Shown piece by piece: positions 1 through 64,000 of a stretch of 64,000 bases of DNA (position 1 is the first letter of the stretch; each line of letters opens with the position of its first letter). Source of the stretch: Sulfuricurvum kujiense DSM 16994 (GTDB taxonomy: Bacteria; Campylobacterota; Campylobacteria; Campylobacterales; Sulfurimonadaceae). The position numbers and the translations under genes were made by a program. The stretch spans positions 1,488,001-1,552,000 of the forward strand of contig NC_014762.1 in the NCBI RefSeq assembly GCF_000183725.1, in the 5' to 3' direction. Under the pieces are notes generated by a model that was given only the letters and a program-made list of their open reading frames with translations, searched no databases and was not told the origin of the DNA.

Positions 1-393
1 ACGTACGAAATACGGTGTTTCCGATATACGCAGAGCAACCGCTCCCTTCATATCGCTTGTGCGATCGTTTTTAGACGCATGGGTCGCCAAATAATTTTGG
101 ATCGTTTTGTGGTCGCTTGGATCGAGCGTGGCATCGGTACCGAAATGGTTCTCCAACGTATTCATCGTCTTGTCCCATGACCGCTTCGGCAGAAACTGCG
201 GCTGATAGGCCATGTGACACGATCCGCACTCTTTTTGATACAACGCAACGGTCGATTTTTCTTGCGGCGTCATCGGTTTTGCTACAACGCTTGAAGAACG
301 GTGTTCATGCTCTTCATGTTCATCTTCTGCATACAGATAAACTCCGCCGGCTAAAATTAGAGCGGCTACGGATAGATTTAAAAACTTCATCAT
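1..393 (-). CDS. Diheme cytochrome c (DHC type), C-terminus outside window
   Basis: Partial gene, 131 codons visible, running off the left edge. The N-terminus is a signal peptide (hydrophobic stretch about residues 4-20) followed by a His/Glu-rich segment and one heme-binding CGSCH motif at residues 56-60. The sequence after it (MAYQPQFLP) is typical of the dihaem cytochrome c (DHC) family; the second heme motif would lie outside the window. DHC proteins are periplasmic electron carriers that reduce the neighbouring SHP cytochrome. The start at 393 has AGGA seven bases upstream. It follows the SHP-like gene by 15 bp on the same strand, so the two are probably one operon. In other bacteria a cytochrome b561 gene often completes this set and could lie beyond the edge. 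Confidence 0.8.
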   Translation of the reverse strand, partial: MMKFLNLSVAALILAGGVYLYAEDEHEEHEHRSSSVVAKPMTPQEKSTVALYQKECGSCHMAYQPQFLPKRSWDKTMNTLENHFGTDATLDPSDHKTIQNYLATHASKNDRTSDMKGAVALRISETPYFVR

Positions 394-408
394 TGTGGAT
401 CCTTTAGT

Positions 409-816
409 TTAGTTTTTCATGATATAGGTGAGAACATCACCTTTTTCCTGTGCGCTCCCCTCACGGGCGTACACATCCATAAAATTGCGTTTGAGCCATT
501 TATTCACCTCTTTGGTGCTGGTAAGACGCTGCGGATTCGCACGGGGCGAGAGCGGCTCGATCACTTTTCCGGTAAGAGAGTTTTTCCCCGGATTTGCAAG
601 ATTGAGTGTATGGCAGCTGGTACATGCCATCGGCTTGCCCTGCTTTCCGGTGTGGGTAGAGGTAAAAATCTCTTTTCCTCTGGCGGCATCAAAGCCGTTA
701 AATGCACTGTTTTCGGCTTTAGCCGTTTTTGAGAGATCATTCATATACTGGAGCACTTCCGGCGATGCCGCCATAAGTGACATTGAGAACATTGTGACGA
801 TTGCAAGGTATTTCAT
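409..816 (-). CDS. SHP-like monoheme cytochrome c (DUF1924)
   Basis: A 135-residue secreted c-type cytochrome: signal peptide ending near residue 17 (MAAS), a single CTSCH heme motif at residues 65-69, and a C-terminal helix region. Size and sequence pattern fit the DUF1924/sphaeroides heme protein (SHP) family, whose high-spin heme can bind oxygen or NO and which receives electrons from DHC. The start has a perfect AGGAGG six bases upstream. The downstream neighbour on the same strand is the DHC-type cytochrome, the usual SHP partner, which supports the family call. The physiological substrate cannot be told from sequence. Confidence 0.8.
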   Translation of the reverse strand: MKYLAIVTMFSMSLMAASPEVLQYMNDLSKTAKAENSAFNGFDAARGKEIFTSTHTGKQGKPMACTSCHTLNLANPGKNSLTGKVIEPLSPRANPQRLTSTKEVNKWLKRNFMDVYAREGSAQEKGDVLTYIMKN

Positions 817-922
817 AACCTTCCTCCTGTTTTTTGATGCTCTAATGCTACGCCAAAGTTGTCAATCCCTCACGTAAAATCCCTTGACACTTTCTTGACA
901 TTTAACAAATAGTGATTTATGA

Positions 923-930
923 CCGATATA
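923..930 (+). promoter_or_regulatory. Possible sigma-28 (FliA) -10 element
   Basis: CCGATATA lies about 30 bp before the YjfB-like motility gene. Campylobacterota FliA promoters have CGATAT-type -10 boxes with a poorly conserved -35. Only one half-site is visible, so this is a suggestion based on position and on the motility annotation of the gene. Confidence 0.35.
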
Positions 931-960
931 ACCATGAACCCCATTTAGGAGGTTACAAAA

Positions 961-1148
961 TGGATCCGATCAGCAGCAGCAATTTAGGTAGTGGACTTGA
1001 AATCTATGCGATGAAAAAAGCGATTGATATTCAGGGACAGGGAATAATGAAAGTGTTAGAGAGTGCTATGCCTATGTCAGGTAGCTCGGGCACCGCTTCC
1101 GGCTCAGAGCTTACCGGCCTAGGTCAAAATCTTGACATAAAAGGTTAG
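961..1148 (+). CDS. YjfB-like putative motility protein
   Basis: A 62-residue protein starting at the ATG that directly follows a strong AGGAGG (948-953). An upstream in-frame ATG at 931 lacks a ribosome-binding site. The central part (residues about 14-35, an AMKKAID...MKVLES pattern) matches the small YjfB 'putative motility protein' family, which has alternating short helices and a low-complexity tail. A Gly/Ser-rich stretch follows residue 38. It is a single gene ending in a hairpin. No enzymatic residues are seen and the molecular role of this family is unknown. Confidence 0.65.
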
Positions 1149-1149
1149 T

Positions 1150-1172
1150 CTACAGCTATACGCTAGCTGTAG
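1150..1172 (+). terminator. Hairpin after yjfB-like gene
   Basis: A perfect 9-bp inverted repeat (CTACAGCTA / TAGCTGTAG) with a 5-nt loop begins just after the stop codon. No T-run follows on either strand, so it may be a weak or factor-assisted terminator or an mRNA end-stabilising hairpin. Confidence 0.45.
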
Positions 1173-1271
1173 CGCCTCTCTATTCATTTCTGCAAATTAT
1201 CACTTCAACGATTTTGAAAGCTTTTTTAATCCAATATCGTACAAAAACAATGCAATCGCAAGCACACGGAC

Positions 1272-3320
1272 TCAAATAGATATGTGAAAATTCTGTGTCA
1301 CAAGATCGGCTGCCATAGGTTTGAAATAATAATATCCTTGGGCGATCATACACCCTTCTCTTAACAAGAATTCTCCCTGCTCTTTTTGCTCAATTCCCTC
1401 TGCTACAATAGTCAGATTTAGCCCTTTGCATAAGTGAATCGTCGATTTTACGATTTCACAATCGGCTGCCGCAAACGGGAGATTATCAACAAAAGATTTA
1501 TCGATTTTAAGTTTATGAATCGGGAGATTTTTCAGATATGCCAAGGAAGAATATCCCGTACCGAAATCATCGATCGCCAATTTGAACCCTTTTTCGGACA
1601 AGAGTGTGAGAATATTTTTGGAGTATTCCGGATCCTCCATCAAAATGCTCTCTGTCAGTTCCAATTCAATCCATTCGGGCTTGCAACCGTATTTATCGAG
1701 GATCAAAGGGATCGTTTTTTCTAGATTTCCGTGCATCAGCTGTTTAGCAGAGATATTTACCGCTATATAGCCTATCTCTACTCCTTCGCTCTTCCAATGC
1801 ACAATTTGACGACATGCTTCATCAATAATCCATTCGCCTATGCTAATGATCAGCCCTGTCTCTTCCGCGATCGGAATGAATTTTACCGGCGGTACCATTC
1901 CCATGTCCGGATTATTCCAGCGTACCAGAGCTTCGACACCGATTATTTTGTTCTCTGACATATCGACCTGCGGCTGGTAATGCAAAATAAGTTCATTGTT
2001 TTTGAGCGCTTTTCGTAAACTGTTTTCCATAGTAAGCCGTTCATAGACTCTTTGGGTCAATTCATGCGTATAGAAACGGTAGGTATTTTTTCCCCTCTCT
2101 TTTGCCTGATACATGGCCGAATCGGCATTGCGCAACAGCTCTTCGGCATTTGCCGCATCTATAGGATAAAAACTGGCTCCGGCACTGCAACTAATAAAGA
2201 TTTCGTAACCGTCTGCATCCAGAGGTTCGGTCAACAAATGAACAAATCTGTGAATTACACTTTCAACATATTCCATGCTCTGCGCATTCTCGACGATAAT
2301 CGCAAATTCGTCTCCTCCGAAACGGGCTATAGACTCTTTGTCAATGGTTTTTTCAAGGCGTATAGCCACCTCCTGCAATACACGATCACCAATACTGTGG
2401 CCGAATGAATCGTTAATCTCTTTGAAACGGTCCAAATCAATAAACCATACGGCAAACGGCGTTTTATTTTGACGATAATCGTATATGAGACGGTTCAATT
2501 TTTCCACGAAACGGAGGCGGTTCGGAATCCCCGTAAGTAAATCGTAGTGAGCCGAATGGTCCAAAATATCCCGTTGCACTACTAGTGTCTTTTGTTTCTT
2601 TTCAAGCTCGGAGAGAGCATTTTTGAGATTTTCCTGGATACCGAGGAGCTTATTTTCCACTTTTTTAATCGATCGAGAGACGAAAAAGATCAATACAACC
2701 AAAAAACTGAACGTAATCACTATGACCCGAATCAATATCACTTTTGTTCGAGCAATCCGCTGATCCGCTCTGATCGAATTATCACGTTGAAACGTGTAAA
2801 GTTCGTCAAGCAAAAAGTCTTCATATTGCTTTAAAAAGACAATTCGGTTGTTTATATCCCGAATTTTGATGTAATAGGCACTGTTTTCATTCGCATTCAG
2901 ACCTTCTCCTAACCGTCTCAAGAGAGATTTCTCCATCATATTCTGTTTTGAAAACAAATCATCCTGCAATAAGATTTCGACCTTGTCCAACTCGCTGACT
3001 ATGATGTTTTTAAACTCAAACCACTCTTTTTTATCAAAAATATTCGGTGAGAGAGCATCGAATTTTTTTATAAACTCGCGCTCGGATTCAATAATCGTTT
3101 TTTTCTGCTGATCAAGATCTCCCGTCGTCAAAAGCCTCTCAGTATCGTATTTGAGTATAAACAGTGATTCGTAGGTCGATTTGCTTAGCTGTTCATCGGC
3201 AATAATCTGCTCATACTCTTTCAAGAGCGAACTCAGTAAAAAACCGACCACCAGCGATCCGAGCAAAATCGTGATAAAAGTAAGATTTGCTATGTGCCGA
3301 AGGGTTAAACTTTTCTGCAT
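1272..3320 (-). CDS. Membrane GGDEF-EAL dual c-di-GMP protein
   Basis: 682 residues. An N-terminal membrane segment (about 12-32), a periplasmic helical region and a second membrane segment (about 195-215) precede GGDEF (motif intact at 335-339) and EAL. No RxxD inhibition site stands before GGDEF. EAL keeps EALVRW, the Asn of VNISAKQL, the ELTES Glu, DDFGTGYSS, the KIDKSF Lys and the QGYYY Gln, so phosphodiesterase activity is expected. The start chosen is the ATG two bases after the stop of the solute-binding lipoprotein gene, which makes the pair translationally coupled; a longer frame would overlap that gene. The context suggests the lipoprotein senses a solute and signals to this protein. 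Confidence 0.85.
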   Translation of the reverse strand: MQKSLTLRHIANLTFITILLGSLVVGFLLSSLLKEYEQIIADEQLSKSTYESLFILKYDTERLLTTGDLDQQKKTIIESEREFIKKFDALSPNIFDKKEWFEFKNIIVSELDKVEILLQDDLFSKQNMMEKSLLRRLGEGLNANENSAYYIKIRDINNRIVFLKQYEDFLLDELYTFQRDNSIRADQRIARTKVILIRVIVITFSFLVVLIFFVSRSIKKVENKLLGIQENLKNALSELEKKQKTLVVQRDILDHSAHYDLLTGIPNRLRFVEKLNRLIYDYRQNKTPFAVWFIDLDRFKEINDSFGHSIGDRVLQEVAIRLEKTIDKESIARFGGDEFAIIVENAQSMEYVESVIHRFVHLLTEPLDADGYEIFISCSAGASFYPIDAANAEELLRNADSAMYQAKERGKNTYRFYTHELTQRVYERLTMENSLRKALKNNELILHYQPQVDMSENKIIGVEALVRWNNPDMGMVPPVKFIPIAEETGLIISIGEWIIDEACRQIVHWKSEGVEIGYIAVNISAKQLMHGNLEKTIPLILDKYGCKPEWIELELTESILMEDPEYSKNILTLLSEKGFKLAIDDFGTGYSSLAYLKNLPIHKLKIDKSFVDNLPFAAADCEIVKSTIHLCKGLNLTIVAEGIEQKEQGEFLLREGCMIAQGYYYFKPMAADLVTQNFHISI

Positions 3321-3322
3321 GT

Positions 3323-4831
3323 TCAGTTCAAAGAGGATTTGTAGAAAACAATCTGTTTCTCTCGTCCCAAGTCGTCCGTTATTTGTTCCCATGAGTGAGC
3401 AGCATGGTCCATAGCTGCCTGAGGCGTCATCTCACCCTTAACGGCTTTGTACGCGTATTCATCGATTGCCTGATAATATTCTCCAGCTCCCGGAATGGTA
3501 ATATCATAGACGACATTCGGGTTCGAGAGTGAGACGGTAATTTCATCCAGATACGCTTTCGCCGAAGCGGTTGAAAACCCGGCTTGTTCCCATGATGCAG
3601 GATCGTTGAAATGCGAATATCGCGATGGATTTACGGCTGTACCGTTTGTTGCAGTAAGCTTTTTTGTCATTTCTTTGGATGTCATATGGGCGGCAAACGC
3701 AAAAGCCAAATCTTTATGTTTGGAATCCTTGTTAACTAAAAACATCCAGTTGCCGCTGATCGACGAGACATCATTATGACGCTTTTCCCATCTATGCGTA
3801 TGAGAGTTGTATACGGTATTGGATCCCGGAATTTGAGCATACCCAACTTTGTCTTTAATAATCGATACCGGAGAATTGGCGACGAAAATCCCCATATCGG
3901 CCCAATCCAGTGCCATCGCTACTTCGCCCGAAGCAAAACTGTTACGAACGTCATGCCCTGCGAAGCTTGCCATCCCCGGAGGCCCGAACTTCATAAAATC
4001 GACATAATCGCTCAGGGCACGGACAAAAGCCGGATTGTTGATGCGCGGTTTCATCGTATCGGGATCAAAATAGTATGCTTTATCGTCCGGATATTTGGCA
4101 TATGCTCCCGCCTGTGCAAAAAATTGCAGCATGGAGATATCGTCTTTGACCCTTAAACCGGCCATTCCGTATTCAACTTTACCGTCTCCGTCCCAATCCC
4201 AGCCGTTGAAAAACTCTGCAATATCTCTAAATGCTTTCCATGTTTTCGGCGGCGCTAAAGGATAGCCGTAGCGTTTGGAAAATGCAGCCTTGTATTCAGG
4301 TTTTTCGAAAATGTCTTTGCGGTAATAGAGATTGATACAATCTCCATCATAAGGGAGTCCGTATGCTTTTCCATTCCAGGAGAGAACCGTATTGCGGTAA
4401 ATCGGCAAAACATCGTCCCAGTCAATCTGTTTTTTGATCGCTTCCGGGATCGGTTCGATATGGTTGTTTCCAAGAAGCGTTCCGTTCCACATCGAAATCA
4501 CAACAAAAATATCATATTTGAGGTTCGGGTCTTTAAGAGACTGATCGATTTTTTCAATCGTTTCGTTCCAGCTGGGAGTCACGACCCGTACCTTGCCACC
4601 CGTCTTTTTTTCAAAAGACTCCACTTCATCCAAAATCGGACCGCGTATCAGGCGGGCTTCGAGGGTCGGAACAATTAGAACGATAGACTGTCCTGCAAAA
4701 GGTTTGGAAGGGTTAACAACCGATGTCGAGACATCGTTTCCCTCTTTCTTTCGTTCGCATCCGGCAAATCCGACAAGGATCAAAACGAGTAAAGCAGCCA
4801 GAGTGAAACGATTTGCATAGTCAATCTTCAT
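3323..4831 (-). CDS. Family 1 extracellular solute-binding lipoprotein
   Basis: 502 residues. The N-terminus has a lipoprotein signal with lipobox GFAGC (Cys at residue 25), so the mature protein should be lipid-anchored. The remainder looks like an SBP family 1 (sugar/oligosaccharide type) binding protein of normal length, with Trp- and Gly-rich ligand-cleft segments such as PYDGDCINLYYRKDIF. No ABC permease or ATPase is adjacent; instead the next gene downstream, two bases away, encodes a membrane GGDEF-EAL protein. A sensory rather than transport role is therefore likely, but the ligand is unknown. Confidence 0.8.
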   Translation of the reverse strand: MKIDYANRFTLAALLVLILVGFAGCERKKEGNDVSTSVVNPSKPFAGQSIVLIVPTLEARLIRGPILDEVESFEKKTGGKVRVVTPSWNETIEKIDQSLKDPNLKYDIFVVISMWNGTLLGNNHIEPIPEAIKKQIDWDDVLPIYRNTVLSWNGKAYGLPYDGDCINLYYRKDIFEKPEYKAAFSKRYGYPLAPPKTWKAFRDIAEFFNGWDWDGDGKVEYGMAGLRVKDDISMLQFFAQAGAYAKYPDDKAYYFDPDTMKPRINNPAFVRALSDYVDFMKFGPPGMASFAGHDVRNSFASGEVAMALDWADMGIFVANSPVSIIKDKVGYAQIPGSNTVYNSHTHRWEKRHNDVSSISGNWMFLVNKDSKHKDLAFAFAAHMTSKEMTKKLTATNGTAVNPSRYSHFNDPASWEQAGFSTASAKAYLDEITVSLSNPNVVYDITIPGAGEYYQAIDEYAYKAVKGEMTPQAAMDHAAHSWEQITDDLGREKQIVFYKSSLN

Positions 4832-4912
4832 GCTTTGGTACCCGTATCCCGATATAGTGCTTCATTGTAATAAAGACCCTATTTTGTTTGCCTTAAATTC
4901 AGACTAAAAAAA

Positions 4913-5034
4913 CTATTCGTTGCGTAAAACGGTTAAAACATCCACTTCAGAAGCTTTTTTCGCCGGATACCACGCAGAGAGCAATACAATAACAAATGCT
5001 CCGATGATGATAAAGAAGAAATCGATCACAGAAA
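4913..5034 (-). pseudogene. Duplicated 3' end of the Lol-type permease gene
   Basis: About 40 codons with a normal stop that repeat the last residues of the permease gene ending at 5590. The translations agree almost completely (both end DVLTVLRNE), while the DNA differs mainly at third codon positions. The copy lacks a start and begins next to a G-rich motif (GGGGACAGGCTAC). This looks like the original or an alternative gene end left behind when the segment 5035-5589 was inserted. It is too short to be functional. Confidence 0.75.
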
Positions 5035-5060
5035 AAAGGGGACAGGCTACTTTTTTTTAC
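5035..5060. repeat. GGGGACAGGCTAC-type element at insertion junction
   Basis: A run of A, then GGGGACAGGCTAC, then a run of T, at the left junction of the inserted segment. From memory, similar 'AGTAGCCTGTCCCC' sequences recur near REP-associated (Y1) transposases in other bacteria; no transposase is present here. Its role in the insertion is inferred from position only. Confidence 0.35.
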
Positions 5061-5071
5061 CCCTTGCCCCC

Positions 5072-5557
5072 CTACCTCTCCGTGCTGTTTCTGTCTTTTC
5101 GTTTTTCCACTTCTTCCATTAATTTTGTATACGATGGTTTTAGACCTGAGACATCGAGCATATATGGCCATCTTCTTTGCTTAACAGTTATCCAAAGCAA
5201 TGCGTACGGGCCTGTTCTTAATGATAGTCGTATATAACCAATATCATTCCATTTTATCTTTAGAGTTTTGAAACATCCGTAATAAATTATATTATCATTC
5301 TCAAGCACAACACGATTTCTAAATGAAAATAGAAAAAACAAATCACATATAAGCCATCTCACTAGTCCTAAGCCCATTCCAAAAAATAAAATACCAACTA
5401 TAATTTCAGTAGGATAATCAGGAGTAATGATTTTTTCATATCCTAAACCGATAAACACTGGAACAAAAATCAAATACATAAGTATCATTACAAAATAGCC
5501 TAAACGCCCATATAATGAAGTTTTATATACTTGATCATTTTGTAAAAACTCGTCCAC
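5072..5557 (-). CDS. Small two-helix membrane protein, unknown function
   Basis: 161 residues with a GTG start that has GAAGG six bases upstream. Two membrane segments (about 19-40 and 49-75) precede a cytoplasmic part of beta-strand character (about 80-150), resembling the overall design of bacterial PH-domain membrane proteins; I do not recognise a specific family. The gene is more A+T-rich than its neighbours and sits exactly between the two copies of the permease 3' end, so it probably arrived by horizontal transfer. It has no visible functional link to secA or lol genes. Confidence 0.6.
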   Translation of the reverse strand: MDEFLQNDQVYKTSLYGRLGYFVMILMYLIFVPVFIGLGYEKIITPDYPTEIIVGILFFGMGLGLVRWLICDLFFLFSFRNRVVLENDNIIYYGCFKTLKIKWNDIGYIRLSLRTGPYALLWITVKQRRWPYMLDVSGLKPSYTKLMEEVEKRKDRNSTER

Positions 5558-5589
5558 TATCTACCTTCACATTATTTATTGCATCAATT

Positions 5590-6786
5590 TTATTCGTTGC
5601 GTAAAACGGTCAAAACATCCACTTCAGAAGCTTTTTTTGCTGGATACCAGGCAGAAAGCAAGACAATCACAAAAGCCCCTGTTATGATGGAAAAGAAATC
5701 GACTACACTCAAATCCAGAGGCAGTGTCGAGGTCGGATAAACATCGGCAGGAAGGGAGATAATATCGAATGTCCCCAAAATCCACATCCCCAAAAAGCCT
5801 AAAATGGCTCCCGTCGTAATTCCCAACAATCCAATGACGATACCCAGAACCAAAAAGATTTTTTTAACCTCTTGTTTCGATGCACCGAGTGAGATAAGCA
5901 AAGCGATTTCACTTCGGCGGTTCATCACCGTCATCAAAAGCGATGAGATAATATTGATGGCGGCGATGAGGATGATGAGCATCAGGACAATAAACAGTGA
6001 CATCTTCTCCATTTTCAGCGCGGCAAAAAAGTTGCCGTTGTCTTCCCACCATCCGCGAATCGATACCGTATCGGGCAATGCGGCAGCGACACGGCCAATA
6101 TCGGCTTCGGGATTGGCGGAATGGACGTGAATCCCGTCATAGAGGTTTTCAGGGATCCCCAAAATACGCTGTAACGCACTCAGAGAGGTATAGGAGAACC
6201 CCTTGTCATAGGCACTCAGTCCGGAGTTAAATGTGCTCACGACGTTGAAGCGCTTGATCTTCGGAGTCAAGGCCAAACCGCCCGGCTCCATCTGAGTGAA
6301 TATATAAGTCAGTTTCTCCCCAGAATCGAGTTGAAACTCCTCTTTGAGCGATTTGCCGACCATCACTTCAAAGTTTTTAGGTATCCCCCCTCTCAGCCCT
6401 TCGGCAACTATGCGGTTGACTTTGGCTTCCTGAGCAAAATCGACACCGAAAAGATACCCCCCCTCCATTTGATCGCCGCTTCTGGAGAGAACGGCAGAGG
6501 TGACATACGGACTAAACGAGAGATCGGGAAATTTCTGACGCAGCTGTTCGAGCAAAGCCGTGTCGCATGTCGCATAAAATTTTGGCTGAATCGTCATGGG
6601 ATAGTTCATCACGGTAAGTTTCTTTTTAAACTCGTTGTCAAAACCGTTCATAAGTGCCATAGCGATGATAAGAACCATCACGCCCAGCGCAATTCCGGAG
6701 AATGCGAGGAGTGCGGAGAGGAAGATAAAGGGCTGCTCTTTGTCAAAGCGCAAAAATCGTTTGACGAGGTAAGAGACGATATTCAA
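5590..6786 (-). CDS. LolC/LolE-family lipoprotein-releasing ABC permease
   Basis: 398 residues, the usual length for LolC/E. It has an N-terminal membrane helix (about 20-45), a large periplasmic domain, and three C-terminal helices (about 262-285, 310-340, 358-385) of the FtsX/MacB fold; the ending [15 protein letters not shown] is typical. It should extract lipoproteins from the inner membrane for transfer to LolA, with a LolD ATPase encoded elsewhere. The TTG start overlaps the secA stop codon (TTGA), with AGGGG about 11 bases upstream, so it is coupled to secA. lolA lies divergently just beyond secA. Its 3' end occurs a second time at 4913-5034. Confidence 0.85.
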
Positions 6787-9350
6787 GAGGCAAATACCCC
6801 TTTTTTAGGTCCTGATTTACCGCAGCAGTTTTTGTATTTGAGACCGCTTCCGCACGGGCAATCGTCGTTTCGGGAAATTTTTTTATCGTCATTTTCGTGC
6901 TCTTGATGATTGAGAGACATTCGAAATGCTTCCTGTTTTTTCTCCAGTTCCATTTGACGGGCAAACGCTTCAGCCTCTTCTTCGGCGCTCTCTACTTTAA
7001 ATCGGATAACATGGAGGGTTTTAATCGTATCGTATTTGATCGTCTCGACCAATTCGCTGAAAAGGTTATAACTCTCTTTTTTATACTCGACCAACGGATC
7101 TTTTTGGTTGTAGGCGCGAAGTCGGATCCCCGTTTTCATGCTGTCCATTTGGTACAAGTGTTCACGCCATGCGGTATCGAGGGTTTTGAGGTAAATCTCC
7201 CGCTCGATTTCGCTTCGAAGTTTTTCATCCACAACCGACATTTTTTCGTCATATTGAGATTTTAATACATTTAGCAATGTACCTTGAATCGAGTCGAACG
7301 ATTTATCGCCGAAGAGTGAAACATCGATATCGGCGTTCATCTCCTCTTTCAACGTCATTGCCAGACGTTCCAAATCGATCTCCTCTTCGGCAATCCCCTC
7401 AAAGATACCGCAGAACGCCAACGTACGGTTGACGTATTCACTGCGGATTAGATCGATTTTATCGGCTACGTTATACGACGGATCGAGCAGTTCACCGCGG
7501 AATTTATAGACGATTTTGCGCTGTTCATTCGCGACGTCATCATATTCAACGATACTTTTACGCCCTTCGAAATGCATGCTTTCGACTTTTTTCTGCGCTT
7601 TTTCTACTGCACGGGTTACCATCGCCGATTCGATATATTCACCGTCTTCAACACCCAGACGCTCCATGATCGACTTGATTTTGTCCGAACCGAAGATACG
7701 GAGAAGGTTATCCTCCAATGAGAGATAAAACTGGCTCGTTCCCGGATCGCCCTGACGCCCTGAACGGCCGCGAAGCTGATTGTCGATACGGCGATTTTCG
7801 TGGCGCTCAGTTCCGAGAATATAGAGACCGCCGAGAGCTTTGATCTCATCGCTGACTTTAATGTCTACCCCGCGACCTGCCATGTTGGTTGCGATGGTTA
7901 CCGCCCCTTTTTCACCTGCATTTTTGATGATCTCAGACTCTTGCGTATGGTTTTTCGCATTCAAAACGGTGTGAGGGATTTTTTCTTTTTTGATCAATTC
8001 ATGCAGTTTTTCGGATTTCTCGATCGAAGCGGTACCGATCAAAATCGGCTGACCTTTGGCATGAAGCTCTTTGACTTTGGCGATAACGGCATCAAATTTC
8101 TCCCCTTCCGTTTTATAGATCAAGTCGTTCAAGTCTTGACGGATAACGGGAACATTGGTCGGGATCGAGATAACGTCGAGATTGTAGATTTGTGCAAACT
8201 CGGTCGCTTCGGTCTGTGCCGTACCGGTCATACCGCCGATTTTTGCGTACATGCGGAAATAGTTTTGGTAGGTGATATCGGCCAGTGTTTGGGTCTCTTC
8301 TTTGATGATGACCCCCTCTTTAGCTTCCAATGCCTGATGGAGCCCTTCGGAATAACGTCGCCCTTCAGAGAGGCGTCCCGTAAACTCGTCGACGATAACG
8401 ATTTGGCCGTCTTGGATAACATAGTCTACGTCGATTTCGAAAATGTAGTTTGCTTTCAACGCCTGGTCAAGGTGATGTGAAAGAGCAGAGTTTTCGATAC
8501 TGTAGAGATTGTCGACACCGAAAAGTTCTTCCGCACGTCCTATCCCCTCTTCGGTGATGAGGATAAGACGATCTTTTTCATCCACCGTGAAATGTTCATC
8601 TCTTACCATCGCTTTGGCAACCGCATCGGCGCGGGTATAGTTCTCTAAGGTACGGTTGGTCGGTCCGGAGATGATAAGCGGTGTCCGTGCTTCATCGATC
8701 AAAATCGAGTCGACCTCATCGACGATAACGTACGCATGTCCGCGCTGAACCATGTGATCACGCGAATAGGTCATATTGTCACGCAAATAATCAAATCCGA
8801 ATTCGTTGTTCGTGCCGTAAGTAATATCGCATGCGTACTGATCACGTTTATTAGCAGGGTTATACCCCTCTTCGACCAATATCCCCGTAGAATATCCCAA
8901 AAAGGCATACAGTGCCGACATCTGCGTACCGTCACGGGATGCCAGATAATCGTTGACCGTCACGACATGAACCCCTTTGCCGTTCATTGCATTGAGAACA
9001 ACCGCCAAGGTTGCGACAAGGGTTTTCCCCTCACCCGTTTTCATCTCGGCGATTCTCCCCTCATGTAAAACCATACCGCCGATAAGCTGAACGTCAAAGT
9101 GACGCATACCGAGAACACGTTTACTCGCTTCACGGGTAATAGCGAATGAATCGACTAAAACCTCATCAAGTGTTTTAACATTGTTTTGTACCGACTCTTT
9201 AAGAGCATGGAAAGCCTGCTGCAACGCTTCGTCGCTCATGGCGCTGAAATGGGGTTCTCGGGCATTGATTGCCGCGACGTTTTGACGATATTTTTTGACT
9301 TCTCGATCGTTTTTGGTACCGAAGATTTTTCCGACTAGCGATTGGAGCAT
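6783..9350 (-). CDS. secA: Preprotein translocase ATPase SecA
   Basis: 855 residues. Walker A (MKTGEGKT) lies near residue 105 and the DEAD-type [16 protein letters not shown] near residue 210; the preprotein cross-linking and helical scaffold regions follow. The C-terminus carries the zinc-binding [13 protein letters not shown] motif used for SecB/ribosome contact. It drives Sec-dependent export at the inner membrane. The ATG has AAGG five bases upstream. The following permease gene starts within its stop codon, and lolA is transcribed divergently, so secretion and lipoprotein sorting genes are grouped here. Confidence 0.97.
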
Positions 9351-9433
9351 TAAAAGCCTTCATTATGAACAGTATTGAAAAAGTTGGTGATTTTAGCATA
9401 CGAAATCTATGGTTTTGGTAAATGAGCATTGGG

Positions 9434-9439
9434 TACAAT
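9434..9439 (+). promoter_or_regulatory. TACAAT -10 box of lolA
   Basis: GGGTACAAT about 30 bp before the lolA start matches the extended -10 box seen three times in this window (also before aspB and the EamA transporter gene). No convincing -35 is visible, as is usual for sigma-70 promoters in this phylum. Confidence 0.6.
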
Positions 9440-9468
9440 AGCACAATTACTTTATTCAAGGATTTTGT

Positions 9469-9987
9469 GTGCGTTTTTTACCCCTCTTGGTTCTCCTTTC
9501 CCTTACCCTCTTTGCTTCACCGAAAGAGATGAGTTCGTTTAACTCCAAATTTATTCAGACCATTATCGATGACAGCAACAAAAAAATCGTTTACTCCGGT
9601 GAACTTTGGGCAAGCAAACCCCAAAATGCCCTCTGGGTATACCAAAAACCGATTCAAAAGAGCGTCTACGTAAACGGTTCCAAAATTACTGTGATCGAAC
9701 CGCAAATAGAGCAGGTAACGATGCGTACGCTGGATGATGAGATCGATTTTTTGCAAATCATCCAAAAAGCGAAGAAAGTTAATGACGATCAATACAGTGC
9801 AACGGTAAAAGGTCAAACCTATACGGTTCAGTTTAAAAATACCCAGCTGCTCTCTATCGCCTACAAAGACAGCTATGACAACCGTGTAACAATCCAGTTC
9901 ACCAATCCGGTACAAAACAAAGCGATAGAGGCAAACCGATATAAACCAATCATTCCCGAGGGATTCGACATAATAAAAGACCGCTAA
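9469..9987 (+). CDS. lolA: Outer-membrane lipoprotein carrier LolA
   Basis: 172 residues. Signal peptide (residues 1-16, ending near FAS) then a LolA-type half-barrel: a SFNSKFIQTI start, a YSGELWASKPQNALWVYQKP strand region and a late VTIQFTNP segment. It carries lipoproteins across the periplasm from the LolCDE exporter to the outer membrane. GTG start with AAGGA six bases upstream. It diverges from secA and the Lol permease, which supports the call. Confidence 0.88.
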   Translation: MRFLPLLVLLSLTLFASPKEMSSFNSKFIQTIIDDSNKKIVYSGELWASKPQNALWVYQKPIQKSVYVNGSKITVIEPQIEQVTMRTLDDEIDFLQIIQKAKKVNDDQYSATVKGQTYTVQFKNTQLLSIAYKDSYDNRVTIQFTNPVQNKAIEANRYKPIIPEGFDIIKDR

Positions 9988-10088
9988 TTTTAACAATAAA
10001 GATCAGGGTTTTTTCGTATGTATACAGATTGCAGTCTATTTAGTCCCATTTATATATAATTTTGAATGTAATATAGTGTTTTTATGAT

Positions 10089-10138
10089 AGTATTTAAGAA
10101 ATAACCGTCCAAGAGTATTTAAGAAATAACCGTCCAAG
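10089..10138 (+). repeat. Two tandem copies of a 25-bp repeat before the TonB receptor gene
   Basis: The 25-bp unit (beginning AGTATTTAAGAAATAACC and ending GTCCAAG) is repeated exactly, back to back, ending 11 bp before the TTG start codon. It may be a double operator or a copy-number variable expression switch for the receptor operon. The second copy runs into the AGGGG ribosome-binding site. Confidence 0.85.
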
Positions 10139-10149
10139 CAGGGGTAGTT

Positions 10150-12159
10150 TTGAGATTTTCGTCATTAGTCGTTTTGTATTCCTTTATCCCCCTGGCTGTA
10201 TACGGGTCTGAATTACCTCCTGAGACTACCCTTACTGAAGACATAAGCTATACGGAACAGTTGGCGACACAAACCAATCAGAATATCGATTATCAGCCTT
10301 TTATTTTATCGGTATGGGAGCAAAAAGATCTTACCCTTTTCGGTGTTCACACCTTGAAAGATGCCTTGATGCTGCTTCCCGGTATCGATATGATGGGTAA
10401 TACGAACAACAACCGTACCCCTGTCATCCGCGGTTCCAATCCCCTCTCCTACGGACAGACAAAACTGGCTATCGACGGGGTTGTGGTCAATGACCGTTCG
10501 GCTGATACCTATACCGCTTACCTCGATTTTCCAATCGAGCTGATAGAGCGCATTGAAGTCGTCCGTGGGGCCGGAAGTTTTATCGAGGGAGTCAACGGAT
10601 ACTCAGGGACTATCAATGTTATCACCTATGCAAAAGACGAAGATAAGCTGCAAAACGGTGTTGTATTCGGAAGTTTCGGCAGCGATTTGGCTAAACAGGC
10701 AGGATTTTGGTATACGCACCGCGCATCGGATTGGAGAGTCTCCAGCGACTTGTTTTATCAAAGCAACGATGCCCGTTCTCCTATCACCGTGACGGATAAA
10801 TATCACAATACGGGCTATGCGCCTCTCAACAGCCATCAAATCGGTTTCGGCCTCTCTTATTTTTATAATGATTTCTATCTTAAAGGACGTATTAACCATT
10901 TTACGACCGGAAGCGCCTTTGGTAATTTGAGCGCATTGCCGAATATGAACGGTACCCAATCATTCCCATCATGGTATGTTGAGGGGGGATTTTCACACAA
11001 GATTTCCGATGATTTGACTTTAAACGCAAAGGCTGGAATGATGGAAGACGGATGGGAAGAAGATTCCCGACTGCTTCCTCCCGGAACGTACGGAGTCCTT
11101 AGTTTTCCAAACGGTTTTTGGGAAGATTGGAATTTTAATGCACGAATGTTGTATGCCAATATTTCCGCAACCTATACCGGCGTCGAAAATCATAAAATCA
11201 CTCTCGGCTATGGCCAAAAGTATGAAGACATTATTGATATGCACACCGTCACGACGAATAAAACCGGAGGAACGACTCTCGTCGATTATACCGACACCGC
11301 GCCGTTTATTGATATGGGATCGGCATGCCGCCATACCGATGAGTTTTACCTTAGCGATACCATTGACATTAGTGACATACTTGCCCTTTCACTTAATGCT
11401 GGAGGAACCAAAGCGTCAAATTTGAATTTCGAACCGTATGTCCGAGCGGCCTTGGTTTTTCAGCCGTACCGCCAACACATCCTGAAATTCATGGTGGGCA
11501 ACAGTTTCAGACTGCCCTCCTTTCGCGAGCTCTATACCCAAAATCATCCGACTCAGGTCGGTAATCCCGATTTGGAGTCTGAACATGTCGTCTCCTATGA
11601 AACACAATACCTCTACAAACCGTCGATAGATACGACATTGGGTCTTAATCTGTTTTATCTGAAAAATAAAGGGCAAATCACTCCGAATACAACCAATAAG
11701 ATGTACCAAAATATCGGCAAACGCAATATCATGGGATTTGAGACCGAATTTCGAGGAAGTATCGGAGAAAATGACACAACATTTCTCTCCTACAGCTACA
11801 TCAGAGGGGAAACGTTTAAAGGGAGCGAAACAACCGACTATCTTCCATATGCTTCATCCCATTTGCTTAAGGGGGGGCTTTCCTATACGTTTACCCCTCA
11901 AATGACAGGAGGAATCGTAGGACGCTACAGCAGTGCAAAAGAACGTCGCCCGAACGATGTACGCAAAAATTCGATGGAATCATTCGCTTCCTATGATTTG
12001 ATTTTAGGTTGGGAGAGTTTTGACGGATTTTACCTGCAAGCTGCATTGAAAAATGCCAACAATGCCATCTACCGCTACATATCTCCTCCCGGAACCTATC
12101 CTGATGATTACCCGATTGAAGGAAGAACTTTTTGGATTAGAACAGGATGGAAGTTCTAA
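10150..12159 (+). CDS. TonB-dependent outer-membrane receptor
   Basis: 669 residues. Signal peptide (1-19), a plug domain (about 45-165, with TLKDALMLLPGIDMMG, PVIRGSN and a late ERIEVVRGAGSFIEGVNGYSGTINVITY-type region) and a beta-barrel ending in the terminal aromatic (FWIRTGWKF). The start is TTG, preceded by AGGGG. It is the first gene of a tight three-gene set: its stop overlaps the ATG of the YfiR-like gene (TAATG), which in turn overlaps the GGDEF-EAL gene. The ligand is unknown; linkage to a YfiR-like regulator suggests a signalling role in addition to or instead of uptake. Confidence 0.9.
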   Translation: MRFSSLVVLYSFIPLAVYGSELPPETTLTEDISYTEQLATQTNQNIDYQPFILSVWEQKDLTLFGVHTLKDALMLLPGIDMMGNTNNNRTPVIRGSNPLSYGQTKLAIDGVVVNDRSADTYTAYLDFPIELIERIEVVRGAGSFIEGVNGYSGTINVITYAKDEDKLQNGVVFGSFGSDLAKQAGFWYTHRASDWRVSSDLFYQSNDARSPITVTDKYHNTGYAPLNSHQIGFGLSYFYNDFYLKGRINHFTTGSAFGNLSALPNMNGTQSFPSWYVEGGFSHKISDDLTLNAKAGMMEDGWEEDSRLLPPGTYGVLSFPNGFWEDWNFNARMLYANISATYTGVENHKITLGYGQKYEDIIDMHTVTTNKTGGTTLVDYTDTAPFIDMGSACRHTDEFYLSDTIDISDILALSLNAGGTKASNLNFEPYVRAALVFQPYRQHILKFMVGNSFRLPSFRELYTQNHPTQVGNPDLESEHVVSYETQYLYKPSIDTTLGLNLFYLKNKGQITPNTTNKMYQNIGKRNIMGFETEFRGSIGENDTTFLSYSYIRGETFKGSETTDYLPYASSHLLKGGLSYTFTPQMTGGIVGRYSSAKERRPNDVRKNSMESFASYDLILGWESFDGFYLQAALKNANNAIYRYISPPGTYPDDYPIEGRTFWIRTGWKF

Positions 12160-12689
12160 TGCGGATAATTTTGTTTTTTCTCTTCGGATTTTTCATTGCA
12201 TCGGCACATGAATCTTTTATAGTAAACGGCCATATCCGTATGCTTCCTAAAATCATGGCACTCGACACCCGGCTGAAATCCAAAACAGATTCATCCAAAG
12301 TGATATTTGCCGTAGTATACGATTTAAATCGAAAATCTGACGCCCAGTTTATTGCGGAGGGAATCAATCGGGTTCATCACGAAAGAGTTTCCAATATCCC
12401 TTTTAGCGCCATCGCACTTTCCGTCAACGAAGTAACGGAACGAAAAGACATAGCCTTCGTGTACATGATTCAAAAATGCAGTTCCAAGTCCCTAAAACAA
12501 GTAGCTGAATGGGGAATAGAGAACTCTATTCCGACTTTTTCCTATGATGTGGCAGATTTGGAATCAGGCATATTGGGTTCTATCGCATTTGAACGCTCTA
12601 CGGTCATCTACATCAACAAAAAAACCCTCAAAGAGGGTAAATTTCATTTCGACGGCACTTTATATCAGATTGCGAGACTCATTGAATGA
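12159..12689 (+). CDS. YfiR-like periplasmic protein (DUF4154-like)
   Basis: 176 residues with a signal peptide (1-15). The C-terminal half has the layout of YfiR/DUF4154 proteins: a strand KDIAFVYMI, a Ser/Gly segment, then FERSTVIYINKKTLKEG and a final helix. YfiR is the periplasmic repressor of the diguanylate cyclase YfiN in Pseudomonas. The similarity is weak, but the gene sits between a TonB receptor and a YfiN-like protein and overlaps both by start/stop codons (TAATG and ATGA), which is the expected context. The YfiR redox cysteine pairs are not clearly present; only one Cys (residue about 107) is seen. Confidence 0.55.
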   Translation: MRIILFFLFGFFIASAHESFIVNGHIRMLPKIMALDTRLKSKTDSSKVIFAVVYDLNRKSDAQFIAEGINRVHHERVSNIPFSAIALSVNEVTERKDIAFVYMIQKCSSKSLKQVAEWGIENSIPTFSYDVADLESGILGSIAFERSTVIYINKKTLKEGKFHFDGTLYQIARLIE

Positions 12690-14605
12690 ACTTTTTTAAA
12701 AATGCCCGCTTATCCACTAAACTTTTTGTAACACTTGTCATGGGGACATTCATCCTTTTCCTCACGGTTACGTTAATCACATTTTGGATTGTTCGGGATC
12801 TAACACTGAACTCCCAAAAAGAAAAAGCCTATTTGCTTATTGATGCGGTTAATCCCGCCGTATCCCTTTCTCTTTTTTTGGGAATCAATGATTTCGGAAA
12901 TAAACTATCTGCCATTACCCAACGCAATGAAGTCATCGCGTTAAAAATTACCGATTTAAAAGGGACCGTTTTTCTGAACTATCATCAGCATGATCTTTCA
13001 CGATCGTATCAGACGATTGATATCACCGAAAATTTGATGGAACCCTCTACCCTTAAACCGATCGGCTCGATCACCCTTACCTATTCAGGCGAAGAGTTCA
13101 CCAAAACGATGAAGCGTTTTTACATTTTATACGGCTGGATAACCATCAGCGTATTTAGCGTCCTATGGCTGATGATGATTTGGGTCAACCGTCTTTTGCA
13201 TCCCATTACATTGATCGCTCATAAAGTACGGAATTTTAAACCCGGAGAAAAAATAACCTTTGACTTCCCCTATACTCAGCGTGAGTTTACCCAAATTACC
13301 CATGCATTCGAGGCGATGCAAGAGAGCGTGCTCCAATACTCGGATGAGATTGAAACGATAAATAAAAATCTTGAGATGAAGATTACGGAACAAACGCATA
13401 AAGCAACCCATCATTTGTATTACGACACTCTCACTTCCCTCCCGAATCGAATCAAACTGCAAGAAGATCTCCTTAAAAATCCAATCAATACGGTAGCAAT
13501 ATTGAATATTGATGATTTTAAAGAGATCAATGACTTTTTCGGAATTGACGCGGGTGATTGGCTTTTAACCCAAATCGCCCATTGGCTCAGCGAAATGAAA
13601 CTGAACCCCTACCGAATCGGCGGAGACGAATTTGCGTTTCGTCTAAAAGAAGGGAGTTCGAATGTCGAGTTTCAACATGACATTGAAATACTCCTCTCCT
13701 TGCTCAGTGAAAAGCTATTTATGATTGCGGACGAAACCGTCCATGTTCGTGCAACAGTCGGTATTGCCATTGACAGCGATAAGCCCCTCATTCATGCCGA
13801 TGTCGCACTAAATAAAGCGCGAAGTATTAAACGCCCTTCTTGTATCTATGACCCCTCAGAGGGAATCGAGCAGCAGTATCAAACCAATATTGCAATGTCG
13901 GCTCAAATTCGTCAGGCATTGGTCGAACATCGTATTGTCTGTCAATATCAACCGATTGTCTCGTGTATTACCGGGAAAATTGAAAAATATGAAACATTGG
14001 TACGTATTCAAAACGAAGACGGTTCCCTAATCCCGCCGTATGATTTTTTACCGATTGCGCAGAAAACAAAGCTGTATCACCACATTACCCAAGAAGTTGT
14101 ATACCAAGCATGCCATCTTTTTGCCGATCGTGACGAACAATTTTCAATCAATCTCTCCAGTAGCGATATGTTAGATGCTAAAACGCTGACAACCATTGAA
14201 AATATTCTCCGCCAAACCGGTACAGCGAATCGGGTTATATTTGAAATTCTGGAATCTGAGGGGATTGAGAACTTTGAGGAAGTCGCCTCGTTTATTGCTA
14301 AAATGAAAAATCTGGGGGCAAAATTTGCGGTTGATGATTTCGGAACAGGTTATTCCAATTTCGAAAATATTCTTAAACTCAATGTCGATATCCTGAAAAT
14401 TGACGGTACGTTGATCAAATCGATTAATGAAAATCCTCGTACCCGCATCGTTGTTGAAGCTATTATCGACTTTGCCCACCGAATCGGGATTGACACCGTT
14501 GCCGAGTTCGTAGCTTCGGAAGAGATTCTTCAGAAGGTGACTGAATTGGGTATCAATTACGCGCAGGGATTTCATACAGGGAAACCGCTCTTTTTTGATA
14601 AGTAA
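12686..14605 (+). CDS. YfiN-like GGDEF-EAL protein
   Basis: 639 residues. Membrane helix 1 (about 12-34), a short periplasmic sensor (about 35-150) resembling the CHASE8-type domain of YfiN, helix 2 (about 152-172), a HAMP-like linker, then GGDEF (motif intact, RIGGDEF) and EAL. In EAL the signature is ETL rather than EAL, but the catalytic Glu, the Asn of INLSSSD, DDFGTGYSN, KIDGT and the QGF Gln remain, so phosphodiesterase activity is still possible. It is the last gene of the TonB receptor/YfiR-like operon, overlapping the latter by ATGA. It probably converts an outer-membrane or periplasmic signal into c-di-GMP changes. Confidence 0.8.
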   Translation: MNFFKNARLSTKLFVTLVMGTFILFLTVTLITFWIVRDLTLNSQKEKAYLLIDAVNPAVSLSLFLGINDFGNKLSAITQRNEVIALKITDLKGTVFLNYHQHDLSRSYQTIDITENLMEPSTLKPIGSITLTYSGEEFTKTMKRFYILYGWITISVFSVLWLMMIWVNRLLHPITLIAHKVRNFKPGEKITFDFPYTQREFTQITHAFEAMQESVLQYSDEIETINKNLEMKITEQTHKATHHLYYDTLTSLPNRIKLQEDLLKNPINTVAILNIDDFKEINDFFGIDAGDWLLTQIAHWLSEMKLNPYRIGGDEFAFRLKEGSSNVEFQHDIEILLSLLSEKLFMIADETVHVRATVGIAIDSDKPLIHADVALNKARSIKRPSCIYDPSEGIEQQYQTNIAMSAQIRQALVEHRIVCQYQPIVSCITGKIEKYETLVRIQNEDGSLIPPYDFLPIAQKTKLYHHITQEVVYQACHLFADRDEQFSINLSSSDMLDAKTLTTIENILRQTGTANRVIFEILESEGIENFEEVASFIAKMKNLGAKFAVDDFGTGYSNFENILKLNVDILKIDGTLIKSINENPRTRIVVEAIIDFAHRIGIDTVAEFVASEEILQKVTELGINYAQGFHTGKPLFFDK

Positions 14606-14633
14606 CTAATGTGATTTTTAATCCTAACCATGG

Positions 14634-14639
14634 TACAAT
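14634..14639 (+). promoter_or_regulatory. TACAAT -10 box of the aspartate aminotransferase gene
   Basis: TGGTACAAT ends 27 bp before the start codon, the same extended -10 as before lolA and the EamA transporter gene. The transcription start is predicted about 20 bp before the ATG. Confidence 0.6.
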
Positions 14640-14666
14640 TCGCAAATTTTTTACAAGGGCTGATCC

Positions 14667-15833
14667 ATGTTAACCGATCGCGTCAATATACTCTCCGAAT
14701 CGATTACCATTGCTATCTCTACGTTAGCGCAAGAACTCAAAGCACAAGGGAAAAATATCCTCAGCTTTTCCGCAGGTGAGCCTGATTTTGACACTCCTCA
14801 AGTGATAAAAGATGCTGCCATCAAAGCAATCAATGACGGTTTTACCAAATACACCGCCGTTGACGGTATCCCTGAACTCAAAGCAGCTATCGCACTTAAA
14901 CTCAAACGTGATAACGGATTGGACTACAAACCAAACCAAATCATCGCCAACAACGGGGCGAAACATTCGCTTTACAACCTCTTTGCCTGTACGATTCAAG
15001 CGGGTGATGAAGTAATCATCCCGGCTCCGTATTGGGTTACCTACCCGGAGCTTGTAATGTATTGCGGAGGAAGCGTTGTCGAGATTATGACCGACGATGA
15101 AAGCGGATTCAAAATCACCCCTGAGCAGCTCAAGGCGGCATTGACTCCAAAGACGAAAATGCTTATCCTTACTTCTCCCTCAAATCCGACCGGTGCGGTC
15201 TATTCACGCGAGGAGCTGACTGCCTTAGGAAAAGTATTAGAGGGGACTAATGTTATCGTAGCCAGCGATGAAATGTACGAAAAACTCATCTATGACGGTG
15301 AATTTACATCAGCTGCAGCGGTGAGTGACGATATGTACCAACGTACTATCACCATCAACGGTCTTTCTAAATCGGTAGCGATGACGGGATGGCGTTTCGG
15401 GTATATGGCAGCAGCCAATACCGAAATCATCCAGGCTACTAAAAAGCTCCAAAGCCAAAGTACCTCGAATATCAACTCTATCACTCAAAAGGCGGCAATC
15501 GTAGGCCTTAACGGTGAAGCCGATGCGGATATCGAAGCGATGCGCGTTCAGTTCAAAGCCCGCCGCGACGAAGCGGTCAAATTGTTTAATGAAATTGACG
15601 GATTGTCGGTTCTATCACCTGCCGGTGCTTTCTATCTGTTTGTCAACATCAAAGAGGTCAGTAACGATTCCATGCAGTTTTGTAAAGAGTTGCTTGAAGA
15701 TCAAGGGATTGCGGTAGTACCGGGTGTGGGATTCGGTTCTGAGGGGTATTTCCGATTCAGTTTCGCGACCGATATCGACAGTATCCGCGAAGGGATCAAA
15801 CGTATCGCCGCTTTTGTAGCCACAAAAAAATAA
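14667..15833 (+). CDS. aspB: Class I/II pyridoxal-phosphate aspartate aminotransferase
   Basis: 388 residues, normal length. The pyridoxal-phosphate Lys lies in NGLSKSVAMTGWRFGY (about residue 236); SPSNPTGAVYS and the C-terminal FRFSFATD carboxylate-binding Arg are present. It should interconvert aspartate and 2-oxoglutarate with oxaloacetate and glutamate, linking nitrogen assimilation to amino-acid synthesis. It is a single gene with its own promoter, ending at a hairpin shared with the convergent small gene. The symbol follows the type I-gamma family; substrate specificity within the family is not certain. Confidence 0.85.
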   Translation: MLTDRVNILSESITIAISTLAQELKAQGKNILSFSAGEPDFDTPQVIKDAAIKAINDGFTKYTAVDGIPELKAAIALKLKRDNGLDYKPNQIIANNGAKHSLYNLFACTIQAGDEVIIPAPYWVTYPELVMYCGGSVVEIMTDDESGFKITPEQLKAALTPKTKMLILTSPSNPTGAVYSREELTALGKVLEGTNVIVASDEMYEKLIYDGEFTSAAAVSDDMYQRTITINGLSKSVAMTGWRFGYMAAANTEIIQATKKLQSQSTSNINSITQKAAIVGLNGEADADIEAMRVQFKARRDEAVKLFNEIDGLSVLSPAGAFYLFVNIKEVSNDSMQFCKELLEDQGIAVVPGVGFGSEGYFRFSFATDIDSIREGIKRIAAFVATKK

Positions 15834-15844
15834 ATCTACTTTTT

Positions 15845-15867
15845 CATTCCCGAAAAGCTCGGGAATG
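15845..15867. terminator. Hairpin between convergent genes
   Basis: A 9-bp perfect stem (CATTCCCGA / TCGGGAATG) with a 5-nt loop lies between two convergent genes, 12 bp after one stop and 7 bp before the other. No T-run follows on either strand. It is probably a bidirectional transcript end. Confidence 0.55.
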
Positions 15868-15873
15868 GCCTGC

Positions 15874-16095
15874 TTATTTGATACTTTTCAACGCCTCTAC
15901 AACCGCATCGATATTCCCCATCGGAAGGTGAACTTTCCACTCAGGATTTTTTGAGTCCCCCGCCAATGAAATACCGATACTGGCTACGCTGTCACTTCCG
16001 GCACCGTATGGCTCATCTACTTTACTGATAGAAATGACACCTTTTTTCGTACCGTCTAATGGAATTTCTTTAATGATGGTTACAGCAGAACTCAT
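15874..16095 (-). CDS. Small hypothetical protein, possibly PC4-like
   Basis: 73 residues, no signal peptide or membrane segment. Four short beta-strands are followed by a final helix (IDAVVEALKSIK), which resembles the layout of bacterial PC4-like single-strand DNA-binding proteins, but I cannot confirm this. It has its own ribosome-binding site (AGGAGAG) upstream of the ATG and stands alone, convergent with the aminotransferase gene. Confidence 0.5.
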   Translation of the reverse strand: MSSAVTIIKEIPLDGTKKGVISISKVDEPYGAGSDSVASIGISLAGDSKNPEWKVHLPMGNIDAVVEALKSIK

Positions 16096-16169
16096 AATCT
16101 CTCCTAACTAAATGTGTATAGGAAAGAGTGTAGCCGATTTTGGCTAAAGCAATCTTAAAAGAAAAAGAA

Positions 16170-16718
16170 TTAATTTGAACCTTGAGCATTGGCATTATTG
16201 CCATAAATAAAAGCGTACATTTTTCGATAGTAACGCTCGTTACGGGTCCGGTCCGTTGCGCTGAAATGGTGATAGCGTCCCAGCGTTTCCCATGAATATC
16301 CGAAGCTTTTGACGAGTTTCGTCAAAATACCGTTAGCCTGTTCGCGGGCGGTCGTATCTTCAAAATATTCCTGCAGCATCGGATTGGGATGGTATTTATA
16401 GTTGATTTGGTAAGGCCCTAGATCAAGGTTGGTAATGCCGCCGTCAATCAACGCCTGGGCTTGAAGCGTGCATTGTTCCGTTGAACCGCATTTAATGATA
16501 TGTCCTGTCACCGCAAAACCGGCATTGAGCGCACGCTGCGCTTCATCATCCGCATTGATGCGTATGACGTGAGGATTGCATCTACCTCCCTCTTGAAGAC
16601 ACTCGCAATGCTTGATCGCATCGAGGACAATATCCGGCATCCGAATATCACTCGTAGGTACACTGTCCGCACGCAATAATGACGTTGCTATGACCAAACC
16701 TACGATTGATAAACGCAT
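16170..16718 (-). CDS. Secreted lytic-transglycosylase-like protein
   Basis: 182 residues with a signal peptide (1-17). The mature part has HCEC early (a Glu in the position of an SLT catalytic residue) and later LDLGPYQINYKYHPN, which corresponds to the G-L-MQIN motif of SLT/VirB1-type transglycosylases, followed by helical repeats ending YYRKMYAFIYG. It would act on peptidoglycan in the periplasm. Four Cys in the first half may form disulfides. It follows lpxD by 17 bp on the same strand and probably belongs to the ilvB-ilvH-lpxD transcript. Function is inferred from motif pattern only. Confidence 0.55.
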   Translation of the reverse strand: MRLSIVGLVIATSLLRADSVPTSDIRMPDIVLDAIKHCECLQEGGRCNPHVIRINADDEAQRALNAGFAVTGHIIKCGSTEQCTLQAQALIDGGITNLDLGPYQINYKYHPNPMLQEYFEDTTAREQANGILTKLVKSFGYSWETLGRYHHFSATDRTRNERYYRKMYAFIYGNNANAQGSN

Positions 16719-16735
16719 CCTTTGTCCCCTTTACC

Positions 16736-17683
16736 TTAAGATTCCAACATTTTAGCCAATTTTGCCTGCATTTTCAGCCACATTTTATGTTCCATCAACG
16801 GAAAGCCGCTATACACACCCTTATTTGTGATACTTTTAGTAACACCTGAGCGTGCCGCCATGGTGGTGAACGGTGCGATGCTCAGGTGCCCTGCCGTAGC
16901 GCTTTGCCCCCCCATCACCACATTGCGCCCCAAAGTCGTTGAACCGGCCAGACCGGTTTGAGAGACTAAAATGGAGTGTTCGCCGATAATGCAGTTATGG
17001 CCGATTTGGACAAGATTGTCTATCTTCGAACCCTGCTTAATAATCGTTGAGCCGAATACGGCGCAGTCGACTGTTGTGTTGGCACCGATCTCGACATCAT
17101 CCTCTATGACTACATTCCCGTTCTGATAGAGTTTGACATGCTCACCCATTTTTGTATGGGCATACCCGAATCCGTCGCTTCCGATCACCGATCCCGCATG
17201 AATCATCACACGGTTCCCGATGCGGCAATCGCGGTAAATGCACACATTGGGGTAGAGGATAACGTCATCTCCGATCACGGCGTCGGCACCGACATAAACA
17301 CCGCTCATAATGGTGCAATTCGACCCGATAGATGCCCCGTTTTCGATATGGGCGCTCGGATAAACTACACTCCCCTCGCCTATTACGGGAGGGACTTCAC
17401 TGCTGCGTATCGGTTTTGAAAAATGTTTGGATAAAAGGGCAACCGACATATACGGCTCATCCGACGGCAGAGCAATAACTCCCTTGGGAAGAAGATGCGC
17501 TTTAGATGAGGGGAGAATTACGGCAGAAGCTTGAGTGTTCTCAAGTTCTTTTTCATATTTACTGTCGGAGAGAAAAGAGATTTCTCCCGCTGACGCTTCT
17601 CGAAGAGTATTCATTCCGGTGATTTCTATGGAATCTTCGACTCCTGAACACCCCAGCAATGCCGCTATTTCAAAAAGTTTCAT
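16736..17683 (-). CDS. lpxD: UDP-3-O-acylglucosamine N-acyltransferase LpxD
   Basis: 315 residues. An N-terminal uridine-binding domain (about 1-95) is followed by a left-handed parallel beta-helix of hexapeptide repeats (about 100-290) and a C-terminal helix. The catalytic His region ([12 protein letters not shown], about residue 230) is present. It adds the N-linked acyl chain in lipid A synthesis at the cytoplasmic face. It starts 5 bp after ilvH, reproducing the ilvB-ilvH-lpxD order known from Campylobacter relatives. Confidence 0.93.
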
Positions 17684-17688
17684 CTGCT

Positions 17689-18165
17689 TTATCTCTCTAA
17701 AGCGACAGAACCGCTTCGGACGATCTCTTTGGGATGAAAACGCTTGATCGCTTCGAGAAAATGGTTGACTCTCATAGGCTCATCCGCAACCATGACAATC
17801 ATCGTATCGCTTCCGACATTCACAATCCGTCCGTTATAGGCATGGGTAAGTGCTTCAATATCACCTAATGATTCACTCATAGGGATTTTGACCAACGCCA
17901 TCTCGGTTTCAACCAAATCGGCATGTTCATAGACTTTCAATACCGGAATCAGTTTGTGCAGCTGTTTAGTGATCTGTTCGACCACACGTACCGAACCTGC
18001 CGTAACAATTGTAATACGCGAATATTTAGACTCGGGAATCGGAGCCACCGTCAACGATTCAATATTGTACCCTCGTCCCGAAAACAACCCTGCAATGCGT
18101 GAGAGTACACTGGCTTCATTCATTACAATAACGGAAATAACACGACGTTCTGTTTGTTCCATCAT
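17689..18165 (-). CDS. ilvH: Acetolactate synthase small subunit IlvH
   Basis: 158 residues. N-terminal ACT domain ([21 protein letters not shown]) followed by the second IlvH regulatory domain (about 80-155). It binds the large subunit and confers valine feedback inhibition. The first ATG overlaps the ilvB stop codon (ATGA); a second ATG directly follows and could be the real start, as AAGGAG lies just upstream of both. Branched-chain amino-acid pathway, same transcript as ilvB. Confidence 0.93.
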
Positions 18166-19856
18166 TTCTCCTTGTACTCTAACATCATATTAAAGAGCGA
18201 CCCGCCCGCCGGAACCATCGGCAGAACGTTTTCAAACCGATTGACGACAACATCGATGATCGCAACTACATTTTTTTCGACCGCATCTTTAAGTGCGGCA
18301 TCAAACTCTTCTTTGGTTGTAACACGGTATCCGACTCCGCCGAAGGCTTCAACCAATTTTACAAAATCGGGCTGTATCGAAAGATCGGTTGACGAGTGGC
18401 GTTTATCGTAAAACAGGGTCTGCCACTGCCGTACCATCCCCAAAAAGTTATTATTCAAAATAACATTTATGACGGGAAGTTCATACTCTACCGCCGTCAT
18501 CAGCTCTTGGATATTCATTAATATGGAGCCGTCACCCGTAATATTGATACTGACACGTTCCATATCGGCACGCTTAACACCCATTGCCGCCGGGAATCCG
18601 AATCCCATTGTCCCAAGACCTCCGGAACTTACCCATTGACGGGGACGGGTAAACGGATAAAACTGAGCCGTCCACATTTGATGCTGTCCGACATCGGTCG
18701 AGATATTGGCATCATCGCCCAAAAGCTGCCCGATACGTTCAACGACCCACTGCGGCTTAAGTCGATCACCCTCTTCCGTATAAGAGAGCGGATGAAGCTT
18801 ATTGAAATTGGCAATCGTATTGTGCCACGACGCATAACGGGCCGGATCGATCTGCTCTTTTGCCAACGGAATCATCTGTTCCAATACGTTTTTGACATCA
18901 CCGACAATCGGGAAATGGGCATGAACCAATTTCGAAACACTTGCGGGGTCGATATCAACATGGATGATCTGGGCATTTTTCGCAAATTCGGAAAGTTTTC
19001 CGGTAACACGATCATCAAACCGTGCACCTAAACCGATAACCAAATCGGTCTCGCTCATCGCCATATTGGCGGCGTATGAACCATGCATCCCGAGCATTGA
19101 AATAAGCAACGGGTCATCATATCGAAGGGTTCCGCGTGCCATAAACGTCTCAACGGCAGGAATCTGGGTCATTTTTGAAAATTCACGCACCAGTTCTGCC
19201 GCATTGGCGTTGATAATTCCCCCTCCAAGATACAAAAGAGGACGTTTCGCACTCGCGATCGCTTCGATCGCTTTTTTGATTTGTCGGGCATTCCCTTTGG
19301 TCGTCGGCTTGTAGGTCTCGAGCTCAACCTCTTTGGAATAATCGAATGTCGCAATCTGTGCCGTTACATCTTTCGGAATATCGACGTGAACCGGTCCCGG
19401 ACGCCCTGTACGGGCAATATAAAATGCCTCTTTAAGGACACGAGGCAAATCAGCCGCATCGGTCACGAGATAATTGTGTTTCGTACACGGGCGGCTGATA
19501 CCGACGGCATCGATCTCCTGAAACGCATCGGTACCGATGAGCGACATCGGTACCTGGCCGCTGATAACAACGAGAGGGATCGAGTCCATATAGGCATCGG
19601 CCATTCCGGTCACACCATTGGTAAATCCCGGACCTGAAGTAATCATTGCGACACCGACTTTTCCGGTAGCTTTGGCATACCCCTCTGCCGCATGGACCGC
19701 CGCTTGTTCGTGACGGGTCAAAATATGTTGAAATGAGCGCTGTTTGTATATCTCATCATAGACGTTCATGATCGCCCCGCCCGGGTAACCGAATACGACT
19801 TCGACTTCCTCGGCGATGAGTGCTTCGATAACCATCTGTGCACCGCTGATTTGCAT
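18162..19856 (-). CDS. ilvB: Acetolactate synthase large subunit IlvB
   Basis: 564 residues, full length. The thiamine-diphosphate Glu lies in TRHEQAAVHAAEGYA (about residue 49); the FAD/central domain and the ThDP/Mg motif GDGSILMNIQEL...NN (about residue 435 on) are intact. It condenses pyruvate to acetolactate, or with 2-oxobutyrate to acetohydroxybutyrate, for valine, leucine and isoleucine synthesis. ATG start with AAGGAG upstream; it heads ilvB-ilvH-lpxD. Confidence 0.95.
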   Translation of the reverse strand: MQISGAQMVIEALIAEEVEVVFGYPGGAIMNVYDEIYKQRSFQHILTRHEQAAVHAAEGYAKATGKVGVAMITSGPGFTNGVTGMADAYMDSIPLVVISGQVPMSLIGTDAFQEIDAVGISRPCTKHNYLVTDAADLPRVLKEAFYIARTGRPGPVHVDIPKDVTAQIATFDYSKEVELETYKPTTKGNARQIKKAIEAIASAKRPLLYLGGGIINANAAELVREFSKMTQIPAVETFMARGTLRYDDPLLISMLGMHGSYAANMAMSETDLVIGLGARFDDRVTGKLSEFAKNAQIIHVDIDPASVSKLVHAHFPIVGDVKNVLEQMIPLAKEQIDPARYASWHNTIANFNKLHPLSYTEEGDRLKPQWVVERIGQLLGDDANISTDVGQHQMWTAQFYPFTRPRQWVSSGGLGTMGFGFPAAMGVKRADMERVSINITGDGSILMNIQELMTAVEYELPVINVILNNNFLGMVRQWQTLFYDKRHSSTDLSIQPDFVKLVEAFGGVGYRVTTKEEFDAALKDAVEKNVVAIIDVVVNRFENVLPMVPAGGSLFNMMLEYKEK

Positions 19857-19990
19857 GTCGTCTCCTTATTTTAAAAAATATAATTTTTATCGCCCTATTC
19901 GAAAAAAATAGCAACAAAATTAAAAAATTAGGGGATTATAAAAGACTGTAGCTATAAATTACGTTAAATTCGCGAAGAGGTCGCCCCTTT

Positions 19991-20440
19991 TTAAGCGAGA
20001 TCCTCAATTTCAGGCAACAAAATTTCTTCGCTCTCCAACAAGGTCGTCTCCTTTTGCTCCGATACCGTTTGATCAATCATTGAGGGAAAAATTTTCTGAA
20101 TCGAATCAGACAATTTATTAATCTTTACCGGCTTTAAAAGATAACCGCTTGCACCGGATCGAATAGCATCAATGACCATCTCTTCCTGACCGTGGGACGT
20201 GACCATAATAATTTTGGCATTCTTATCGATTTTTTTTAACTCTTTTACGGCACCTAAGCCGTCCATCCTTGGCATTGTAATGTCCATCGTTACCAAATCG
20301 GGTTTAAGCTTTCGATAAACTTCGACCGCTTCCTGACCGTCTTTTGCTTCTCCGACTACTTTATGTCCCAATGATTCAATCATTTTGATAATGTTACGTC
20401 TCATGATTAATGAATCATCTACCACCAGAATATTAAGCAT
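19991..20440 (-). CDS. CheY-like response regulator with C-terminal tail
   Basis: 149 residues. A receiver domain (1-118) with acidic DD at 8-9, phospho-acceptor Asp53, the Thr/Ser of VTSHG and Lys of LLKPV, followed by an acidic tail of about 30 residues and no output domain. It lies one base after the CheX-like gene stop and downstream of a CheA-like kinase gene, all on one strand. It is the likely phosphorylation target of that kinase and substrate of the CheX-like phosphatase. The output is unknown; the acidic tail is unusual for a plain CheY. Confidence 0.85.
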   Translation of the reverse strand: MLNILVVDDSLIMRRNIIKMIESLGHKVVGEAKDGQEAVEVYRKLKPDLVTMDITMPRMDGLGAVKELKKIDKNAKIIMVTSHGQEEMVIDAIRSGASGYLLKPVKINKLSDSIQKIFPSMIDQTVSEQKETTLLESEEILLPEIEDLA

Positions 20441-20441
20441 T

Positions 20442-20930
20442 TCATTCTCCTTTAATTAATCCGATGACATTAAATTCCATATTTCCGTAGGGTGTCGAAA
20501 ATACTGCGGTCATAATGCCGTTTCCGTTCGTTTTTAAGATTGATTTTGCATCTTCAACCGTTACCGGAGGGGTAATCGTCACCCCCTTGCCCCGATTGGG
20601 AAAGTCATTCACGGCATGTCCTAAAATCATATTGGCGATCTCACCGGCTGCACTCTCGCGTAATTCCGCTAATTCAGATTCATGAATCTTTCCGTATGAA
20701 AATGCCCGGGTCAATTTTTCAAGCAGCAATTCGTTGTAGGAGACATAAAATAAAAGATTGATACTGCCGCCGATTCCGATCGTCGTCGTGTATTTTTTCA
20801 ATTCTATTTTTTCCATCGAACGGAATTCTCCGTCAAATTTTGCCTCTATCTTCATCTCATCAGTCATGAAGAGCTCGGCACGGTATACAATGGCGGTAAG
20901 AACCTCTTTTAGAATTTCACTATTTTTCAT
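20442..20930 (-). CDS. CheX-like phosphatase-domain protein
   Basis: About 162 residues. The ESAAGEIANMILG segment (near residue 90) matches the E-x3-N signature of CheX/CheC/FliY phosphatases, which hydrolyse phospho-CheY. The chosen ATG has AGGG six bases upstream; another in-frame ATG lies six bases earlier and is possible. Its start overlaps the end of the kinase gene. With kinase and regulator it makes a compact three-gene phosphorelay with its own dephosphorylation step. Confidence 0.75.
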   Translation of the reverse strand: MKNSEILKEVLTAIVYRAELFMTDEMKIEAKFDGEFRSMEKIELKKYTTTIGIGGSINLLFYVSYNELLLEKLTRAFSYGKIHESELAELRESAAGEIANMILGHAVNDFPNRGKGVTITPPVTVEDAKSILKTNGNGIMTAVFSTPYGNMEFNVIGLIKGE

Positions 20931-23073
20931 CCTCATCCCTAACGAGTGATTTTTTGGGAATACTAAATATAAACCGGCACCCTTTTCCCTGCTCGGATAC
21001 TACACTGTAGCTCCCTCCGAGTTTCAAAACTTCCGAACGTACCGAGGCCAATCCGACCCCCCTGCCGGAGAGATCACTGATTTCATCTTTTGTCGATAGA
21101 AAATCTTCAAACATCAGTTCAAATACGGCTGAATCATTTTCAAGTTCCAAGAGAGTTTTGCATCCCCTCTCAAGCGCTTTTTGTTTGAGTTTCTCTTTGT
21201 TGATTCCTCGACCGTCATCACTGATTTCTATCACAACGGATTCTTCCGTATCGGTAATGGAGAGTAGGATCGTACCGTATTCATCTTTACCGTTTTCCAC
21301 TCTCTCTTCAGGGGTTTCAATCCCATGATCAACACTGTTGCGAATAACATGTATCAAAGATTTTGCAAACGGTTTAAACTCTTCACCCACTGAAATATTG
21401 GTCGTGTCAGATACATCCATCGGTTTCAGTGATTTTTCAAGTCGTTCACTGATCATTTCGACGTATTTCGGCAAGGAAGCAAAGTACTCTCCAATCGGCT
21501 TGTACTTTAACTTTCGTATATCCTCAAGAAGTTCCGACAATTCATGACATTCATCCGGCTGCGTCTCTATCAACTCCTTAATTTTGCCGTGCAGTATCTC
21601 AAATGTTTCATCATCAATCGTTATCGTCGATTTTTTATCCATAAAATCATCACCCAGCGTCTCCCTTAACACATCGATATCTTTTTTAAGCCACGATTCG
21701 AAATCGATTTTCGTCAGCATCGCCTGAATCGTTTCATTCGATATCGTCTCATCCTGCAGCCATACGGAGAAACGGGATTCCACTTTATGAAGTCCCTGCG
21801 GTGTGGTTATAAAATCTTTTTGGGCGAAAAGACCTTTATAGGTATGAATCAAACGGTACAATTCTGTCAGATTCTGAAACGGCGTATGATCGATATTGAC
21901 AAAACCGGACCGACGGGACAAAAAACTTTGATATTCATCTAATAGCTCAAAAAACTCATCGCTGTTACTGATCACTGCAACAATCATTTTAAGCCGGTTA
22001 CGTTCTCTTTCAACATTTATTTCCAAATTCTTTTTGTCGGTAATATCGGTGAGAATCAGCATTAATCGATTAGGTTCTATCCGATTGTAGGATACTTGAA
22101 TCAATTTGTGTCTGATGATAAATTCTTGTTGAAGAAGGGAAAGAATCGCTTCGACTTTTACCTCATCTTCCTCATTGAAAACTGCCTGGATCGTTTGCTC
22201 CAAAAAGTCTCTTTTCTGCGTTTCCTCCGGATAAAGCAACTCACTGATAGGTTTGCCGTCAATACTCTCTCCAAAAATTTCCAAACATTTGTGAGAGTAT
22301 TCGTTCTCCACACTCAAAGAAGTTGAAAAAGTCAAAAAACCCTGATTTGCATTATCAAGCAGCCGCTTAACGGCGACGGAACGTTCTTTCAGATCAGCTG
22401 TGCGTTCATCAACCAGTCGGGAAAGCTCGTTTTGGATCGTCATATTATGCATCCGATACGCAATAAAAAACGGTATTAAAATAAAGGTATAAAAAAGAGT
22501 ATCAATAAACGCATTAATCAAAAGGTCATGAAGCTGTGCATCAATATCACTGATTTCCATGTCGGAACCTGTAATATAGACACGCCCGCTTGGGGAGACA
22601 TGAGGCAAATAAACCGACCTGAAATGTCCCCACTGATCCGAAGACTCTTCAAACTGCATCTGACGGGTTTTGAAAGCTTCTAACAACAGCGGTGTTATCT
22701 CGGTGTACTCATCAAAATAGTAGCTGATATCTTCACCGCTTTTAAGCTCTTGGGGGGTTGCGCTGCTGGAGGTGAAATAAACTTTCCCGTCTTCTAAAAT
22801 AAATGAATAGACGTATTTGACGTTCATGCTTTGAGAAAATCGGGACAATGCTATACGGTTGCGGGTATCTTGTTCCGGAGAGATCGACTCAGCATTCATA
22901 TCGGGTGTATGCAGTGATGAGGGAAGAAACTGGTCGGTTACACTGGCACACCGAATCAATTTTTGATCGATTTTGGCAATCAATTCCGAACGCTGGGAAG
23001 TGTATTGGTAGGTAATATACGAAAGTAATGCTATAAGATAAAATGCGACGGCACCGTAATAATATTTTCTCAT
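20920..23073 (-). CDS. Membrane CheA-like histidine kinase with Hpt domain
   Basis: 717 residues. Membrane helix 1 (about 5-24), periplasmic sensor (25-185), helix 2 (about 188-206), a PAS-like domain (235-345), an Hpt-type segment with phospho-acceptor His410 (IHTYKG), a linker, and a CheA-type ATPase domain with N-box HVIRNSVDHG (Asn579), DDGRG (619-623) and GRGVGLASVRSEV. It lacks the CheW-like P5 domain and receptor contacts, so the sensor is built in. The stop lies inside the CheX-like gene, so the three genes are co-transcribed. The signal is unknown. It resembles chemotaxis kinases biochemically but is probably not part of flagellar chemotaxis. Confidence 0.85.
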   Translation of the reverse strand: MRKYYYGAVAFYLIALLSYITYQYTSQRSELIAKIDQKLIRCASVTDQFLPSSLHTPDMNAESISPEQDTRNRIALSRFSQSMNVKYVYSFILEDGKVYFTSSSATPQELKSGEDISYYFDEYTEITPLLLEAFKTRQMQFEESSDQWGHFRSVYLPHVSPSGRVYITGSDMEISDIDAQLHDLLINAFIDTLFYTFILIPFFIAYRMHNMTIQNELSRLVDERTADLKERSVAVKRLLDNANQGFLTFSTSLSVENEYSHKCLEIFGESIDGKPISELLYPEETQKRDFLEQTIQAVFNEEDEVKVEAILSLLQQEFIIRHKLIQVSYNRIEPNRLMLILTDITDKKNLEINVERERNRLKMIVAVISNSDEFFELLDEYQSFLSRRSGFVNIDHTPFQNLTELYRLIHTYKGLFAQKDFITTPQGLHKVESRFSVWLQDETISNETIQAMLTKIDFESWLKKDIDVLRETLGDDFMDKKSTITIDDETFEILHGKIKELIETQPDECHELSELLEDIRKLKYKPIGEYFASLPKYVEMISERLEKSLKPMDVSDTTNISVGEEFKPFAKSLIHVIRNSVDHGIETPEERVENGKDEYGTILLSITDTEESVVIEISDDGRGINKEKLKQKALERGCKTLLELENDSAVFELMFEDFLSTKDEISDLSGRGVGLASVRSEVLKLGGSYSVVSEQGKGCRFIFSIPKKSLVRDEDEK

Positions 23074-23139
23074 CTCTTCCGATGCCCCAGTAAAAATAGA
23101 TATCGTTTGATTTTACTGAATATTGTCTTGAGCAAAACT

Positions 23140-23352
23140 TTAGTAGGTCCCCTCTCCGACCGTAATGACATAGTTGTCATCCACTTCGACGACTCCGAAT
23201 GAATGTTGTCCGCAAAAACTCTCATTGAGTTCCTGAGCCCATGCACGCGCTACGCGATAGGCATTTTCTTTGTCATCAAACGTTTTGATCTGCGGCATAT
23301 TTTTTCTTATTGCACATTTGCACAGTTTTTCAACAACTACGTGGTATTCCAT
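23140..23352 (-). CDS. Small Cys protein B (tandem paralogue), nif-linked
   Basis: 70 residues. A CKC motif (residues 11-13) and a CGQH motif near residue 47 match equivalent positions in the gene just upstream, of which it is clearly a paralogue (shared starts of the ME(Y/H)HVV(V/I)EKLC type and a VE(V/N)DDNYVI-like end). The conserved two Cys, Cys and His suggest metal or Fe-S binding, which is an inference. It starts 3 bp after the first copy, with AAGG overlapping that gene's stop. I do not recognise a named family. The promoter before the pair carries the nif-type motif. Confidence 0.65.
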   Translation of the reverse strand: MEYHVVVEKLCKCAIRKNMPQIKTFDDKENAYRVARAWAQELNESFCGQHSFGVVEVDDNYVITVGEGTY

Positions 23353-23355
23353 AAT

Positions 23356-23577
23356 TCAGCCTTGGCAGCCGCAGCCGCTTACCATTCCGATGACATAATT
23401 GTCATTGACTTCAACAAGCTGAAATTCGTGCTTTCCGCAAAAGTGTCCCTGCATGTAGGCTAATTGTGTTTGGGCCGCTTCCAGGGCAGAATCCTTCGTC
23501 TCGTAGGAAGTAATCTGAGACATCTCCTCTTTTTTTGCACAACTGCAAAGTTTTTCAATAACAACATGGTGTTCCAT
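23356..23577 (-). CDS. Small Cys protein A (tandem paralogue), nif-linked
   Basis: 73 residues. CSC motif (11-13), a CGKH motif (about 48-51) and an extra C-terminal GCGCQG that the second copy lacks. No signal peptide or membrane segment. The start has GGAG seven bases upstream. It heads a two-gene operon preceded 32 bp upstream by TAGAACGCCATATGCAG, which matches the element found before nifH, nifB and nifS. A role in nitrogen fixation, for example metal or sulfur handling, is inferred from that promoter alone. Confidence 0.68.
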   Translation of the reverse strand: MEHHVVIEKLCSCAKKEEMSQITSYETKDSALEAAQTQLAYMQGHFCGKHEFQLVEVNDNYVIGMVSGCGCQG

Positions 23578-23608
23578 ACTATTTCTCCAACAGTGATTTG
23601 AAAAATAT

Positions 23609-23625
23609 CTGCATATGGCGTTCTA
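23609..23625 (-). promoter_or_regulatory. nif-type promoter element before the small Cys protein pair
   Basis: Reading on the minus strand: TAGAACG-CCATA-TGCAG. The core [A/C]G-N10-GC has sigma-54 spacing and matches the seven other sites in this window. It lies 32 bp before the ATG. Confidence 0.55.
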
Positions 23626-23740
23626 GTATCCCTGTAAATCAGCAAAAATCACATCATTTTCGATCAAAAATCAATTAAACCCTCTTTTAAAGAATCATGT
23701 TATACTCTTTCCATGATATACAGTAAAAGGTATGGACAGT

Positions 23741-26077
23741 ATGAAAGATTCACAAAGTTTTAAAAATGCTTTGCAAATCTCAGCCTTTTATCTTATTTTC
23801 GGGATGATATGGATTTATTCGTCCGATACCCTTATCGAGTTATTCTCAAATGACCCCCATCAGATATCTCTTCTTCAAACCTATAAAGGGTTCTTTTTTA
23901 TTGTCGTAACATCTGTTCTACTCTATCTTCTCAGTTACCGTATATTACGTGAACGCTCTCTCGAATACACTCGACGGCTCAATGAACAAAAAACGGCACA
24001 AATACAGCTTGCCAGACAGGATGCCCTTTTACGCACCATCGTCAACAGTTCACCGGATGCGATATTTGTTAAAGATTTAGAGGGAAAATATCTTCTCTTT
24101 AACAACGGAGCAGGTGAAATTGTCGGTATGTCACCCGAAAAAGTGATCGGCAATACCGATAGCTTGATTTTTTCTCCGGAAACAGCGAGTAAAATACGGG
24201 AGCTTGACCGCTCAATTATTTCAGGTGCTAAAACTATAACGAATAAAGAGTATTTGACGACATCCGAAGGAAAAGAAAAATCCTTTTGGGTAACAAAAGG
24301 TCCTCTCTTTAATGAAGAAGGGAAAATATTCGGCTTATTTGGTATCTCTCGTGACATTACCGAAGAAACAGTCTCTCAAATTCGTCTCGAAAAACAAAAC
24401 GCTCTTCTAACCTCTTTGATTAACAGCACGCCCGACGCCATTGTCATCAAAGGGCTGGACCGCCGCTACATTGTATTCAACGAGGGTGCATCCAAATTTT
24501 CCGGTATTAAATCAAGCGATGCCGTAGGGAAAACGGCTGATGAAATTTTCCCCCCTAAAACGGCCGGAATTATCAACGCTATCGATGACGATTTACTAAA
24601 GAACCAATCGTTTATCGAACATGAAGAAACGTTGATAATGCCTAATGGAAAAATGTATATCTATTGGGTAACAAAAGGGTTGCTCAAAACGGAAAACGGA
24701 GATATTTTCGGGATTTTCGGAATCTACAGAGATATCACAAATGAAAAGCATCATGAACAGATTATGACCAATGAAAAAGACCGATTCGACTTTATGGCAC
24801 ACCACGATTCACTTACCGGACTGCCTAATCGCCTAAGTCTAATGGAATATTTAAAAATCAAATGTTCTCAAAATTCACCGTTTGCCTTTTTATTCCTCGA
24901 TTTAGACGGATTCAAAGAGGTTAACGATTCTTATGGACATCGGTTTGGAGATAAGCTTCTTATACGCATTGCCGAAGTCTTAGAGACTATTACACCCAGT
25001 AACTCTAAAATCATACGTACGGGAGGAGATGAATTTGTTGTTATCCTCGAATGCAATGAAGAAGAAAACCGGATTGATCTGATGATGCAAAATCTTGTCC
25101 TTGCACTCCGTCATCCTTTTAATATCGACAATGTCGATGTTTACATCACGGCAAGCGTAGGAATCGCTATGTACCCTTCCGATGCGGACAACAGTGAGGA
25201 TTTATTCCAAAAAGCCGATGCCGCCATGTATAATGCAAAAAAGAGCGGCAGAAATACCTACAGTTTTTATGAATCAAAATTTACCGAAACCTCAATACAA
25301 AGAACAACCATATCGACGAATCTGAAAAAAGCGATTCAAAGCGGTGAACTCTCTTTGCACTATCAACCGCAAGTCGACCAGTTTACCGAAGAGATTATCG
25401 GACTAGAAGCGTTATGCCGGTGGTTTACGCCTGAGGGAGCCGTCTCTCCCGGAGTTTTCATCCCGATTGCCGAAGAGAGCGGACTTATATTAGAAATCGG
25501 AGAATTTGTCCTAAGAGAAGGGTGCCTGAAGACATCTAAATGGGATAAAGCCGGACTGTTAAACGGGCGTGTCGCTATCAATATTTCTGCACGCCAGCTT
25601 TCTCATGTTGATTTTATCGATACACTTGATAGTATCGTATCCGAAACGCAGTGTGATCCGAAGCTGATCGAGCTTGAGATTACCGAAAGCTCTATTTTAA
25701 ACGATCCCGAATACGTCATCGCATTACTCCATACACTCAAAAAACGGGGCTTTTTTATCTCCATAGATGACTTCGGCACAGGGTACTCTTCCCTCTCCTA
25801 TCTCAAAAACCTTCCTATAGACAAACTCAAAATTGATCAATCTTTCATTCGAAATATCACTGACAATAGAAAAAATCAAACCATCGTTAAAACGATTATA
25901 GCACTGGCAAAAGGGTTGGACATCAAAGTGCTTGCCGAAGGTGTTGAGACAAGTGAAGAGCTTGAGTTTTTACGCCTAAATCAGATTGATTCAATCCAAG
26001 GGTATTATTTCTACAAACCGATGGATAGCCAATCCGTCGAATCGTTATTTAAAGAGAATCGACCGATAGTTAACTAG
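23741..26077 (+). CDS. Membrane PAS-PAS-GGDEF-EAL protein
   Basis: About 778 residues. Two N-terminal membrane helices (about 12-32 and 46-66), two PAS domains with near-parallel sequences (about 90-215 and 220-340, both with D-AI-VK/IKGL/DLEG-type starts), GGDEF (RTGGDEF intact, no RxxD site) and EAL (EALCRW, NISARQL, EITESSI, DDFGTGYSS, KIDQSF, QGYYF all present). Both c-di-GMP synthesis and hydrolysis are possible. The start chosen has AAGG ten bases upstream; an ATG nine bases earlier sits directly on the ribosome-binding site. It is transcribed away from the small Cys genes, next to another diguanylate cyclase. Confidence 0.85.
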   Translation: MKDSQSFKNALQISAFYLIFGMIWIYSSDTLIELFSNDPHQISLLQTYKGFFFIVVTSVLLYLLSYRILRERSLEYTRRLNEQKTAQIQLARQDALLRTIVNSSPDAIFVKDLEGKYLLFNNGAGEIVGMSPEKVIGNTDSLIFSPETASKIRELDRSIISGAKTITNKEYLTTSEGKEKSFWVTKGPLFNEEGKIFGLFGISRDITEETVSQIRLEKQNALLTSLINSTPDAIVIKGLDRRYIVFNEGASKFSGIKSSDAVGKTADEIFPPKTAGIINAIDDDLLKNQSFIEHEETLIMPNGKMYIYWVTKGLLKTENGDIFGIFGIYRDITNEKHHEQIMTNEKDRFDFMAHHDSLTGLPNRLSLMEYLKIKCSQNSPFAFLFLDLDGFKEVNDSYGHRFGDKLLIRIAEVLETITPSNSKIIRTGGDEFVVILECNEEENRIDLMMQNLVLALRHPFNIDNVDVYITASVGIAMYPSDADNSEDLFQKADAAMYNAKKSGRNTYSFYESKFTETSIQRTTISTNLKKAIQSGELSLHYQPQVDQFTEEIIGLEALCRWFTPEGAVSPGVFIPIAEESGLILEIGEFVLREGCLKTSKWDKAGLLNGRVAINISARQLSHVDFIDTLDSIVSETQCDPKLIELEITESSILNDPEYVIALLHTLKKRGFFISIDDFGTGYSSLSYLKNLPIDKLKIDQSFIRNITDNRKNQTIVKTIIALAKGLDIKVLAEGVETSEELEFLRLNQIDSIQGYYFYKPMDSQSVESLFKENRPIVN

Positions 26078-26136
26078 ATATTATTAAAAAAATAGATACA
26101 ATAATATTTAATGAGATTTTGCAGATATGGACAAAA

Positions 26137-26910
26137 ATGAGTGATTTATACAAAGAACATATACTTATAACCGATGAAGTCAAAGAGAGCATCCAAAAAC
26201 TCAAAATAGTTTTCCCTGCAGATTACAGTAAACTCTATACCGAAAAAGCAAAATCACACCATATTGAGCTTCAGCCCACCGAAGTGTTCAATTCGGAAAT
26301 GCTCGATGAAAAAATGGTACGTCATCTTATCACTCTCTCCAAATGCACCGATGAAGCGATCAACGCTATTGAAACGGAAGACAAACTGTCGCTAAAAAGA
26401 ATACTTTCACAGACAAAGGCCCTTCAGGAAGAGATTTTTGCCCTCCAAAAAATAGTGTATGAGGATGGTTTGACCAAATGCTATAACCGTAAATGGTTTG
26501 AAGATACTATTTGTGATGGAGACACCATTTCAACCCATGAAAACGGTATTCTTGTCATGGTGGATCTTAATAAATTCAAACAAATCAATGATACCTACGG
26601 TCATATTATCGGCGATAAAGTACTGGTACATCTTGCCTTCAAGCTTAGAGAAAGCGGAGGACGTGTCGTTCGCTACGGCGGAGATGAATTTATTATAATT
26701 TTCGATTCTAAAATAGCGCAAAACGAAGTTAAACTGAAGATGGAAACACTCTTAAACTATTGCAATACCATTCATTTTAAAGTGGATAAAAACGAATTTA
26801 AAATCAATTTTGCCTACGGTATCGCTTCATTTACCCATGGCGACAGTATCAATACCGTTATAGAAACCGCCGATAAGGCAATGTATCATAATAAAACCTA
26901 TGCAGGCTGA
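26137..26910 (+). CDS. Cytoplasmic GGDEF diguanylate cyclase
   Basis: About 257 residues without membrane segments. An N-terminal helical region (1-110) precedes a GGDEF domain with an intact RYGGDEF motif and a late FAYGIASF strand. No RxxD inhibition site is seen before the motif. It makes c-di-GMP from GTP. The chosen ATG replaces a TTG 18 bases upstream that lacks a ribosome-binding site. It follows the PAS-GGDEF-EAL gene by 59 bp on the same strand and may be co-transcribed. Confidence 0.8.
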   Translation: MSDLYKEHILITDEVKESIQKLKIVFPADYSKLYTEKAKSHHIELQPTEVFNSEMLDEKMVRHLITLSKCTDEAINAIETEDKLSLKRILSQTKALQEEIFALQKIVYEDGLTKCYNRKWFEDTICDGDTISTHENGILVMVDLNKFKQINDTYGHIIGDKVLVHLAFKLRESGGRVVRYGGDEFIIIFDSKIAQNEVKLKMETLLNYCNTIHFKVDKNEFKINFAYGIASFTHGDSINTVIETADKAMYHNKTYAG

Positions 26911-27099
26911 TTAGGAAAGCGGTGTCGTCTGCACAACAAAATAAAGCTCGTCTTTGAGAGTATTAAGACTTTTGATAACGTTACTCCGTCGTGTTTCATC
27001 AAGCTCAAAATGCTGCTCGATCGAATCATAGATACGGTCGATACTGGCGTAAATTTCAACCATCAATTCCGCTTTTAATTTGTCCTGCACACTAGCCAT
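26911..27099 (-). CDS. Small helical protein downstream of nifK
   Basis: 62 residues, predicted all-helical (two heptad-like helices), acidic, no Cys. AGGA lies six bases before the ATG. It sits beyond the nifK terminator on the same strand and converges with the diguanylate cyclase gene by one base. I do not recognise it. It may be read through from nifHDK but has no nif-type motif of its own. Confidence 0.55.
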   Translation of the reverse strand: MASVQDKLKAELMVEIYASIDRIYDSIEQHFELDETRRSNVIKSLNTLKDELYFVVQTTPLS

Positions 27100-27145
27100 A
27101 CATCATCCTATTTTTTTGACTTAATTTTCCGTAAAAAACTGAATC

Positions 27146-27170
27146 AAAAAAATCCCTCACACAAGAGGGA
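27146..27170 (-). terminator. Rho-independent terminator of nifHDK
   Basis: On the minus strand a 6-bp stem TCCCTC/GAGGGA with a 6-nt loop is followed directly by seven T. It lies about 50 bp after the nifK stop and is the clearest intrinsic terminator in the window. Confidence 0.85.
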
Positions 27171-27195
27171 AAATGACGAGAATCAATGAAGTTTT

Positions 27196-27211
27196 GTCCC
27201 CGGAAGGGGAC
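27196..27211 (-). other. Hairpin just after nifK stop
   Basis: A perfect GTCCCC/GGGGAC stem with a TTCC tetraloop on the minus strand, 8 bp after the stop codon and before the terminator. The same TTCC loop occurs in the hairpin after nifH. It probably protects the 3' end of the mRNA. Confidence 0.6.
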
Positions 27212-27218
27212 AGTCCGA

Positions 27219-28763
27219 TTAGCGGACGAGGTCGAAGAAATAGTCAGTAGTAGCGATGTCTTTAGTCTCTTCATCCAATTGGTCAAGAACTTTGTTCGTG
27301 ATCCAAGTAAGAAGGTTCAATGCTCCATCGTAACCGCTGATAGAGTAACGGTGCAAGTGGTGACGGTCGAAAATCGGGAATCCGATGTAGATCAACGGAG
27401 TTCCTGTATCACGCATCAACTCTTTTCCGTAACTGTTACCGATCATGAAATCAACCGGCTCAGTGAACAAGAGTGAACGCATATGCCACAAGTCTTTACC
27501 AGCCCATACATTTAGGCTGTCTTTTGCCGGAGATGTGTCAAGCAATTCTCTCATCTCAGCTTCCCAACCGTTCGGTGCATTGTGGCAAAGAACGTGAGTC
27601 GGCTCAGCACCCATCTCTAGCAAGAATGAAACGACACCAAGTAGGAAGTCAGGATCACCCCAGATAGCGAATTTTTTACCGTGCATGTACGGATAGCTGT
27701 CTTGCATAGCGTCGACAAGGCGACCGCGCTCAGTTTTAAGTTTTTGTGGAACTTCAGTTCCAGTCAATTCAGCCAATTTCATAACGAACTCGTCTGTCCC
27801 TTTAAGACCGACAGGGTTAGAGAAACCGCCTTTGTGTTTCCAACGTTTTTCAACCATTTTCATAGTTTTAGACGTTGCATATTTTTGAAGACTGATTGTT
27901 GCAGAAGAGTTGATACAATCTTTTGCGTCTTCAAGTTTTGTTCCGCCAGAGAACATTTCGTAGTTACCAGCCGGCATATCCCATTGATCAGAGTGGTCGC
28001 CCAACATGATATAGTCTGTACCGAACGCTTCTACGATGCTTTTTACTGAACGGAGGCTTCCGATATACGTTTCAAAACCAGGGATGATGTTGATACGTTG
28101 TTTCGTTTCGCCTTTTTGACCTTCAGTAAGCTGAGACATGATACCGTGCATCATGTTGTCGTAACCCGTGATATGGCTTCCTACGAATGAAGGAGTGTGC
28201 GCATACGGAATCGGGTATTCAGCCGGTAGAAATTCTCCGCCGTCTTCTTCTTTAGCAGAAGTGATGAACGCCATCAAGTCATCCCCGATAACTTCAGCCA
28301 TACAGGTAGTTGAAACAGCGATCATTTTAGGTTTATAAACTGCAGCACAGTTTTTAAGACCCTCTTTCATATTTACCAAACCACCGAATACCGCAGCATC
28401 TTCAGTCATAGAGTCAGAAACACATGGAGTCGGCTCTTTGAAGTGTTTAGTAAAGTATGAACGGAAATACGCTACACAACCGTGTGAACCGTGAACGTAA
28501 GGCATAGTACCTTCGAACCCGAGAGCAACCATTACCGCACCAAGAGGTTGGCAAGCTTTTGCAGGGTTGACGGTGATTGCTTCACGAGCAAGGTTTTTCT
28601 CACGGTAATCCCATGATTTTGTCCATTCTGCGATTTCATCCACTTTTGCAGGGTTGATCGCGAGCATAGACGACTCGAATTGTTTTTTGTTTGCGAGTAC
28701 ATCTTTGTACTCAGGTCGTTTAAACAGGTCTTTCCCGTTTACGATTTTTTCTACTTCTTGCAT
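27219..28763 (-). CDS. nifK: Nitrogenase molybdenum-iron protein beta chain NifK
   Basis: 514 residues, usual length. P-cluster cysteine regions are present: GSHGCVAYFRSYF (about residue 95), the segment around EPTPCVSDSMTEDAAVFGG (about 120) and STTCMAEVIGDD (about 179). The C-terminal half has GNSYGKELM and the FPIFDRHHLHR motif typical of NifK. With NifD it forms the alpha2-beta2 component I that reduces N2. GGAG six bases before the ATG. It follows nifD by 30 bp, separated by a terminator-like hairpin that includes the nifD stop codon. Confidence 0.97.
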   Translation of the reverse strand: MQEVEKIVNGKDLFKRPEYKDVLANKKQFESSMLAINPAKVDEIAEWTKSWDYREKNLAREAITVNPAKACQPLGAVMVALGFEGTMPYVHGSHGCVAYFRSYFTKHFKEPTPCVSDSMTEDAAVFGGLVNMKEGLKNCAAVYKPKMIAVSTTCMAEVIGDDLMAFITSAKEEDGGEFLPAEYPIPYAHTPSFVGSHITGYDNMMHGIMSQLTEGQKGETKQRINIIPGFETYIGSLRSVKSIVEAFGTDYIMLGDHSDQWDMPAGNYEMFSGGTKLEDAKDCINSSATISLQKYATSKTMKMVEKRWKHKGGFSNPVGLKGTDEFVMKLAELTGTEVPQKLKTERGRLVDAMQDSYPYMHGKKFAIWGDPDFLLGVVSFLLEMGAEPTHVLCHNAPNGWEAEMRELLDTSPAKDSLNVWAGKDLWHMRSLLFTEPVDFMIGNSYGKELMRDTGTPLIYIGFPIFDRHHLHRYSISGYDGALNLLTWITNKVLDQLDEETKDIATTDYFFDLVR

Positions 28764-28783
28764 CTTATTCTCCTAGTTCAGAA

Positions 28784-28805
28784 AAAGAGGGCTTCAGCCC
28801 TCTTT
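28784..28805 (-). terminator. Attenuator-like hairpin spanning the nifD stop codon
   Basis: On the minus strand AAAGAGGGC-TGAA-GCCCTCTTT followed by further T: a 9-bp stem, TGAA loop and U-rich tail. The loop contains the nifD TGA stop. A ribosome terminating there would cover the stem, so termination would occur mainly on untranslated transcripts. Whether it acts as attenuator or mRNA stabiliser is unknown. Confidence 0.6.
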
Positions 28806-30263
28806 CTCCCATGGTGCTTTGGAATGTGCCCATACAGGAGAGTTGATCGCAAGATCCATATCCTGGGCGAAAATGGCGAATCCGTCGTACCCGTGGTAAG
28901 GTCCGCTGTAATCCCATGAGTGCATCTGACGATACGGAAGACCCATTTTTTGGAATACATACTTCTCTTTGATCCCTGAAGCTACAAGGTCAGGTTGAAG
29001 TTTTTTAACGAACGCTTCAAGTTCATACTCATTGACGTCATCGTAGATAACGGTTGAGCGGAAAATCTCTTCTTTAGTACGTTTGTAGTCGTCATCATGA
29101 GCAAACTCATAACCTGTTCCGATTACTTCCATACCCAAATCTTCATAGGCACCGATAACGTGACGAGGGCGAAGACCGCCGACGAACAACATTACTTGTT
29201 TCCCTTCAAGACGTGGTTTGTATTTCGCGATAACCGCATCGATCATCGGTTGATATTTAGCGATAACTTCTTCACATTTCTTTTGGATGCTCTCATCAAA
29301 GAACGACGCGATTTTGCGAAGTGATTTGATCGTTTGGCTCGGTCCGAAGAAGTTATACTCTACCCACGGAATCCCGAATTCTTTTTCCATGTGACGGCTG
29401 ATATAGTTCATTGAACGGTAGCAGTGAAGCAAGTTCAATTTAACTTTTGGAGTCAATGCCATCTCTTTAAGAGTAGCATCTCCTGACCATTGTGCAACGA
29501 CACGAAGACCCATTTCCTCAAGAAGGATACGGCTTGACCATGTATCTCCACCGATGTTATAGTCACCGATGATCGCAACGTCATACTCAGTCGGTGTAAC
29601 GTCATTTGTTTGAATGTGGCTAAGGTCACCTTCAAAAATGTAGTCACGAACCGCATCGTTGGCGATATGGTGACCGAGTGATTGAGACACCCCGCGGAAA
29701 CCTTCGCAGTTGACCGGAACGATCGTTTTACCGATTTCTTTTGCTTTGGTTTTAGCAACCGCAGCGATATCATCCCCGATCAAACCGATCGGACACTCTG
29801 ATTGAACAGTGATACCGTTATTCAATGGGAAAAGAGTTTCGATTTCATCGATACATTGACCCAATTTTTTATCTCCACCGAAAACGATGTTGTTTTCTTG
29901 GAAATCCGAACAGAAGTTCATTGTAACGAATGTATCAACACCGGTTACACCGATGTAATAGTTACGACGACCTGCACGGCTATATTGACCGCATCCGATA
30001 GGACCGTGAGAGATATGGATCATGTCTTTGACAGGACCCCATACAACCCCTTTAGAACCTGCATAAGCACAACCGCGTTGGCTCATTACACCCGGAACGG
30101 TTTTTTTGTTAGAGCGGACATCTCCGCACGTTTTTTGATTTTCATCATTAGGAGATCCGACACCGAGATGTTTTTCACGGTTTTTTGCCGCTTTCTCAGG
30201 ATACGCTTTTAAGATCTCTTCAATGGCCGCTTTTTGTTTAGCTTCTAGTGTTTCTGGACCCAT
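28794..30263 (-). CDS. nifD: Nitrogenase molybdenum-iron protein alpha chain NifD
   Basis: 489 residues from the ATG with AAGGAAGGGG upstream; a longer frame to 30326 would run into the preceding gene. P-cluster Cys65 (SQRGCAYAG), Cys91 ([12 protein letters not shown]) and Cys157 ([11 protein letters not shown]) are present. The FeMo-cofactor ligands are present in [10 protein letters not shown] (Cys) and [12 protein letters not shown] (His). This is a molybdenum-type NifD, not VnfD or AnfD. It is preceded by a small gene of unknown function that separates it from nifH. Confidence 0.97.
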
Positions 30264-30277
30264 AATACACCCCTTCC

Positions 30278-30637
30278 TTACGCGACTTCGATACGGAATT
30301 GTTCCATCGAATCTAAGTTGTGACACAATTTCATAGTTTCGTCATCTCCAGCATCAACGCGTTTAGAGATTTCAGACATTTGGTAACGATTCATGTAGAT
30401 CATGTATTTTTGTTCATTATTTGGGTTCTCTTCTTTGAAGTAGTGAACCAATGCTTTGAACAAGAATGTATTTTTGTTGGTGTAGCTCAACCAAACTTTA
30501 TCTTTGTCTTTTGTACCCATCAACAATTTGATCTCTTTTACATCGCTAATGTCAACACCAGCAATTTTTTCTGCAACCATTTCATCCGGAACTTTATTCC
30601 CCATATCTGCTGGGAAGTGAAAACCTAATACAAACAT
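30278..30637 (-). CDS. 119-residue protein between nifH and nifD
   Basis: A soluble protein of 119 residues with mixed alpha/beta composition, one Cys and no membrane segment. AAGGAGA five bases before the ATG and a 14-bp gap to nifD show that it is part of the nifHDK operon. It is not NifI (PII-like), NifT or any family I recognise. The insertion of a gene between nifH and nifD is uncommon. A role in nitrogenase assembly, protection or regulation is inferred from position only. Confidence 0.75.
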
Positions 30638-30687
30638 CTCTTCTCCTTTTTCTGTTCTTTTCTTTTCATTATTTGAAGATGTTAAAA

Positions 30688-30705
30688 GTCATAGTAGACT
30701 ATGAC
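30688..30705 (-). terminator. Hairpin 2 after nifH with T tail
   Basis: GTCATAG-TCTA-CTATGAC followed by TTTT on the minus strand, 48 bp after the nifH stop. It is probably a partial terminator or stabiliser that raises nifH transcript over nifDK. Confidence 0.6.
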
Positions 30706-30715
30706 AGCCATTGAA

Positions 30716-30737
30716 GATCCCTCTGGAAAGAGGAATC
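30716..30737 (-). other. Hairpin 1 after nifH
   Basis: GATTCCTCT-TTCC-AGAGGGATC on the minus strand (one G-T pair), immediately after the nifH stop, with the same TTCC loop as the nifK hairpin. Such structures after nifH are known to increase mRNA stability in other diazotrophs. Confidence 0.6.
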
Positions 30738-30752
30738 TCCGGGGTTATTTAA

Positions 30753-31691
<939 letters not shown>

Positions 31692-31702
31692 TCACTTAGG
31701 TT

Positions 31703-31720
31703 GATGCAAGGGGTGTTCTA
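31703..31720 (-). promoter_or_regulatory. nif-type promoter element of nifH
   Basis: TAGAACACCCCTTGCATC on the minus strand. It has the TTGC and N10 spacing of a sigma-54 promoter, but AG in place of GG at -24. GACAAA-type repeats at 31752, 31771 and 31811 lie further upstream and may bind an activator. Confidence 0.6.
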
Positions 31721-31934
31721 AGGTTTTTCGCGACATTTCATCCAACAAAGCGACAAAATGACACTTTGCAGACAAATTTGTAGGAATAGGTCTTGCAGGG
31801 ATGAAAAACGGACAAAATGTATCACATTCGATCTTCTTTCAGCACATCTGCTGAGTATGCTTCTACTATATAATAATAAGAATAATAGTATCATCTGGTT
31901 TAGGCTTGTCTCTATTCTCTCATAAAGAGGTTGT

Positions 31935-33497
31935 ATGCTGTACTTCATTGACTATATCTATTTCTTCTACGGTCTTGCTTTTTTTCTCTTCGGCTACAGT
32001 ATTCTTTATTACCCGAGTGAAAATTCCATTTTCAAATTTGCCCATGATCTAAAATATCTCGGTACCTTCGGCATTTTGCATGGAATCTCCGAATGGCTGG
32101 TACTTTTTCAGAGACTGGATATGAGTGTTAGCAACGAGATACCGGTGACAGCTGTATTCATTACTATGGGAATCTCGTATATTTTTCTGCTCTATTTTGC
32201 TTCACGTGTTCTATGGGGACACGCACGGGCAAGACTGATTCTATTTATTGTTATCTTAGGGGTCCCCTTCATCCAACTGAGTGTTACAACCCATTCTTAC
32301 CTAGATGCGAATATTCTGGTCCGCTATATTCTCGGCATACCGGGAATTTTTTTGACTTCCTATATCTTCGCCCATCCCGCTTATGTAATACACGGGCCGG
32401 TCTATGCAGCCGTCAAGCGATGTATGTATACCATTGCCGGCGTTTTTTTCGTATACGGCATTCTTGCAGGGGTAATTGTCCCCAAGGGGAGTTTTTTCCC
32501 TGCTTCTATTATTAATGAAGAAACATTTAAATCACTCTTCAATCTTCCTGTTCAGTTCTTTCGCGCTCTGTGCGCCATAGTTGCCGGATATGCGATTACT
32601 CAAATTCTTCGCGTCTTTAAGCACCAAAGTGATTTTCACCTTCTCAAACTTTCAAAAGCACTTGAAGCAAGCGGAGATACCGTTGTAATTACCAATTCAG
32701 AAGGCCGAATCGAATATGTCAACCGTGCATTCGAACGGCAATCCGGATATTTGGCGGAAGAAGCCGTTGATCAAAAACCGAATATTCTCCGCTCCGGCGA
32801 ACATGAGAACGCTTTTTATGAGCAGATGTGGAAAACAATCCTCCAGGGCGAAACCTATCAGGGCATACTCACCAATAAACGAAAAGACGCTACGTTTTAT
32901 CATGAATTCAAAACTATCGTTCCCATGAAAAACAGACATGGGCAAATTACCAATTTCGTCTCTACCGGAAAAGACATCACTTCCCGTATCCTCTTTGAAA
33001 ACGAACTGGCCAAAGCGGCGGCTACCGATCCGATGACCGGAGCGGCAAACCGTCTGCAATGTAATCGATGGCTCAAATCCGCAACGGATCATGCCCGCCA
33101 ATCAAATAGTTCTGTGGCTCTCATTATGTTTGATATTGATGATTTTAAACACGTTAACGACACGTTCGGACATAATGCGGGAGACGCCGTATTAATCAAT
33201 ACCGCCGAAATCGTCCACTCTGTCATACGGAGTCATGATATGTTCGCACGATGGGGCGGTGAAGAATTTGTTATTTTGCAGATCAATACCCCCTATGAAG
33301 GGACGATTGCACTGGCGGAGCGGCTTAGAACAAAAATCGAACAGACACAGTTTCAAAATATCGGTCATATTACCATCAGTCTGGGTGTTGCACAGTTTGA
33401 TAAAGAAGAGAGTATTGAAACCTTTGTAAAAAAAGCGGACGATGCAATGTATCAAGCAAAAAAAGAGGGGAAAAACAGAGTATCTGTTGCAGGTTGA
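31935..33497 (+). CDS. 7TM-PAS-GGDEF diguanylate cyclase
   Basis: 520 residues. Six to seven membrane helices (about 5-225) form an MASE-like sensor, followed by a PAS domain (about 240-350, with GRIEYVNRAFERQSGY) and GGDEF with GGEEF intact. RSHD lies five residues before GGEEF, so the product-inhibition site is conserved. It should be an active, feedback-regulated cyclase. AGAGG before the ATG. It is divergent from nifH, sharing a 264-bp intergenic region, so the two could be coordinately controlled. Confidence 0.85.
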   Translation: MLYFIDYIYFFYGLAFFLFGYSILYYPSENSIFKFAHDLKYLGTFGILHGISEWLVLFQRLDMSVSNEIPVTAVFITMGISYIFLLYFASRVLWGHARARLILFIVILGVPFIQLSVTTHSYLDANILVRYILGIPGIFLTSYIFAHPAYVIHGPVYAAVKRCMYTIAGVFFVYGILAGVIVPKGSFFPASIINEETFKSLFNLPVQFFRALCAIVAGYAITQILRVFKHQSDFHLLKLSKALEASGDTVVITNSEGRIEYVNRAFERQSGYLAEEAVDQKPNILRSGEHENAFYEQMWKTILQGETYQGILTNKRKDATFYHEFKTIVPMKNRHGQITNFVSTGKDITSRILFENELAKAAATDPMTGAANRLQCNRWLKSATDHARQSNSSVALIMFDIDDFKHVNDTFGHNAGDAVLINTAEIVHSVIRSHDMFARWGGEEFVILQINTPYEGTIALAERLRTKIEQTQFQNIGHITISLGVAQFDKEESIETFVKKADDAMYQAKKEGKNRVSVAG

Positions 33498-33941
33498 TTA
33501 TCCGTTGACCCGGTACATCAGCCCCATATGACTGGTTGTAAATCCGTACTTTTGATAGAAGGCGATTGCACCGCTGTTGCGGTTATCGGCTCCGAGTGAA
33601 AGCCGCCCGTAGTTTTTTTTCGCAGACTCCGCAATCAACGCTTCAAGCAAAGACGATCCGATCCTTTTTCCACGGTGTGCCTGTGTAACGATCATATCTT
33701 CGATCAGTCCGACATTCTCTCCTATCGCCGTAGAGACCAGAGACTGCATCGATACCATCCCTATGACACACTCATCTTCTTCGGCAACCAAAACGACCGC
33801 ATTCGGCGTATCGAGCAAAAGTTTTAATCCGCGAGACTGTTTTTCGGCATCGACGGTAAAGTCGTCTTCGATAGCAAAAAGCTCGCTGAGCAGACTTGAC
33901 ATCTCCGGGATATCTTTATAGTTAGCGCGACGAACTATCAT
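33498..33941 (-). CDS. GNAT acetyltransferase in Rop-like nif operon
   Basis: 147 residues of the GNAT fold: a VLVAEEDECVIGMVSM strand pair, the acetyl-CoA loop AHRGKRIGSSLLEALI and a final ADNRNSGAIAFYQKYGFT. It transfers an acetyl group to an unknown substrate. The ATG overlaps the stop of the 92-residue gene (ATGA), so it belongs to the three-gene operon headed by the Rop-like protein. A nitrogen-fixation role is suggested by the operon only. Confidence 0.8.
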   Translation of the reverse strand: MIVRRANYKDIPEMSSLLSELFAIEDDFTVDAEKQSRGLKLLLDTPNAVVLVAEEDECVIGMVSMQSLVSTAIGENVGLIEDMIVTQAHRGKRIGSSLLEALIAESAKKNYGRLSLGADNRNSGAIAFYQKYGFTTSHMGLMYRVNG

Positions 33942-34216
33942 CGTCCGGTTTTCATCCGTTCTAATATTTCACCCAGTTTGTCATGACGCAGCTGTATCAG
34001 CCGCTCGATCTCATCATAATCGAATGTACCGAAGTATGCCATATCAAAAAGTCTGAGAAGGGCTGCACGACAGCAACTCTTGTCACACTCTGTGACGAGT
34101 TTTTTTGCTTTTTTATAGGGAAGGGATGTCTCTTGAAAAATTTTGATAGCATCGGCAACGTTCTTGTTGCCGCATTCGCAAATTTCAAGCGCTAAGACTT
34201 CTTCTTTGGTAGCCAT
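33938..34216 (-). CDS. 92-residue Cys-containing protein in Rop-like nif operon
   Basis: A soluble, mostly helical protein with Cys at about 13, 15, 44, 48 and 49 (CEC and CDKSCC), a pattern that could bind a metal or Fe-S cluster. AGGG seven bases before the ATG. It lies 10 bp after the Rop-like gene and overlaps the acetyltransferase gene. I do not recognise the family. Similar Cys spacing is not seen in the other small nif-linked proteins here. Confidence 0.65.
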   Translation of the reverse strand: MATKEEVLALEICECGNKNVADAIKIFQETSLPYKKAKKLVTECDKSCCRAALLRLFDMAYFGTFDYDEIERLIQLRHDKLGEILERMKTGR

Positions 34217-34226
34217 AATTCAACCC

Positions 34227-34418
34227 TTAGAGGGAATGTTCAGCCTTATACTGATTTGCTTTTTCAACCGCATCATACAATTTCTTGGCCAGTTCAGGCA
34301 TTTTAACATGATTCGTCCAAACCGTATCTTCAACGATATCATGAATTTCAGAGGCGATTTCCACCGCTAAACGTTTGAGCTTTGCCAACTCTTTTTTGTG
34401 ATCCAGTTCTTCAGACAT
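34227..34418 (-). CDS. Rop-like nif-associated small protein (DUF683/CCE_0567 type)
   Basis: 63 residues, all helical, with a heptad pattern (LKRLAVEIASEIHDIVEDT) followed by a P-ELAKKLYDAVE helix. Length and pattern match the Rop-like DUF683 family (Cyanothece CCE_0567), found in nif clusters near nifX. AAGGAG seven bases before the ATG. It heads a three-gene operon. A weaker copy of the nif-type motif lies 24 bp before the start. Confidence 0.7.
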   Translation of the reverse strand: MSEELDHKKELAKLKRLAVEIASEIHDIVEDTVWTNHVKMPELAKKLYDAVEKANQYKAEHSL

Positions 34419-34440
34419 AACAGACTCCTTTTTGAATCAA

Positions 34441-34458
34441 AATGCATTTTTTATTCGA
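34441..34458 (-). promoter_or_regulatory. nif-type promoter element before Rop-like gene (weaker)
   Basis: TCGAATAAAAAATGCATT on the minus strand: matches the shared pattern at G3, A5 and TGCA but differs at position 6 (T). It lies close to the start (24 bp), which makes for a very short leader. Confidence 0.4.
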
Positions 34459-34470
34459 TATGCACTTTAT

Positions 34471-36354
34471 TCATTCAAGGAATTCATAAACTTGTATCTG
34501 ATTCCTACCGTTGGCTTTCGCTGTATAGAGCGCTTTGTCGGCTTTTGCAATACATGCCAAGATTGTCTCATTCTCTTGAAACAACGTCACGCCCAGACTT
34601 GCGGTGATTTTTTCAACTTCTTCAAAATAGGTGTTTTGAACGGCGGTACGTATATGTTCCGCAATGATTTGAAGAGATTCGATCGTGTCTACCTTAACCA
34701 GAACGATAAACTCTTCACCACCCCATCGGATTAAATAATCTTCATTTCGAATAGATTTTTGTACGGTAGCCGCAAATTCTTTTAATACTTCGTCACCCCG
34801 GTTGTGACCGAAAGTATCATTGACCCGTTTAAAATAATCGATATCGCACATAATGACGCCGAGGTGATTCGGTTCTATCTCTCTGATAATATCATGAATA
34901 CTGTTATCCAAAAATTCCCGGTTAAATGCCCCCGTCAATTTATCATGCGTTACTTTTTGAATTAGTTTGATCTGATCCCTCATTGTATTGCTGATGTCTG
35001 CAAAAGCGACAACAAATCTTTCATCTTCGAACTCATTGAGAGAAATACTAAATACATGCGTTTTATTGTCTTTATCGTAAATGGCGACAATCCGATTTTC
35101 CGGGGAAAGATGGTTTAGGGTTTCAACCCAGTTTTCCCCATTTGGCACTTTGCCTAAATGAAAAAAAGTGTCGTCTTCTATGAACCTCTCACATATACAG
35201 TTGTAATGCTGGAGAAAATGGCCCAAATCTTCAAAACCGAAGAAATCCAACATACTCTGATTGGCCATATTCAATTTTTTTCCGTCTGTAAGAATAATAA
35301 TATTTTTCTGAAGATCAAAAAGTTTTTGAAGTTTTTGGCTGGCATGAAACAGCTCTTCTTTTTGTTCATTTAATACCGACGTCAACGCATTGATGTTTTT
35401 TTCTTTTCTTCGAATGAGTTTATATCCCAGAATAAAAAAAATCGACGAAATAAGTATCAGCATTATGATCAGTGCTTTTACCGAACTGTACATCGCGTTG
35501 TGTTCTATCGAAACATCTTGAAAAAATACGATATAGCCCAACTTCTTTTTTGAAAAATCCGAAAAATCTATTTTTGAAACATAATATTCATGATTTTGGA
35601 ATGAAATATCTTGATGCTCTATCGAACCGTTTAAAATCGATCCCATTTGCGGGGGAATGGCAAAAGTATTATAGGCTATGTAATAATCATCAACTAAACA
35701 ATTTCGTTTGAGATTTGATTGCACAAAATCAGGGGCATCACGATAGATATCTTTTTTAATAGCGATATAAACATTATTCCCCAGTAAATGGGCATATTCA
35801 TCTATAATTTTGTCAATTTCTTTTCCCACTTCGATATAGCCGATCAGTTTTCCGTTAACGTACCACGGTTTTACCACTCGGAGAGTGTAATTCATCTTTA
35901 ATCCGAATTCCAAACCGTGCACAAGTTTTTGCGTCTCTTTGGCTTTTTTAAATGTTTCCCTCTCAATAACGTCATTGTCTCTGTTGTAATCGTGTACTCT
36001 GAGCAAAACGGTACCGTCGGTTCTGATAAAATACATATGGGTTACATCGATGTCTCGATTCAGCCTTTTATAAAGCCCTTCCATCGAAGCAAAAATTTCT
36101 TTTTTATTTCCTTCTTGGAATTGTGCCGCCAGATCGTTGTCGGTTTGGATAAAATTGATATATTCACCCAGTACGTCTGCATCGTATTTAACTTTTTGGT
36201 TCAAAAATCTGGCGTATTGGTATGAAATATTCTCTTTACTGGTATGAATGGTATTTTCTTGGACATAAATCACACTAATGACAGTCACTAAAGAGGCGAG
36301 GAAAAGAGCTATTAATAGCGGAAAGTTTAGATGCAGTCGAAACATTAGACTCAT
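34471..36354 (-). CDS. Membrane double-sensor PAS-GGDEF diguanylate cyclase
   Basis: 627 residues. Membrane helix 1 (about 12-32), a large periplasmic sensor (about 33-285) of dCache_3-like layout (Y-ARFLNQKV, RTDGTVLLRVH, GYIEVGKEI), helix 2 (about 292-312), a PAS-like domain and GGDEF with GGEEF intact. RNED stands five residues before it, so the inhibition site is conserved. It should synthesise c-di-GMP in response to a periplasmic ligand. It has no clear ribosome-binding site at the first ATG. It lies between the Rop-like operon and the SBP-GGDEF gene on the same strand. Confidence 0.85.
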   Translation of the reverse strand: MSLMFRLHLNFPLLIALFLASLVTVISVIYVQENTIHTSKENISYQYARFLNQKVKYDADVLGEYINFIQTDNDLAAQFQEGNKKEIFASMEGLYKRLNRDIDVTHMYFIRTDGTVLLRVHDYNRDNDVIERETFKKAKETQKLVHGLEFGLKMNYTLRVVKPWYVNGKLIGYIEVGKEIDKIIDEYAHLLGNNVYIAIKKDIYRDAPDFVQSNLKRNCLVDDYYIAYNTFAIPPQMGSILNGSIEHQDISFQNHEYYVSKIDFSDFSKKKLGYIVFFQDVSIEHNAMYSSVKALIIMLILISSIFFILGYKLIRRKEKNINALTSVLNEQKEELFHASQKLQKLFDLQKNIIILTDGKKLNMANQSMLDFFGFEDLGHFLQHYNCICERFIEDDTFFHLGKVPNGENWVETLNHLSPENRIVAIYDKDNKTHVFSISLNEFEDERFVVAFADISNTMRDQIKLIQKVTHDKLTGAFNREFLDNSIHDIIREIEPNHLGVIMCDIDYFKRVNDTFGHNRGDEVLKEFAATVQKSIRNEDYLIRWGGEEFIVLVKVDTIESLQIIAEHIRTAVQNTYFEEVEKITASLGVTLFQENETILACIAKADKALYTAKANGRNQIQVYEFLE

Positions 36355-36455
36355 ATGCTCAAAAAGCTGTTAAAAACAATTTTGATTATATCAATTTTTC
36401 TTTTATTTCCTCTCTATTACTTCTAAAGTAAAACTTATGTATAAAAAAATCCTAA

Positions 36456-37841
36456 TCAGCGTGTACAGATACGGTTACGCCCCTGCTCTTTGGCATCATA
36501 CAATGCAGCGTCGATACGCGAAAGCATATTATCGACACTCTCAGCCGTCAAAAATGTTCCTAAACCGATACTGACCGTAACGGGCTTATCCATACTGCGC
36601 ACGTTTTCTTCAACATTACGACGAAATTTTTCAGCAGCGGCATACGCATCTTCCACCGAAGTATTGGGAAATATGACCATAAACTCTTCGCCACCCCAAC
36701 GTCCGAATACATCCGTTTCACGAAAGTTTTGACGCATCAGTTCCGCCAATTGTTTTAACACATCGTCGCCGTATTGATGTCCGTAAGTATCGTTAACCGT
36801 TTTAAAAAAGTCAATATCGATCATCATGACACTGCAACGATAGTTCATGTAGCGGTTGACCTTCTTTTGTTCGTCTGTCAATCTCTCATCGATTTTCAGC
36901 CGGTTGTAAATACCCGTCAGTTTATCGGTAATGGAGAGTTCCAGTAATTTAGCGTTGTAGCGTTTAAGATCATAATAGCGCCATAAGAAAATAGCCGCAA
37001 TTAACAATGTTAAAGCGATATACTGCAGAACCGTTTTACGATCGATACCGTCTTTAACAACAAGCCCCGTATGTTTATTGATGATTTCTTCACGCTCAAT
37101 CGGGGTGATCATTTGGATTCCCTTATCCAAAATATCCCGTAATATTTTCTCATCTTTCAACACGCCGATGCGAAGATGGTTTTCATACCCTTGCGGTTGC
37201 CCTGAGATTTTCAGGTTAAACCACCCCTCTTTTTTAATGACATAAGCAGCGACGATCAATGACCTGACCGTCATATCGGCTTTTTTCTCCGAGACCATCT
37301 CCATGGCATCCGCTTCAGAGACGACAGGAATCATTTTGAGATTCGGAAAATCTTTGCTCATGCGTTCCAGCACCGCCGTCCCCTCTGGCAAAGCAACACG
37401 TTCACCGTCCAAGCCATTCAAATCGGCGACAAAAGAGTGTTCTTCACGGGTAATCAAAATATTCGGATCGGAAAGAAGCGGCTGGGTAAAAATAAGCCAT
37501 TTTTCACGTTCGGGGGTTTGGTTGACAAAACTGAGGATATCACATTGTCCGCTTTTGGATTTTTCCAGAGTCTCGTCCCACGTTTTTGTCTGAACAAGTT
37601 TGATATTTAACCCGACACGTTTCGCCATCAAGGAAATCAAATCGGCGGAAATTCCCACATGTTCCCCTTCGGCATTAATAATCTCAAACGGCTCCCAATC
37701 GGGATCAACGCACATCGTAATCACTTTTTTTTGCGTTAGGTAAGCTTGTTCTTCTGGAGTTAAACGGACATAATTCTCAACGGCATTGACTTCAATCACT
37801 GCGAACAGAAACAAAAAAAGTGTATAAAATCTATAGTTCAT
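36456..37841 (-). CDS. SBP3-GGDEF diguanylate cyclase
   Basis: 461 residues. Signal peptide (1-20), a periplasmic family 3 solute-binding domain (about 35-260, CVDPDWEPFEIINAEGEHVGISADL at its start), a membrane helix (about 268-287) and GGDEF with GGEEF intact. RETD five residues before it is the inhibition site. The periplasmic domain probably binds an amino acid or similar small molecule. It follows the OprD-type porin gene by 32 bp on the same strand, so uptake of the ligand and sensing may be linked. Confidence 0.88.
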   Translation of the reverse strand: MNYRFYTLFLFLFAVIEVNAVENYVRLTPEEQAYLTQKKVITMCVDPDWEPFEIINAEGEHVGISADLISLMAKRVGLNIKLVQTKTWDETLEKSKSGQCDILSFVNQTPEREKWLIFTQPLLSDPNILITREEHSFVADLNGLDGERVALPEGTAVLERMSKDFPNLKMIPVVSEADAMEMVSEKKADMTVRSLIVAAYVIKKEGWFNLKISGQPQGYENHLRIGVLKDEKILRDILDKGIQMITPIEREEIINKHTGLVVKDGIDRKTVLQYIALTLLIAAIFLWRYYDLKRYNAKLLELSITDKLTGIYNRLKIDERLTDEQKKVNRYMNYRCSVMMIDIDFFKTVNDTYGHQYGDDVLKQLAELMRQNFRETDVFGRWGGEEFMVIFPNTSVEDAYAAAEKFRRNVEENVRSMDKPVTVSIGLGTFLTAESVDNMLSRIDAALYDAKEQGRNRICTR

Positions 37842-37873
37842 CTGCTAATCACCCTAAGAGTATAAATGTGTTC

Positions 37874-39076
37874 CTAAAATTTGTACGTCGCCGAGAGAGT
37901 GAGCATATCGTCCGCATATCGGTAATTGTCCGATTGCCGCATTTCGTATTGCATTTTTAATCCGAGAGGATTGCTGAACTTGGCTTTGTAAACAATATTC
38001 ATGACTCGGATGTCACTGTGAGGCATAACCCGATCATTCAGATCAATTATAGAGTATCCCGCAATAAAGGTTTGATTTTCCAATCCCGCTTTTGCCAAAT
38101 CGTACTTCACACTCAATTTGCCCATCCGGCTTTTGGCAAGAGCGGACACGGAGCTATCCTGTGCGAACATATAGGGAATCGCGACATATTCAGGATATCC
38201 ACCCCAGTTTCCGAATGCTGTAACAGTATGTGCATCGCCCGTAAAAAAATTATAGGCCAATGATGTCGTCAATCCGGCCTCTTTATCCGTTAATGACATT
38301 TTTGCACCGAACAGCTCATAAGAACCGTTCAGCCCCAGGTTATGGAGAAAATCTTTAAATACACCCATCTCACGGACGCCGTAGCCTTGAACTTCAAACG
38401 TTGACGTAAGATCGGAATTCAGCTCGTACGGATAGGCTATATCGATATAGAATTCATCAATTACATCCCGGCAGTAATAATTCCACCCTTGTATCCTGAC
38501 TCCCTCATCATAAACGATTCCGCTCATAATAACACCCTGATCCCCTGAGATTCCGGAGATATCCAGTGTATCACCGCCATTCGAATCAATCGTTTGCAGA
38601 TCGCTCATCGCCAAAGAGGTATACGTCTGCTGCGACATACTTTCAAACCGTTTGAAACTCACCAGTCCGTCCAAACCGGACATTTTGGTAATATAAGAGA
38701 GTGTGATTGCTGTATGAGAGAATTTTTTATTGGTATACGTATACGCTTCGAAAAGATTGGGAATAATTCTATAGTCGTAGGTAGAGACGATCGGTGTGTC
38801 AATCTCTTGACGCCCAAGCAAAAGGGTGGAATCTTCGTTTTTGTATTCGATCGACGCTTCACCGATAACCGAATAGGGCCTTTTATCAACATCGAACATA
38901 TAGGCATCGGTTCTTTTCGGATTTGAATGTCTCAGCCCAAGATCACTCGTCTGATAATAAGCGACTTTAGCTTTCAGTCCGTTCCAATAACCCGTATCAA
39001 GCGCTAATTTTCCCCCTATACCGAAGGTAGATTGATCCAGTTTCGGCAAGTGCCGATCATCATAGACATACATCAT
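37874..39076 (-). CDS. OprD-type outer-membrane porin, N-terminus unclear
   Basis: 400 residues from the first in-frame ATG, with beta-barrel strands throughout and a terminal aromatic (LTLSATYKF). Many strands follow the Campylobacterota OprD-family pattern (LGRQEIDTP, GRIIPNLFEAYTYTN). This start gives no signal peptide. The frame stays open upstream and encodes a plausible one (ALYTCFLAFFSC) plus the mature N-terminus DKLFDALRE up to about 39200, but without ATG, GTG or TTG. An ATG at 39206 lies in another frame, and losing one base from a T5 run (39191-39195) would join it. This may be a frameshift, a slippage switch or a sequencing error. It would let small solutes cross the outer membrane. 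Confidence 0.75.
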   Translation of the reverse strand: MMYVYDDRHLPKLDQSTFGIGGKLALDTGYWNGLKAKVAYYQTSDLGLRHSNPKRTDAYMFDVDKRPYSVIGEASIEYKNEDSTLLLGRQEIDTPIVSTYDYRIIPNLFEAYTYTNKKFSHTAITLSYITKMSGLDGLVSFKRFESMSQQTYTSLAMSDLQTIDSNGGDTLDISGISGDQGVIMSGIVYDEGVRIQGWNYYCRDVIDEFYIDIAYPYELNSDLTSTFEVQGYGVREMGVFKDFLHNLGLNGSYELFGAKMSLTDKEAGLTTSLAYNFFTGDAHTVTAFGNWGGYPEYVAIPYMFAQDSSVSALAKSRMGKLSVKYDLAKAGLENQTFIAGYSIIDLNDRVMPHSDIRVMNIVYKAKFSNPLGLKMQYEMRQSDNYRYADDMLTLSATYKF

Positions 39077-39348
39077 TTTTGCATATCCGGAGATTGTACT
39101 TTCCCGCAGAGCATCAAAAAGTTTATCATCGCCACCGACGGACGTACACGAAAAAAAAGCCAGAAAACAAGTATATAAAGCTTTCGATTTAAAAACCAGA
39201 CTGCATCCCTTGCGCCACCATTTCTCAGCTCTGTATACATTTGTTATACGGAATTAAAACGATTACTAATTCATTAATGGAACATCCTAATTCATACTGC
39301 TTTAAGAGCTTCTTAACCAGCATTCTTAAGAAATTTTATTGGATGCTT

Positions 39349-40176
39349 TTAGAGCGAAAACGCGTAGATATTCTCAAATTTAATGCTGCGGGGTTCTCCG
39401 TAGCACATATGCAAAAATACCCCTTTTTGCTGAAAATGGTATTTTTCAAAAAGCTCAACCGCTTTTTGATTTCCCAACGGAATATCGGCTATCACTTTTT
39501 TCAGTCCGCGAAAATAAAGAACGCCCTGCATCATTTTCTCCGCTTCTTCCTCAAATCCCTCACGGCATTGCCACGGACCGAGATAAACTCCCCGGGAGTT
39601 GATAACGCTTGAGTGCTGAAAAGAGTTCGGAAGGGCGAATTTAAGCGAACTGTTCCGCTCCATCTCATCGAGCATAAATTCCATTCGGTCTTCTCCGAAC
39701 GTTTCTGCATCAATACGGCGGATTGTGGCATCGAAATTGCCGCTGTCGAGCTCTTTTGCCTGGGCATTGGTAAAACTGAACGGCGGGACTTTCCCGACGT
39801 TTAAATATCGCCCTACTTCCATAACGCTCTTAAAGCCATACCCTTCGAAAAAAGATTTTAGCTGCGGATTGGCATGGAGGTACAGTGAGGGGTGTTCCTC
39901 TTTTAATACTTCCAAAAGCGTTTTAAACAACCGACGTCCGATACCTTGTTTTTGGTGGCTCGGTTTAACCATGAAATATTTGATCATTGCCGATGTCTCA
40001 AACTCGATTGCCATGACCGCACCGACTAAAACGCCCTCCTCATAGGCACCATAGCATAGATGAGGAGCGTGCATCATCATCAATTTGACATGATAGCCGT
40101 CCAACAGCCAGCCTGTCTCTTCGGCGATTTTCGTCAGTTCGGCAACATCAGCGTATTTAAGCCATCCTATAAACAT
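39349..40176 (-). CDS. GNAT acetyltransferase downstream of nifV
   Basis: 275 residues. An N-terminal GNAT domain (1-125, with VKPSHQKQGIGRRLFKTLL as acetyl-CoA loop) is followed by a second C-terminal domain (about 145-270) of the YitH/HolE-like type found in two-domain GNAT proteins. Its start overlaps the end of nifV by 10 bp and has AGGA six bases upstream, so it is the third gene of nifB-nifV-GNAT. The substrate is unknown; homocitrate or a nitrogenase assembly protein is possible but unproven. Confidence 0.8.
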   Translation of the reverse strand: MFIGWLKYADVAELTKIAEETGWLLDGYHVKLMMMHAPHLCYGAYEEGVLVGAVMAIEFETSAMIKYFMVKPSHQKQGIGRRLFKTLLEVLKEEHPSLYLHANPQLKSFFEGYGFKSVMEVGRYLNVGKVPPFSFTNAQAKELDSGNFDATIRRIDAETFGEDRMEFMLDEMERNSSLKFALPNSFQHSSVINSRGVYLGPWQCREGFEEEAEKMMQGVLYFRGLKKVIADIPLGNQKAVELFEKYHFQQKGVFLHMCYGEPRSIKFENIYAFSL

Positions 40177-41282
40177 ACCGCATCCTGATAAAGAGATTTT
40201 AACTCGCCTATTTCCAATACCCGCTTGCGAGACGTAACGATTTCACGAATTTTAGGCAATAAATCTCCTAAAATCGAGTTGTCGGCACTGATCCCCATAC
40301 GAGCCAAATGGTACCGTATCGTTGCACTTCCCGAGTGTTTTCCGATCGGGAACGAACTGGTAAGCCCGACCTCTTTAGCTTCATACGGCTCATACGCATG
40401 CGAATCTTTCATCATTCCGTCGGCATGTATACCGCTCTCATGTGCAAAAATACGTTCCCCGATGATAGGGGCATTAGCAGATAGATTGATATTTGCCGCA
40501 TCAGCGACACTTTGTACGAGACTGCGGAGTAAAAGCGGATCGACAGCTCTGGATTCTCCGTAGAGATGTTTGAGAGACATAAGAATCTGTTCGAACGATG
40601 CATTCCCTGCCCGTTCGCCCAATCCGATGACTGTCGTATTCATACTGATCGCCCCTGCATCGATACCGCTGAGGGCATTGGCATTTGCAAGTCCGAAATC
40701 GTTATGGGTATGCATTTCAATCGGTAAAAGATTAAGGTCACATAACTCTTTTACGGCTTGATATGTTTGCGTCGGCGTCATAACGCCGATCGTATCGCAA
40801 TAACGAAAACGGCCTGCTCCGCATTCACGCCCAAGTTCCATCACATCGCGCATAAAAGACAATTCACCGCGTGAGCTATCTTCACCGCCGATGCAGACGA
40901 AAAGCCCTTCGCGTGTCGCTGCGGTAACGACGCGTTCGAGTTCGTTCAATACTTTGATTTTGCTTCCGCCGAATTTGACCCCGATGAGTAAATCGGAGAT
41001 CGGAATGGAGAGATCGACTGCCTGAACGCCGCATGAAAGCGATGCGTCCAGATCTTCCAATTTCATCCGATTCCAGGTCATCATCCGGGCTTTCAGCCCC
41101 AAATTCAAAAGCTCTTTGATATCTTCGCGCTCTTTGGCACCCATCGCCGCAATACCGATTTCGAGTTCGTCCGCACCGCATGCATCCAGCAGTGTCGCAA
41201 TACGGAGTTTCTCTTCAGTATTGAACGCAACGTAGGGAGCCTGCTCCCCGTCGCGTAAAGTAGTATCGTTGATGAGTGCCAT
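40167..41282 (-). CDS. nifV: Homocitrate synthase NifV
   Basis: About 371 residues. DRE-TIM metallolyase: NDTTLRDGEQAP near the start, the central MHTHNDFGLANANAL metal site, and GERAGNASFEQIL. It condenses acetyl-CoA with 2-oxoglutarate to homocitrate, the organic ligand of FeMo-cofactor. The ATG at 41282 is preferred; a TTG 12 bases upstream is also in frame. It is 77-89 bp from nifB with a structured repeat element between them, and is followed by an overlapping GNAT gene. Confidence 0.93.
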   Translation of the reverse strand: MALINDTTLRDGEQAPYVAFNTEEKLRIATLLDACGADELEIGIAAMGAKEREDIKELLNLGLKARMMTWNRMKLEDLDASLSCGVQAVDLSIPISDLLIGVKFGGSKIKVLNELERVVTAATREGLFVCIGGEDSSRGELSFMRDVMELGRECGAGRFRYCDTIGVMTPTQTYQAVKELCDLNLLPIEMHTHNDFGLANANALSGIDAGAISMNTTVIGLGERAGNASFEQILMSLKHLYGESRAVDPLLLRSLVQSVADAANINLSANAPIIGERIFAHESGIHADGMMKDSHAYEPYEAKEVGLTSSFPIGKHSGSATIRYHLARMGISADNSILGDLLPKIREIVTSRKRVLEIGELKSLYQDAVCL

Positions 41283-41295
41283 ATCCTTTTCCAAT

Positions 41296-41364
41296 CTGCC
41301 CTATAAGGGCAAGTTTTAGTGCCTTAGCGTCGAGCGAAAGCTATTTGGGCTTTGCTCAAATAGC
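41296..41364. repeat. Structured intergenic element, copy 1 (nifB-nifV)
   Basis: Contains a CTGCCCTATAAGGGCAA hairpin (41296-41312), GTGCCTTAGCG (41319-41329) and a second stem GCTATTTG/CAAATAGC (41340-41364). Hairpin and GTGCCTTAGCG recur between nifX and the second ferredoxin gene (62742-62838) and in diverged form after clpX. It is probably a repeat family with RNA-level structure. Confidence 0.6.
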
Positions 41365-41371
41365 GACTAAA

Positions 41372-42787
41372 CTAATTTACTTCCATTTCCTCTGGGAGGT
41401 TGAAATATTTGCGTGTCGCCTTTAGAACCGATGCTTCGATCGGCTGATAGGCATAGCTTTGATCAGCGACGATCCCGGCAGCTGCCAAATCACCTTGCGG
41501 ACATCCTCCGATTTTTGCCGTAAGGATCAGTTTGATATCTTTTAGGCGGTCTAAAATCGGTTGAAGCGGATTCGTACCGTCCGGCCCAGCACAGTATTCT
41601 GCTTCCACTTTACGGTGGTGGATGAATCGGATCCCTTTGTCCCCCGCTTCGTAGATCAAGAACTCACGTACGCTTCCGAAGTGTTGGTTGATCATCCCCT
41701 CGCCCGCCGTCGTTACCGCAACGAGGATCGTATGACCGTCAGAACTGAGTTCTTCTTTCTCTTTGCGAACACGCTCATTGGCTTGATCGAGGAAGAATCG
41801 GAACTCTTCGATTTTCGCCTGAGCCGCCTGACGCGCTTCAAGATCGTATTTGATCTGAAGTTCGTCGAAACTGAGCCCGGCGAATGTATCTTTCGTGAAC
41901 TCCGCTCCGCGGTCTTCTCCGATGAGACCGACCGCATCGGCGCGGCATTGTCGGCAGTGCTGCATCAGTTTCATATCCATGCCGCACGCTTCCTGGACTT
42001 CCATTTGCTGCTGATCGGTTGCACTCGGTACACCGTCTAGGGCAAATCTGGTTCCGAACTCCGGCTCGGATAGGATCGGCATGATATTATGCAAGAAAAC
42101 ACCGATCTCTTTTAGTTTTTTGGAAACTTCCGGGAGATGTTTGTCATTGATGCCGGGGATCAAAACCGAGTTAGCTTTGATCAAAATCCCTTTTTCGACA
42201 CATTTTTTCATCCCCTCTAGCTGACGTTCTAAGAGAATTTGTGCCGCTTCTTTTCCATAAATACGTTTGTTGTTGTAAAAAATCCACGGATAGATTTGAC
42301 TTCCGATCTCTCCGCTCTCATCGACACTGTTGATCGTCACGGTGATGTGATCGATATTGTGTTCAACCATCTCATCGATATAGGTTGCCAGTTCCAAACC
42401 GTTGGTGGAAAGGCACAGTTTCAAATCCGGAGCGAACTGACGAACCAGACCGAATGTTTCAAACGTTTTGCCCGGATTTGCCAACGCATCTCCCGGACCC
42501 GCTATCCCAAGAACACTCATCCGTTGGACTTCACCGCCGACAAGAAGCACTTTTTTAGCCGCTTCTTCCGGTGATAAGCGCTCGGATGTTACGCCGGGAC
42601 GGGATTCGTTAGAACAGTCATACTTACGGTTACAATAATTACATTGAATATTGCACGCCGGTGCAACCGCTACATGGATACGGGCGTAATGGTGATGCGC
42701 CCCCTCTGAATAGCATGGATGATTGTGAATCTTCTCTTTGATGTCATCTGGCATAAAAGCTTCGTTACCGCTTGAGGAACAACTCAT
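41372..42787 (-). CDS. nifB: FeMo-cofactor biosynthesis radical SAM protein NifB
   Basis: 471 residues. The radical SAM motif is CNIQCNYC (about residues 48-55), followed by NESRPGVTSERLSPEEA typical of NifB, then a C-terminal NifX-type domain (about 350-460, with NQHFGSVREFLIYEA) as in the longer NifB class. It makes NifB-co, the precursor of all nitrogenase cofactors, from Fe-S clusters and S-adenosylmethionine. AAGGAG seven bases before the ATG. It heads nifB-nifV-GNAT and has the nif-type motif 75 bp upstream. Confidence 0.97.
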   Translation of the reverse strand: MSCSSSGNEAFMPDDIKEKIHNHPCYSEGAHHHYARIHVAVAPACNIQCNYCNRKYDCSNESRPGVTSERLSPEEAAKKVLLVGGEVQRMSVLGIAGPGDALANPGKTFETFGLVRQFAPDLKLCLSTNGLELATYIDEMVEHNIDHITVTINSVDESGEIGSQIYPWIFYNNKRIYGKEAAQILLERQLEGMKKCVEKGILIKANSVLIPGINDKHLPEVSKKLKEIGVFLHNIMPILSEPEFGTRFALDGVPSATDQQQMEVQEACGMDMKLMQHCRQCRADAVGLIGEDRGAEFTKDTFAGLSFDELQIKYDLEARQAAQAKIEEFRFFLDQANERVRKEKEELSSDGHTILVAVTTAGEGMINQHFGSVREFLIYEAGDKGIRFIHHRKVEAEYCAGPDGTNPLQPILDRLKDIKLILTAKIGGCPQGDLAAAGIVADQSYAYQPIEASVLKATRKYFNLPEEMEVN

Positions 42788-42861
42788 GTTAAACTCCTTA
42801 GTAAAAAATCCAATGATTCAATTGCCTCATCCAGCACGTAACCATTTTCTTAACTTAGTGT

Positions 42862-42879
42862 AATGCAAATGATGTTCTT
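42862..42879 (-). promoter_or_regulatory. nif-type promoter element of nifB
   Basis: AAGAACATCATTTGCATT on the minus strand, 75 bp before the ATG, the longest leader of the eight sites. GACAAATAACG lies 21 bp further upstream. Confidence 0.6.
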
Positions 42880-42957
42880 CGATTTAAAAAGAGGAGTTAG
42901 ACAAATAACGACGTTTTTGTCGTAAAGAGGGAAAATTGTGAAGAAAAACCCGTAGGA

Positions 42958-45744
42958 TTACGGGTGAATAGTCGCAGATGGGACCGAGAAGAAGTATCCT
43001 TGGGAGTAGTCGATACCGAGTTCAACAAGCTTTGCGTAGATCGCTTCATCTTCTACAAATTCGGCAATGGTTGCAATCCCTTTTTTCTGTGCGAAGTGAA
43101 GGATACTCTCAACTGTTAGCAGATGGTCCCTATCATCATTAATATTCTTGATCAGCGATCCGTCTATTTTAATGTAATCGACATCCAGCTTGCTCAGGTA
43201 GCTGAAATTCGAATACCCTGTTCCGAAATCGTCGATCGCAATTTTACAGCCGTAATATTTAACCGTTTTAATGAACTCGATAACTTCGCCGAAATTTTCG
43301 ATCTCTTCGGTTTCAACGATCTCAAATACGAGACGGTTTGCAGCGGATGATTTTTCCAAAGCGTTATACAGGAATGTCCGTGTCTCTTTCGAGATAATGT
43401 CATGCAATGTCAGATTCAAAGAAAAATCATACTCCAACGTTTCGAATACGGCAAATGTTTTTGCGATCATGATTTGCGTCAGTTTATCATAGAGCTTCGA
43501 TTTTTTGGCATGCTCAAGAAACAAAAACGGGCTTACGACCCGTCCCTCATCGTCGATCATACGAATCAGGGCTTCATATTTTGTAATACGGCGGGTTTTA
43601 TTGTCAACGATTCCTTGAAAATAAGGAATGATACGATCCCCTTCGATAGCGGATTGAATCGTATTAACCATCATGATATTATTGTGCGTTTTTTCGCTCA
43701 ACGCCCGGTTATCATTGAAAAAGATTACTTTAGCCCGCTTCTCTTTCGCCTCTTTGAGAGCAATATGAGCTAAATTATAGACTTCCGATTTGGATGCGTG
43801 CGCTACACCGCCGGAAACTTTGACAGAGATATCGTACGTACCGATTTTAAATTTTCGGCTTTCGAGATTATTGACATATCCGACAATATGTTCTTTGAGT
43901 TCATTACTAAACTCATCAAAGCAAATAAAGACAAACTCATCTCCGCTGATACGGTAGAGGTGATGATGCTCGATCAACTCATCGATATTTTTTGCAAATG
44001 CTTTGAGCAAATCATCCCCGGCCGCATATCCGAAATAATCGTTGATATTGGAAAAACGGTCGATGTTTAATACGACCAGCGTCGGCTCTTTCGAACTGTT
44101 TTCCAAATCGGCGAAGAGCGCGGTACGGTTTTTAAATCCGGTGAGTTCATCGGTGAGCTGGCGTTGAATGATCCGCTCTTTCATAATCAAATCGGTAACA
44201 TCCATCCTTGCGGCAATGTATTCGACGATCTGCCCTCTCTCGTCAAAAATCGGGGCGATGACCGATTTGACGTAATACTCTTTGCCCGTTTTTGAAAAGT
44301 TTTTAAACGTATTTTTCCAAACTTTCCCCGCACGGATAGTGTCCCAAAGGTCTTTGAAGATTTCGGGAGAGTTGTCGGGATGACGGACGATATTGTGGTT
44401 TTTTCCCATCAACTCATCACGGGAATATCCCGAGATTTCGCAAAAAGCTTCATTGACGTAGGTTATTATCCCTTTGTCGTCCGTTTTAGAAACAATAGAG
44501 CTCTCATCCAAAACCATTTTATACTGGTCGAGAAAGGTAATGTTTTCATCCAGTTCATGCTGTGTCACATTAATCAAATGGGTAAGCGCTTTGAGCATCG
44601 AATGGCGATATTCGTGTTCGTTTTCATGTTTTTGGAAACGTACGCCCGTTTCGGATTCACTTAATGAAAGAGTCGTCGTCGTGATGTTGAGAAGCTGATT
44701 ATCCGAGGAAGAATGAAAAAATTCGCCGTAGGTAAAAAAGCCTGCCGTCGGAGCGATTTCATTGATCAGCCCGAATTCATAATTGAGCTGTTCCTGCAAA
44801 AAAAGTTTACGCACCGAACATGAATAGATATAGGTTGCTTCCGCAGGTGATGACGCGACATCTTCCTGAACATCGACGGCATGATTGAGTATTTCTTCGA
44901 CATTTCCGATGGCAAAACGGACTTTCTCACCGTTTTGAAAATGTCCGGCATATATGAATCCCCCATCGTTGCTCTGCCCGATGATCGACCTGGCGATACG
45001 AACGCCGTCTTCGATCTTAATAAGGGGAAACTCGATAGCGCTGGCCGGCACCCTCTCAACCGTCTCGGCACTCAGATAGTGGGTATAGAGCTCTTTGACA
45101 GGGAGATTGTCAATTTCGTAAATGACATTTTTGTCCGCTTTGGTTATCGTCATCTCTTTACCGACGGAAGTCCAGTTCAGCGAGTAGGCATTATGTACCT
45201 GCAATACGTCACTATCCAGTACCGCGATAACGATTCCGTCTTCATAGATTGTATTTTTATGGAATATGTACGTACGGGTAAAGGTTAAATCGTCCCCGGC
45301 ATTTCCTCCGGCGATCATTACATCATTTCGAACCGAGGTAAATCCGTTTAAAAAAGACTCGGAGTCATTGATCAACCCCTCGCTAAAGGCTATACATACC
45401 TTTGTACGCGAAGTCAGAATATCCCGCGCCGCACGTTGCCCGTTCTCGAAATCGGATTTTTGAAAATAATAGGTCGATACGTCCGTCGAATCGAAAATCG
45501 AAAAAGAGATGACGATCTGAAAGGAACTCATTTTACCGTCCATGATTTCACCCGCAGTCGTAGAACCGATCAATGAAGCATGGGGAAGGCGTGATACGAG
45601 AGTATCCAGTATCGGCTGAATGAGCGACTTGTACATCACGCCGCTAAAGAGTTGGATAAAAAGCGATCCCGTTTTGGGAATATGTTCTTGAATGAATGCT
45701 TCGAGCTGCTCTAAGTTCTCATATTTATGATTAATTAGACGCAT
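42958..45744 (-). CDS. FIST-PAS-GGDEF-EAL sensor protein
   Basis: About 928 residues, cytoplasmic. FIST N and C sensory domains (about 25-190 and 200-370; IGSTTAGEIMDG is typical), a PAS domain (about 405-510, with GYSRDELMGKNHNIVRHPDNS), GGDEF with the variant SGDEF, and EAL (EALIRM, DDFGTGYSN, KIDGS, QGYFF present). FIST is thought to bind small ligands such as amino acids. Cyclase activity is uncertain because the first Gly is replaced; phosphodiesterase activity is likely. The ATG is chosen because GGGAG lies five bases upstream; a GTG start six bases earlier sits on that site. Confidence 0.88.
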   Translation of the reverse strand: MRLINHKYENLEQLEAFIQEHIPKTGSLFIQLFSGVMYKSLIQPILDTLVSRLPHASLIGSTTAGEIMDGKMSSFQIVISFSIFDSTDVSTYYFQKSDFENGQRAARDILTSRTKVCIAFSEGLINDSESFLNGFTSVRNDVMIAGGNAGDDLTFTRTYIFHKNTIYEDGIVIAVLDSDVLQVHNAYSLNWTSVGKEMTITKADKNVIYEIDNLPVKELYTHYLSAETVERVPASAIEFPLIKIEDGVRIARSIIGQSNDGGFIYAGHFQNGEKVRFAIGNVEEILNHAVDVQEDVASSPAEATYIYSCSVRKLFLQEQLNYEFGLINEIAPTAGFFTYGEFFHSSSDNQLLNITTTTLSLSESETGVRFQKHENEHEYRHSMLKALTHLINVTQHELDENITFLDQYKMVLDESSIVSKTDDKGIITYVNEAFCEISGYSRDELMGKNHNIVRHPDNSPEIFKDLWDTIRAGKVWKNTFKNFSKTGKEYYVKSVIAPIFDERGQIVEYIAARMDVTDLIMKERIIQRQLTDELTGFKNRTALFADLENSSKEPTLVVLNIDRFSNINDYFGYAAGDDLLKAFAKNIDELIEHHHLYRISGDEFVFICFDEFSNELKEHIVGYVNNLESRKFKIGTYDISVKVSGGVAHASKSEVYNLAHIALKEAKEKRAKVIFFNDNRALSEKTHNNIMMVNTIQSAIEGDRIIPYFQGIVDNKTRRITKYEALIRMIDDEGRVVSPFLFLEHAKKSKLYDKLTQIMIAKTFAVFETLEYDFSLNLTLHDIISKETRTFLYNALEKSSAANRLVFEIVETEEIENFGEVIEFIKTVKYYGCKIAIDDFGTGYSNFSYLSKLDVDYIKIDGSLIKNINDDRDHLLTVESILHFAQKKGIATIAEFVEDEAIYAKLVELGIDYSQGYFFSVPSATIHP

Positions 45745-45841
45745 CAACACTCCCTTTTTTTACTTGCCTGTATGTTATTCTATCATTATAAAAGCTAACT
45801 ATTATGTTTTTTATATGCATTTTCGAAACATACTAATAGTG

Positions 45842-45859
45842 CAGAACAAAAAATGCATC
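45842..45859 (+). promoter_or_regulatory. nif-type promoter element before NifX-like gene
   Basis: CAGAACAAAAAATGCATC, 28 bp before the ATG. It matches the nifH site at 11 of the 12 positions outside the N5 spacer, counting TC at the end. Confidence 0.55.
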
Positions 45860-45887
45860 TCTATGCCAAATATAGAGGAGCATGTCG

Positions 45888-46328
45888 ATGATCGTTGCTA
45901 TTCCGCTGGATGCCAAAAAAAATGTTTACCATCACAATCCTTGTGCATGTGCGATGTTTTCTATGTATGAAGTGGTCGGAACCCGCAAGGACATACGATA
46001 CCGTTATCTCGAAACCAAACTCAATCCGTGGGAAAAATATTCCGGAGATATGGTAAAAGACCCGAAAATGATCGCCTGCGAATGCGAAAGTGCTTTAGCT
46101 CAAAGCCCGCATCATATCAGTGAACATTATGCCCTTCTGGAAGTGATCGGAAAGTCCAATGTCCTCATTGTCGATCAATACTGCCTCAACACTCTGTATG
46201 CCATGAAAAATGTGGGCATCAAACTTCATAAAGTTCCCCCTTTTATCAAAACGGCCGTACATGCGATCGAACATTTTGTTATCGGTACCGAAATCGCCGA
46301 ACATCTTCGCTACGTTCACCCCGCATAA
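45888..46328 (+). CDS. NifX/NifB-C-like cofactor-domain protein
   Basis: 146 residues. The fold pattern resembles the dinitrogenase iron-molybdenum cofactor family (MIVAIPLDAKKNVYHHNP ... VLIVDQYCLNTLYAMKNVGIKLH), but with extra Cys: CAC near residue 19 and CEC near residue 67. It could bind FeMo-cofactor precursors. The second ATG is used because GAGGAG is seven bases before it. It heads an operon with the thiol-peroxidase-like, SIR2-like, clpP and clpX genes, behind a nif-type motif. It is divergent from the FIST gene. Confidence 0.7.
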   Translation: MIVAIPLDAKKNVYHHNPCACAMFSMYEVVGTRKDIRYRYLETKLNPWEKYSGDMVKDPKMIACECESALAQSPHHISEHYALLEVIGKSNVLIVDQYCLNTLYAMKNVGIKLHKVPPFIKTAVHAIEHFVIGTEIAEHLRYVHPA

Positions 46329-46385
46329 GGCACGTAAGAACGCTAAATGCAGTGATTGAAGAATAGTTCATCTAAGGAGCCTACC

Positions 46386-46892
46386 GTGCAGATCACCTAT
46401 CAAAATTCTACCCTTTTACTCGAAGATTTGCCGCTGGATGTCGGATACGCATCCGAAAAAGTAAGCCTCAAAAACCGTTCCGGCGAAACCTTCGTTATCG
46501 GCGGACAAAACGGCTCTACTCAGCTCCTCATCAGTGTACCTTTTATCGATAATTCTCTTATCGCTCAGCTCAATGAGCTCAACACCCTCTTCTCCCTCAA
46601 CGCTCTGGGGGGAATCACCAAAGCACTCGTCGTTGCTAACGACAAACAGGAATTGCCCGCATTGGATGAGTGGTTATGCGGGTATGATTATGACGAAGCG
46701 TACGGAGATTATTACGGCGTCCGTCTCTCCAACAAAGAACTGGCTAAATCGCTGTTTATCATCTCAAAAGACGGCGCGGTGTTCTACCATGAGATTTTAG
46801 ACGATCTTGATGCTCCCTTCAGTATCGACAAAGCGCTCTCCAAAATCGTCGCGGCAAACAGCTGCTACACCGGAAAAGGGTGTCACGGGTAA
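46386..46892 (+). CDS. Thiol-peroxidase-like protein without peroxidatic Cys
   Basis: 168 residues from a GTG with AAGGAG six bases upstream; a TTG 30 bases earlier lacks one. The layout follows Tpx/peroxiredoxins: VSLKNRSGETFVIGG, a strand STQLLISVP, then the position where Tpx has its SxDTxxC motif, which here reads SVPFIDNSLIAQLN and has no Cys. The only Cys are near 88 (WLCGY) and in a C-terminal CYTGKGC. It is therefore unlikely to reduce peroxides in the usual way and may be a chaperone or binding protein for the nif system. It lies between the NifX-like and SIR2-like genes. Confidence 0.6.
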   Translation: MQITYQNSTLLLEDLPLDVGYASEKVSLKNRSGETFVIGGQNGSTQLLISVPFIDNSLIAQLNELNTLFSLNALGGITKALVVANDKQELPALDEWLCGYDYDEAYGDYYGVRLSNKELAKSLFIISKDGAVFYHEILDDLDAPFSIDKALSKIVAANSCYTGKGCHG

Positions 46893-46964
46893 CATTTTTG
46901 TCCCGTTTCCCGATTCACAGTATACAATGCAACAAAATAAGACTAATTTACTCCTATTTACGAC

Positions 46965-46982
46965 AAGAACGCAAAATGCAAT
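46965..46982 (+). promoter_or_regulatory. nif-type promoter element before SIR2-like-clpP-clpX
   Basis: AAGAACGCAAAATGCAAT, 29 bp before the SIR2-like ATG. It gives this operon its own nif-type promoter in addition to read-through from the NifX-like gene. Confidence 0.55.
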
Positions 46983-47011
46983 AGTTTAAGAAAGCTCCAA
47001 AAGGGATCACA

Positions 47012-47842
47012 ATGGACACACTAATTGAAACGATAAAGAAAGAGTTACGCAACCAGACCACGATCCCCTACTTCGGTTTGGGTGTGTTTGAAGGGATTAC
47101 GACCAAAGAAGCAGAAGCGGTTCCTCATGACAGCGATTCTCTGATTTTGGCAATGAACGGCGGACGTGCGATGTCGCCTCGACTGATGTTCGAATACTCC
47201 CGCGCCGCCATGCATCTCGAACAGCGCCGAGGGGTAGAGTACATGACTCAGCTGATGAATCATATCTATACCAAGCCGTTCGATCCGACGCCGCTGCATA
47301 AAGCAATCACCGATATGTCGCCGCGCTATATTATCGATACGAACCGTGACACCAAGTTCCAAGAGCTGCTGGCCTACACGCCGCACTGTCTCATCATCGG
47401 AAAATCACGCATCATGGGTGATCTGAACCGATACGAAGTGTACGAATACGATGTCGAAAACCAAAAATACTTTTTGGTAGACGAAGAGGTGCTTGGAACC
47501 GCCGAAAAGATCCTCTTTAAACCGATGGGTTCACCTCTGCCGAATCCGAGCTTCGTCATCTCTGACGCCGACTATGTCGACTGGCTCACCGAAGCGATGG
47601 GAGGATTTGCCGTACCGAAAATCCTCAAAACCTACCGCAAGACCAAAAAGTACCTCTTTTTAGGGACATCGTTCGACCGCGATACCGACCGTATGGTGGC
47701 TAACGAACTGAGCCTCGATCTGGAGGGCGGGTACGTTATCACCGACAAAGAACTGGGCAAAAAAGAGAAGAAGTTCATCGAGAAGCATAACCTCGAAGTG
47801 ATCCCGATGTCACTTCCTGAATTCATCAAAGCATTTATCTAA
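47012..47842 (+). CDS. SIR2-like protein, catalytic His absent
   Basis: 276 residues resembling the SIR2_2 family: nucleotide-binding start IPYFGLGVF, later PRYIIDTNRD (family consensus IITTNYD), then a segment KPMGSP at the place of the family KLHGS, so the catalytic His is replaced by Met. The C-terminus FVISDADYVDWL ... YLFLGTSFDRD fits SIR2_2. NAD hydrolysis or deacylation is thus unlikely; NAD-binding or a scaffold role is possible. AAGGG six bases before the ATG. It is followed by clpP after 11 bp. This is not an antiviral SIR2 context: the neighbours are nif and Clp genes. Confidence 0.65.
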   Translation: MDTLIETIKKELRNQTTIPYFGLGVFEGITTKEAEAVPHDSDSLILAMNGGRAMSPRLMFEYSRAAMHLEQRRGVEYMTQLMNHIYTKPFDPTPLHKAITDMSPRYIIDTNRDTKFQELLAYTPHCLIIGKSRIMGDLNRYEVYEYDVENQKYFLVDEEVLGTAEKILFKPMGSPLPNPSFVISDADYVDWLTEAMGGFAVPKILKTYRKTKKYLFLGTSFDRDTDRMVANELSLDLEGGYVITDKELGKKEKKFIEKHNLEVIPMSLPEFIKAFI

Positions 47843-47853
47843 AGGAGCCGCTT

Positions 47854-48450
47854 ATGCCGTTTATTCCAACCGTAAAAGATGTTTCACCGCGTGGAGAGCG
47901 TTATTTCGATCTCTTTTCCAAACTCTTGGGGGATCGCGTTATCGTTATCACCGAAGCGATCGACGATCATATGATGGGAGTTATCGTCTCTCAGCTGCTG
48001 TACCTCGAAGCGATGGACCCTGACGAGCCGATCCACATGTACATCAGTTCTCCGGGCGGTTCGGTTATGGCGGGACTTGCCATATTAGATACTATGAATC
48101 TCATCAACGCCCCTGTCCACACCTACGCGATGGGGCTGGTCGCGTCGATGGCTGCGGTACTCTTTACCTGCGGCGAAAAAGGGCACCGCTATATGCTCCC
48201 GAATGCCGAAGTGATGATCCATCAGCCACTGGGAGGATATTCGGGTCAGGCGAGCGATATCGAGATCCACACCAAACATATCCTCAACCTCAAACGCCGA
48301 TTGTATGTGATCCTCGCCGAAGCGACGGGGAAAAGCGCGAAAGTGATCGAAAAAGAGTCTGATCGCGACAACTACATGGAGGCCAAAGAAGCGATAGCGT
48401 TCGGCCTCGCCGATGAGATTCTCACAAAATTCACCGCTAAGGATGTCTGA
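47854..48450 (+). CDS. clpP: ATP-dependent protease subunit ClpP, nif-linked
   Basis: 198 residues, full length. Catalytic Ser in MGLVASMAAVLF (about residue 98), His in MIHQPLGG (about 123) and a later Asp complete the triad. It forms the barrel protease used by ClpX. AAGGAG six bases before the ATG. The stop overlaps the clpX start (TGATG). Being coupled to clpX and to nif genes, it is probably a second, nif-dedicated copy rather than the housekeeping protease; a genome-wide count is needed for proof. Confidence 0.93.
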   Translation: MPFIPTVKDVSPRGERYFDLFSKLLGDRVIVITEAIDDHMMGVIVSQLLYLEAMDPDEPIHMYISSPGGSVMAGLAILDTMNLINAPVHTYAMGLVASMAAVLFTCGEKGHRYMLPNAEVMIHQPLGGYSGQASDIEIHTKHILNLKRRLYVILAEATGKSAKVIEKESDRDNYMEAKEAIAFGLADEILTKFTAKDV

Positions 48451-49661
48451 TGCAACCAGAAAAAACCTGTTCATTTTGCGGCCGCAAACAAAGCGAAGTC
48501 AAAAAAATGTTCTCTTCGGAGACGACCCATATCTGTAACGAATGCGTCACGACCTGTTCATCCATTTTACAAAAAGAGGTGCGCTACGAACAGCGCTCCG
48601 CGATGCAGCAGCAGCTTCCGACTCCGGAGAAGATCGTCGAGTTTTTGAACAAATACATCATCGGGCAGGAAGATGCGAAAAAAGTCCTCGCCGTCGCGTT
48701 GTACAACCACTACAAACGGATCGAAAATCCGGTTTACAATAATGTAGAGCTGGAGAAAAGTAACATCATGCTCGTCGGACCGACGGGTAGCGGTAAAACA
48801 CTCCTCGCCAAATCGCTCTCCAAGATCATGCAGGTTCCGTTCGCCGTCGCCGACGCAACTGCCCTCACTGAAGCGGGATATGTCGGTGAGGACGTCGAGA
48901 GCATCCTCAGCCGCCTCCTCGCCGCGGCAAATTATGATATCGACCTCGCACAGCGCGGAATCATCTATATCGACGAAGTGGACAAAATCGCCCGCAAAGG
49001 CGAGAGTTCGACGATGGGGCGCGACGTATCGGGAGAGGGAGTTCAGCAAGGGCTTCTCAAAATCCTGGAGGGTGCCGAAGTGTACGTCCCCATCAAAGGG
49101 AGCCGTAAAAACTCTACCACTGAGACGGTACTCTTTAACACCTCTCATGTCCTCTTCGTCTGCGGCGGGGCATTTGTAGGTCTCGTCCCTGACACCCATA
49201 CGAAGAAAACGAACAAAGTGGGATTCAGCAAAAGCGCCTCTGCCGATGCGAAACCGAAAAAAATCGATGCCAAAGCCCTGGTGCATTACGGGATGATCCC
49301 CGAGTTTATCGGACGTATCCCTGTCGTCGCACAGCTGGGCGAACTGACCAAAGATCAGATGATCCAAATCCTCCAAGAGCCGGACAACGCTCTGATCAAA
49401 CAGTTTCAGGCGCTGTTCGACATGGACGGTATCGAGCTGAATTTCGAGGATAAAGCCCTCGAAGCGGTAGCGCAAAAAGCGATCGACAGAGGTGTCGGAG
49501 CGCGGGGATTACGGGGAATTATCGAGGAAGCGATGCTGCCGTTGCAATTTAGCTGTCCGTCGAAGAAGAATCTCCAGAGTGTCACCGTCACCGAAGCGGT
49601 GATCGAGAATCCGGACAATGAGCCTATCTACGTCTACAAAGAAGAACACGCGGAAGCGTGA
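48450..49661 (+). CDS. clpX: ATPase subunit ClpX, nif-linked
   Basis: 403 residues. N-terminal zinc-binding domain (CSFCGRKQ ... CNECV), Walker A GPTGSGKTLL (about 110-119), Walker B IIYIDEVDKIAR, sensor and pore regions. It unfolds substrates for ClpP. Azotobacter vinelandii has a nif-specific ClpX2 that controls NifB and NifEN turnover, which is the nearest known parallel. The coupled clpP-clpX pair in one operon behind a nif-type motif suggests the same job here. The downstream region is convergent with glnS. Confidence 0.95.
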   Translation: MQPEKTCSFCGRKQSEVKKMFSSETTHICNECVTTCSSILQKEVRYEQRSAMQQQLPTPEKIVEFLNKYIIGQEDAKKVLAVALYNHYKRIENPVYNNVELEKSNIMLVGPTGSGKTLLAKSLSKIMQVPFAVADATALTEAGYVGEDVESILSRLLAAANYDIDLAQRGIIYIDEVDKIARKGESSTMGRDVSGEGVQQGLLKILEGAEVYVPIKGSRKNSTTETVLFNTSHVLFVCGGAFVGLVPDTHTKKTNKVGFSKSASADAKPKKIDAKALVHYGMIPEFIGRIPVVAQLGELTKDQMIQILQEPDNALIKQFQALFDMDGIELNFEDKALEAVAQKAIDRGVGARGLRGIIEEAMLPLQFSCPSKKNLQSVTVTEAVIENPDNEPIYVYKEEHAEA

Positions 49662-49679
49662 TCTTTTATTATTTATGTT

Positions 49680-49775
49680 GAACGCCATCGGAGCAATACC
49701 CTAAAAGGGCACGTGAACCCCGACGGCTACGCTGGCCGCTATGGCACTGAAGCTTGCCTCTGTCGAGGCAGAATT
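49680..49775. repeat. Structured intergenic element, diverged copy after clpX
   Basis: Between convergent clpX and glnS: CCCTAAAAGGGCA, GCCGCTATGGCACT and a stem CTGCCTC/GAGGCAG in the order seen in the other two elements but with different spacing. It may also serve as a bidirectional transcript end. Confidence 0.45.
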
Positions 49776-49787
49776 AAACTATCTATT

Positions 49788-52049
49788 TTATTTTAACTTC
49801 TGCATCACCAGATCATTGACGACTTGAGGATTTGCTTTTCCTCCCGTTGCTTTGAGCACCTGCCCTACAAAAAATCCGAACAGTTTCGTATTACCCGCTT
49901 TGTATTTTTCGACATTGTCGGGATTTTTCGCCATCACGTCATCGATGATCGGCAGGATAAGCGACGGATCGCTGATCTGTACCAATCCCTGCGCTTCGAC
50001 GATTGCGGCAGGATTTTCGCCGTTTAGCGCCATCTCTTCGAACACCTGTTTGGCGATTTTATTGGAGATGATCTCATCATCGATCATTTTGACCAATTCT
50101 GCGACCTGTGCAGGGGTGAATTTCAGCTCATCCGCATCTTTTTCTTTGAGTTCACGTGCCACTTCATTGGAGACGATGTTGGCAAGGGTCACGGGACTGT
50201 TATGCACGGAGAGCGCCGCTTCGAAAAATGCGGAGAGTTTCTCATCCCGTGCGAGGGTGTTCGCCACTTCATTCCCCAGTTTCATCGTCCCCGTATAGGT
50301 ATCAAAGCGTCCTTGTTCCGCTTCATTCATCGGCGCGACTTCGCCGTCGATCTGCACCTTTTTCTCTGCCGCTTTACGCTCAGGTTTGGCTTGGGAATCA
50401 TCGGCTTTGACTTTTTTGTTCCACGAGTCTTTGAGTCCGACGATTTTGTTAAATACCGGCGCTTCATCGGTGTAATCGACTGGATCGGCATAAAAATACC
50501 CCTGACGCTCGAACTGGAACCGCACATCCGGTTTTTCGGTGATGAGAGCCGGTTCTACGAGGGCGTTTTTGATCACTTTAAGCGAGTCGGGATTGAGGTC
50601 TTCCAAGCCCTCCGGCGCTTCGCACGTGTAGAGGCGGTCGTAGAGGCGTACTTCGGCGGTTTTGGCTCTATGGGCATCGACCCACTGGATCGCACTTTTG
50701 ACCTTGATGCCGCTCGTGTCGGAGCCGCTTTTCGAGTCGGGATGGTACGTCGCGATGATCTCGGTGATGTTGCCCTCCGCGTCTTTGATAACCTCTTTGC
50801 AGCTGATGATGTAGGCGTGTTTGAGACGCACGCTCTGTTCAGGTGTGAGGCGGTAAAAGCCCGCTGGCGGGTTTTCGCTGAAATCGTCACGCTCGATGAA
50901 AATCTCTCGAGAGAACGGCAGTTTGCGTGATCCCTCTTTCGGTACGTCTTCAGGGTAGTACGAAGCGTCGAGTTCTTCGCTCCCTTCGTAATTCTCAATC
51001 GTCACTTTCAGCGGATCAAGGACACACATGACGCGCGGCACTTTGGTGTTCAGATCATCGCGGATGCAGAACTCCAGCTGTGCGACATCGACCATCGAGT
51101 TGGCTTTGGCGATACCGATCTGATGACAGAAATTGAGGATCGACTCAGGGGTATACCCGCGTCTACGCAATCCCGCGATGGTCGGCATACGGGGATCATC
51201 CCACCCGCTGACGTAGTTTTCGTTGACCAGTTCGAGGAGCTTTCGTTTGCTCATGACGGTGTAGTTGATCCCCAACCGTGCGAACTCGTGCTGATACGGG
51301 CGCGGTGATGTGAGCCCCAGCGTATCGAGCACCCAGTCGTAGATGTCGCGGTTGTTTTCAAATTCGAGCGTACAGATCGAGTGGGAAACCCCCTCGATGT
51401 AGTCGGAGAGACAGTGACCGAAATCGTACATCGGGTAGATATTCCACGCATCCCCCGTACGGTAATGGTGGGCATGACGAATACGGTAGAGGAGCGGATC
51501 GCGCATTTTCATGTTCGCCGCACTCATGTCGATTTTGGCACGCAAAACATGCTCGCCGTCTTTGAACTCACCGTTTTTCATCCGCTCTAAGAGGTCGAGG
51601 TTCTCTTCAACACTGCGCTCGGCATAGACGCTTCGGCGTCCGGGTTCGGTTACCGTTCCGCGATACTCGCGGATCTCCTCTTCGCTCAGGCTGTCGACAT
51701 AGGCTTTGCCCATTTTGATGAGCTGTTTTGCGTATTCATAGAGTTCAGGGAAATAATCGGAGGTGTAGCGGACGTTCCCCTCCCATTTGAATCCCAGCCA
51801 TTCGACGGCGTCTTTGAGTGCTTCGACGTAGCGTGTATCTTCGGTTGTGGGGTTGGTATCGTCCATCCGCAGATTACAGTGACCGTTGTAGTCCCGCGCG
51901 ATACCGAAGTTGATCGCGATCGATTTGGCGTGACCGATGTGGGGAAAGCCGTTTGGCTCAGGGGGGAAGCGTGTTACGACTTCGTTATATTTGTGTGCTT
52001 TTATATCTTCTTCGACGATGGTGCGTAAAAAATCTTTGCTCTCGTTCAT
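49788..52049 (-). CDS. glnS: Glutaminyl-tRNA synthetase with C-terminal YqeY domain
   Basis: 753 residues. Class I synthetase with HIGH (37-40, FPHIGHAKS) and the KMSKS-type VMSKRKL (about 265), GlnRS-specific GWDDPRMPTIAGLRRRGYTPE, beta-barrel anticodon-binding domain to about 555, a charged Lys/Glu linker and a YqeY/GatB-like C-terminal domain (about 590-753). It charges tRNA-Gln. The YqeY extension occurs in some bacterial GlnRS proteins and is thought to aid tRNA binding. Many relatives in this phylum use GatCAB with a misacylating GluRS instead, so this gene may have been acquired. A structured leader of three hairpins precedes it. Confidence 0.95.
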   Translation of the reverse strand: MNESKDFLRTIVEEDIKAHKYNEVVTRFPPEPNGFPHIGHAKSIAINFGIARDYNGHCNLRMDDTNPTTEDTRYVEALKDAVEWLGFKWEGNVRYTSDYFPELYEYAKQLIKMGKAYVDSLSEEEIREYRGTVTEPGRRSVYAERSVEENLDLLERMKNGEFKDGEHVLRAKIDMSAANMKMRDPLLYRIRHAHHYRTGDAWNIYPMYDFGHCLSDYIEGVSHSICTLEFENNRDIYDWVLDTLGLTSPRPYQHEFARLGINYTVMSKRKLLELVNENYVSGWDDPRMPTIAGLRRRGYTPESILNFCHQIGIAKANSMVDVAQLEFCIRDDLNTKVPRVMCVLDPLKVTIENYEGSEELDASYYPEDVPKEGSRKLPFSREIFIERDDFSENPPAGFYRLTPEQSVRLKHAYIISCKEVIKDAEGNITEIIATYHPDSKSGSDTSGIKVKSAIQWVDAHRAKTAEVRLYDRLYTCEAPEGLEDLNPDSLKVIKNALVEPALITEKPDVRFQFERQGYFYADPVDYTDEAPVFNKIVGLKDSWNKKVKADDSQAKPERKAAEKKVQIDGEVAPMNEAEQGRFDTYTGTMKLGNEVANTLARDEKLSAFFEAALSVHNSPVTLANIVSNEVARELKEKDADELKFTPAQVAELVKMIDDEIISNKIAKQVFEEMALNGENPAAIVEAQGLVQISDPSLILPIIDDVMAKNPDNVEKYKAGNTKLFGFFVGQVLKATGGKANPQVVNDLVMQKLK

Positions 52050-52082
52050 TGCTCTAAAACCTTCTGACTGATATTATGCACA

Positions 52083-52165
52083 AATATGAGCAAGCCCATA
52101 TTTGCGGCAGGGACATTTATGTCCCTACAACCCCCTAAAGCTACCTGCATCTTCCGGATGCAGGA
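52083..52165 (-). other. Three-hairpin leader upstream of glnS
   Basis: Three consecutive perfect stems: CAAATATG/CATATTTG, GGGACAT/ATGTCCC and CTGCATC/GATGCAG. They lie 34-117 bp before the glnS start. They may control glnS expression, or form an unrelated repeat; no known riboswitch or T-box is recognised. Confidence 0.5.
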
Positions 52166-52295
52166 GATTTGAAGTCGCTAATAGTATTAAAATTCGTATT
52201 TTATCGAATAAGTTCAATTATAACGATATTGTGAGGCAGATTCCCGTAAAACGGTGGTGAAAAAGTCGGCAAAATCATGGAAAATGAAAGCATCA

Positions 52296-52325
52296 TTGAA
52301 ATACATCCTAGAGATAGGTTATAAT
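52296..52325 (+). promoter_or_regulatory. Strong sigma-70 promoter, leaderless MNT gene
   Basis: TTGAAA (52296-52301), 18-bp spacer, TATAAT (52320-52325). The start codon is only 6 bp after the -10 box, so the transcript would begin at or next to the ATG, without a leader. Confidence 0.65.
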
Positions 52326-52331
52326 CATTGC

Positions 52332-52622
52332 ATGAAACGACAAGACGTACTCAAAGTATTAGAATCGTACAAGCAACATCATGCCGATGAATTCGGAATC
52401 ATCCGTATCGGCGTATTCGGCTCTGTTGCACGGGATGAAGCGACGGAACAAAGCGACGTTGATGTCGTGATCGAGACCAAACAACCCAACCTTTTTAAAC
52501 TCTCCCGCATCCGTCTCGATCTCGAAGAGCTGATGCACACCCATGTCGACCTCATCAGCTACCGAGAAAGCATGAACACATTTTTAAAAGAACGAATCCA
52601 AAAAGAAGCGATCTATGCCTGA
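52332..52622 (+). CDS. MNT-type nucleotidyltransferase (MntA-like antitoxin)
   Basis: 96 residues. Minimal nucleotidyltransferase fold with GVFGSVARDEATEQSDVDVVIE, i.e. the GSxARG-like motif and the DxD metal ligands. Such proteins are antitoxins that AMPylate or otherwise block a HEPN (HepT) toxin encoded just downstream. Here the expected partner reading frame starts at the overlapping ATG (ATGCCTGA) but stops after 17 codons. The MNT gene thus appears to be an orphan. It has a strong promoter with no untranslated leader. Confidence 0.8.
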   Translation: MKRQDVLKVLESYKQHHADEFGIIRIGVFGSVARDEATEQSDVDVVIETKQPNLFKLSRIRLDLEELMHTHVDLISYRESMNTFLKERIQKEAIYA

Positions 52623-52669
52623 AAAGGCTCTTCTGACAAACAATTATCCAAGTCATCTTTCAGCATAAG
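52616..52669 (+). pseudogene. Remnant of HEPN-toxin partner gene
   Basis: An ATG overlapping the MNT stop codon (TATGCCTGA) opens a frame MPEKALLTNNYPSHLSA that stops after 17 codons and runs into the convergent HEPN-like gene. Position and overlap are those of a HepT gene. The reading frame itself is too short to identify. Confidence 0.35.
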
Positions 52670-53411
52670 GTTCAGGATTTACCCCCCTACTTTTCCAATC
52701 TTGAAGAAATTCATATGATAAATTTTTAATAATAGCCAATTCAGTTGAAATCACTTTAATTGTATCAATATCAACACTAATAAATCCATGAGCAATACCA
52801 TTCCTTAGGTGATGAAAATAATTTAACTTATCAGAGCTACTTGGGATTATTTTCCACTCGTTGCAACTCCCCCACATCTGATCAAAGCAATTACAAATTT
52901 TATTAATAATTCCACTTCTTGTTCTTTGATTATCTTCTGCAAATCTGGAACCTATACTTTCTAACGAAGACCAATATGACAAAAATGAATCAATTGGATC
53001 TTCACTAACCATTCCCTTTCGATACCAACTTAGAGAACGAGATAAAGTTCTTCTATCTATGGCAATTTCTCGTGCTTGTCTAAAACTATTAATCCAATCT
53101 TCTCGAGTTAAAATTCTTTTGACATTTTCATTTAATGGCTTAAATTGTGTTCCAGATTGACTTACATACAAAGGCAAGTTAATTGTTAAACATAAATAAT
53201 CTAAAGCCTGACCTGCAAAGTATAAAGCTGCTTCATTCGCTTCTTCTTGATTATCTGCTCTTGCAACTATATCCATCTTAACACCGTGTTGGACGGCTGT
53301 AATTTGAATATTTGACCAAAAAGGATCATCAAAACCTTTTTCAGTATTGAATCTAATTTTTTGATTTACAGTAATTGGTCCTGAGATTGCTAAAGTAACT
53401 TGCCACTCCAT
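52653..53411 (-). CDS. HEPN-like protein of MauJ type
   Basis: 252 residues, noticeably A+T-rich compared with flanking genes. The C-terminal helical part has LRNGIAHGFI, an R-x4-H motif as in HEPN ribonucleases and in proteins annotated MauJ-like. The N-terminal half has mixed strands and no recognised domain. AAGGTG six bases before the ATG. It is convergent with the MNT gene, not in an operon with it. It probably arrived by horizontal transfer; a defence or toxin role is possible but not shown. Confidence 0.55.
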   Translation of the reverse strand: MEWQVTLAISGPITVNQKIRFNTEKGFDDPFWSNIQITAVQHGVKMDIVARADNQEEANEAALYFAGQALDYLCLTINLPLYVSQSGTQFKPLNENVKRILTREDWINSFRQAREIAIDRRTLSRSLSWYRKGMVSEDPIDSFLSYWSSLESIGSRFAEDNQRTRSGIINKICNCFDQMWGSCNEWKIIPSSSDKLNYFHHLRNGIAHGFISVDIDTIKVISTELAIIKNLSYEFLQDWKSRGVNPEPYAER

Positions 53412-53506
53412 CTATTCACCTTCATTCAACATTATTCTATTAATACAATAATAGTATAAAATAATTTAATATATTAAAATTTATCAATTTTATTATTCCA
53501 TTCCTC

Positions 53507-53524
53507 TCGAACAAATCTTGCATT
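53507..53524 (+). promoter_or_regulatory. nif-type promoter element of nifS
   Basis: TCGAACAAATCTTGCATT, 35 bp before the ATG. It places the cysteine desulfurase in the same regulon as nifH and nifB. Confidence 0.58.
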
Positions 53525-53550
53525 CTCTCCTCATAATAACGACACACTGA

Positions 53551-54743
<1,193 letters not shown>

Positions 54744-54744
<1 letters not shown>

Positions 54745-55073
54745 TGCGACCCTATCGTAACATCAGTGATTCGGAGCTCGAAGCACTGGGTGCGGTGCGT
54801 GAGTGGAGCAAAGAGTATCTCCTCTCCCTCACCCTCCCCTCAAAAATCCTCTGGGTTCATGCAAGCCGTGAACGATTTCACCGCCTTGAAGCGCATAATT
54901 CCTGTTTAATACGTCTCATCACTGTTTATAAAATAGAGGGAGAGATTATCAAAACCGATTTCGGCAGCTACTCGCTTCATACTGGGAAAAATCTCTTTTC
55001 TCCCTACGGCAATAAGAGATCCTGCAACTGCCACGGTCAACTTTATCTATTAAGAAATTCTATTAGACATTGA
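54744..55073 (+). CDS. 109-residue protein overlapping nifS
   Basis: A soluble basic protein whose ATG overlaps the nifS stop (TGATG), so it is translationally coupled. It has Cys near residues 54, 93 and 95 (CNC near the end) and a WVHASRERFHRLEAHNS segment. I do not recognise it. The last 15 residues look unlike the rest, so the 3' end may be altered by a frameshift. A partner role for NifS is inferred from coupling only. Confidence 0.55.
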
Positions 55074-55162
55074 TTATATCTATACATAAAACTTTGTTTT
55101 AGATTGTAATTTTTTTTAATATGATACTATTATAAAAATTATTCATAAAGTAAGGGATTTCG

Positions 55163-56044
55163 ATGTGTCATCCGAATAATCATAATTGTTTAATAAATAA
55201 TGATGATGTATTTAGCAAACTTCTTCAATCGGCGATAGATACCCAAAACAATCTCGTCGTCCTGATGCATCGAAATACCCCTGTTCTTTTCAACAAAGCG
55301 TTTCAAAACTTTACCAATATGCCCACGGTTAAAGCATTTCTCCGTGAATTCGGCTCTATTTTAAACCGCTTTGTACCCCATGACGCTTATTTTCATGCCG
55401 GAAAAACCGATCCCGATCATTGGATCGAATCGCTTCAAAATATTCCCGAATCCGACAGAATTGTCAGTATGATCAACAGCCGTGCCGAACCCTATGCTTT
55501 TTCGGTCACCATCGACACACCGGTTCCGGAGTACACGACCATTTCATTCTGCGATATCTCGCAAGACCTGATAAAGCGGATTATGATCGAAAATGATGTC
55601 AGTATTGAAAAAGAGAGCGGTGCGTACTACAAAGATTATTTCGTCCATACCTCAAAAAGTTTTCAAAATGCGGCCCTGTTTAATGAAAAATCGATCGGTA
55701 TAACCATGCTTGCTATGGATGCAAGCGATAGCGACTGCGAGAAATACCTGCATGATTTCAGTTCCTGTATCAAAAACCATATCCGTCAAAGCGATATGCT
55801 GGTTCGTTGGGACAAAAAGATTTTTATGCTCGCGTATCTCATCGAGAATGCGGATAATGCGATGAAATTCAGCCAAAAACTGCTCGGAGTAATGAAAGAA
55901 GAGCCGTTTGAACATTTAGACTCGTTCACTATGCGTCTGGGGACGACTGTTCAAACTGGTGATGAAGAGATAGACGATATTATCTCCCGTGCCGAAACAG
56001 CATTGAACCGATCCTCGGCAAGTTCACCGCTTATCCACCTTTAG
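55163..56044 (+). CDS. PAS plus degenerate GGDEF protein with intact I-site
   Basis: 293 residues, cytoplasmic. A PAS-like domain (about 20-130) resembling that of the dCache-type cyclase at 34.5-36.4 kb is followed by a GGDEF fold in which the signature is DKKIF (217-221). RQSD (208-211) stands exactly five residues before, as in an I-site. The protein cannot be a cyclase but could bind c-di-GMP through the I-site, as known receptors of this design do. AGGG upstream of the ATG. It is a single gene, convergent with pirin. Confidence 0.75.
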   Translation: MCHPNNHNCLINNDDVFSKLLQSAIDTQNNLVVLMHRNTPVLFNKAFQNFTNMPTVKAFLREFGSILNRFVPHDAYFHAGKTDPDHWIESLQNIPESDRIVSMINSRAEPYAFSVTIDTPVPEYTTISFCDISQDLIKRIMIENDVSIEKESGAYYKDYFVHTSKSFQNAALFNEKSIGITMLAMDASDSDCEKYLHDFSSCIKNHIRQSDMLVRWDKKIFMLAYLIENADNAMKFSQKLLGVMKEEPFEHLDSFTMRLGTTVQTGDEEIDDIISRAETALNRSSASSPLIHL

Positions 56045-56778
56045 AGAAGAGAACCTCTTTTTTGCTCAAAATTGGCCAGCGGTACGTCGAATAATAAAAG
56101 TCGGGCATCTCTGTTGACCGTGATCTCAAACGCTTCCTCCCCGATAATCTGCAGCTCGTCTCTTCGCTTGAGAGTATGGCCGCAGACATTCACCTCTCCG
56201 TCTATAACAAACAACAGCCTTCCGTATCCCGCTTTGAGCGAATCGGAAACAAGGGTATGCCCGAAAAAAAGATGCGATAAACGTATCGTGACATTTTGAT
56301 CGATTTTCAAAGACCCTTTTCTGCCGTGGGGGCTGGCGATCAGTACCCATCGATTGACTTTGTCCAAATCGTAACGGCATTTTTGATAGCGGGGAATCGT
56401 CCCTTTTTTACGCGGTATTATCCATATTTGAAACAACTCTGTCCGCTCTTTGGACGAGGGATTAAATTCAGCGTGTTCTATCCCCCGTCCCGCTGATATA
56501 TATTGTATTTCTCCCGATTCGATTCTCTCGTGATTGCCTTGGGAGTCTTTATGTTCTAGCGATCCCATTGTCACAATCGTAATGATTTCCATATCATGAT
56601 GGGGATGCATGTCAAATCCGCCTAATGGCTCGATGCAATCATCATTCAGTACACGCAATGCACCGAATCCCATCCGTTCTTTATTTTGGTAATCGGCAAA
56701 ACTGAAGCTAAAACGGCTGTGCAGCCATCCGTGTTCGGCGTTCCCGCGCTCTTCGGCTGCATGGAGAAAAAACTGCAT
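56041..56778 (-). CDS. Pirin family protein
   Basis: 245 residues from the ATG with AAAGGAGA upstream; a longer frame to 56841 has no ribosome-binding site. Cupin-type N-domain with the metal site HPHHDMEIIT and later GIEHAEFN; C-terminal cupin with FFGHTL. YhaK/pirin proteins bind iron and may have quercetinase activity or act as redox sensors. It is convergent with the degenerate GGDEF gene, and stands alone. Confidence 0.85.
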   Translation of the reverse strand: MQFFLHAAEERGNAEHGWLHSRFSFSFADYQNKERMGFGALRVLNDDCIEPLGGFDMHPHHDMEIITIVTMGSLEHKDSQGNHERIESGEIQYISAGRGIEHAEFNPSSKERTELFQIWIIPRKKGTIPRYQKCRYDLDKVNRWVLIASPHGRKGSLKIDQNVTIRLSHLFFGHTLVSDSLKAGYGRLLFVIDGEVNVCGHTLKRRDELQIIGEEAFEITVNRDARLLLFDVPLANFEQKRGSLL

Positions 56779-56886
56779 AATTCTCCTTTCGCTTATCTCA
56801 TAAGTCACATTCAAATAGTAAGTAGATTTTACCGTATTCAAACTAATAAAATTAAAATTCGTTTATCCGTTAAGGAAACTCATAGC

Positions 56887-59082
56887 TTAGGCATCATACT
56901 CCGCAACCAATTCGGAACGTGTCAGCCGGAGCCGCTCAGCCAAGACGGCGGCAAGTGCGTGCATAAATCCGTAAGCCGCTTTTTTATGGAGCTTTTTGAA
57001 CACGTCAAATGCTTCTCTTGTAATACAGTATAACTCAGTATCGCTTCCCGCAATCGTATCGGTATAGTGCGGGACTCCCTCCAAAAAGGAAAATTCGCCG
57101 AAAAAATTATTTTGTCCCAGCGTACTGAGATGGATACTTTTGCCTCCCGGAGTAGGGAGCATTACCCTCACCAGACCGCGTCGGATCAAAAATATTTCGC
57201 CGTTCCCTTCCCCTTCGGAATAAATCACGTCACCCTTTTTAACAAACCGGCTTTCGACAAGACCGTTTATCTCTTCCAATGTCTCATCCCGCCGCCCTTT
57301 AAAAAGGTCGAAATCGTGCAGTTCTAAAAGGTTCTCCCCTTTTTCTCCCAACGAAAATTCTTTTATTATTTTATTCTCCGCCCACTCAATCGCATCATCC
57401 AAATCGTTAAACACTTTGATCGGACTCAAGTGTTTGAGCAATCCGACCTGATTGAAATAGCTCTCTAAATCATCTCCCGTCGGAAGCTTATGCGGCAGTC
57501 GGCACAAAATCAAATATCCGTCCCGTTCATGGAGGATATCTTTGATCTGCAACAGGATATGCGCCGCCGTCAGATCGACCGTCTGTACCCGTTTCATATC
57601 CATGATGATGTATTTTTTGTGCTGAAGGTCATCTTGCAGCATCGTGTAAAGCTGATTGGCCGTTCCGAAAAAGAGACTTCCGTGCAATTCATACACAGAA
57701 AAATTCCCCCCTTTCTCAACCAGAATAGTTTCCTCTTCCCGACTGCGGATGATTCTGCTTCTCGCTTCGCTGCCGTCAATATGGCGGTACACGACCGAAG
57801 CACCGATTTGCTGAAAAATATAGAGGACAATTGCCAAAACAAGCCCCACCCCCGATGCGGCGATCAAGCTTACCGTAAGGGCGGTTACGGCAACGGAAGC
57901 GATAATAAAAAAATCGAGTGCCGTCTGGCGCGTTTTCAATAATTTGAAACTGTGTCTGTCGATCATCCGAAAGCCGATAACGATCAAAATACCCGCCAAT
58001 GCCGAAACGGGAATCCACGCGATAAACGATCCCAAAGCGACAAATGCCCCGACCGCCATTACCCCCTCGATCACCCCAGAAAGTCGGGAATTTCCCCCGG
58101 CTGAGAGGTTAACCATGGTTGCCCCCATCGTCCCCGAACCGGGCATTCCGCCGATCAATGCGGAGACGATATTGCCTGAGCCCTGGGCGATCAGCTCTTT
58201 ATTGGAGTTATGATACGAATGGGTCATAGAATCCAGAACAATACAGGTTTTCAGCGTATCGATAGAGAGCAGAGCCGCCAGCGTCAATGCGGGAAAAAGC
58301 AAAAGGCTTATATCATCCCACTGAAGAAGGAACAATTCTTCAAAACGCCCCGTAAACATCTGAAGATAATCTATCCCTCCGCTTCCTCCGAGTTCACCGA
58401 CGACAAACGGGTTATTGGGCTGATAAAGGCTCGGATCAACAAGCCCCAGAAGAAAATACGCCGCCATCCCGACGAACAATGCGGTAATAACCGCCGGAAT
58501 AATCCGGAACATTTTATCGGCATACAGCATGACTATAATCGTGACCGTCCCCACTGCGATACTCTGCCATTGCCAGCCGTTTATAATCTGAAACGAATGC
58601 CAAAAGTGCGTCCCCTGCGGGAGTCCTAAAAAAATCGGCGACTGTGCCGCGATAATGTAAAGCCCGACACCGGTGAGATATCCGCTGACGACCGGGAACG
58701 GCATGTATTTGATCAAACGTCCCAGCCCGATGAGACCGAAAAGTACCTGAAATCCGCCCGACAATAAAGCGACCACCATGAGCATGACAAACAGCAAATC
58801 GGGTCCGAAGTCCTGTGAAACGTATTGCAACGCGAATGCTGACAATACGGCAGCTGCCGGAGCGCTCGGTGCGGAGATAAGCCGATCCGCTCCCCCCATC
58901 ATAGCTGCAACGATTCCGACTGCCGCCACCCCTAAAATACCGGCCAATGCACCGTATGCGCTGTATTGACCTCCTATCACTGCATAGATCGTTACCCCAA
59001 ATGCGATAGCCGAGGGCAATGCAACCAGCATCGCTGCCGTACCGCCCCAAAAATCACCCGAAAAATTAGCTGTTTTCAACAT
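56887..59082 (-). CDS. SulP anion transporter with STAS and cyclic-nucleotide-binding domains
   Basis: 731 residues. About 10-12 membrane helices (15-430) of the SLC26A/SulP family, a STAS domain (about 455-565, VYELHGSLFFGTANQ and MDMKRVQTVDLTAAHIL) and a C-terminal CNBD (about 605-720, GDVIYSEGEGNGEIFLIRRG ... NFFGEFSFLEGVPHY). It probably takes up bicarbonate or sulfate, with the CNBD providing control by a cyclic nucleotide or a similar ligand. Stands alone; divergent from the EamA exporter. Confidence 0.9.
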   Translation of the reverse strand: MLKTANFSGDFWGGTAAMLVALPSAIAFGVTIYAVIGGQYSAYGALAGILGVAAVGIVAAMMGGADRLISAPSAPAAAVLSAFALQYVSQDFGPDLLFVMLMVVALLSGGFQVLFGLIGLGRLIKYMPFPVVSGYLTGVGLYIIAAQSPIFLGLPQGTHFWHSFQIINGWQWQSIAVGTVTIIVMLYADKMFRIIPAVITALFVGMAAYFLLGLVDPSLYQPNNPFVVGELGGSGGIDYLQMFTGRFEELFLLQWDDISLLLFPALTLAALLSIDTLKTCIVLDSMTHSYHNSNKELIAQGSGNIVSALIGGMPGSGTMGATMVNLSAGGNSRLSGVIEGVMAVGAFVALGSFIAWIPVSALAGILIVIGFRMIDRHSFKLLKTRQTALDFFIIASVAVTALTVSLIAASGVGLVLAIVLYIFQQIGASVVYRHIDGSEARSRIIRSREEETILVEKGGNFSVYELHGSLFFGTANQLYTMLQDDLQHKKYIIMDMKRVQTVDLTAAHILLQIKDILHERDGYLILCRLPHKLPTGDDLESYFNQVGLLKHLSPIKVFNDLDDAIEWAENKIIKEFSLGEKGENLLELHDFDLFKGRRDETLEEINGLVESRFVKKGDVIYSEGEGNGEIFLIRRGLVRVMLPTPGGKSIHLSTLGQNNFFGEFSFLEGVPHYTDTIAGSDTELYCITREAFDVFKKLHKKAAYGFMHALAAVLAERLRLTRSELVAEYDA

Positions 59083-59183
59083 CCTCTAAAACCCTATAAT
59101 CAAATAAATCGTTGCGTTAATTTATTGTATCCTAAAACTATCGGGTTTCATTTCAAATCCCCCTTTTCATGAGGTTCACATGG

Positions 59184-59189
59184 TACAAT
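59184..59189 (+). promoter_or_regulatory. TACAAT -10 box of EamA gene, leaderless
   Basis: TGGTACAAT ends 6 bp before the chosen ATG, so the mRNA would start at the codon itself. It matches the boxes of lolA and aspB. It rules against the in-frame ATG at 59169, which would precede the promoter. Confidence 0.5.
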
Positions 59190-59195
59190 GGCGTT

Positions 59196-60077
59196 ATGAA
59201 TTTAACCTCGTCCGATACCCGCCGCGGCATTTTTTTTATGCTCATCGCATCGTTTCTTTTTTCGCTGATAATGTTATTCGCGAAACTCCTCTCTGCATCC
59301 ATGGGATCGGTTGAAGTGACGTTTTGGCGCAATGTCGTCGGTTTAGCCGTTATCGGCGCGATTACGCTGCGCAAACCGATACGCAACGTCGGCGGCAAGC
59401 CGTTTACGCTGGTATTTCGCGGAGTCATCGGAACGGTAGCTCTTCTCACCTTTTTCTACACGATCAGCGCGACCACCCTCTCCAATGCGATCGTTTATTC
59501 CAAAACCGAGCCGATTTTTACCGCTTTGCTTGCTTTTTTTCTGTTGGGTGAAAAACTCAAACCCTACTCGATCGTTGCGGTTATCATCGGATTTGCGGGG
59601 GTAGCGCTGCTCAGTGGGCTGGAGATGGGGTATCTGCACATTATGGGGCTTTTAACCGGCTTTCTCTCCTCATTGGCCTATACGAGTGTCCGCAGTCTTA
59701 AAACCTATTATGACGAACGTACCGTCGTCCTCTCATTTATGTTTTCGGGGGTGTTTATTCCGATTATTTTGATGATAGTGTCTCAATACGTAACGTCTGA
59801 AATTTTCGCCTTTGCCCTCAGCCCTTTTGTCCTCCCGCATGGAAGCGACTGGCTTTGGATCGCCCTGATGGGTGTCGCCGCCGCATACGGACAGATTTTT
59901 ATGACCCGTGCCTATTTTTACGCTAAAGCCGGGATCGTCAGTACGGCAAGCTATTCGGTCGTCCTCTTTGCCACAATGTTCGGAATAATGTTAGGGGATA
60001 TTTTTCCGACCCCGACGGTAATCGCGGGGGGAATGTTGATTATTGCCAGCGGAATACTCCTCTCTCGGCAAAAATGA
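59196..60077 (+). CDS. EamA/DMT-family transporter
   Basis: About 293 residues with ten membrane helices in two EamA repeats (about 10-140 and 150-285). The Drug/Metabolite Transporter superfamily; substrate unknown (small metabolites or amino acids). The chosen ATG lies 6 bp after a TACAAT box and suggests a leaderless transcript. Stands alone, convergent with a small membrane protein gene. Confidence 0.85.
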   Translation: MNLTSSDTRRGIFFMLIASFLFSLIMLFAKLLSASMGSVEVTFWRNVVGLAVIGAITLRKPIRNVGGKPFTLVFRGVIGTVALLTFFYTISATTLSNAIVYSKTEPIFTALLAFFLLGEKLKPYSIVAVIIGFAGVALLSGLEMGYLHIMGLLTGFLSSLAYTSVRSLKTYYDERTVVLSFMFSGVFIPIILMIVSQYVTSEIFAFALSPFVLPHGSDWLWIALMGVAAAYGQIFMTRAYFYAKAGIVSTASYSVVLFATMFGIMLGDIFPTPTVIAGGMLIIASGILLSRQK

Positions 60078-60081
60078 TTTT

Positions 60082-60366
60082 TTAGAGGTTGATGTGTTTT
60101 GAGATTCGCTCTCCCAACTTTTCCAACGGCGAGTCCAGATCTTTTGAAGAGTTGTTTTTCTCTCCTGCCGTTGTACTTTTATTGCTCTCAGGCTCTATAG
60201 TATTTTTAGGTTCGGTTTCGCTGTCTGCCGCTTGGATTGATTCGTTAGTTTCTGCCGTAGTATTCGTCTCTTTGGTTGTATAGCGCTCAATATAGTTATC
60301 AAACACAAAAGCTTTTGCGATCAGAAATACGATGGCAAAAAGAAACAGATACATAATTTTTCGCAT
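60082..60366 (-). CDS. Small single-span membrane protein with Thr/Ser/Glu tail
   Basis: 94 residues. An N-terminal membrane helix (about 4-22), then a low-complexity Thr/Glu/Ser/Asn region (30-75) and a C-terminal helix (PLEKLGERISKHINL). GAGGGG six bases before the ATG. The topology suggests an inner-membrane protein with a periplasmic tail. Function unknown. It lies beside the receiver-like protein gene, 72 bp downstream on the same strand. Confidence 0.6.
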   Translation of the reverse strand: MRKIMYLFLFAIVFLIAKAFVFDNYIERYTTKETNTTAETNESIQAADSETEPKNTIEPESNKSTTAGEKNNSSKDLDSPLEKLGERISKHINL

Positions 60367-60438
60367 TTTTTCCCCTCTTCGGATGATCGATGCCGCATTT
60401 TACCCTATATTGTTAATCGTTGAATAAACAGGGAAAAT

Positions 60439-61716
60439 TCACTCCATATTGAAAATATCTTCGAATTTATCCACTAAAGACTGCTTTGAAATCCGAGTGC
60501 CGATGATATGGTTGATCGATCCTTGCTGCAGTCGTTCATCATTAATATCGTTCGGACCGTCAACCAGGAGAATCACTGTTACCTCGTCATAATTGGGAAA
60601 ATTTTTCAATACTTTGATCAACGTTTTAAAATCGGACTGATAATCGACAAAAATGTATTTCGGAAGGTTTTTCTTGATCAAATTGATCGCATTTAAGACG
60701 TCTGAGGTACACTGGAGTTCTATTTTTACACTCAATGACGCGAATATACCGGTTAGTCGTTTTGAAGACTCGGCATCGGAGGATAAATACAAGACAGAAA
60801 TTTTTTTGAGGCTTTCAAGATAGGGAAGCAGTTTTATGAGAGTCCGATGCTCATCGGTCAATTTTTCTTCATTCAATGTTTGGAGATAGTAGCGTAAATA
60901 GGTTTGACTCGATATCTCCCCCTGAATAGGCAATTCGGAAAAATATTTGCTGATCATATTGGATTTGCGCGCGTTTTTCCATAAAGAAAAATCGAGCAAA
61001 TAGGCGGCTTTATTCAAAAGAGTAGTGATTTCCTGCTCGAAAACCGCCGCCATGGAGGAAAACTTCTTTGTAAAACTCTCTTCATTTTCGTTGATAATCA
61101 TGTCAAGATAAAGCGTTAATTGGATGTTCTCGTCCTCAAGTCTCCGTTTATTATGGACTGAGTCTACCGACTTCGCCCGTAAAACTTTCAATTGCTTCAT
61201 CAACGGAGCGTATTCTTCGGATTCAATGGAAACATTTTTCATCTCAGATTCTACTTGTTCTAACGATGCATCCGTCGTACGAATCATTATGTCGTACGTG
61301 GCGATACTCTCTTTATTCTCATCACGGCGTTTCTGATATTTCAAAAACACATCGTGGTTATCTAAAAAAAGTTCGAAAAATGCTCTCTTTACGTGAAGGG
61401 CACGAAATTTAAACTGATCGTATATCTGACTTAATTTCAATACGTCGTTACGAATAGGGAAAACAGGCGTATCCGTAAGACTCATATCAATTTCTACTAA
61501 ATTGTTATACGCCGTCATTAAAAAACGTCGAAGCAGCAAAAAATCTATTTCATGCCTTTCGTTCTGATAATCCGAAAACTGGCTGACTCTTGTCCGAAGG
61601 TCTTGGAAATAGCCTTGTATGGCTTCTTCCGTCGTGATGACTTCCGGCAGTGTCTCATCCGAATTGTCAGCCTTTTTTTTAGTATCGGAAAACTCTTCGG
61701 TATTTGAATTTGACAT
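60439..61716 (-). CDS. Coiled-coil protein with C-terminal receiver-like domain
   Basis: About 425 residues, soluble. Acidic N-terminus, a long helical/coiled-coil region (about 30-290) and a C-terminal alpha/beta segment (about 305-420) with KISVLYLSSDAESSKRL, YIFVDYQSDFKTL and VTVILLVDGPND, the layout of a response-regulator receiver with VDYQ at the phospho-acceptor position. The early acidic pair is missing, so it may be a pseudo-receiver. The ATG is preferred over a GTG six bases upstream. I do not recognise a full-length family. Confidence 0.55.
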   Translation of the reverse strand: MSNSNTEEFSDTKKKADNSDETLPEVITTEEAIQGYFQDLRTRVSQFSDYQNERHEIDFLLLRRFLMTAYNNLVEIDMSLTDTPVFPIRNDVLKLSQIYDQFKFRALHVKRAFFELFLDNHDVFLKYQKRRDENKESIATYDIMIRTTDASLEQVESEMKNVSIESEEYAPLMKQLKVLRAKSVDSVHNKRRLEDENIQLTLYLDMIINENEESFTKKFSSMAAVFEQEITTLLNKAAYLLDFSLWKNARKSNMISKYFSELPIQGEISSQTYLRYYLQTLNEEKLTDEHRTLIKLLPYLESLKKISVLYLSSDAESSKRLTGIFASLSVKIELQCTSDVLNAINLIKKNLPKYIFVDYQSDFKTLIKVLKNFPNYDEVTVILLVDGPNDINDERLQQGSINHIIGTRISKQSLVDKFEDIFNME

Positions 61717-61982
61717 GTTCACTCAGCTTATCCCTAATCGGTCCAAAGACATTTTTTTGTCTTCTCGTTCTACTTATTTCTCTTGTATTTTTGCCGATTC
61801 GCAATAGTGTCCGGCACGATGCGTCTTCAGAAAAAAGAGATTGAAATTTAAAAAGCAATTGCGGATGAAATATGATAAACGACAGTCCGCATTTTGCTTC
61901 TTTCTCTATTCGTATCATATACTATCGTATATTGTAATTTTTTTTTAAATGCGTTCTAATTGTTGTTACTAATAAAGATGGA

Positions 61983-62330
61983 TTACGCCGTATGCCGTGC
62001 GATAAGAAGCGAGCCTCGAACCGAAGCTTTGAAGGTTTTCATTTTTTCTTTCGTGATAATCGCCATAGCTCTTTCACGCTCTTTTTTGATCTGTCCGAAT
62101 AGCAGTGTGGAAGGTGTATTTCGCCCCTCACGTATCAGGTCATGGATAGATTCGTCAAACATCGCGCTCTCATACGGAGGAAGCGCATCGTACAATGCCA
62201 TAAACAATGCACGCTGCTCATCATCCATCTTGCACGAGTCGTCCGTAATTTTTAGGGCAACCGTTACCGCACAATCACAGCCGAACTGATCGAGATCTGC
62301 GGCAACTTTTGCAAACGGATCCATCATCAA
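61983..62330 (-). CDS. 115-residue Cys-containing nif-operon protein
   Basis: A soluble helical protein with Cys near 18, 20 and 33 (CDC plus one), no named family recognised. Its start overlaps the stop of the second ferredoxin gene (ATGA), so it is the last gene of ferredoxin-nifX-ferredoxin-this gene. The CDC pattern recalls the CxC motifs of the other small nif-linked proteins. Possible electron-transfer or cofactor-assembly role, by context. Confidence 0.6.
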   Translation of the reverse strand: MMMDPFAKVAADLDQFGCDCAVTVALKITDDSCKMDDEQRALFMALYDALPPYESAMFDESIHDLIREGRNTPSTLLFGQIKKERERAMAIITKEKMKTFKASVRGSLLIARHTA

Positions 62331-62725
62331 CCCACTTCTTCCAATTCTTCAGGCTCTTCCTGGACAAGTTTGCCGATACCGCGTTCAGAGACCGAAATAT
62401 CTTTGCGATATGATTTTTCTTTATAAAGAGGAGATTTAAGCGTCCCATCTTTGCTTACGCCAAGTTTGTACATCTCTTCGTTTCGGAAATGTTCGTCAAA
62501 CTCTGCGGTAAACGGCATATCCCATGTGATACATCCGATGCTCGGGCAGATCGCCGCACATTGAGGATCGTCGTATATTCCGACACACTCGACGCACTTA
62601 TCGGGCTGAACGTAATATTGTTTTTTACCTGTCGGATTGGAGGAATCGTCCACAATCGCATTAACGGGACATTGTTGTAAACACGCATCACACGTGATGC
62701 AGGTATCGTTGATAATGACAGACAT
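62327..62725 (-). CDS. 2[4Fe-4S] ferredoxin, nif-linked (second)
   Basis: 132 residues. Cluster motif 1 is CITCDACLQQCPVNA (C-x2-C-x2-C-x3-C-P); motif 2 is CVECVGIYDDPQCAAICP followed by a further Cys (C-x2-C-x8-C-x3-C-P, SIGC). The C-terminal tail of about 55 residues is acidic. It should carry low-potential electrons to nitrogenase or to NifB-type enzymes. AGGAGA before the ATG. It lies downstream of nifX, with the second structured element between. Confidence 0.88.
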   Translation of the reverse strand: MSVIINDTCITCDACLQQCPVNAIVDDSSNPTGKKQYYVQPDKCVECVGIYDDPQCAAICPSIGCITWDMPFTAEFDEHFRNEEMYKLGVSKDGTLKSPLYKEKSYRKDISVSERGIGKLVQEEPEELEEVG

Positions 62726-62741
62726 TTTATCTCCTAAAAAT

Positions 62742-62838
62742 CTGCCCTAAGAGGGCAATCGTTTCAAAGAGAGATCGCTACGCGAACGGTCCCCTTGTTT
62801 TGTGCCTTAGCGGCAAGCACAGCTATCTGAATTCAGAT
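62742..62838. repeat. Structured intergenic element, copy 2 (nifX-ferredoxin)
   Basis: CTGCCCTAAGAGGGCAA hairpin (62742-62758), GTGCCTTAGCGGCAAGCAC (62802-62820) and a palindrome ATCTGAATTCAGAT (62825-62838) that overlaps the nifX stop. The first two blocks match copy 1 between nifB and nifV, with about 35 bp more between them. Confidence 0.6.
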
Positions 62839-63213
62839 GGCGTTCTCTTTTGACGTGTGGACGATTCTGAGTAACCACGGCGGCGGATTGCCCAGCAACA
62901 GCTCTTGAAGCTTTGTAATCGTCTCATCGATACGATCGTTTTCACCGGATCGAACCGGATAGATTTTCGAAGCCAATACCATTTTAGAAGCGGTCGGCCC
63001 TATCGCAGAGCAATAGAGGATATCCGCCTCTTTAATCGAGCTTATTTTGTAGGCCAGTTTTTCATGCTCATCGGCTATTTCATCTTCCGAACTGTCCAGT
63101 GTTTTTACATATTCGGCACTCTCGGCACTCACTCGATAGAGTTCGAAACTCTTCGACCAGCCGAAATGCTGATTAACCGTTACACCGTCGGTGGAAGCGA
63201 ACGCGATTAGCAT
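62833..63213 (-). CDS. nifX: NifX-type FeMo-cofactor carrier
   Basis: 126 residues. Family signature near the N-terminus FASTDGVTVNQHFGWSKSFELYRV and later ADILYCSAIGPTASKMVLASKIYPVRS; the C-terminal ending (LLLGNPPPWLLRIV) is NifX-like. It holds NifB-co or VK-cluster between NifB and NifEN. AAAGG seven bases before the ATG. It follows the first ferredoxin gene by 11 bp; nifEN, its usual neighbours, are not in the window. Confidence 0.85.
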   Translation of the reverse strand: MLIAFASTDGVTVNQHFGWSKSFELYRVSAESAEYVKTLDSSEDEIADEHEKLAYKISSIKEADILYCSAIGPTASKMVLASKIYPVRSGENDRIDETITKLQELLLGNPPPWLLRIVHTSKENAI

Positions 63214-63224
63214 AGGATGACCTT

Positions 63225-63599
63225 TTAAACCGCTACCGCTTCGTGCGCTTCACGAGCTGCGATTGAAATATCTTCTTTGTAAGTTTGAGGAGATACTTCC
63301 GGTGTCAATACACCGCGTTTTTTCGATTCGCCGATAACATAGTCTGAGCTGTTGACATAATAATCGTTATACTCAGCAGTGTATGGCATATCCCAAACGA
63401 TACATCCTTCCGTAGGACACTCAGCCGCACACGCAGGAACTTCCGCATGACCGACACATTCGATACATTTTTCAGGTTTTACGTAGGTATATTCCCAGTC
63501 ATCACGCGGTGAATCGCCTTCACTTACAATCGCGCTTACCGGACATACCTCGATACAGGCGTCACAGTTAATACATAAATCGGTAATCATTACAGCCAT
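63225..63599 (-). CDS. 2[4Fe-4S] ferredoxin, nif-linked (first)
   Basis: 124 residues from the ATG with AGGAG upstream; a longer frame to 63632 has none. Motif 1 CINCDACIEVCPVSA, motif 2 CIECVGHAEVPACAAECP then TEGC. It is a close paralogue of the second ferredoxin, sharing the WDMP-TAE segment after the clusters. It heads ferredoxin-nifX-ferredoxin-115 aa and carries the nif-type motif 35 bp before the start. It probably donates electrons to NifH. Confidence 0.88.
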   Translation of the reverse strand: MAVMITDLCINCDACIEVCPVSAIVSEGDSPRDDWEYTYVKPEKCIECVGHAEVPACAAECPTEGCIVWDMPYTAEYNDYYVNSSDYVIGESKKRGVLTPEVSPQTYKEDISIAAREAHEAVAV

Positions 63600-63633
63600 A
63601 ATTAGCTCCTTAGTTATTTTAATATAAACCATC

Positions 63634-63651
63634 TATGCATTTTTTGTACGA
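63634..63651 (-). promoter_or_regulatory. nif-type promoter element of the ferredoxin-nifX operon
   Basis: TCGTACAAAAAATGCATA on the minus strand, with GACAATAACG 11 bp upstream. It is one of the two weaker sites, deviating at position 4 (T). Confidence 0.45.
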
Positions 63652-63718
63652 GCATATTTATGACAATAACGTTCGAAGCAACTCATAAGGTGTTATTTTT
63701 AATTAAAAAAAACTATTT

Positions 63719-63736
63719 TTGGAATATTTTTTGCTT
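63719..63736 (+). promoter_or_regulatory. Canonical sigma-54 promoter of the flagellar-type gene
   Basis: TTGGAATATTTTTTGCTT: GG (63721-63722), N10, GC (63733-63734), a full match to the Campylobacterota RpoN consensus. It lies about 30 bp before the ATG of the last gene and is back to back with the ferredoxin operon promoter. Confidence 0.75.
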
Positions 63737-63766
63737 GTTTTTACAAATACAATTTAGGAACGGGCA

Positions 63767-64000
63767 ATGTCTGTCAACAGTGTCGCATCACAGTCGATTT
63801 TTCAAAATACTGCTGCCTCCGTTATCAAACGAACGGATACGGCTTCCGATACCGCCGTAACATCGACAGATGCGATTATTGTATCTGCCGCGAATAACAC
63901 AAATGCAACCGTTTCTACCAAGTGGGGGTTCAAAGTCGATGAGAACGGTTTCTTCGGAAGCGATTTCAACAAAGCGGCGGGGATTCCCGTAAATGTCAAA
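63767..64000 (+). CDS. Partial gene, probable flagellar protein
   Basis: 78 codons visible, running off the right edge. The start is Ser/Thr/Ala-rich and without a signal peptide, as in proteins exported by the flagellar system, followed by WGFKVDENGFFGSDFNKAAGIP. AGGA seven bases before the ATG. The canonical sigma-54 promoter directly upstream supports a rod or hook class gene. I do not recognise the exact family. Confidence 0.5.
   Translation, partial: MSVNSVASQSIFQNTAASVIKRTDTASDTAVTSTDAIIVSAANNTNATVSTKWGFKVDENGFFGSDFNKAAGIPVNVK

Follow-up and report, generated by a model that had tools for sequence, protein, structure and literature searches.

The nitrogen-fixation region of Sulfuricurvum kujiense DSM 16994 raises the question of why a SIR2-like gene, a clpP and a clpX should form one operon among nif genes, and what such an operon could contribute to nitrogenase. 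The reading favoured here, at a rough probability of 0.55, is that the operon is a protein quality-control module of the nif regulon, in which the nif-associated ClpX (ClpX2), with its own ClpP (ClpP2) or the housekeeping one, would degrade nif assembly factors and the SIR2-like protein would be a catalytically dead accessory. The features concerned, within the window (the whole 64-kb stretch of DNA analysed), are the following:

31705-31718, minus strand: nif-type motif core 5' of nifH (30753-31670), from the motif scan
42864-42877, minus strand: nif-type motif core 5' of nifB (41372-42787), from the motif scan
45882-46328, plus strand: g42, a 148-aa protein of the same gene block, with a motif core at 45844-45857
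46338-46351, plus strand: nif-type motif core GAACGCTAAATGCA 5' of g43, from the motif scan
46386-46892, plus strand: g43, a thiol-peroxidase-fold protein, usually encoded directly 5' of the SIR2-like gene
46965-46980, plus strand: sigma54-like (-24/-12) nif-type motif AAGAACGCAAAATGCA of the SIR2-clpP-clpX operon, from core count and position
47012-47842, plus strand: SIR2-like gene (SIR2_2, PF13289), 276 aa, Pfam score 26.8 bits against a cut-off of 24.5
47854-48450, plus strand: clpP2 (nif-associated ClpP), 198 aa, Pfam CLP_protease 236 bits, triad S98-H123-D172 intact
48450-49661, plus strand: clpX2 (nif-associated ClpX), 403 aa, Pfam ClpX zinc finger and AAA_2
53509-53522, plus strand: nif-type motif core 5' of nifS (53560-54744), from the motif scan

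The SIR2-like gene is followed after an 11-bp gap by clpP and then by clpX, which starts within a TGATG and overlaps clpP by 1 nt; the tight packing described in an earlier note on this DNA is thus borne out in its coordinates, its gap and its overlap. The protein encoded by g42 has no match in Pfam or NCBIfam; in relatives this gene usually adjoins g43 and is itself preceded by the nif-type motif. Between nifB and the operon lies the gene of a 930-aa protein (42958-45750, minus strand) with NosP-like, PAS and GGDEF/EAL similarity, which is found in many Sulfuricurvum relatives.

The complete genome of the host has one copy of the SIR2-like gene and a second set of Clp genes, namely a clpP directly 3' of the trigger-factor gene (51% identical to the window clpP) and a housekeeping clpX (47% identical to the window clpX), so that the operon does not hold the only clpP and clpX of the genome. 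In phylogenetic trees, the nif-linked ClpX2 form a clade apart from housekeeping ClpX and the ClpP2 a clade apart from housekeeping ClpP, each with 100/100 support, which upholds the claim of a dedicated nif-linked ClpP-ClpX pair. A second clpX encoded with nif genes and distinct from the housekeeping copy is also the situation of Azotobacter.

The claim that the operon begins with its own nif-type motif holds as well, once the motif is taken in the form used by this lineage. No site in the 64-kb window fits the strict sigma54 consensus TGGYAYR-N4-TTGCW, and sites within 3 mismatches of TGGCAC-N5-TTGCA are not more frequent there than chance predicts; the lineage's own core, GAAC-N6-TGCA, was adopted in place of the standard consensus. 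This core occurs 12 times in the window vs 2.0 expected, a count reached in 0 of 100 shuffles, and six of the 12 copies lie just 5' of nifH, nifB, nifS, g42, g43 and the SIR2-like gene. In more than 12 other Sulfuricurvum genomes the core stands 46 nt 5' of the SIR2-like gene despite a differing spacer, while in other relatives it is found 5' of g43 or g42, ahead of the same gene block. The spacing of the motif fits a -24/-12 promoter, but of the GG typical of such promoters the first G is missing. Given this spacing, the positions of the core and the presence of a nifA gene in the host genome, control of the operon by NifA and sigma54 together with the nif genes is likely.

The link to nitrogen fixation extends through the phylum. 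Among 397 Campylobacterota genomes searched with a SIR2-like profile (75 with nifH and 322 without), the gene was found in 71 of the 75 nifH-bearing genomes and in 1 of the 322 others, counts in which related genomes are treated as separate, so that the Fisher value obtained from them is no true probability. The single carrier without nifH (G012) has nifK, and the missing nifH is therefore probably an assembly gap. In the 57 pairs located on the same contig, the distance from the SIR2-like gene to nifH has a median of 15.8 kb and a maximum of 43.5 kb, and the homologues are thus not found mainly away from nif loci. In one genus (g37), the gene lies 18-43 kb from nifH and no other nif gene is present within the 19-kb region examined.

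The composition of the operon is less constant. The 102 loci collected comprise 61 with SIR2-clpP-clpX, 27 with SIR2-clpX, 10 with neither clp gene and 4 ended by a contig edge. A frequent order is nifB-nifV upstream, followed by g42-g43-SIR2-clpP-clpX-nifS, with nifS directly 3' of clpX in many relatives and g43 directly 5' of the SIR2-like gene in 71 of the 102 loci; in other families SIR2-clpX stays and the neighbours change. The expectation that the trio is kept beside nif in other genomes is upheld by the 61 complete loci, but the trio is not obligatory. The housekeeping clpX is the only one in all ten genus-g37 genomes tested that carry the SIR2-like gene and in two further genomes (G388 and G363); conversely, one genome (G197) combines nif with a nif-type ClpX2 and lacks the SIR2-like gene. 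The SIR2-like, clpX and clpP modules are therefore separable, and nif can do without the additional Clp genes, as genomes exist that combine nif and the SIR2-like gene with a single, housekeeping clpX.

As to the SIR2-like protein itself, the AlphaFold model (mean pLDDT 80) has a SIR2 Rossmann fold and matches the SIR2 domains of ThsA, DSR2 and KomC with VIA Z scores of about 15-16.5, so that the fold of an active sirtuin or SIR2 NADase is present, but the catalytic His and Asn are not retained together. The position of the catalytic His is occupied by Met172 (KPMG) in 58 of 59 Campylobacterota homologues and by Leu in the other one, which confirms and extends the replacement proposed earlier from the window alone; the DTNRD motif, including Asn111, is retained in the Campylobacterota proteins. 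In these proteins GLG or GPG stands in place of the GAG loop and Phe26 is invariant, which makes NAD binding uncertain.

Relatives are found outside the phylum. Plasmids of Rhizobium, Sinorhizobium, Mesorhizobium, Bradyrhizobium and Methylococcus encode proteins with 26-29% identity over 94-100% of the query (E from 1e-16 to 1e-23 among the matches listed), which represents near full-length homology to SIR2_2 proteins of nif clusters. The five plasmid regions examined are all nif clusters, the SIR2-like gene stands beside nifT in four of them, and in none of the five does a clp gene adjoin it. Four rhizobial-type sequences retain the His and have Trp in place of the Asn, whereas the Campylobacterota proteins keep the Asn and have Met for the His; the Methylococcus protein is devoid of both catalytic residues, with Leu and Trp at these positions. 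The Asn/His pair is thus not shared throughout the family, and on the evidence of these residues its members are unlikely to have kept a common deacylase or NADase activity. In 27 Campylobacterota loci the SIR2-like protein is encoded with nif but without ClpP, in 10 loci it has neither Clp protein beside it, and rhizobial nif clusters have it with no clp gene alongside; ClpX2 in turn occurs without it in G197. The earlier idea that the SIR2-like protein is a part of the protease is accordingly not upheld as stated. Because the trio is not obligatory, the protein is regarded primarily as a pseudo-catalytic nif accessory factor with an NADase fold rather than merely a Clp adaptor, although it is possibly an adaptor too.

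The Clp proteins, by contrast with the SIR2-like protein and judging from their motifs, look active. ClpX2 keeps the zinc finger, Walker A and B, the GYVG pore loop and a hydrophobic xGF docking loop (VGF in the window copy), and the Ser-His-Asp triad is intact in all 84 ClpP2 sequences. The RKH loop at the ClpX pore entrance helps to select tagged substrates; it reads RKN in the window ClpX2 and RKN or RKS in all the nif-ClpX2 aligned, while all 14 housekeeping copies have RKH. The docking interface differs on both sides. At the ClpP-docking tripeptide, 54/54 ClpX2 encoded with ClpP2 have VGF or VGL and 24/26 ClpX2 without ClpP2 have MGF, LGF or AGF, numbers that are not to be read as independent events since the split follows phylogeny and perhaps reflects a single event. 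VGF is nonetheless kept in two clpP-less ClpX2 (loci L050 and L151), and housekeeping ClpX has MGF, LGF or IGF. At the docking-patch positions, which we take from E. coli ClpP, ClpP2 has His at the Tyr60-equivalent, Leu at the Phe82-equivalent and Tyr at the Phe49-equivalent, vs mostly Tyr, Tyr and Phe in housekeeping ClpP. These changes fit a ClpX2-ClpP2 pair, itself deduced from sequence, that is insulated from the housekeeping pair. Outside the phylum, a tblastn search of plasmids with ClpX2 returned only ClpX proteins at less than 60% identity, those listed being 49-50% identical, gammaproteobacterial and partly annotated as ClpX. The ClpX of a Methylococcus nif plasmid was considered as a second case of nif-ClpX2 and rejected, as its RKH loop is of the ordinary kind and the tree places it among the housekeeping ClpX. 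That plasmid, from Methylococcus sp. EFPC2, carries clpP-clpX-lon beside nifE/N/X/Q (L099, 23329-27830).

The nif linkage, the distinct clades, the intact ClpP and ATPase motifs, the altered loops and the lost catalytic residues are properties of the genes and of their predicted products, and the quality-control reading would connect them as follows. ClpX2 would be a ClpX paralogue specialised for clients among the nif proteins; in the window lineage it would dock its own ClpP2, whereas the housekeeping ClpP is its probable partner in relatives that lack clpP2. By analogy with the reported control of NifB and NifEN levels by ClpX2 in Azotobacter, ClpX2 and ClpP would unfold and degrade nitrogenase assembly factors. 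The first job of the SIR2-like protein would lie in nitrogenase or cofactor assembly, and through a putative contact with ClpX2 it may pass on to the latter those clients that are defective or in excess. Weighing against this reading are the dispensability of the Clp genes for nif, the docking-loop split that follows phylogeny, with VGF retained in L050 and L151, and the position of the SIR2-like gene in genus g37.

Other explanations give different weight to the same observations. A sensor-gated protease, as suggested in the earlier note, is possible but doubtful; here NAD(H) or a redox signal, bound by the SIR2-like protein, would turn the degradation of nitrogenase parts by ClpX2P2 on or off. 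This reading would account for a SIR2 fold with DTNRD retained, for an operon shared with clpX in 88 of the 102 loci, for a zinc-finger domain of the kind used by adaptors in ClpX2 and for the gene upstream, but Campylobacterota and rhizobia both have nif loci that retain the SIR2-like protein with no clp gene beside it, and the GLG/GPG loop with Phe26 leaves NAD binding in doubt. The upstream protein, g43, has a thiol-peroxidase fold (Foldseek E 5e-12) without a conserved peroxidatic Cys and ends in a conserved two-Cys tail, CYTGKGCH, features which keep a redox-linked reading open. The more specific proposal that the dead thiol-peroxidase-fold and SIR2-fold proteins together form a redox- or NAD(H)-responsive adaptor loading nitrogenase assembly factors onto ClpX2-ClpP2 seems unlikely; if true, it would represent a nitrogenase-specific, sensor-gated proteolytic switch. 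That ClpX2 acts mainly as an unfoldase or remodeller, for example by opening up NifEN or NifDK so that cofactor can be transferred, with proteolysis secondary and ClpP2 a lineage-specific addition, can be entertained only tentatively. It agrees with the 27 SIR2-clpX loci without a neighbouring clpP, with a genome (G025) that has one clpP and two clpX, and with the nif-ClpX2 of G197 standing alone; against it, an xGF or VGL docking tripeptide is present in all nif-ClpX2 examined, its first place being hydrophobic except in G197 (SGF), and ClpX2 without ClpP2 usually have MGF, like the housekeeping ClpX of the host, which suggests the use of a shared ClpP.

The remaining readings concern the SIR2-like protein or deny a joint function. 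If the operon were a passenger whose promoter and location are those of nif solely for reasons of expression, the separate gain and loss of SIR2, clpX and clpP would be explained, but SIR2-clpX adjacency persists across several families as the neighbours change and the co-occurrence of the SIR2-like gene with nif is near-perfect, and we regard this reading as quite improbable. That the SIR2-like protein modifies nitrogenase proteins as an active NAD-dependent deacylase or ADP-ribosyl enzyme is very improbable, since no catalytic pair is conserved (Met for His in Campylobacterota, Trp for Asn in the four rhizobial-type sequences, neither residue in Methylococcus); on its side are the SIR2 fold and the case of Zymomonas, where ZMO1821, the SIR2 protein of the nif island, is induced under N2 fixation and is a proposed deacetylase and where nitrogenase proteins are acetylated (PMC8594446, PMC8600466). 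That the operon is an anti-phage defence module of a SIR2 NADase with Clp is hardly credible: the top structural matches are indeed the defence NADases ThsA, DSR2 and KomC, with which the window protein shares its fold, but the catalytic His, which is H171 in DSR2 and H146 in KomC, both of phage defence, is Met in the window protein, whose linkage to nif is strict. An anti-phage SIR2 system was also sought with PADLOC and rejected, the matches being weak and partial and the context being nif. The quality-control reading, with the SIR2-like protein as an accessory of nitrogenase or cofactor assembly, is therefore retained.

Both components have counterparts in known systems. In Azotobacter vinelandii the nif cluster reads nifUSV-cysE1-nifWZM-clpX2, and ClpX2, likewise an extra ClpX among nif genes, is likened to the present protein by gene context; the published cluster listing shows neither a SIR2-like gene nor a dedicated ClpP beside clpX2. 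This ClpX2 reportedly controls NifB and NifEN levels, as stated in the title of Martinez-Noel et al. 2011. The clpX and clpP of Azoarcus BH72 (azo2070/azo2071) are described as NifA-dependent and up under N2 fixation, a comparison by description only, and the passages on these genes make no mention of a SIR2-like gene (PMC3916325). Among SIR2 proteins, Rcc03262 of Rhodobacter adjoins nifT and is undetected without NifA (PMC6925177), and PST_1325 of P. stutzeri is listed just before nifH (PMC11332353). Zymomonas, Rhodobacter, P. stutzeri and rhizobia thus also have SIR2_2 within the nif cluster, ZMO1821, Rcc03262 and PST_1325 being likened to the window protein by annotation, without alignment. 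A nif-linked ClpX2 (Azotobacter) and a nif-cluster SIR2 (Zymomonas, Rhodobacter) have each already been reported, while a search of the literature collection used, for SIR2, clpX and nif joined in Campylobacterota, returned no report; the union of SIR2 with ClpX2, the dedicated ClpP and the change of the docking interface appear new.

Little is known outside Azotobacter about the disposal and recycling of nitrogenase assembly factors, and throughout the Campylobacterota an insulated ClpX is maintained beside a SIR2-like protein, to which one lineage adds its own ClpP. The ClpX2-ClpP2 pair would offer an example from nature of how a protease is set apart from its housekeeping counterpart. The SIR2-like gene belongs to the near-universal nif genes of Campylobacterota and has relatives in rhizobial nif clusters; judged by its residues, the family is probably not a deacetylase, unlike what has been proposed for nif-cluster SIR2 elsewhere, and an understanding of what it does would be of use in engineering nitrogenase into other hosts.

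Two loci deserve a separate mention. In L156 (G252:C1:1422000-1441000), nifH, nifB and the SIR2-like gene are all fragmented and clpX has diverged, which reflects either joint decay or frameshift errors of the assembly. Genome G011 holds two near-identical SIR2-clpP-clpX regions (L016 on C1 and L018 on C9) and two nifK, either as a real duplication or as a result of mixed strains.
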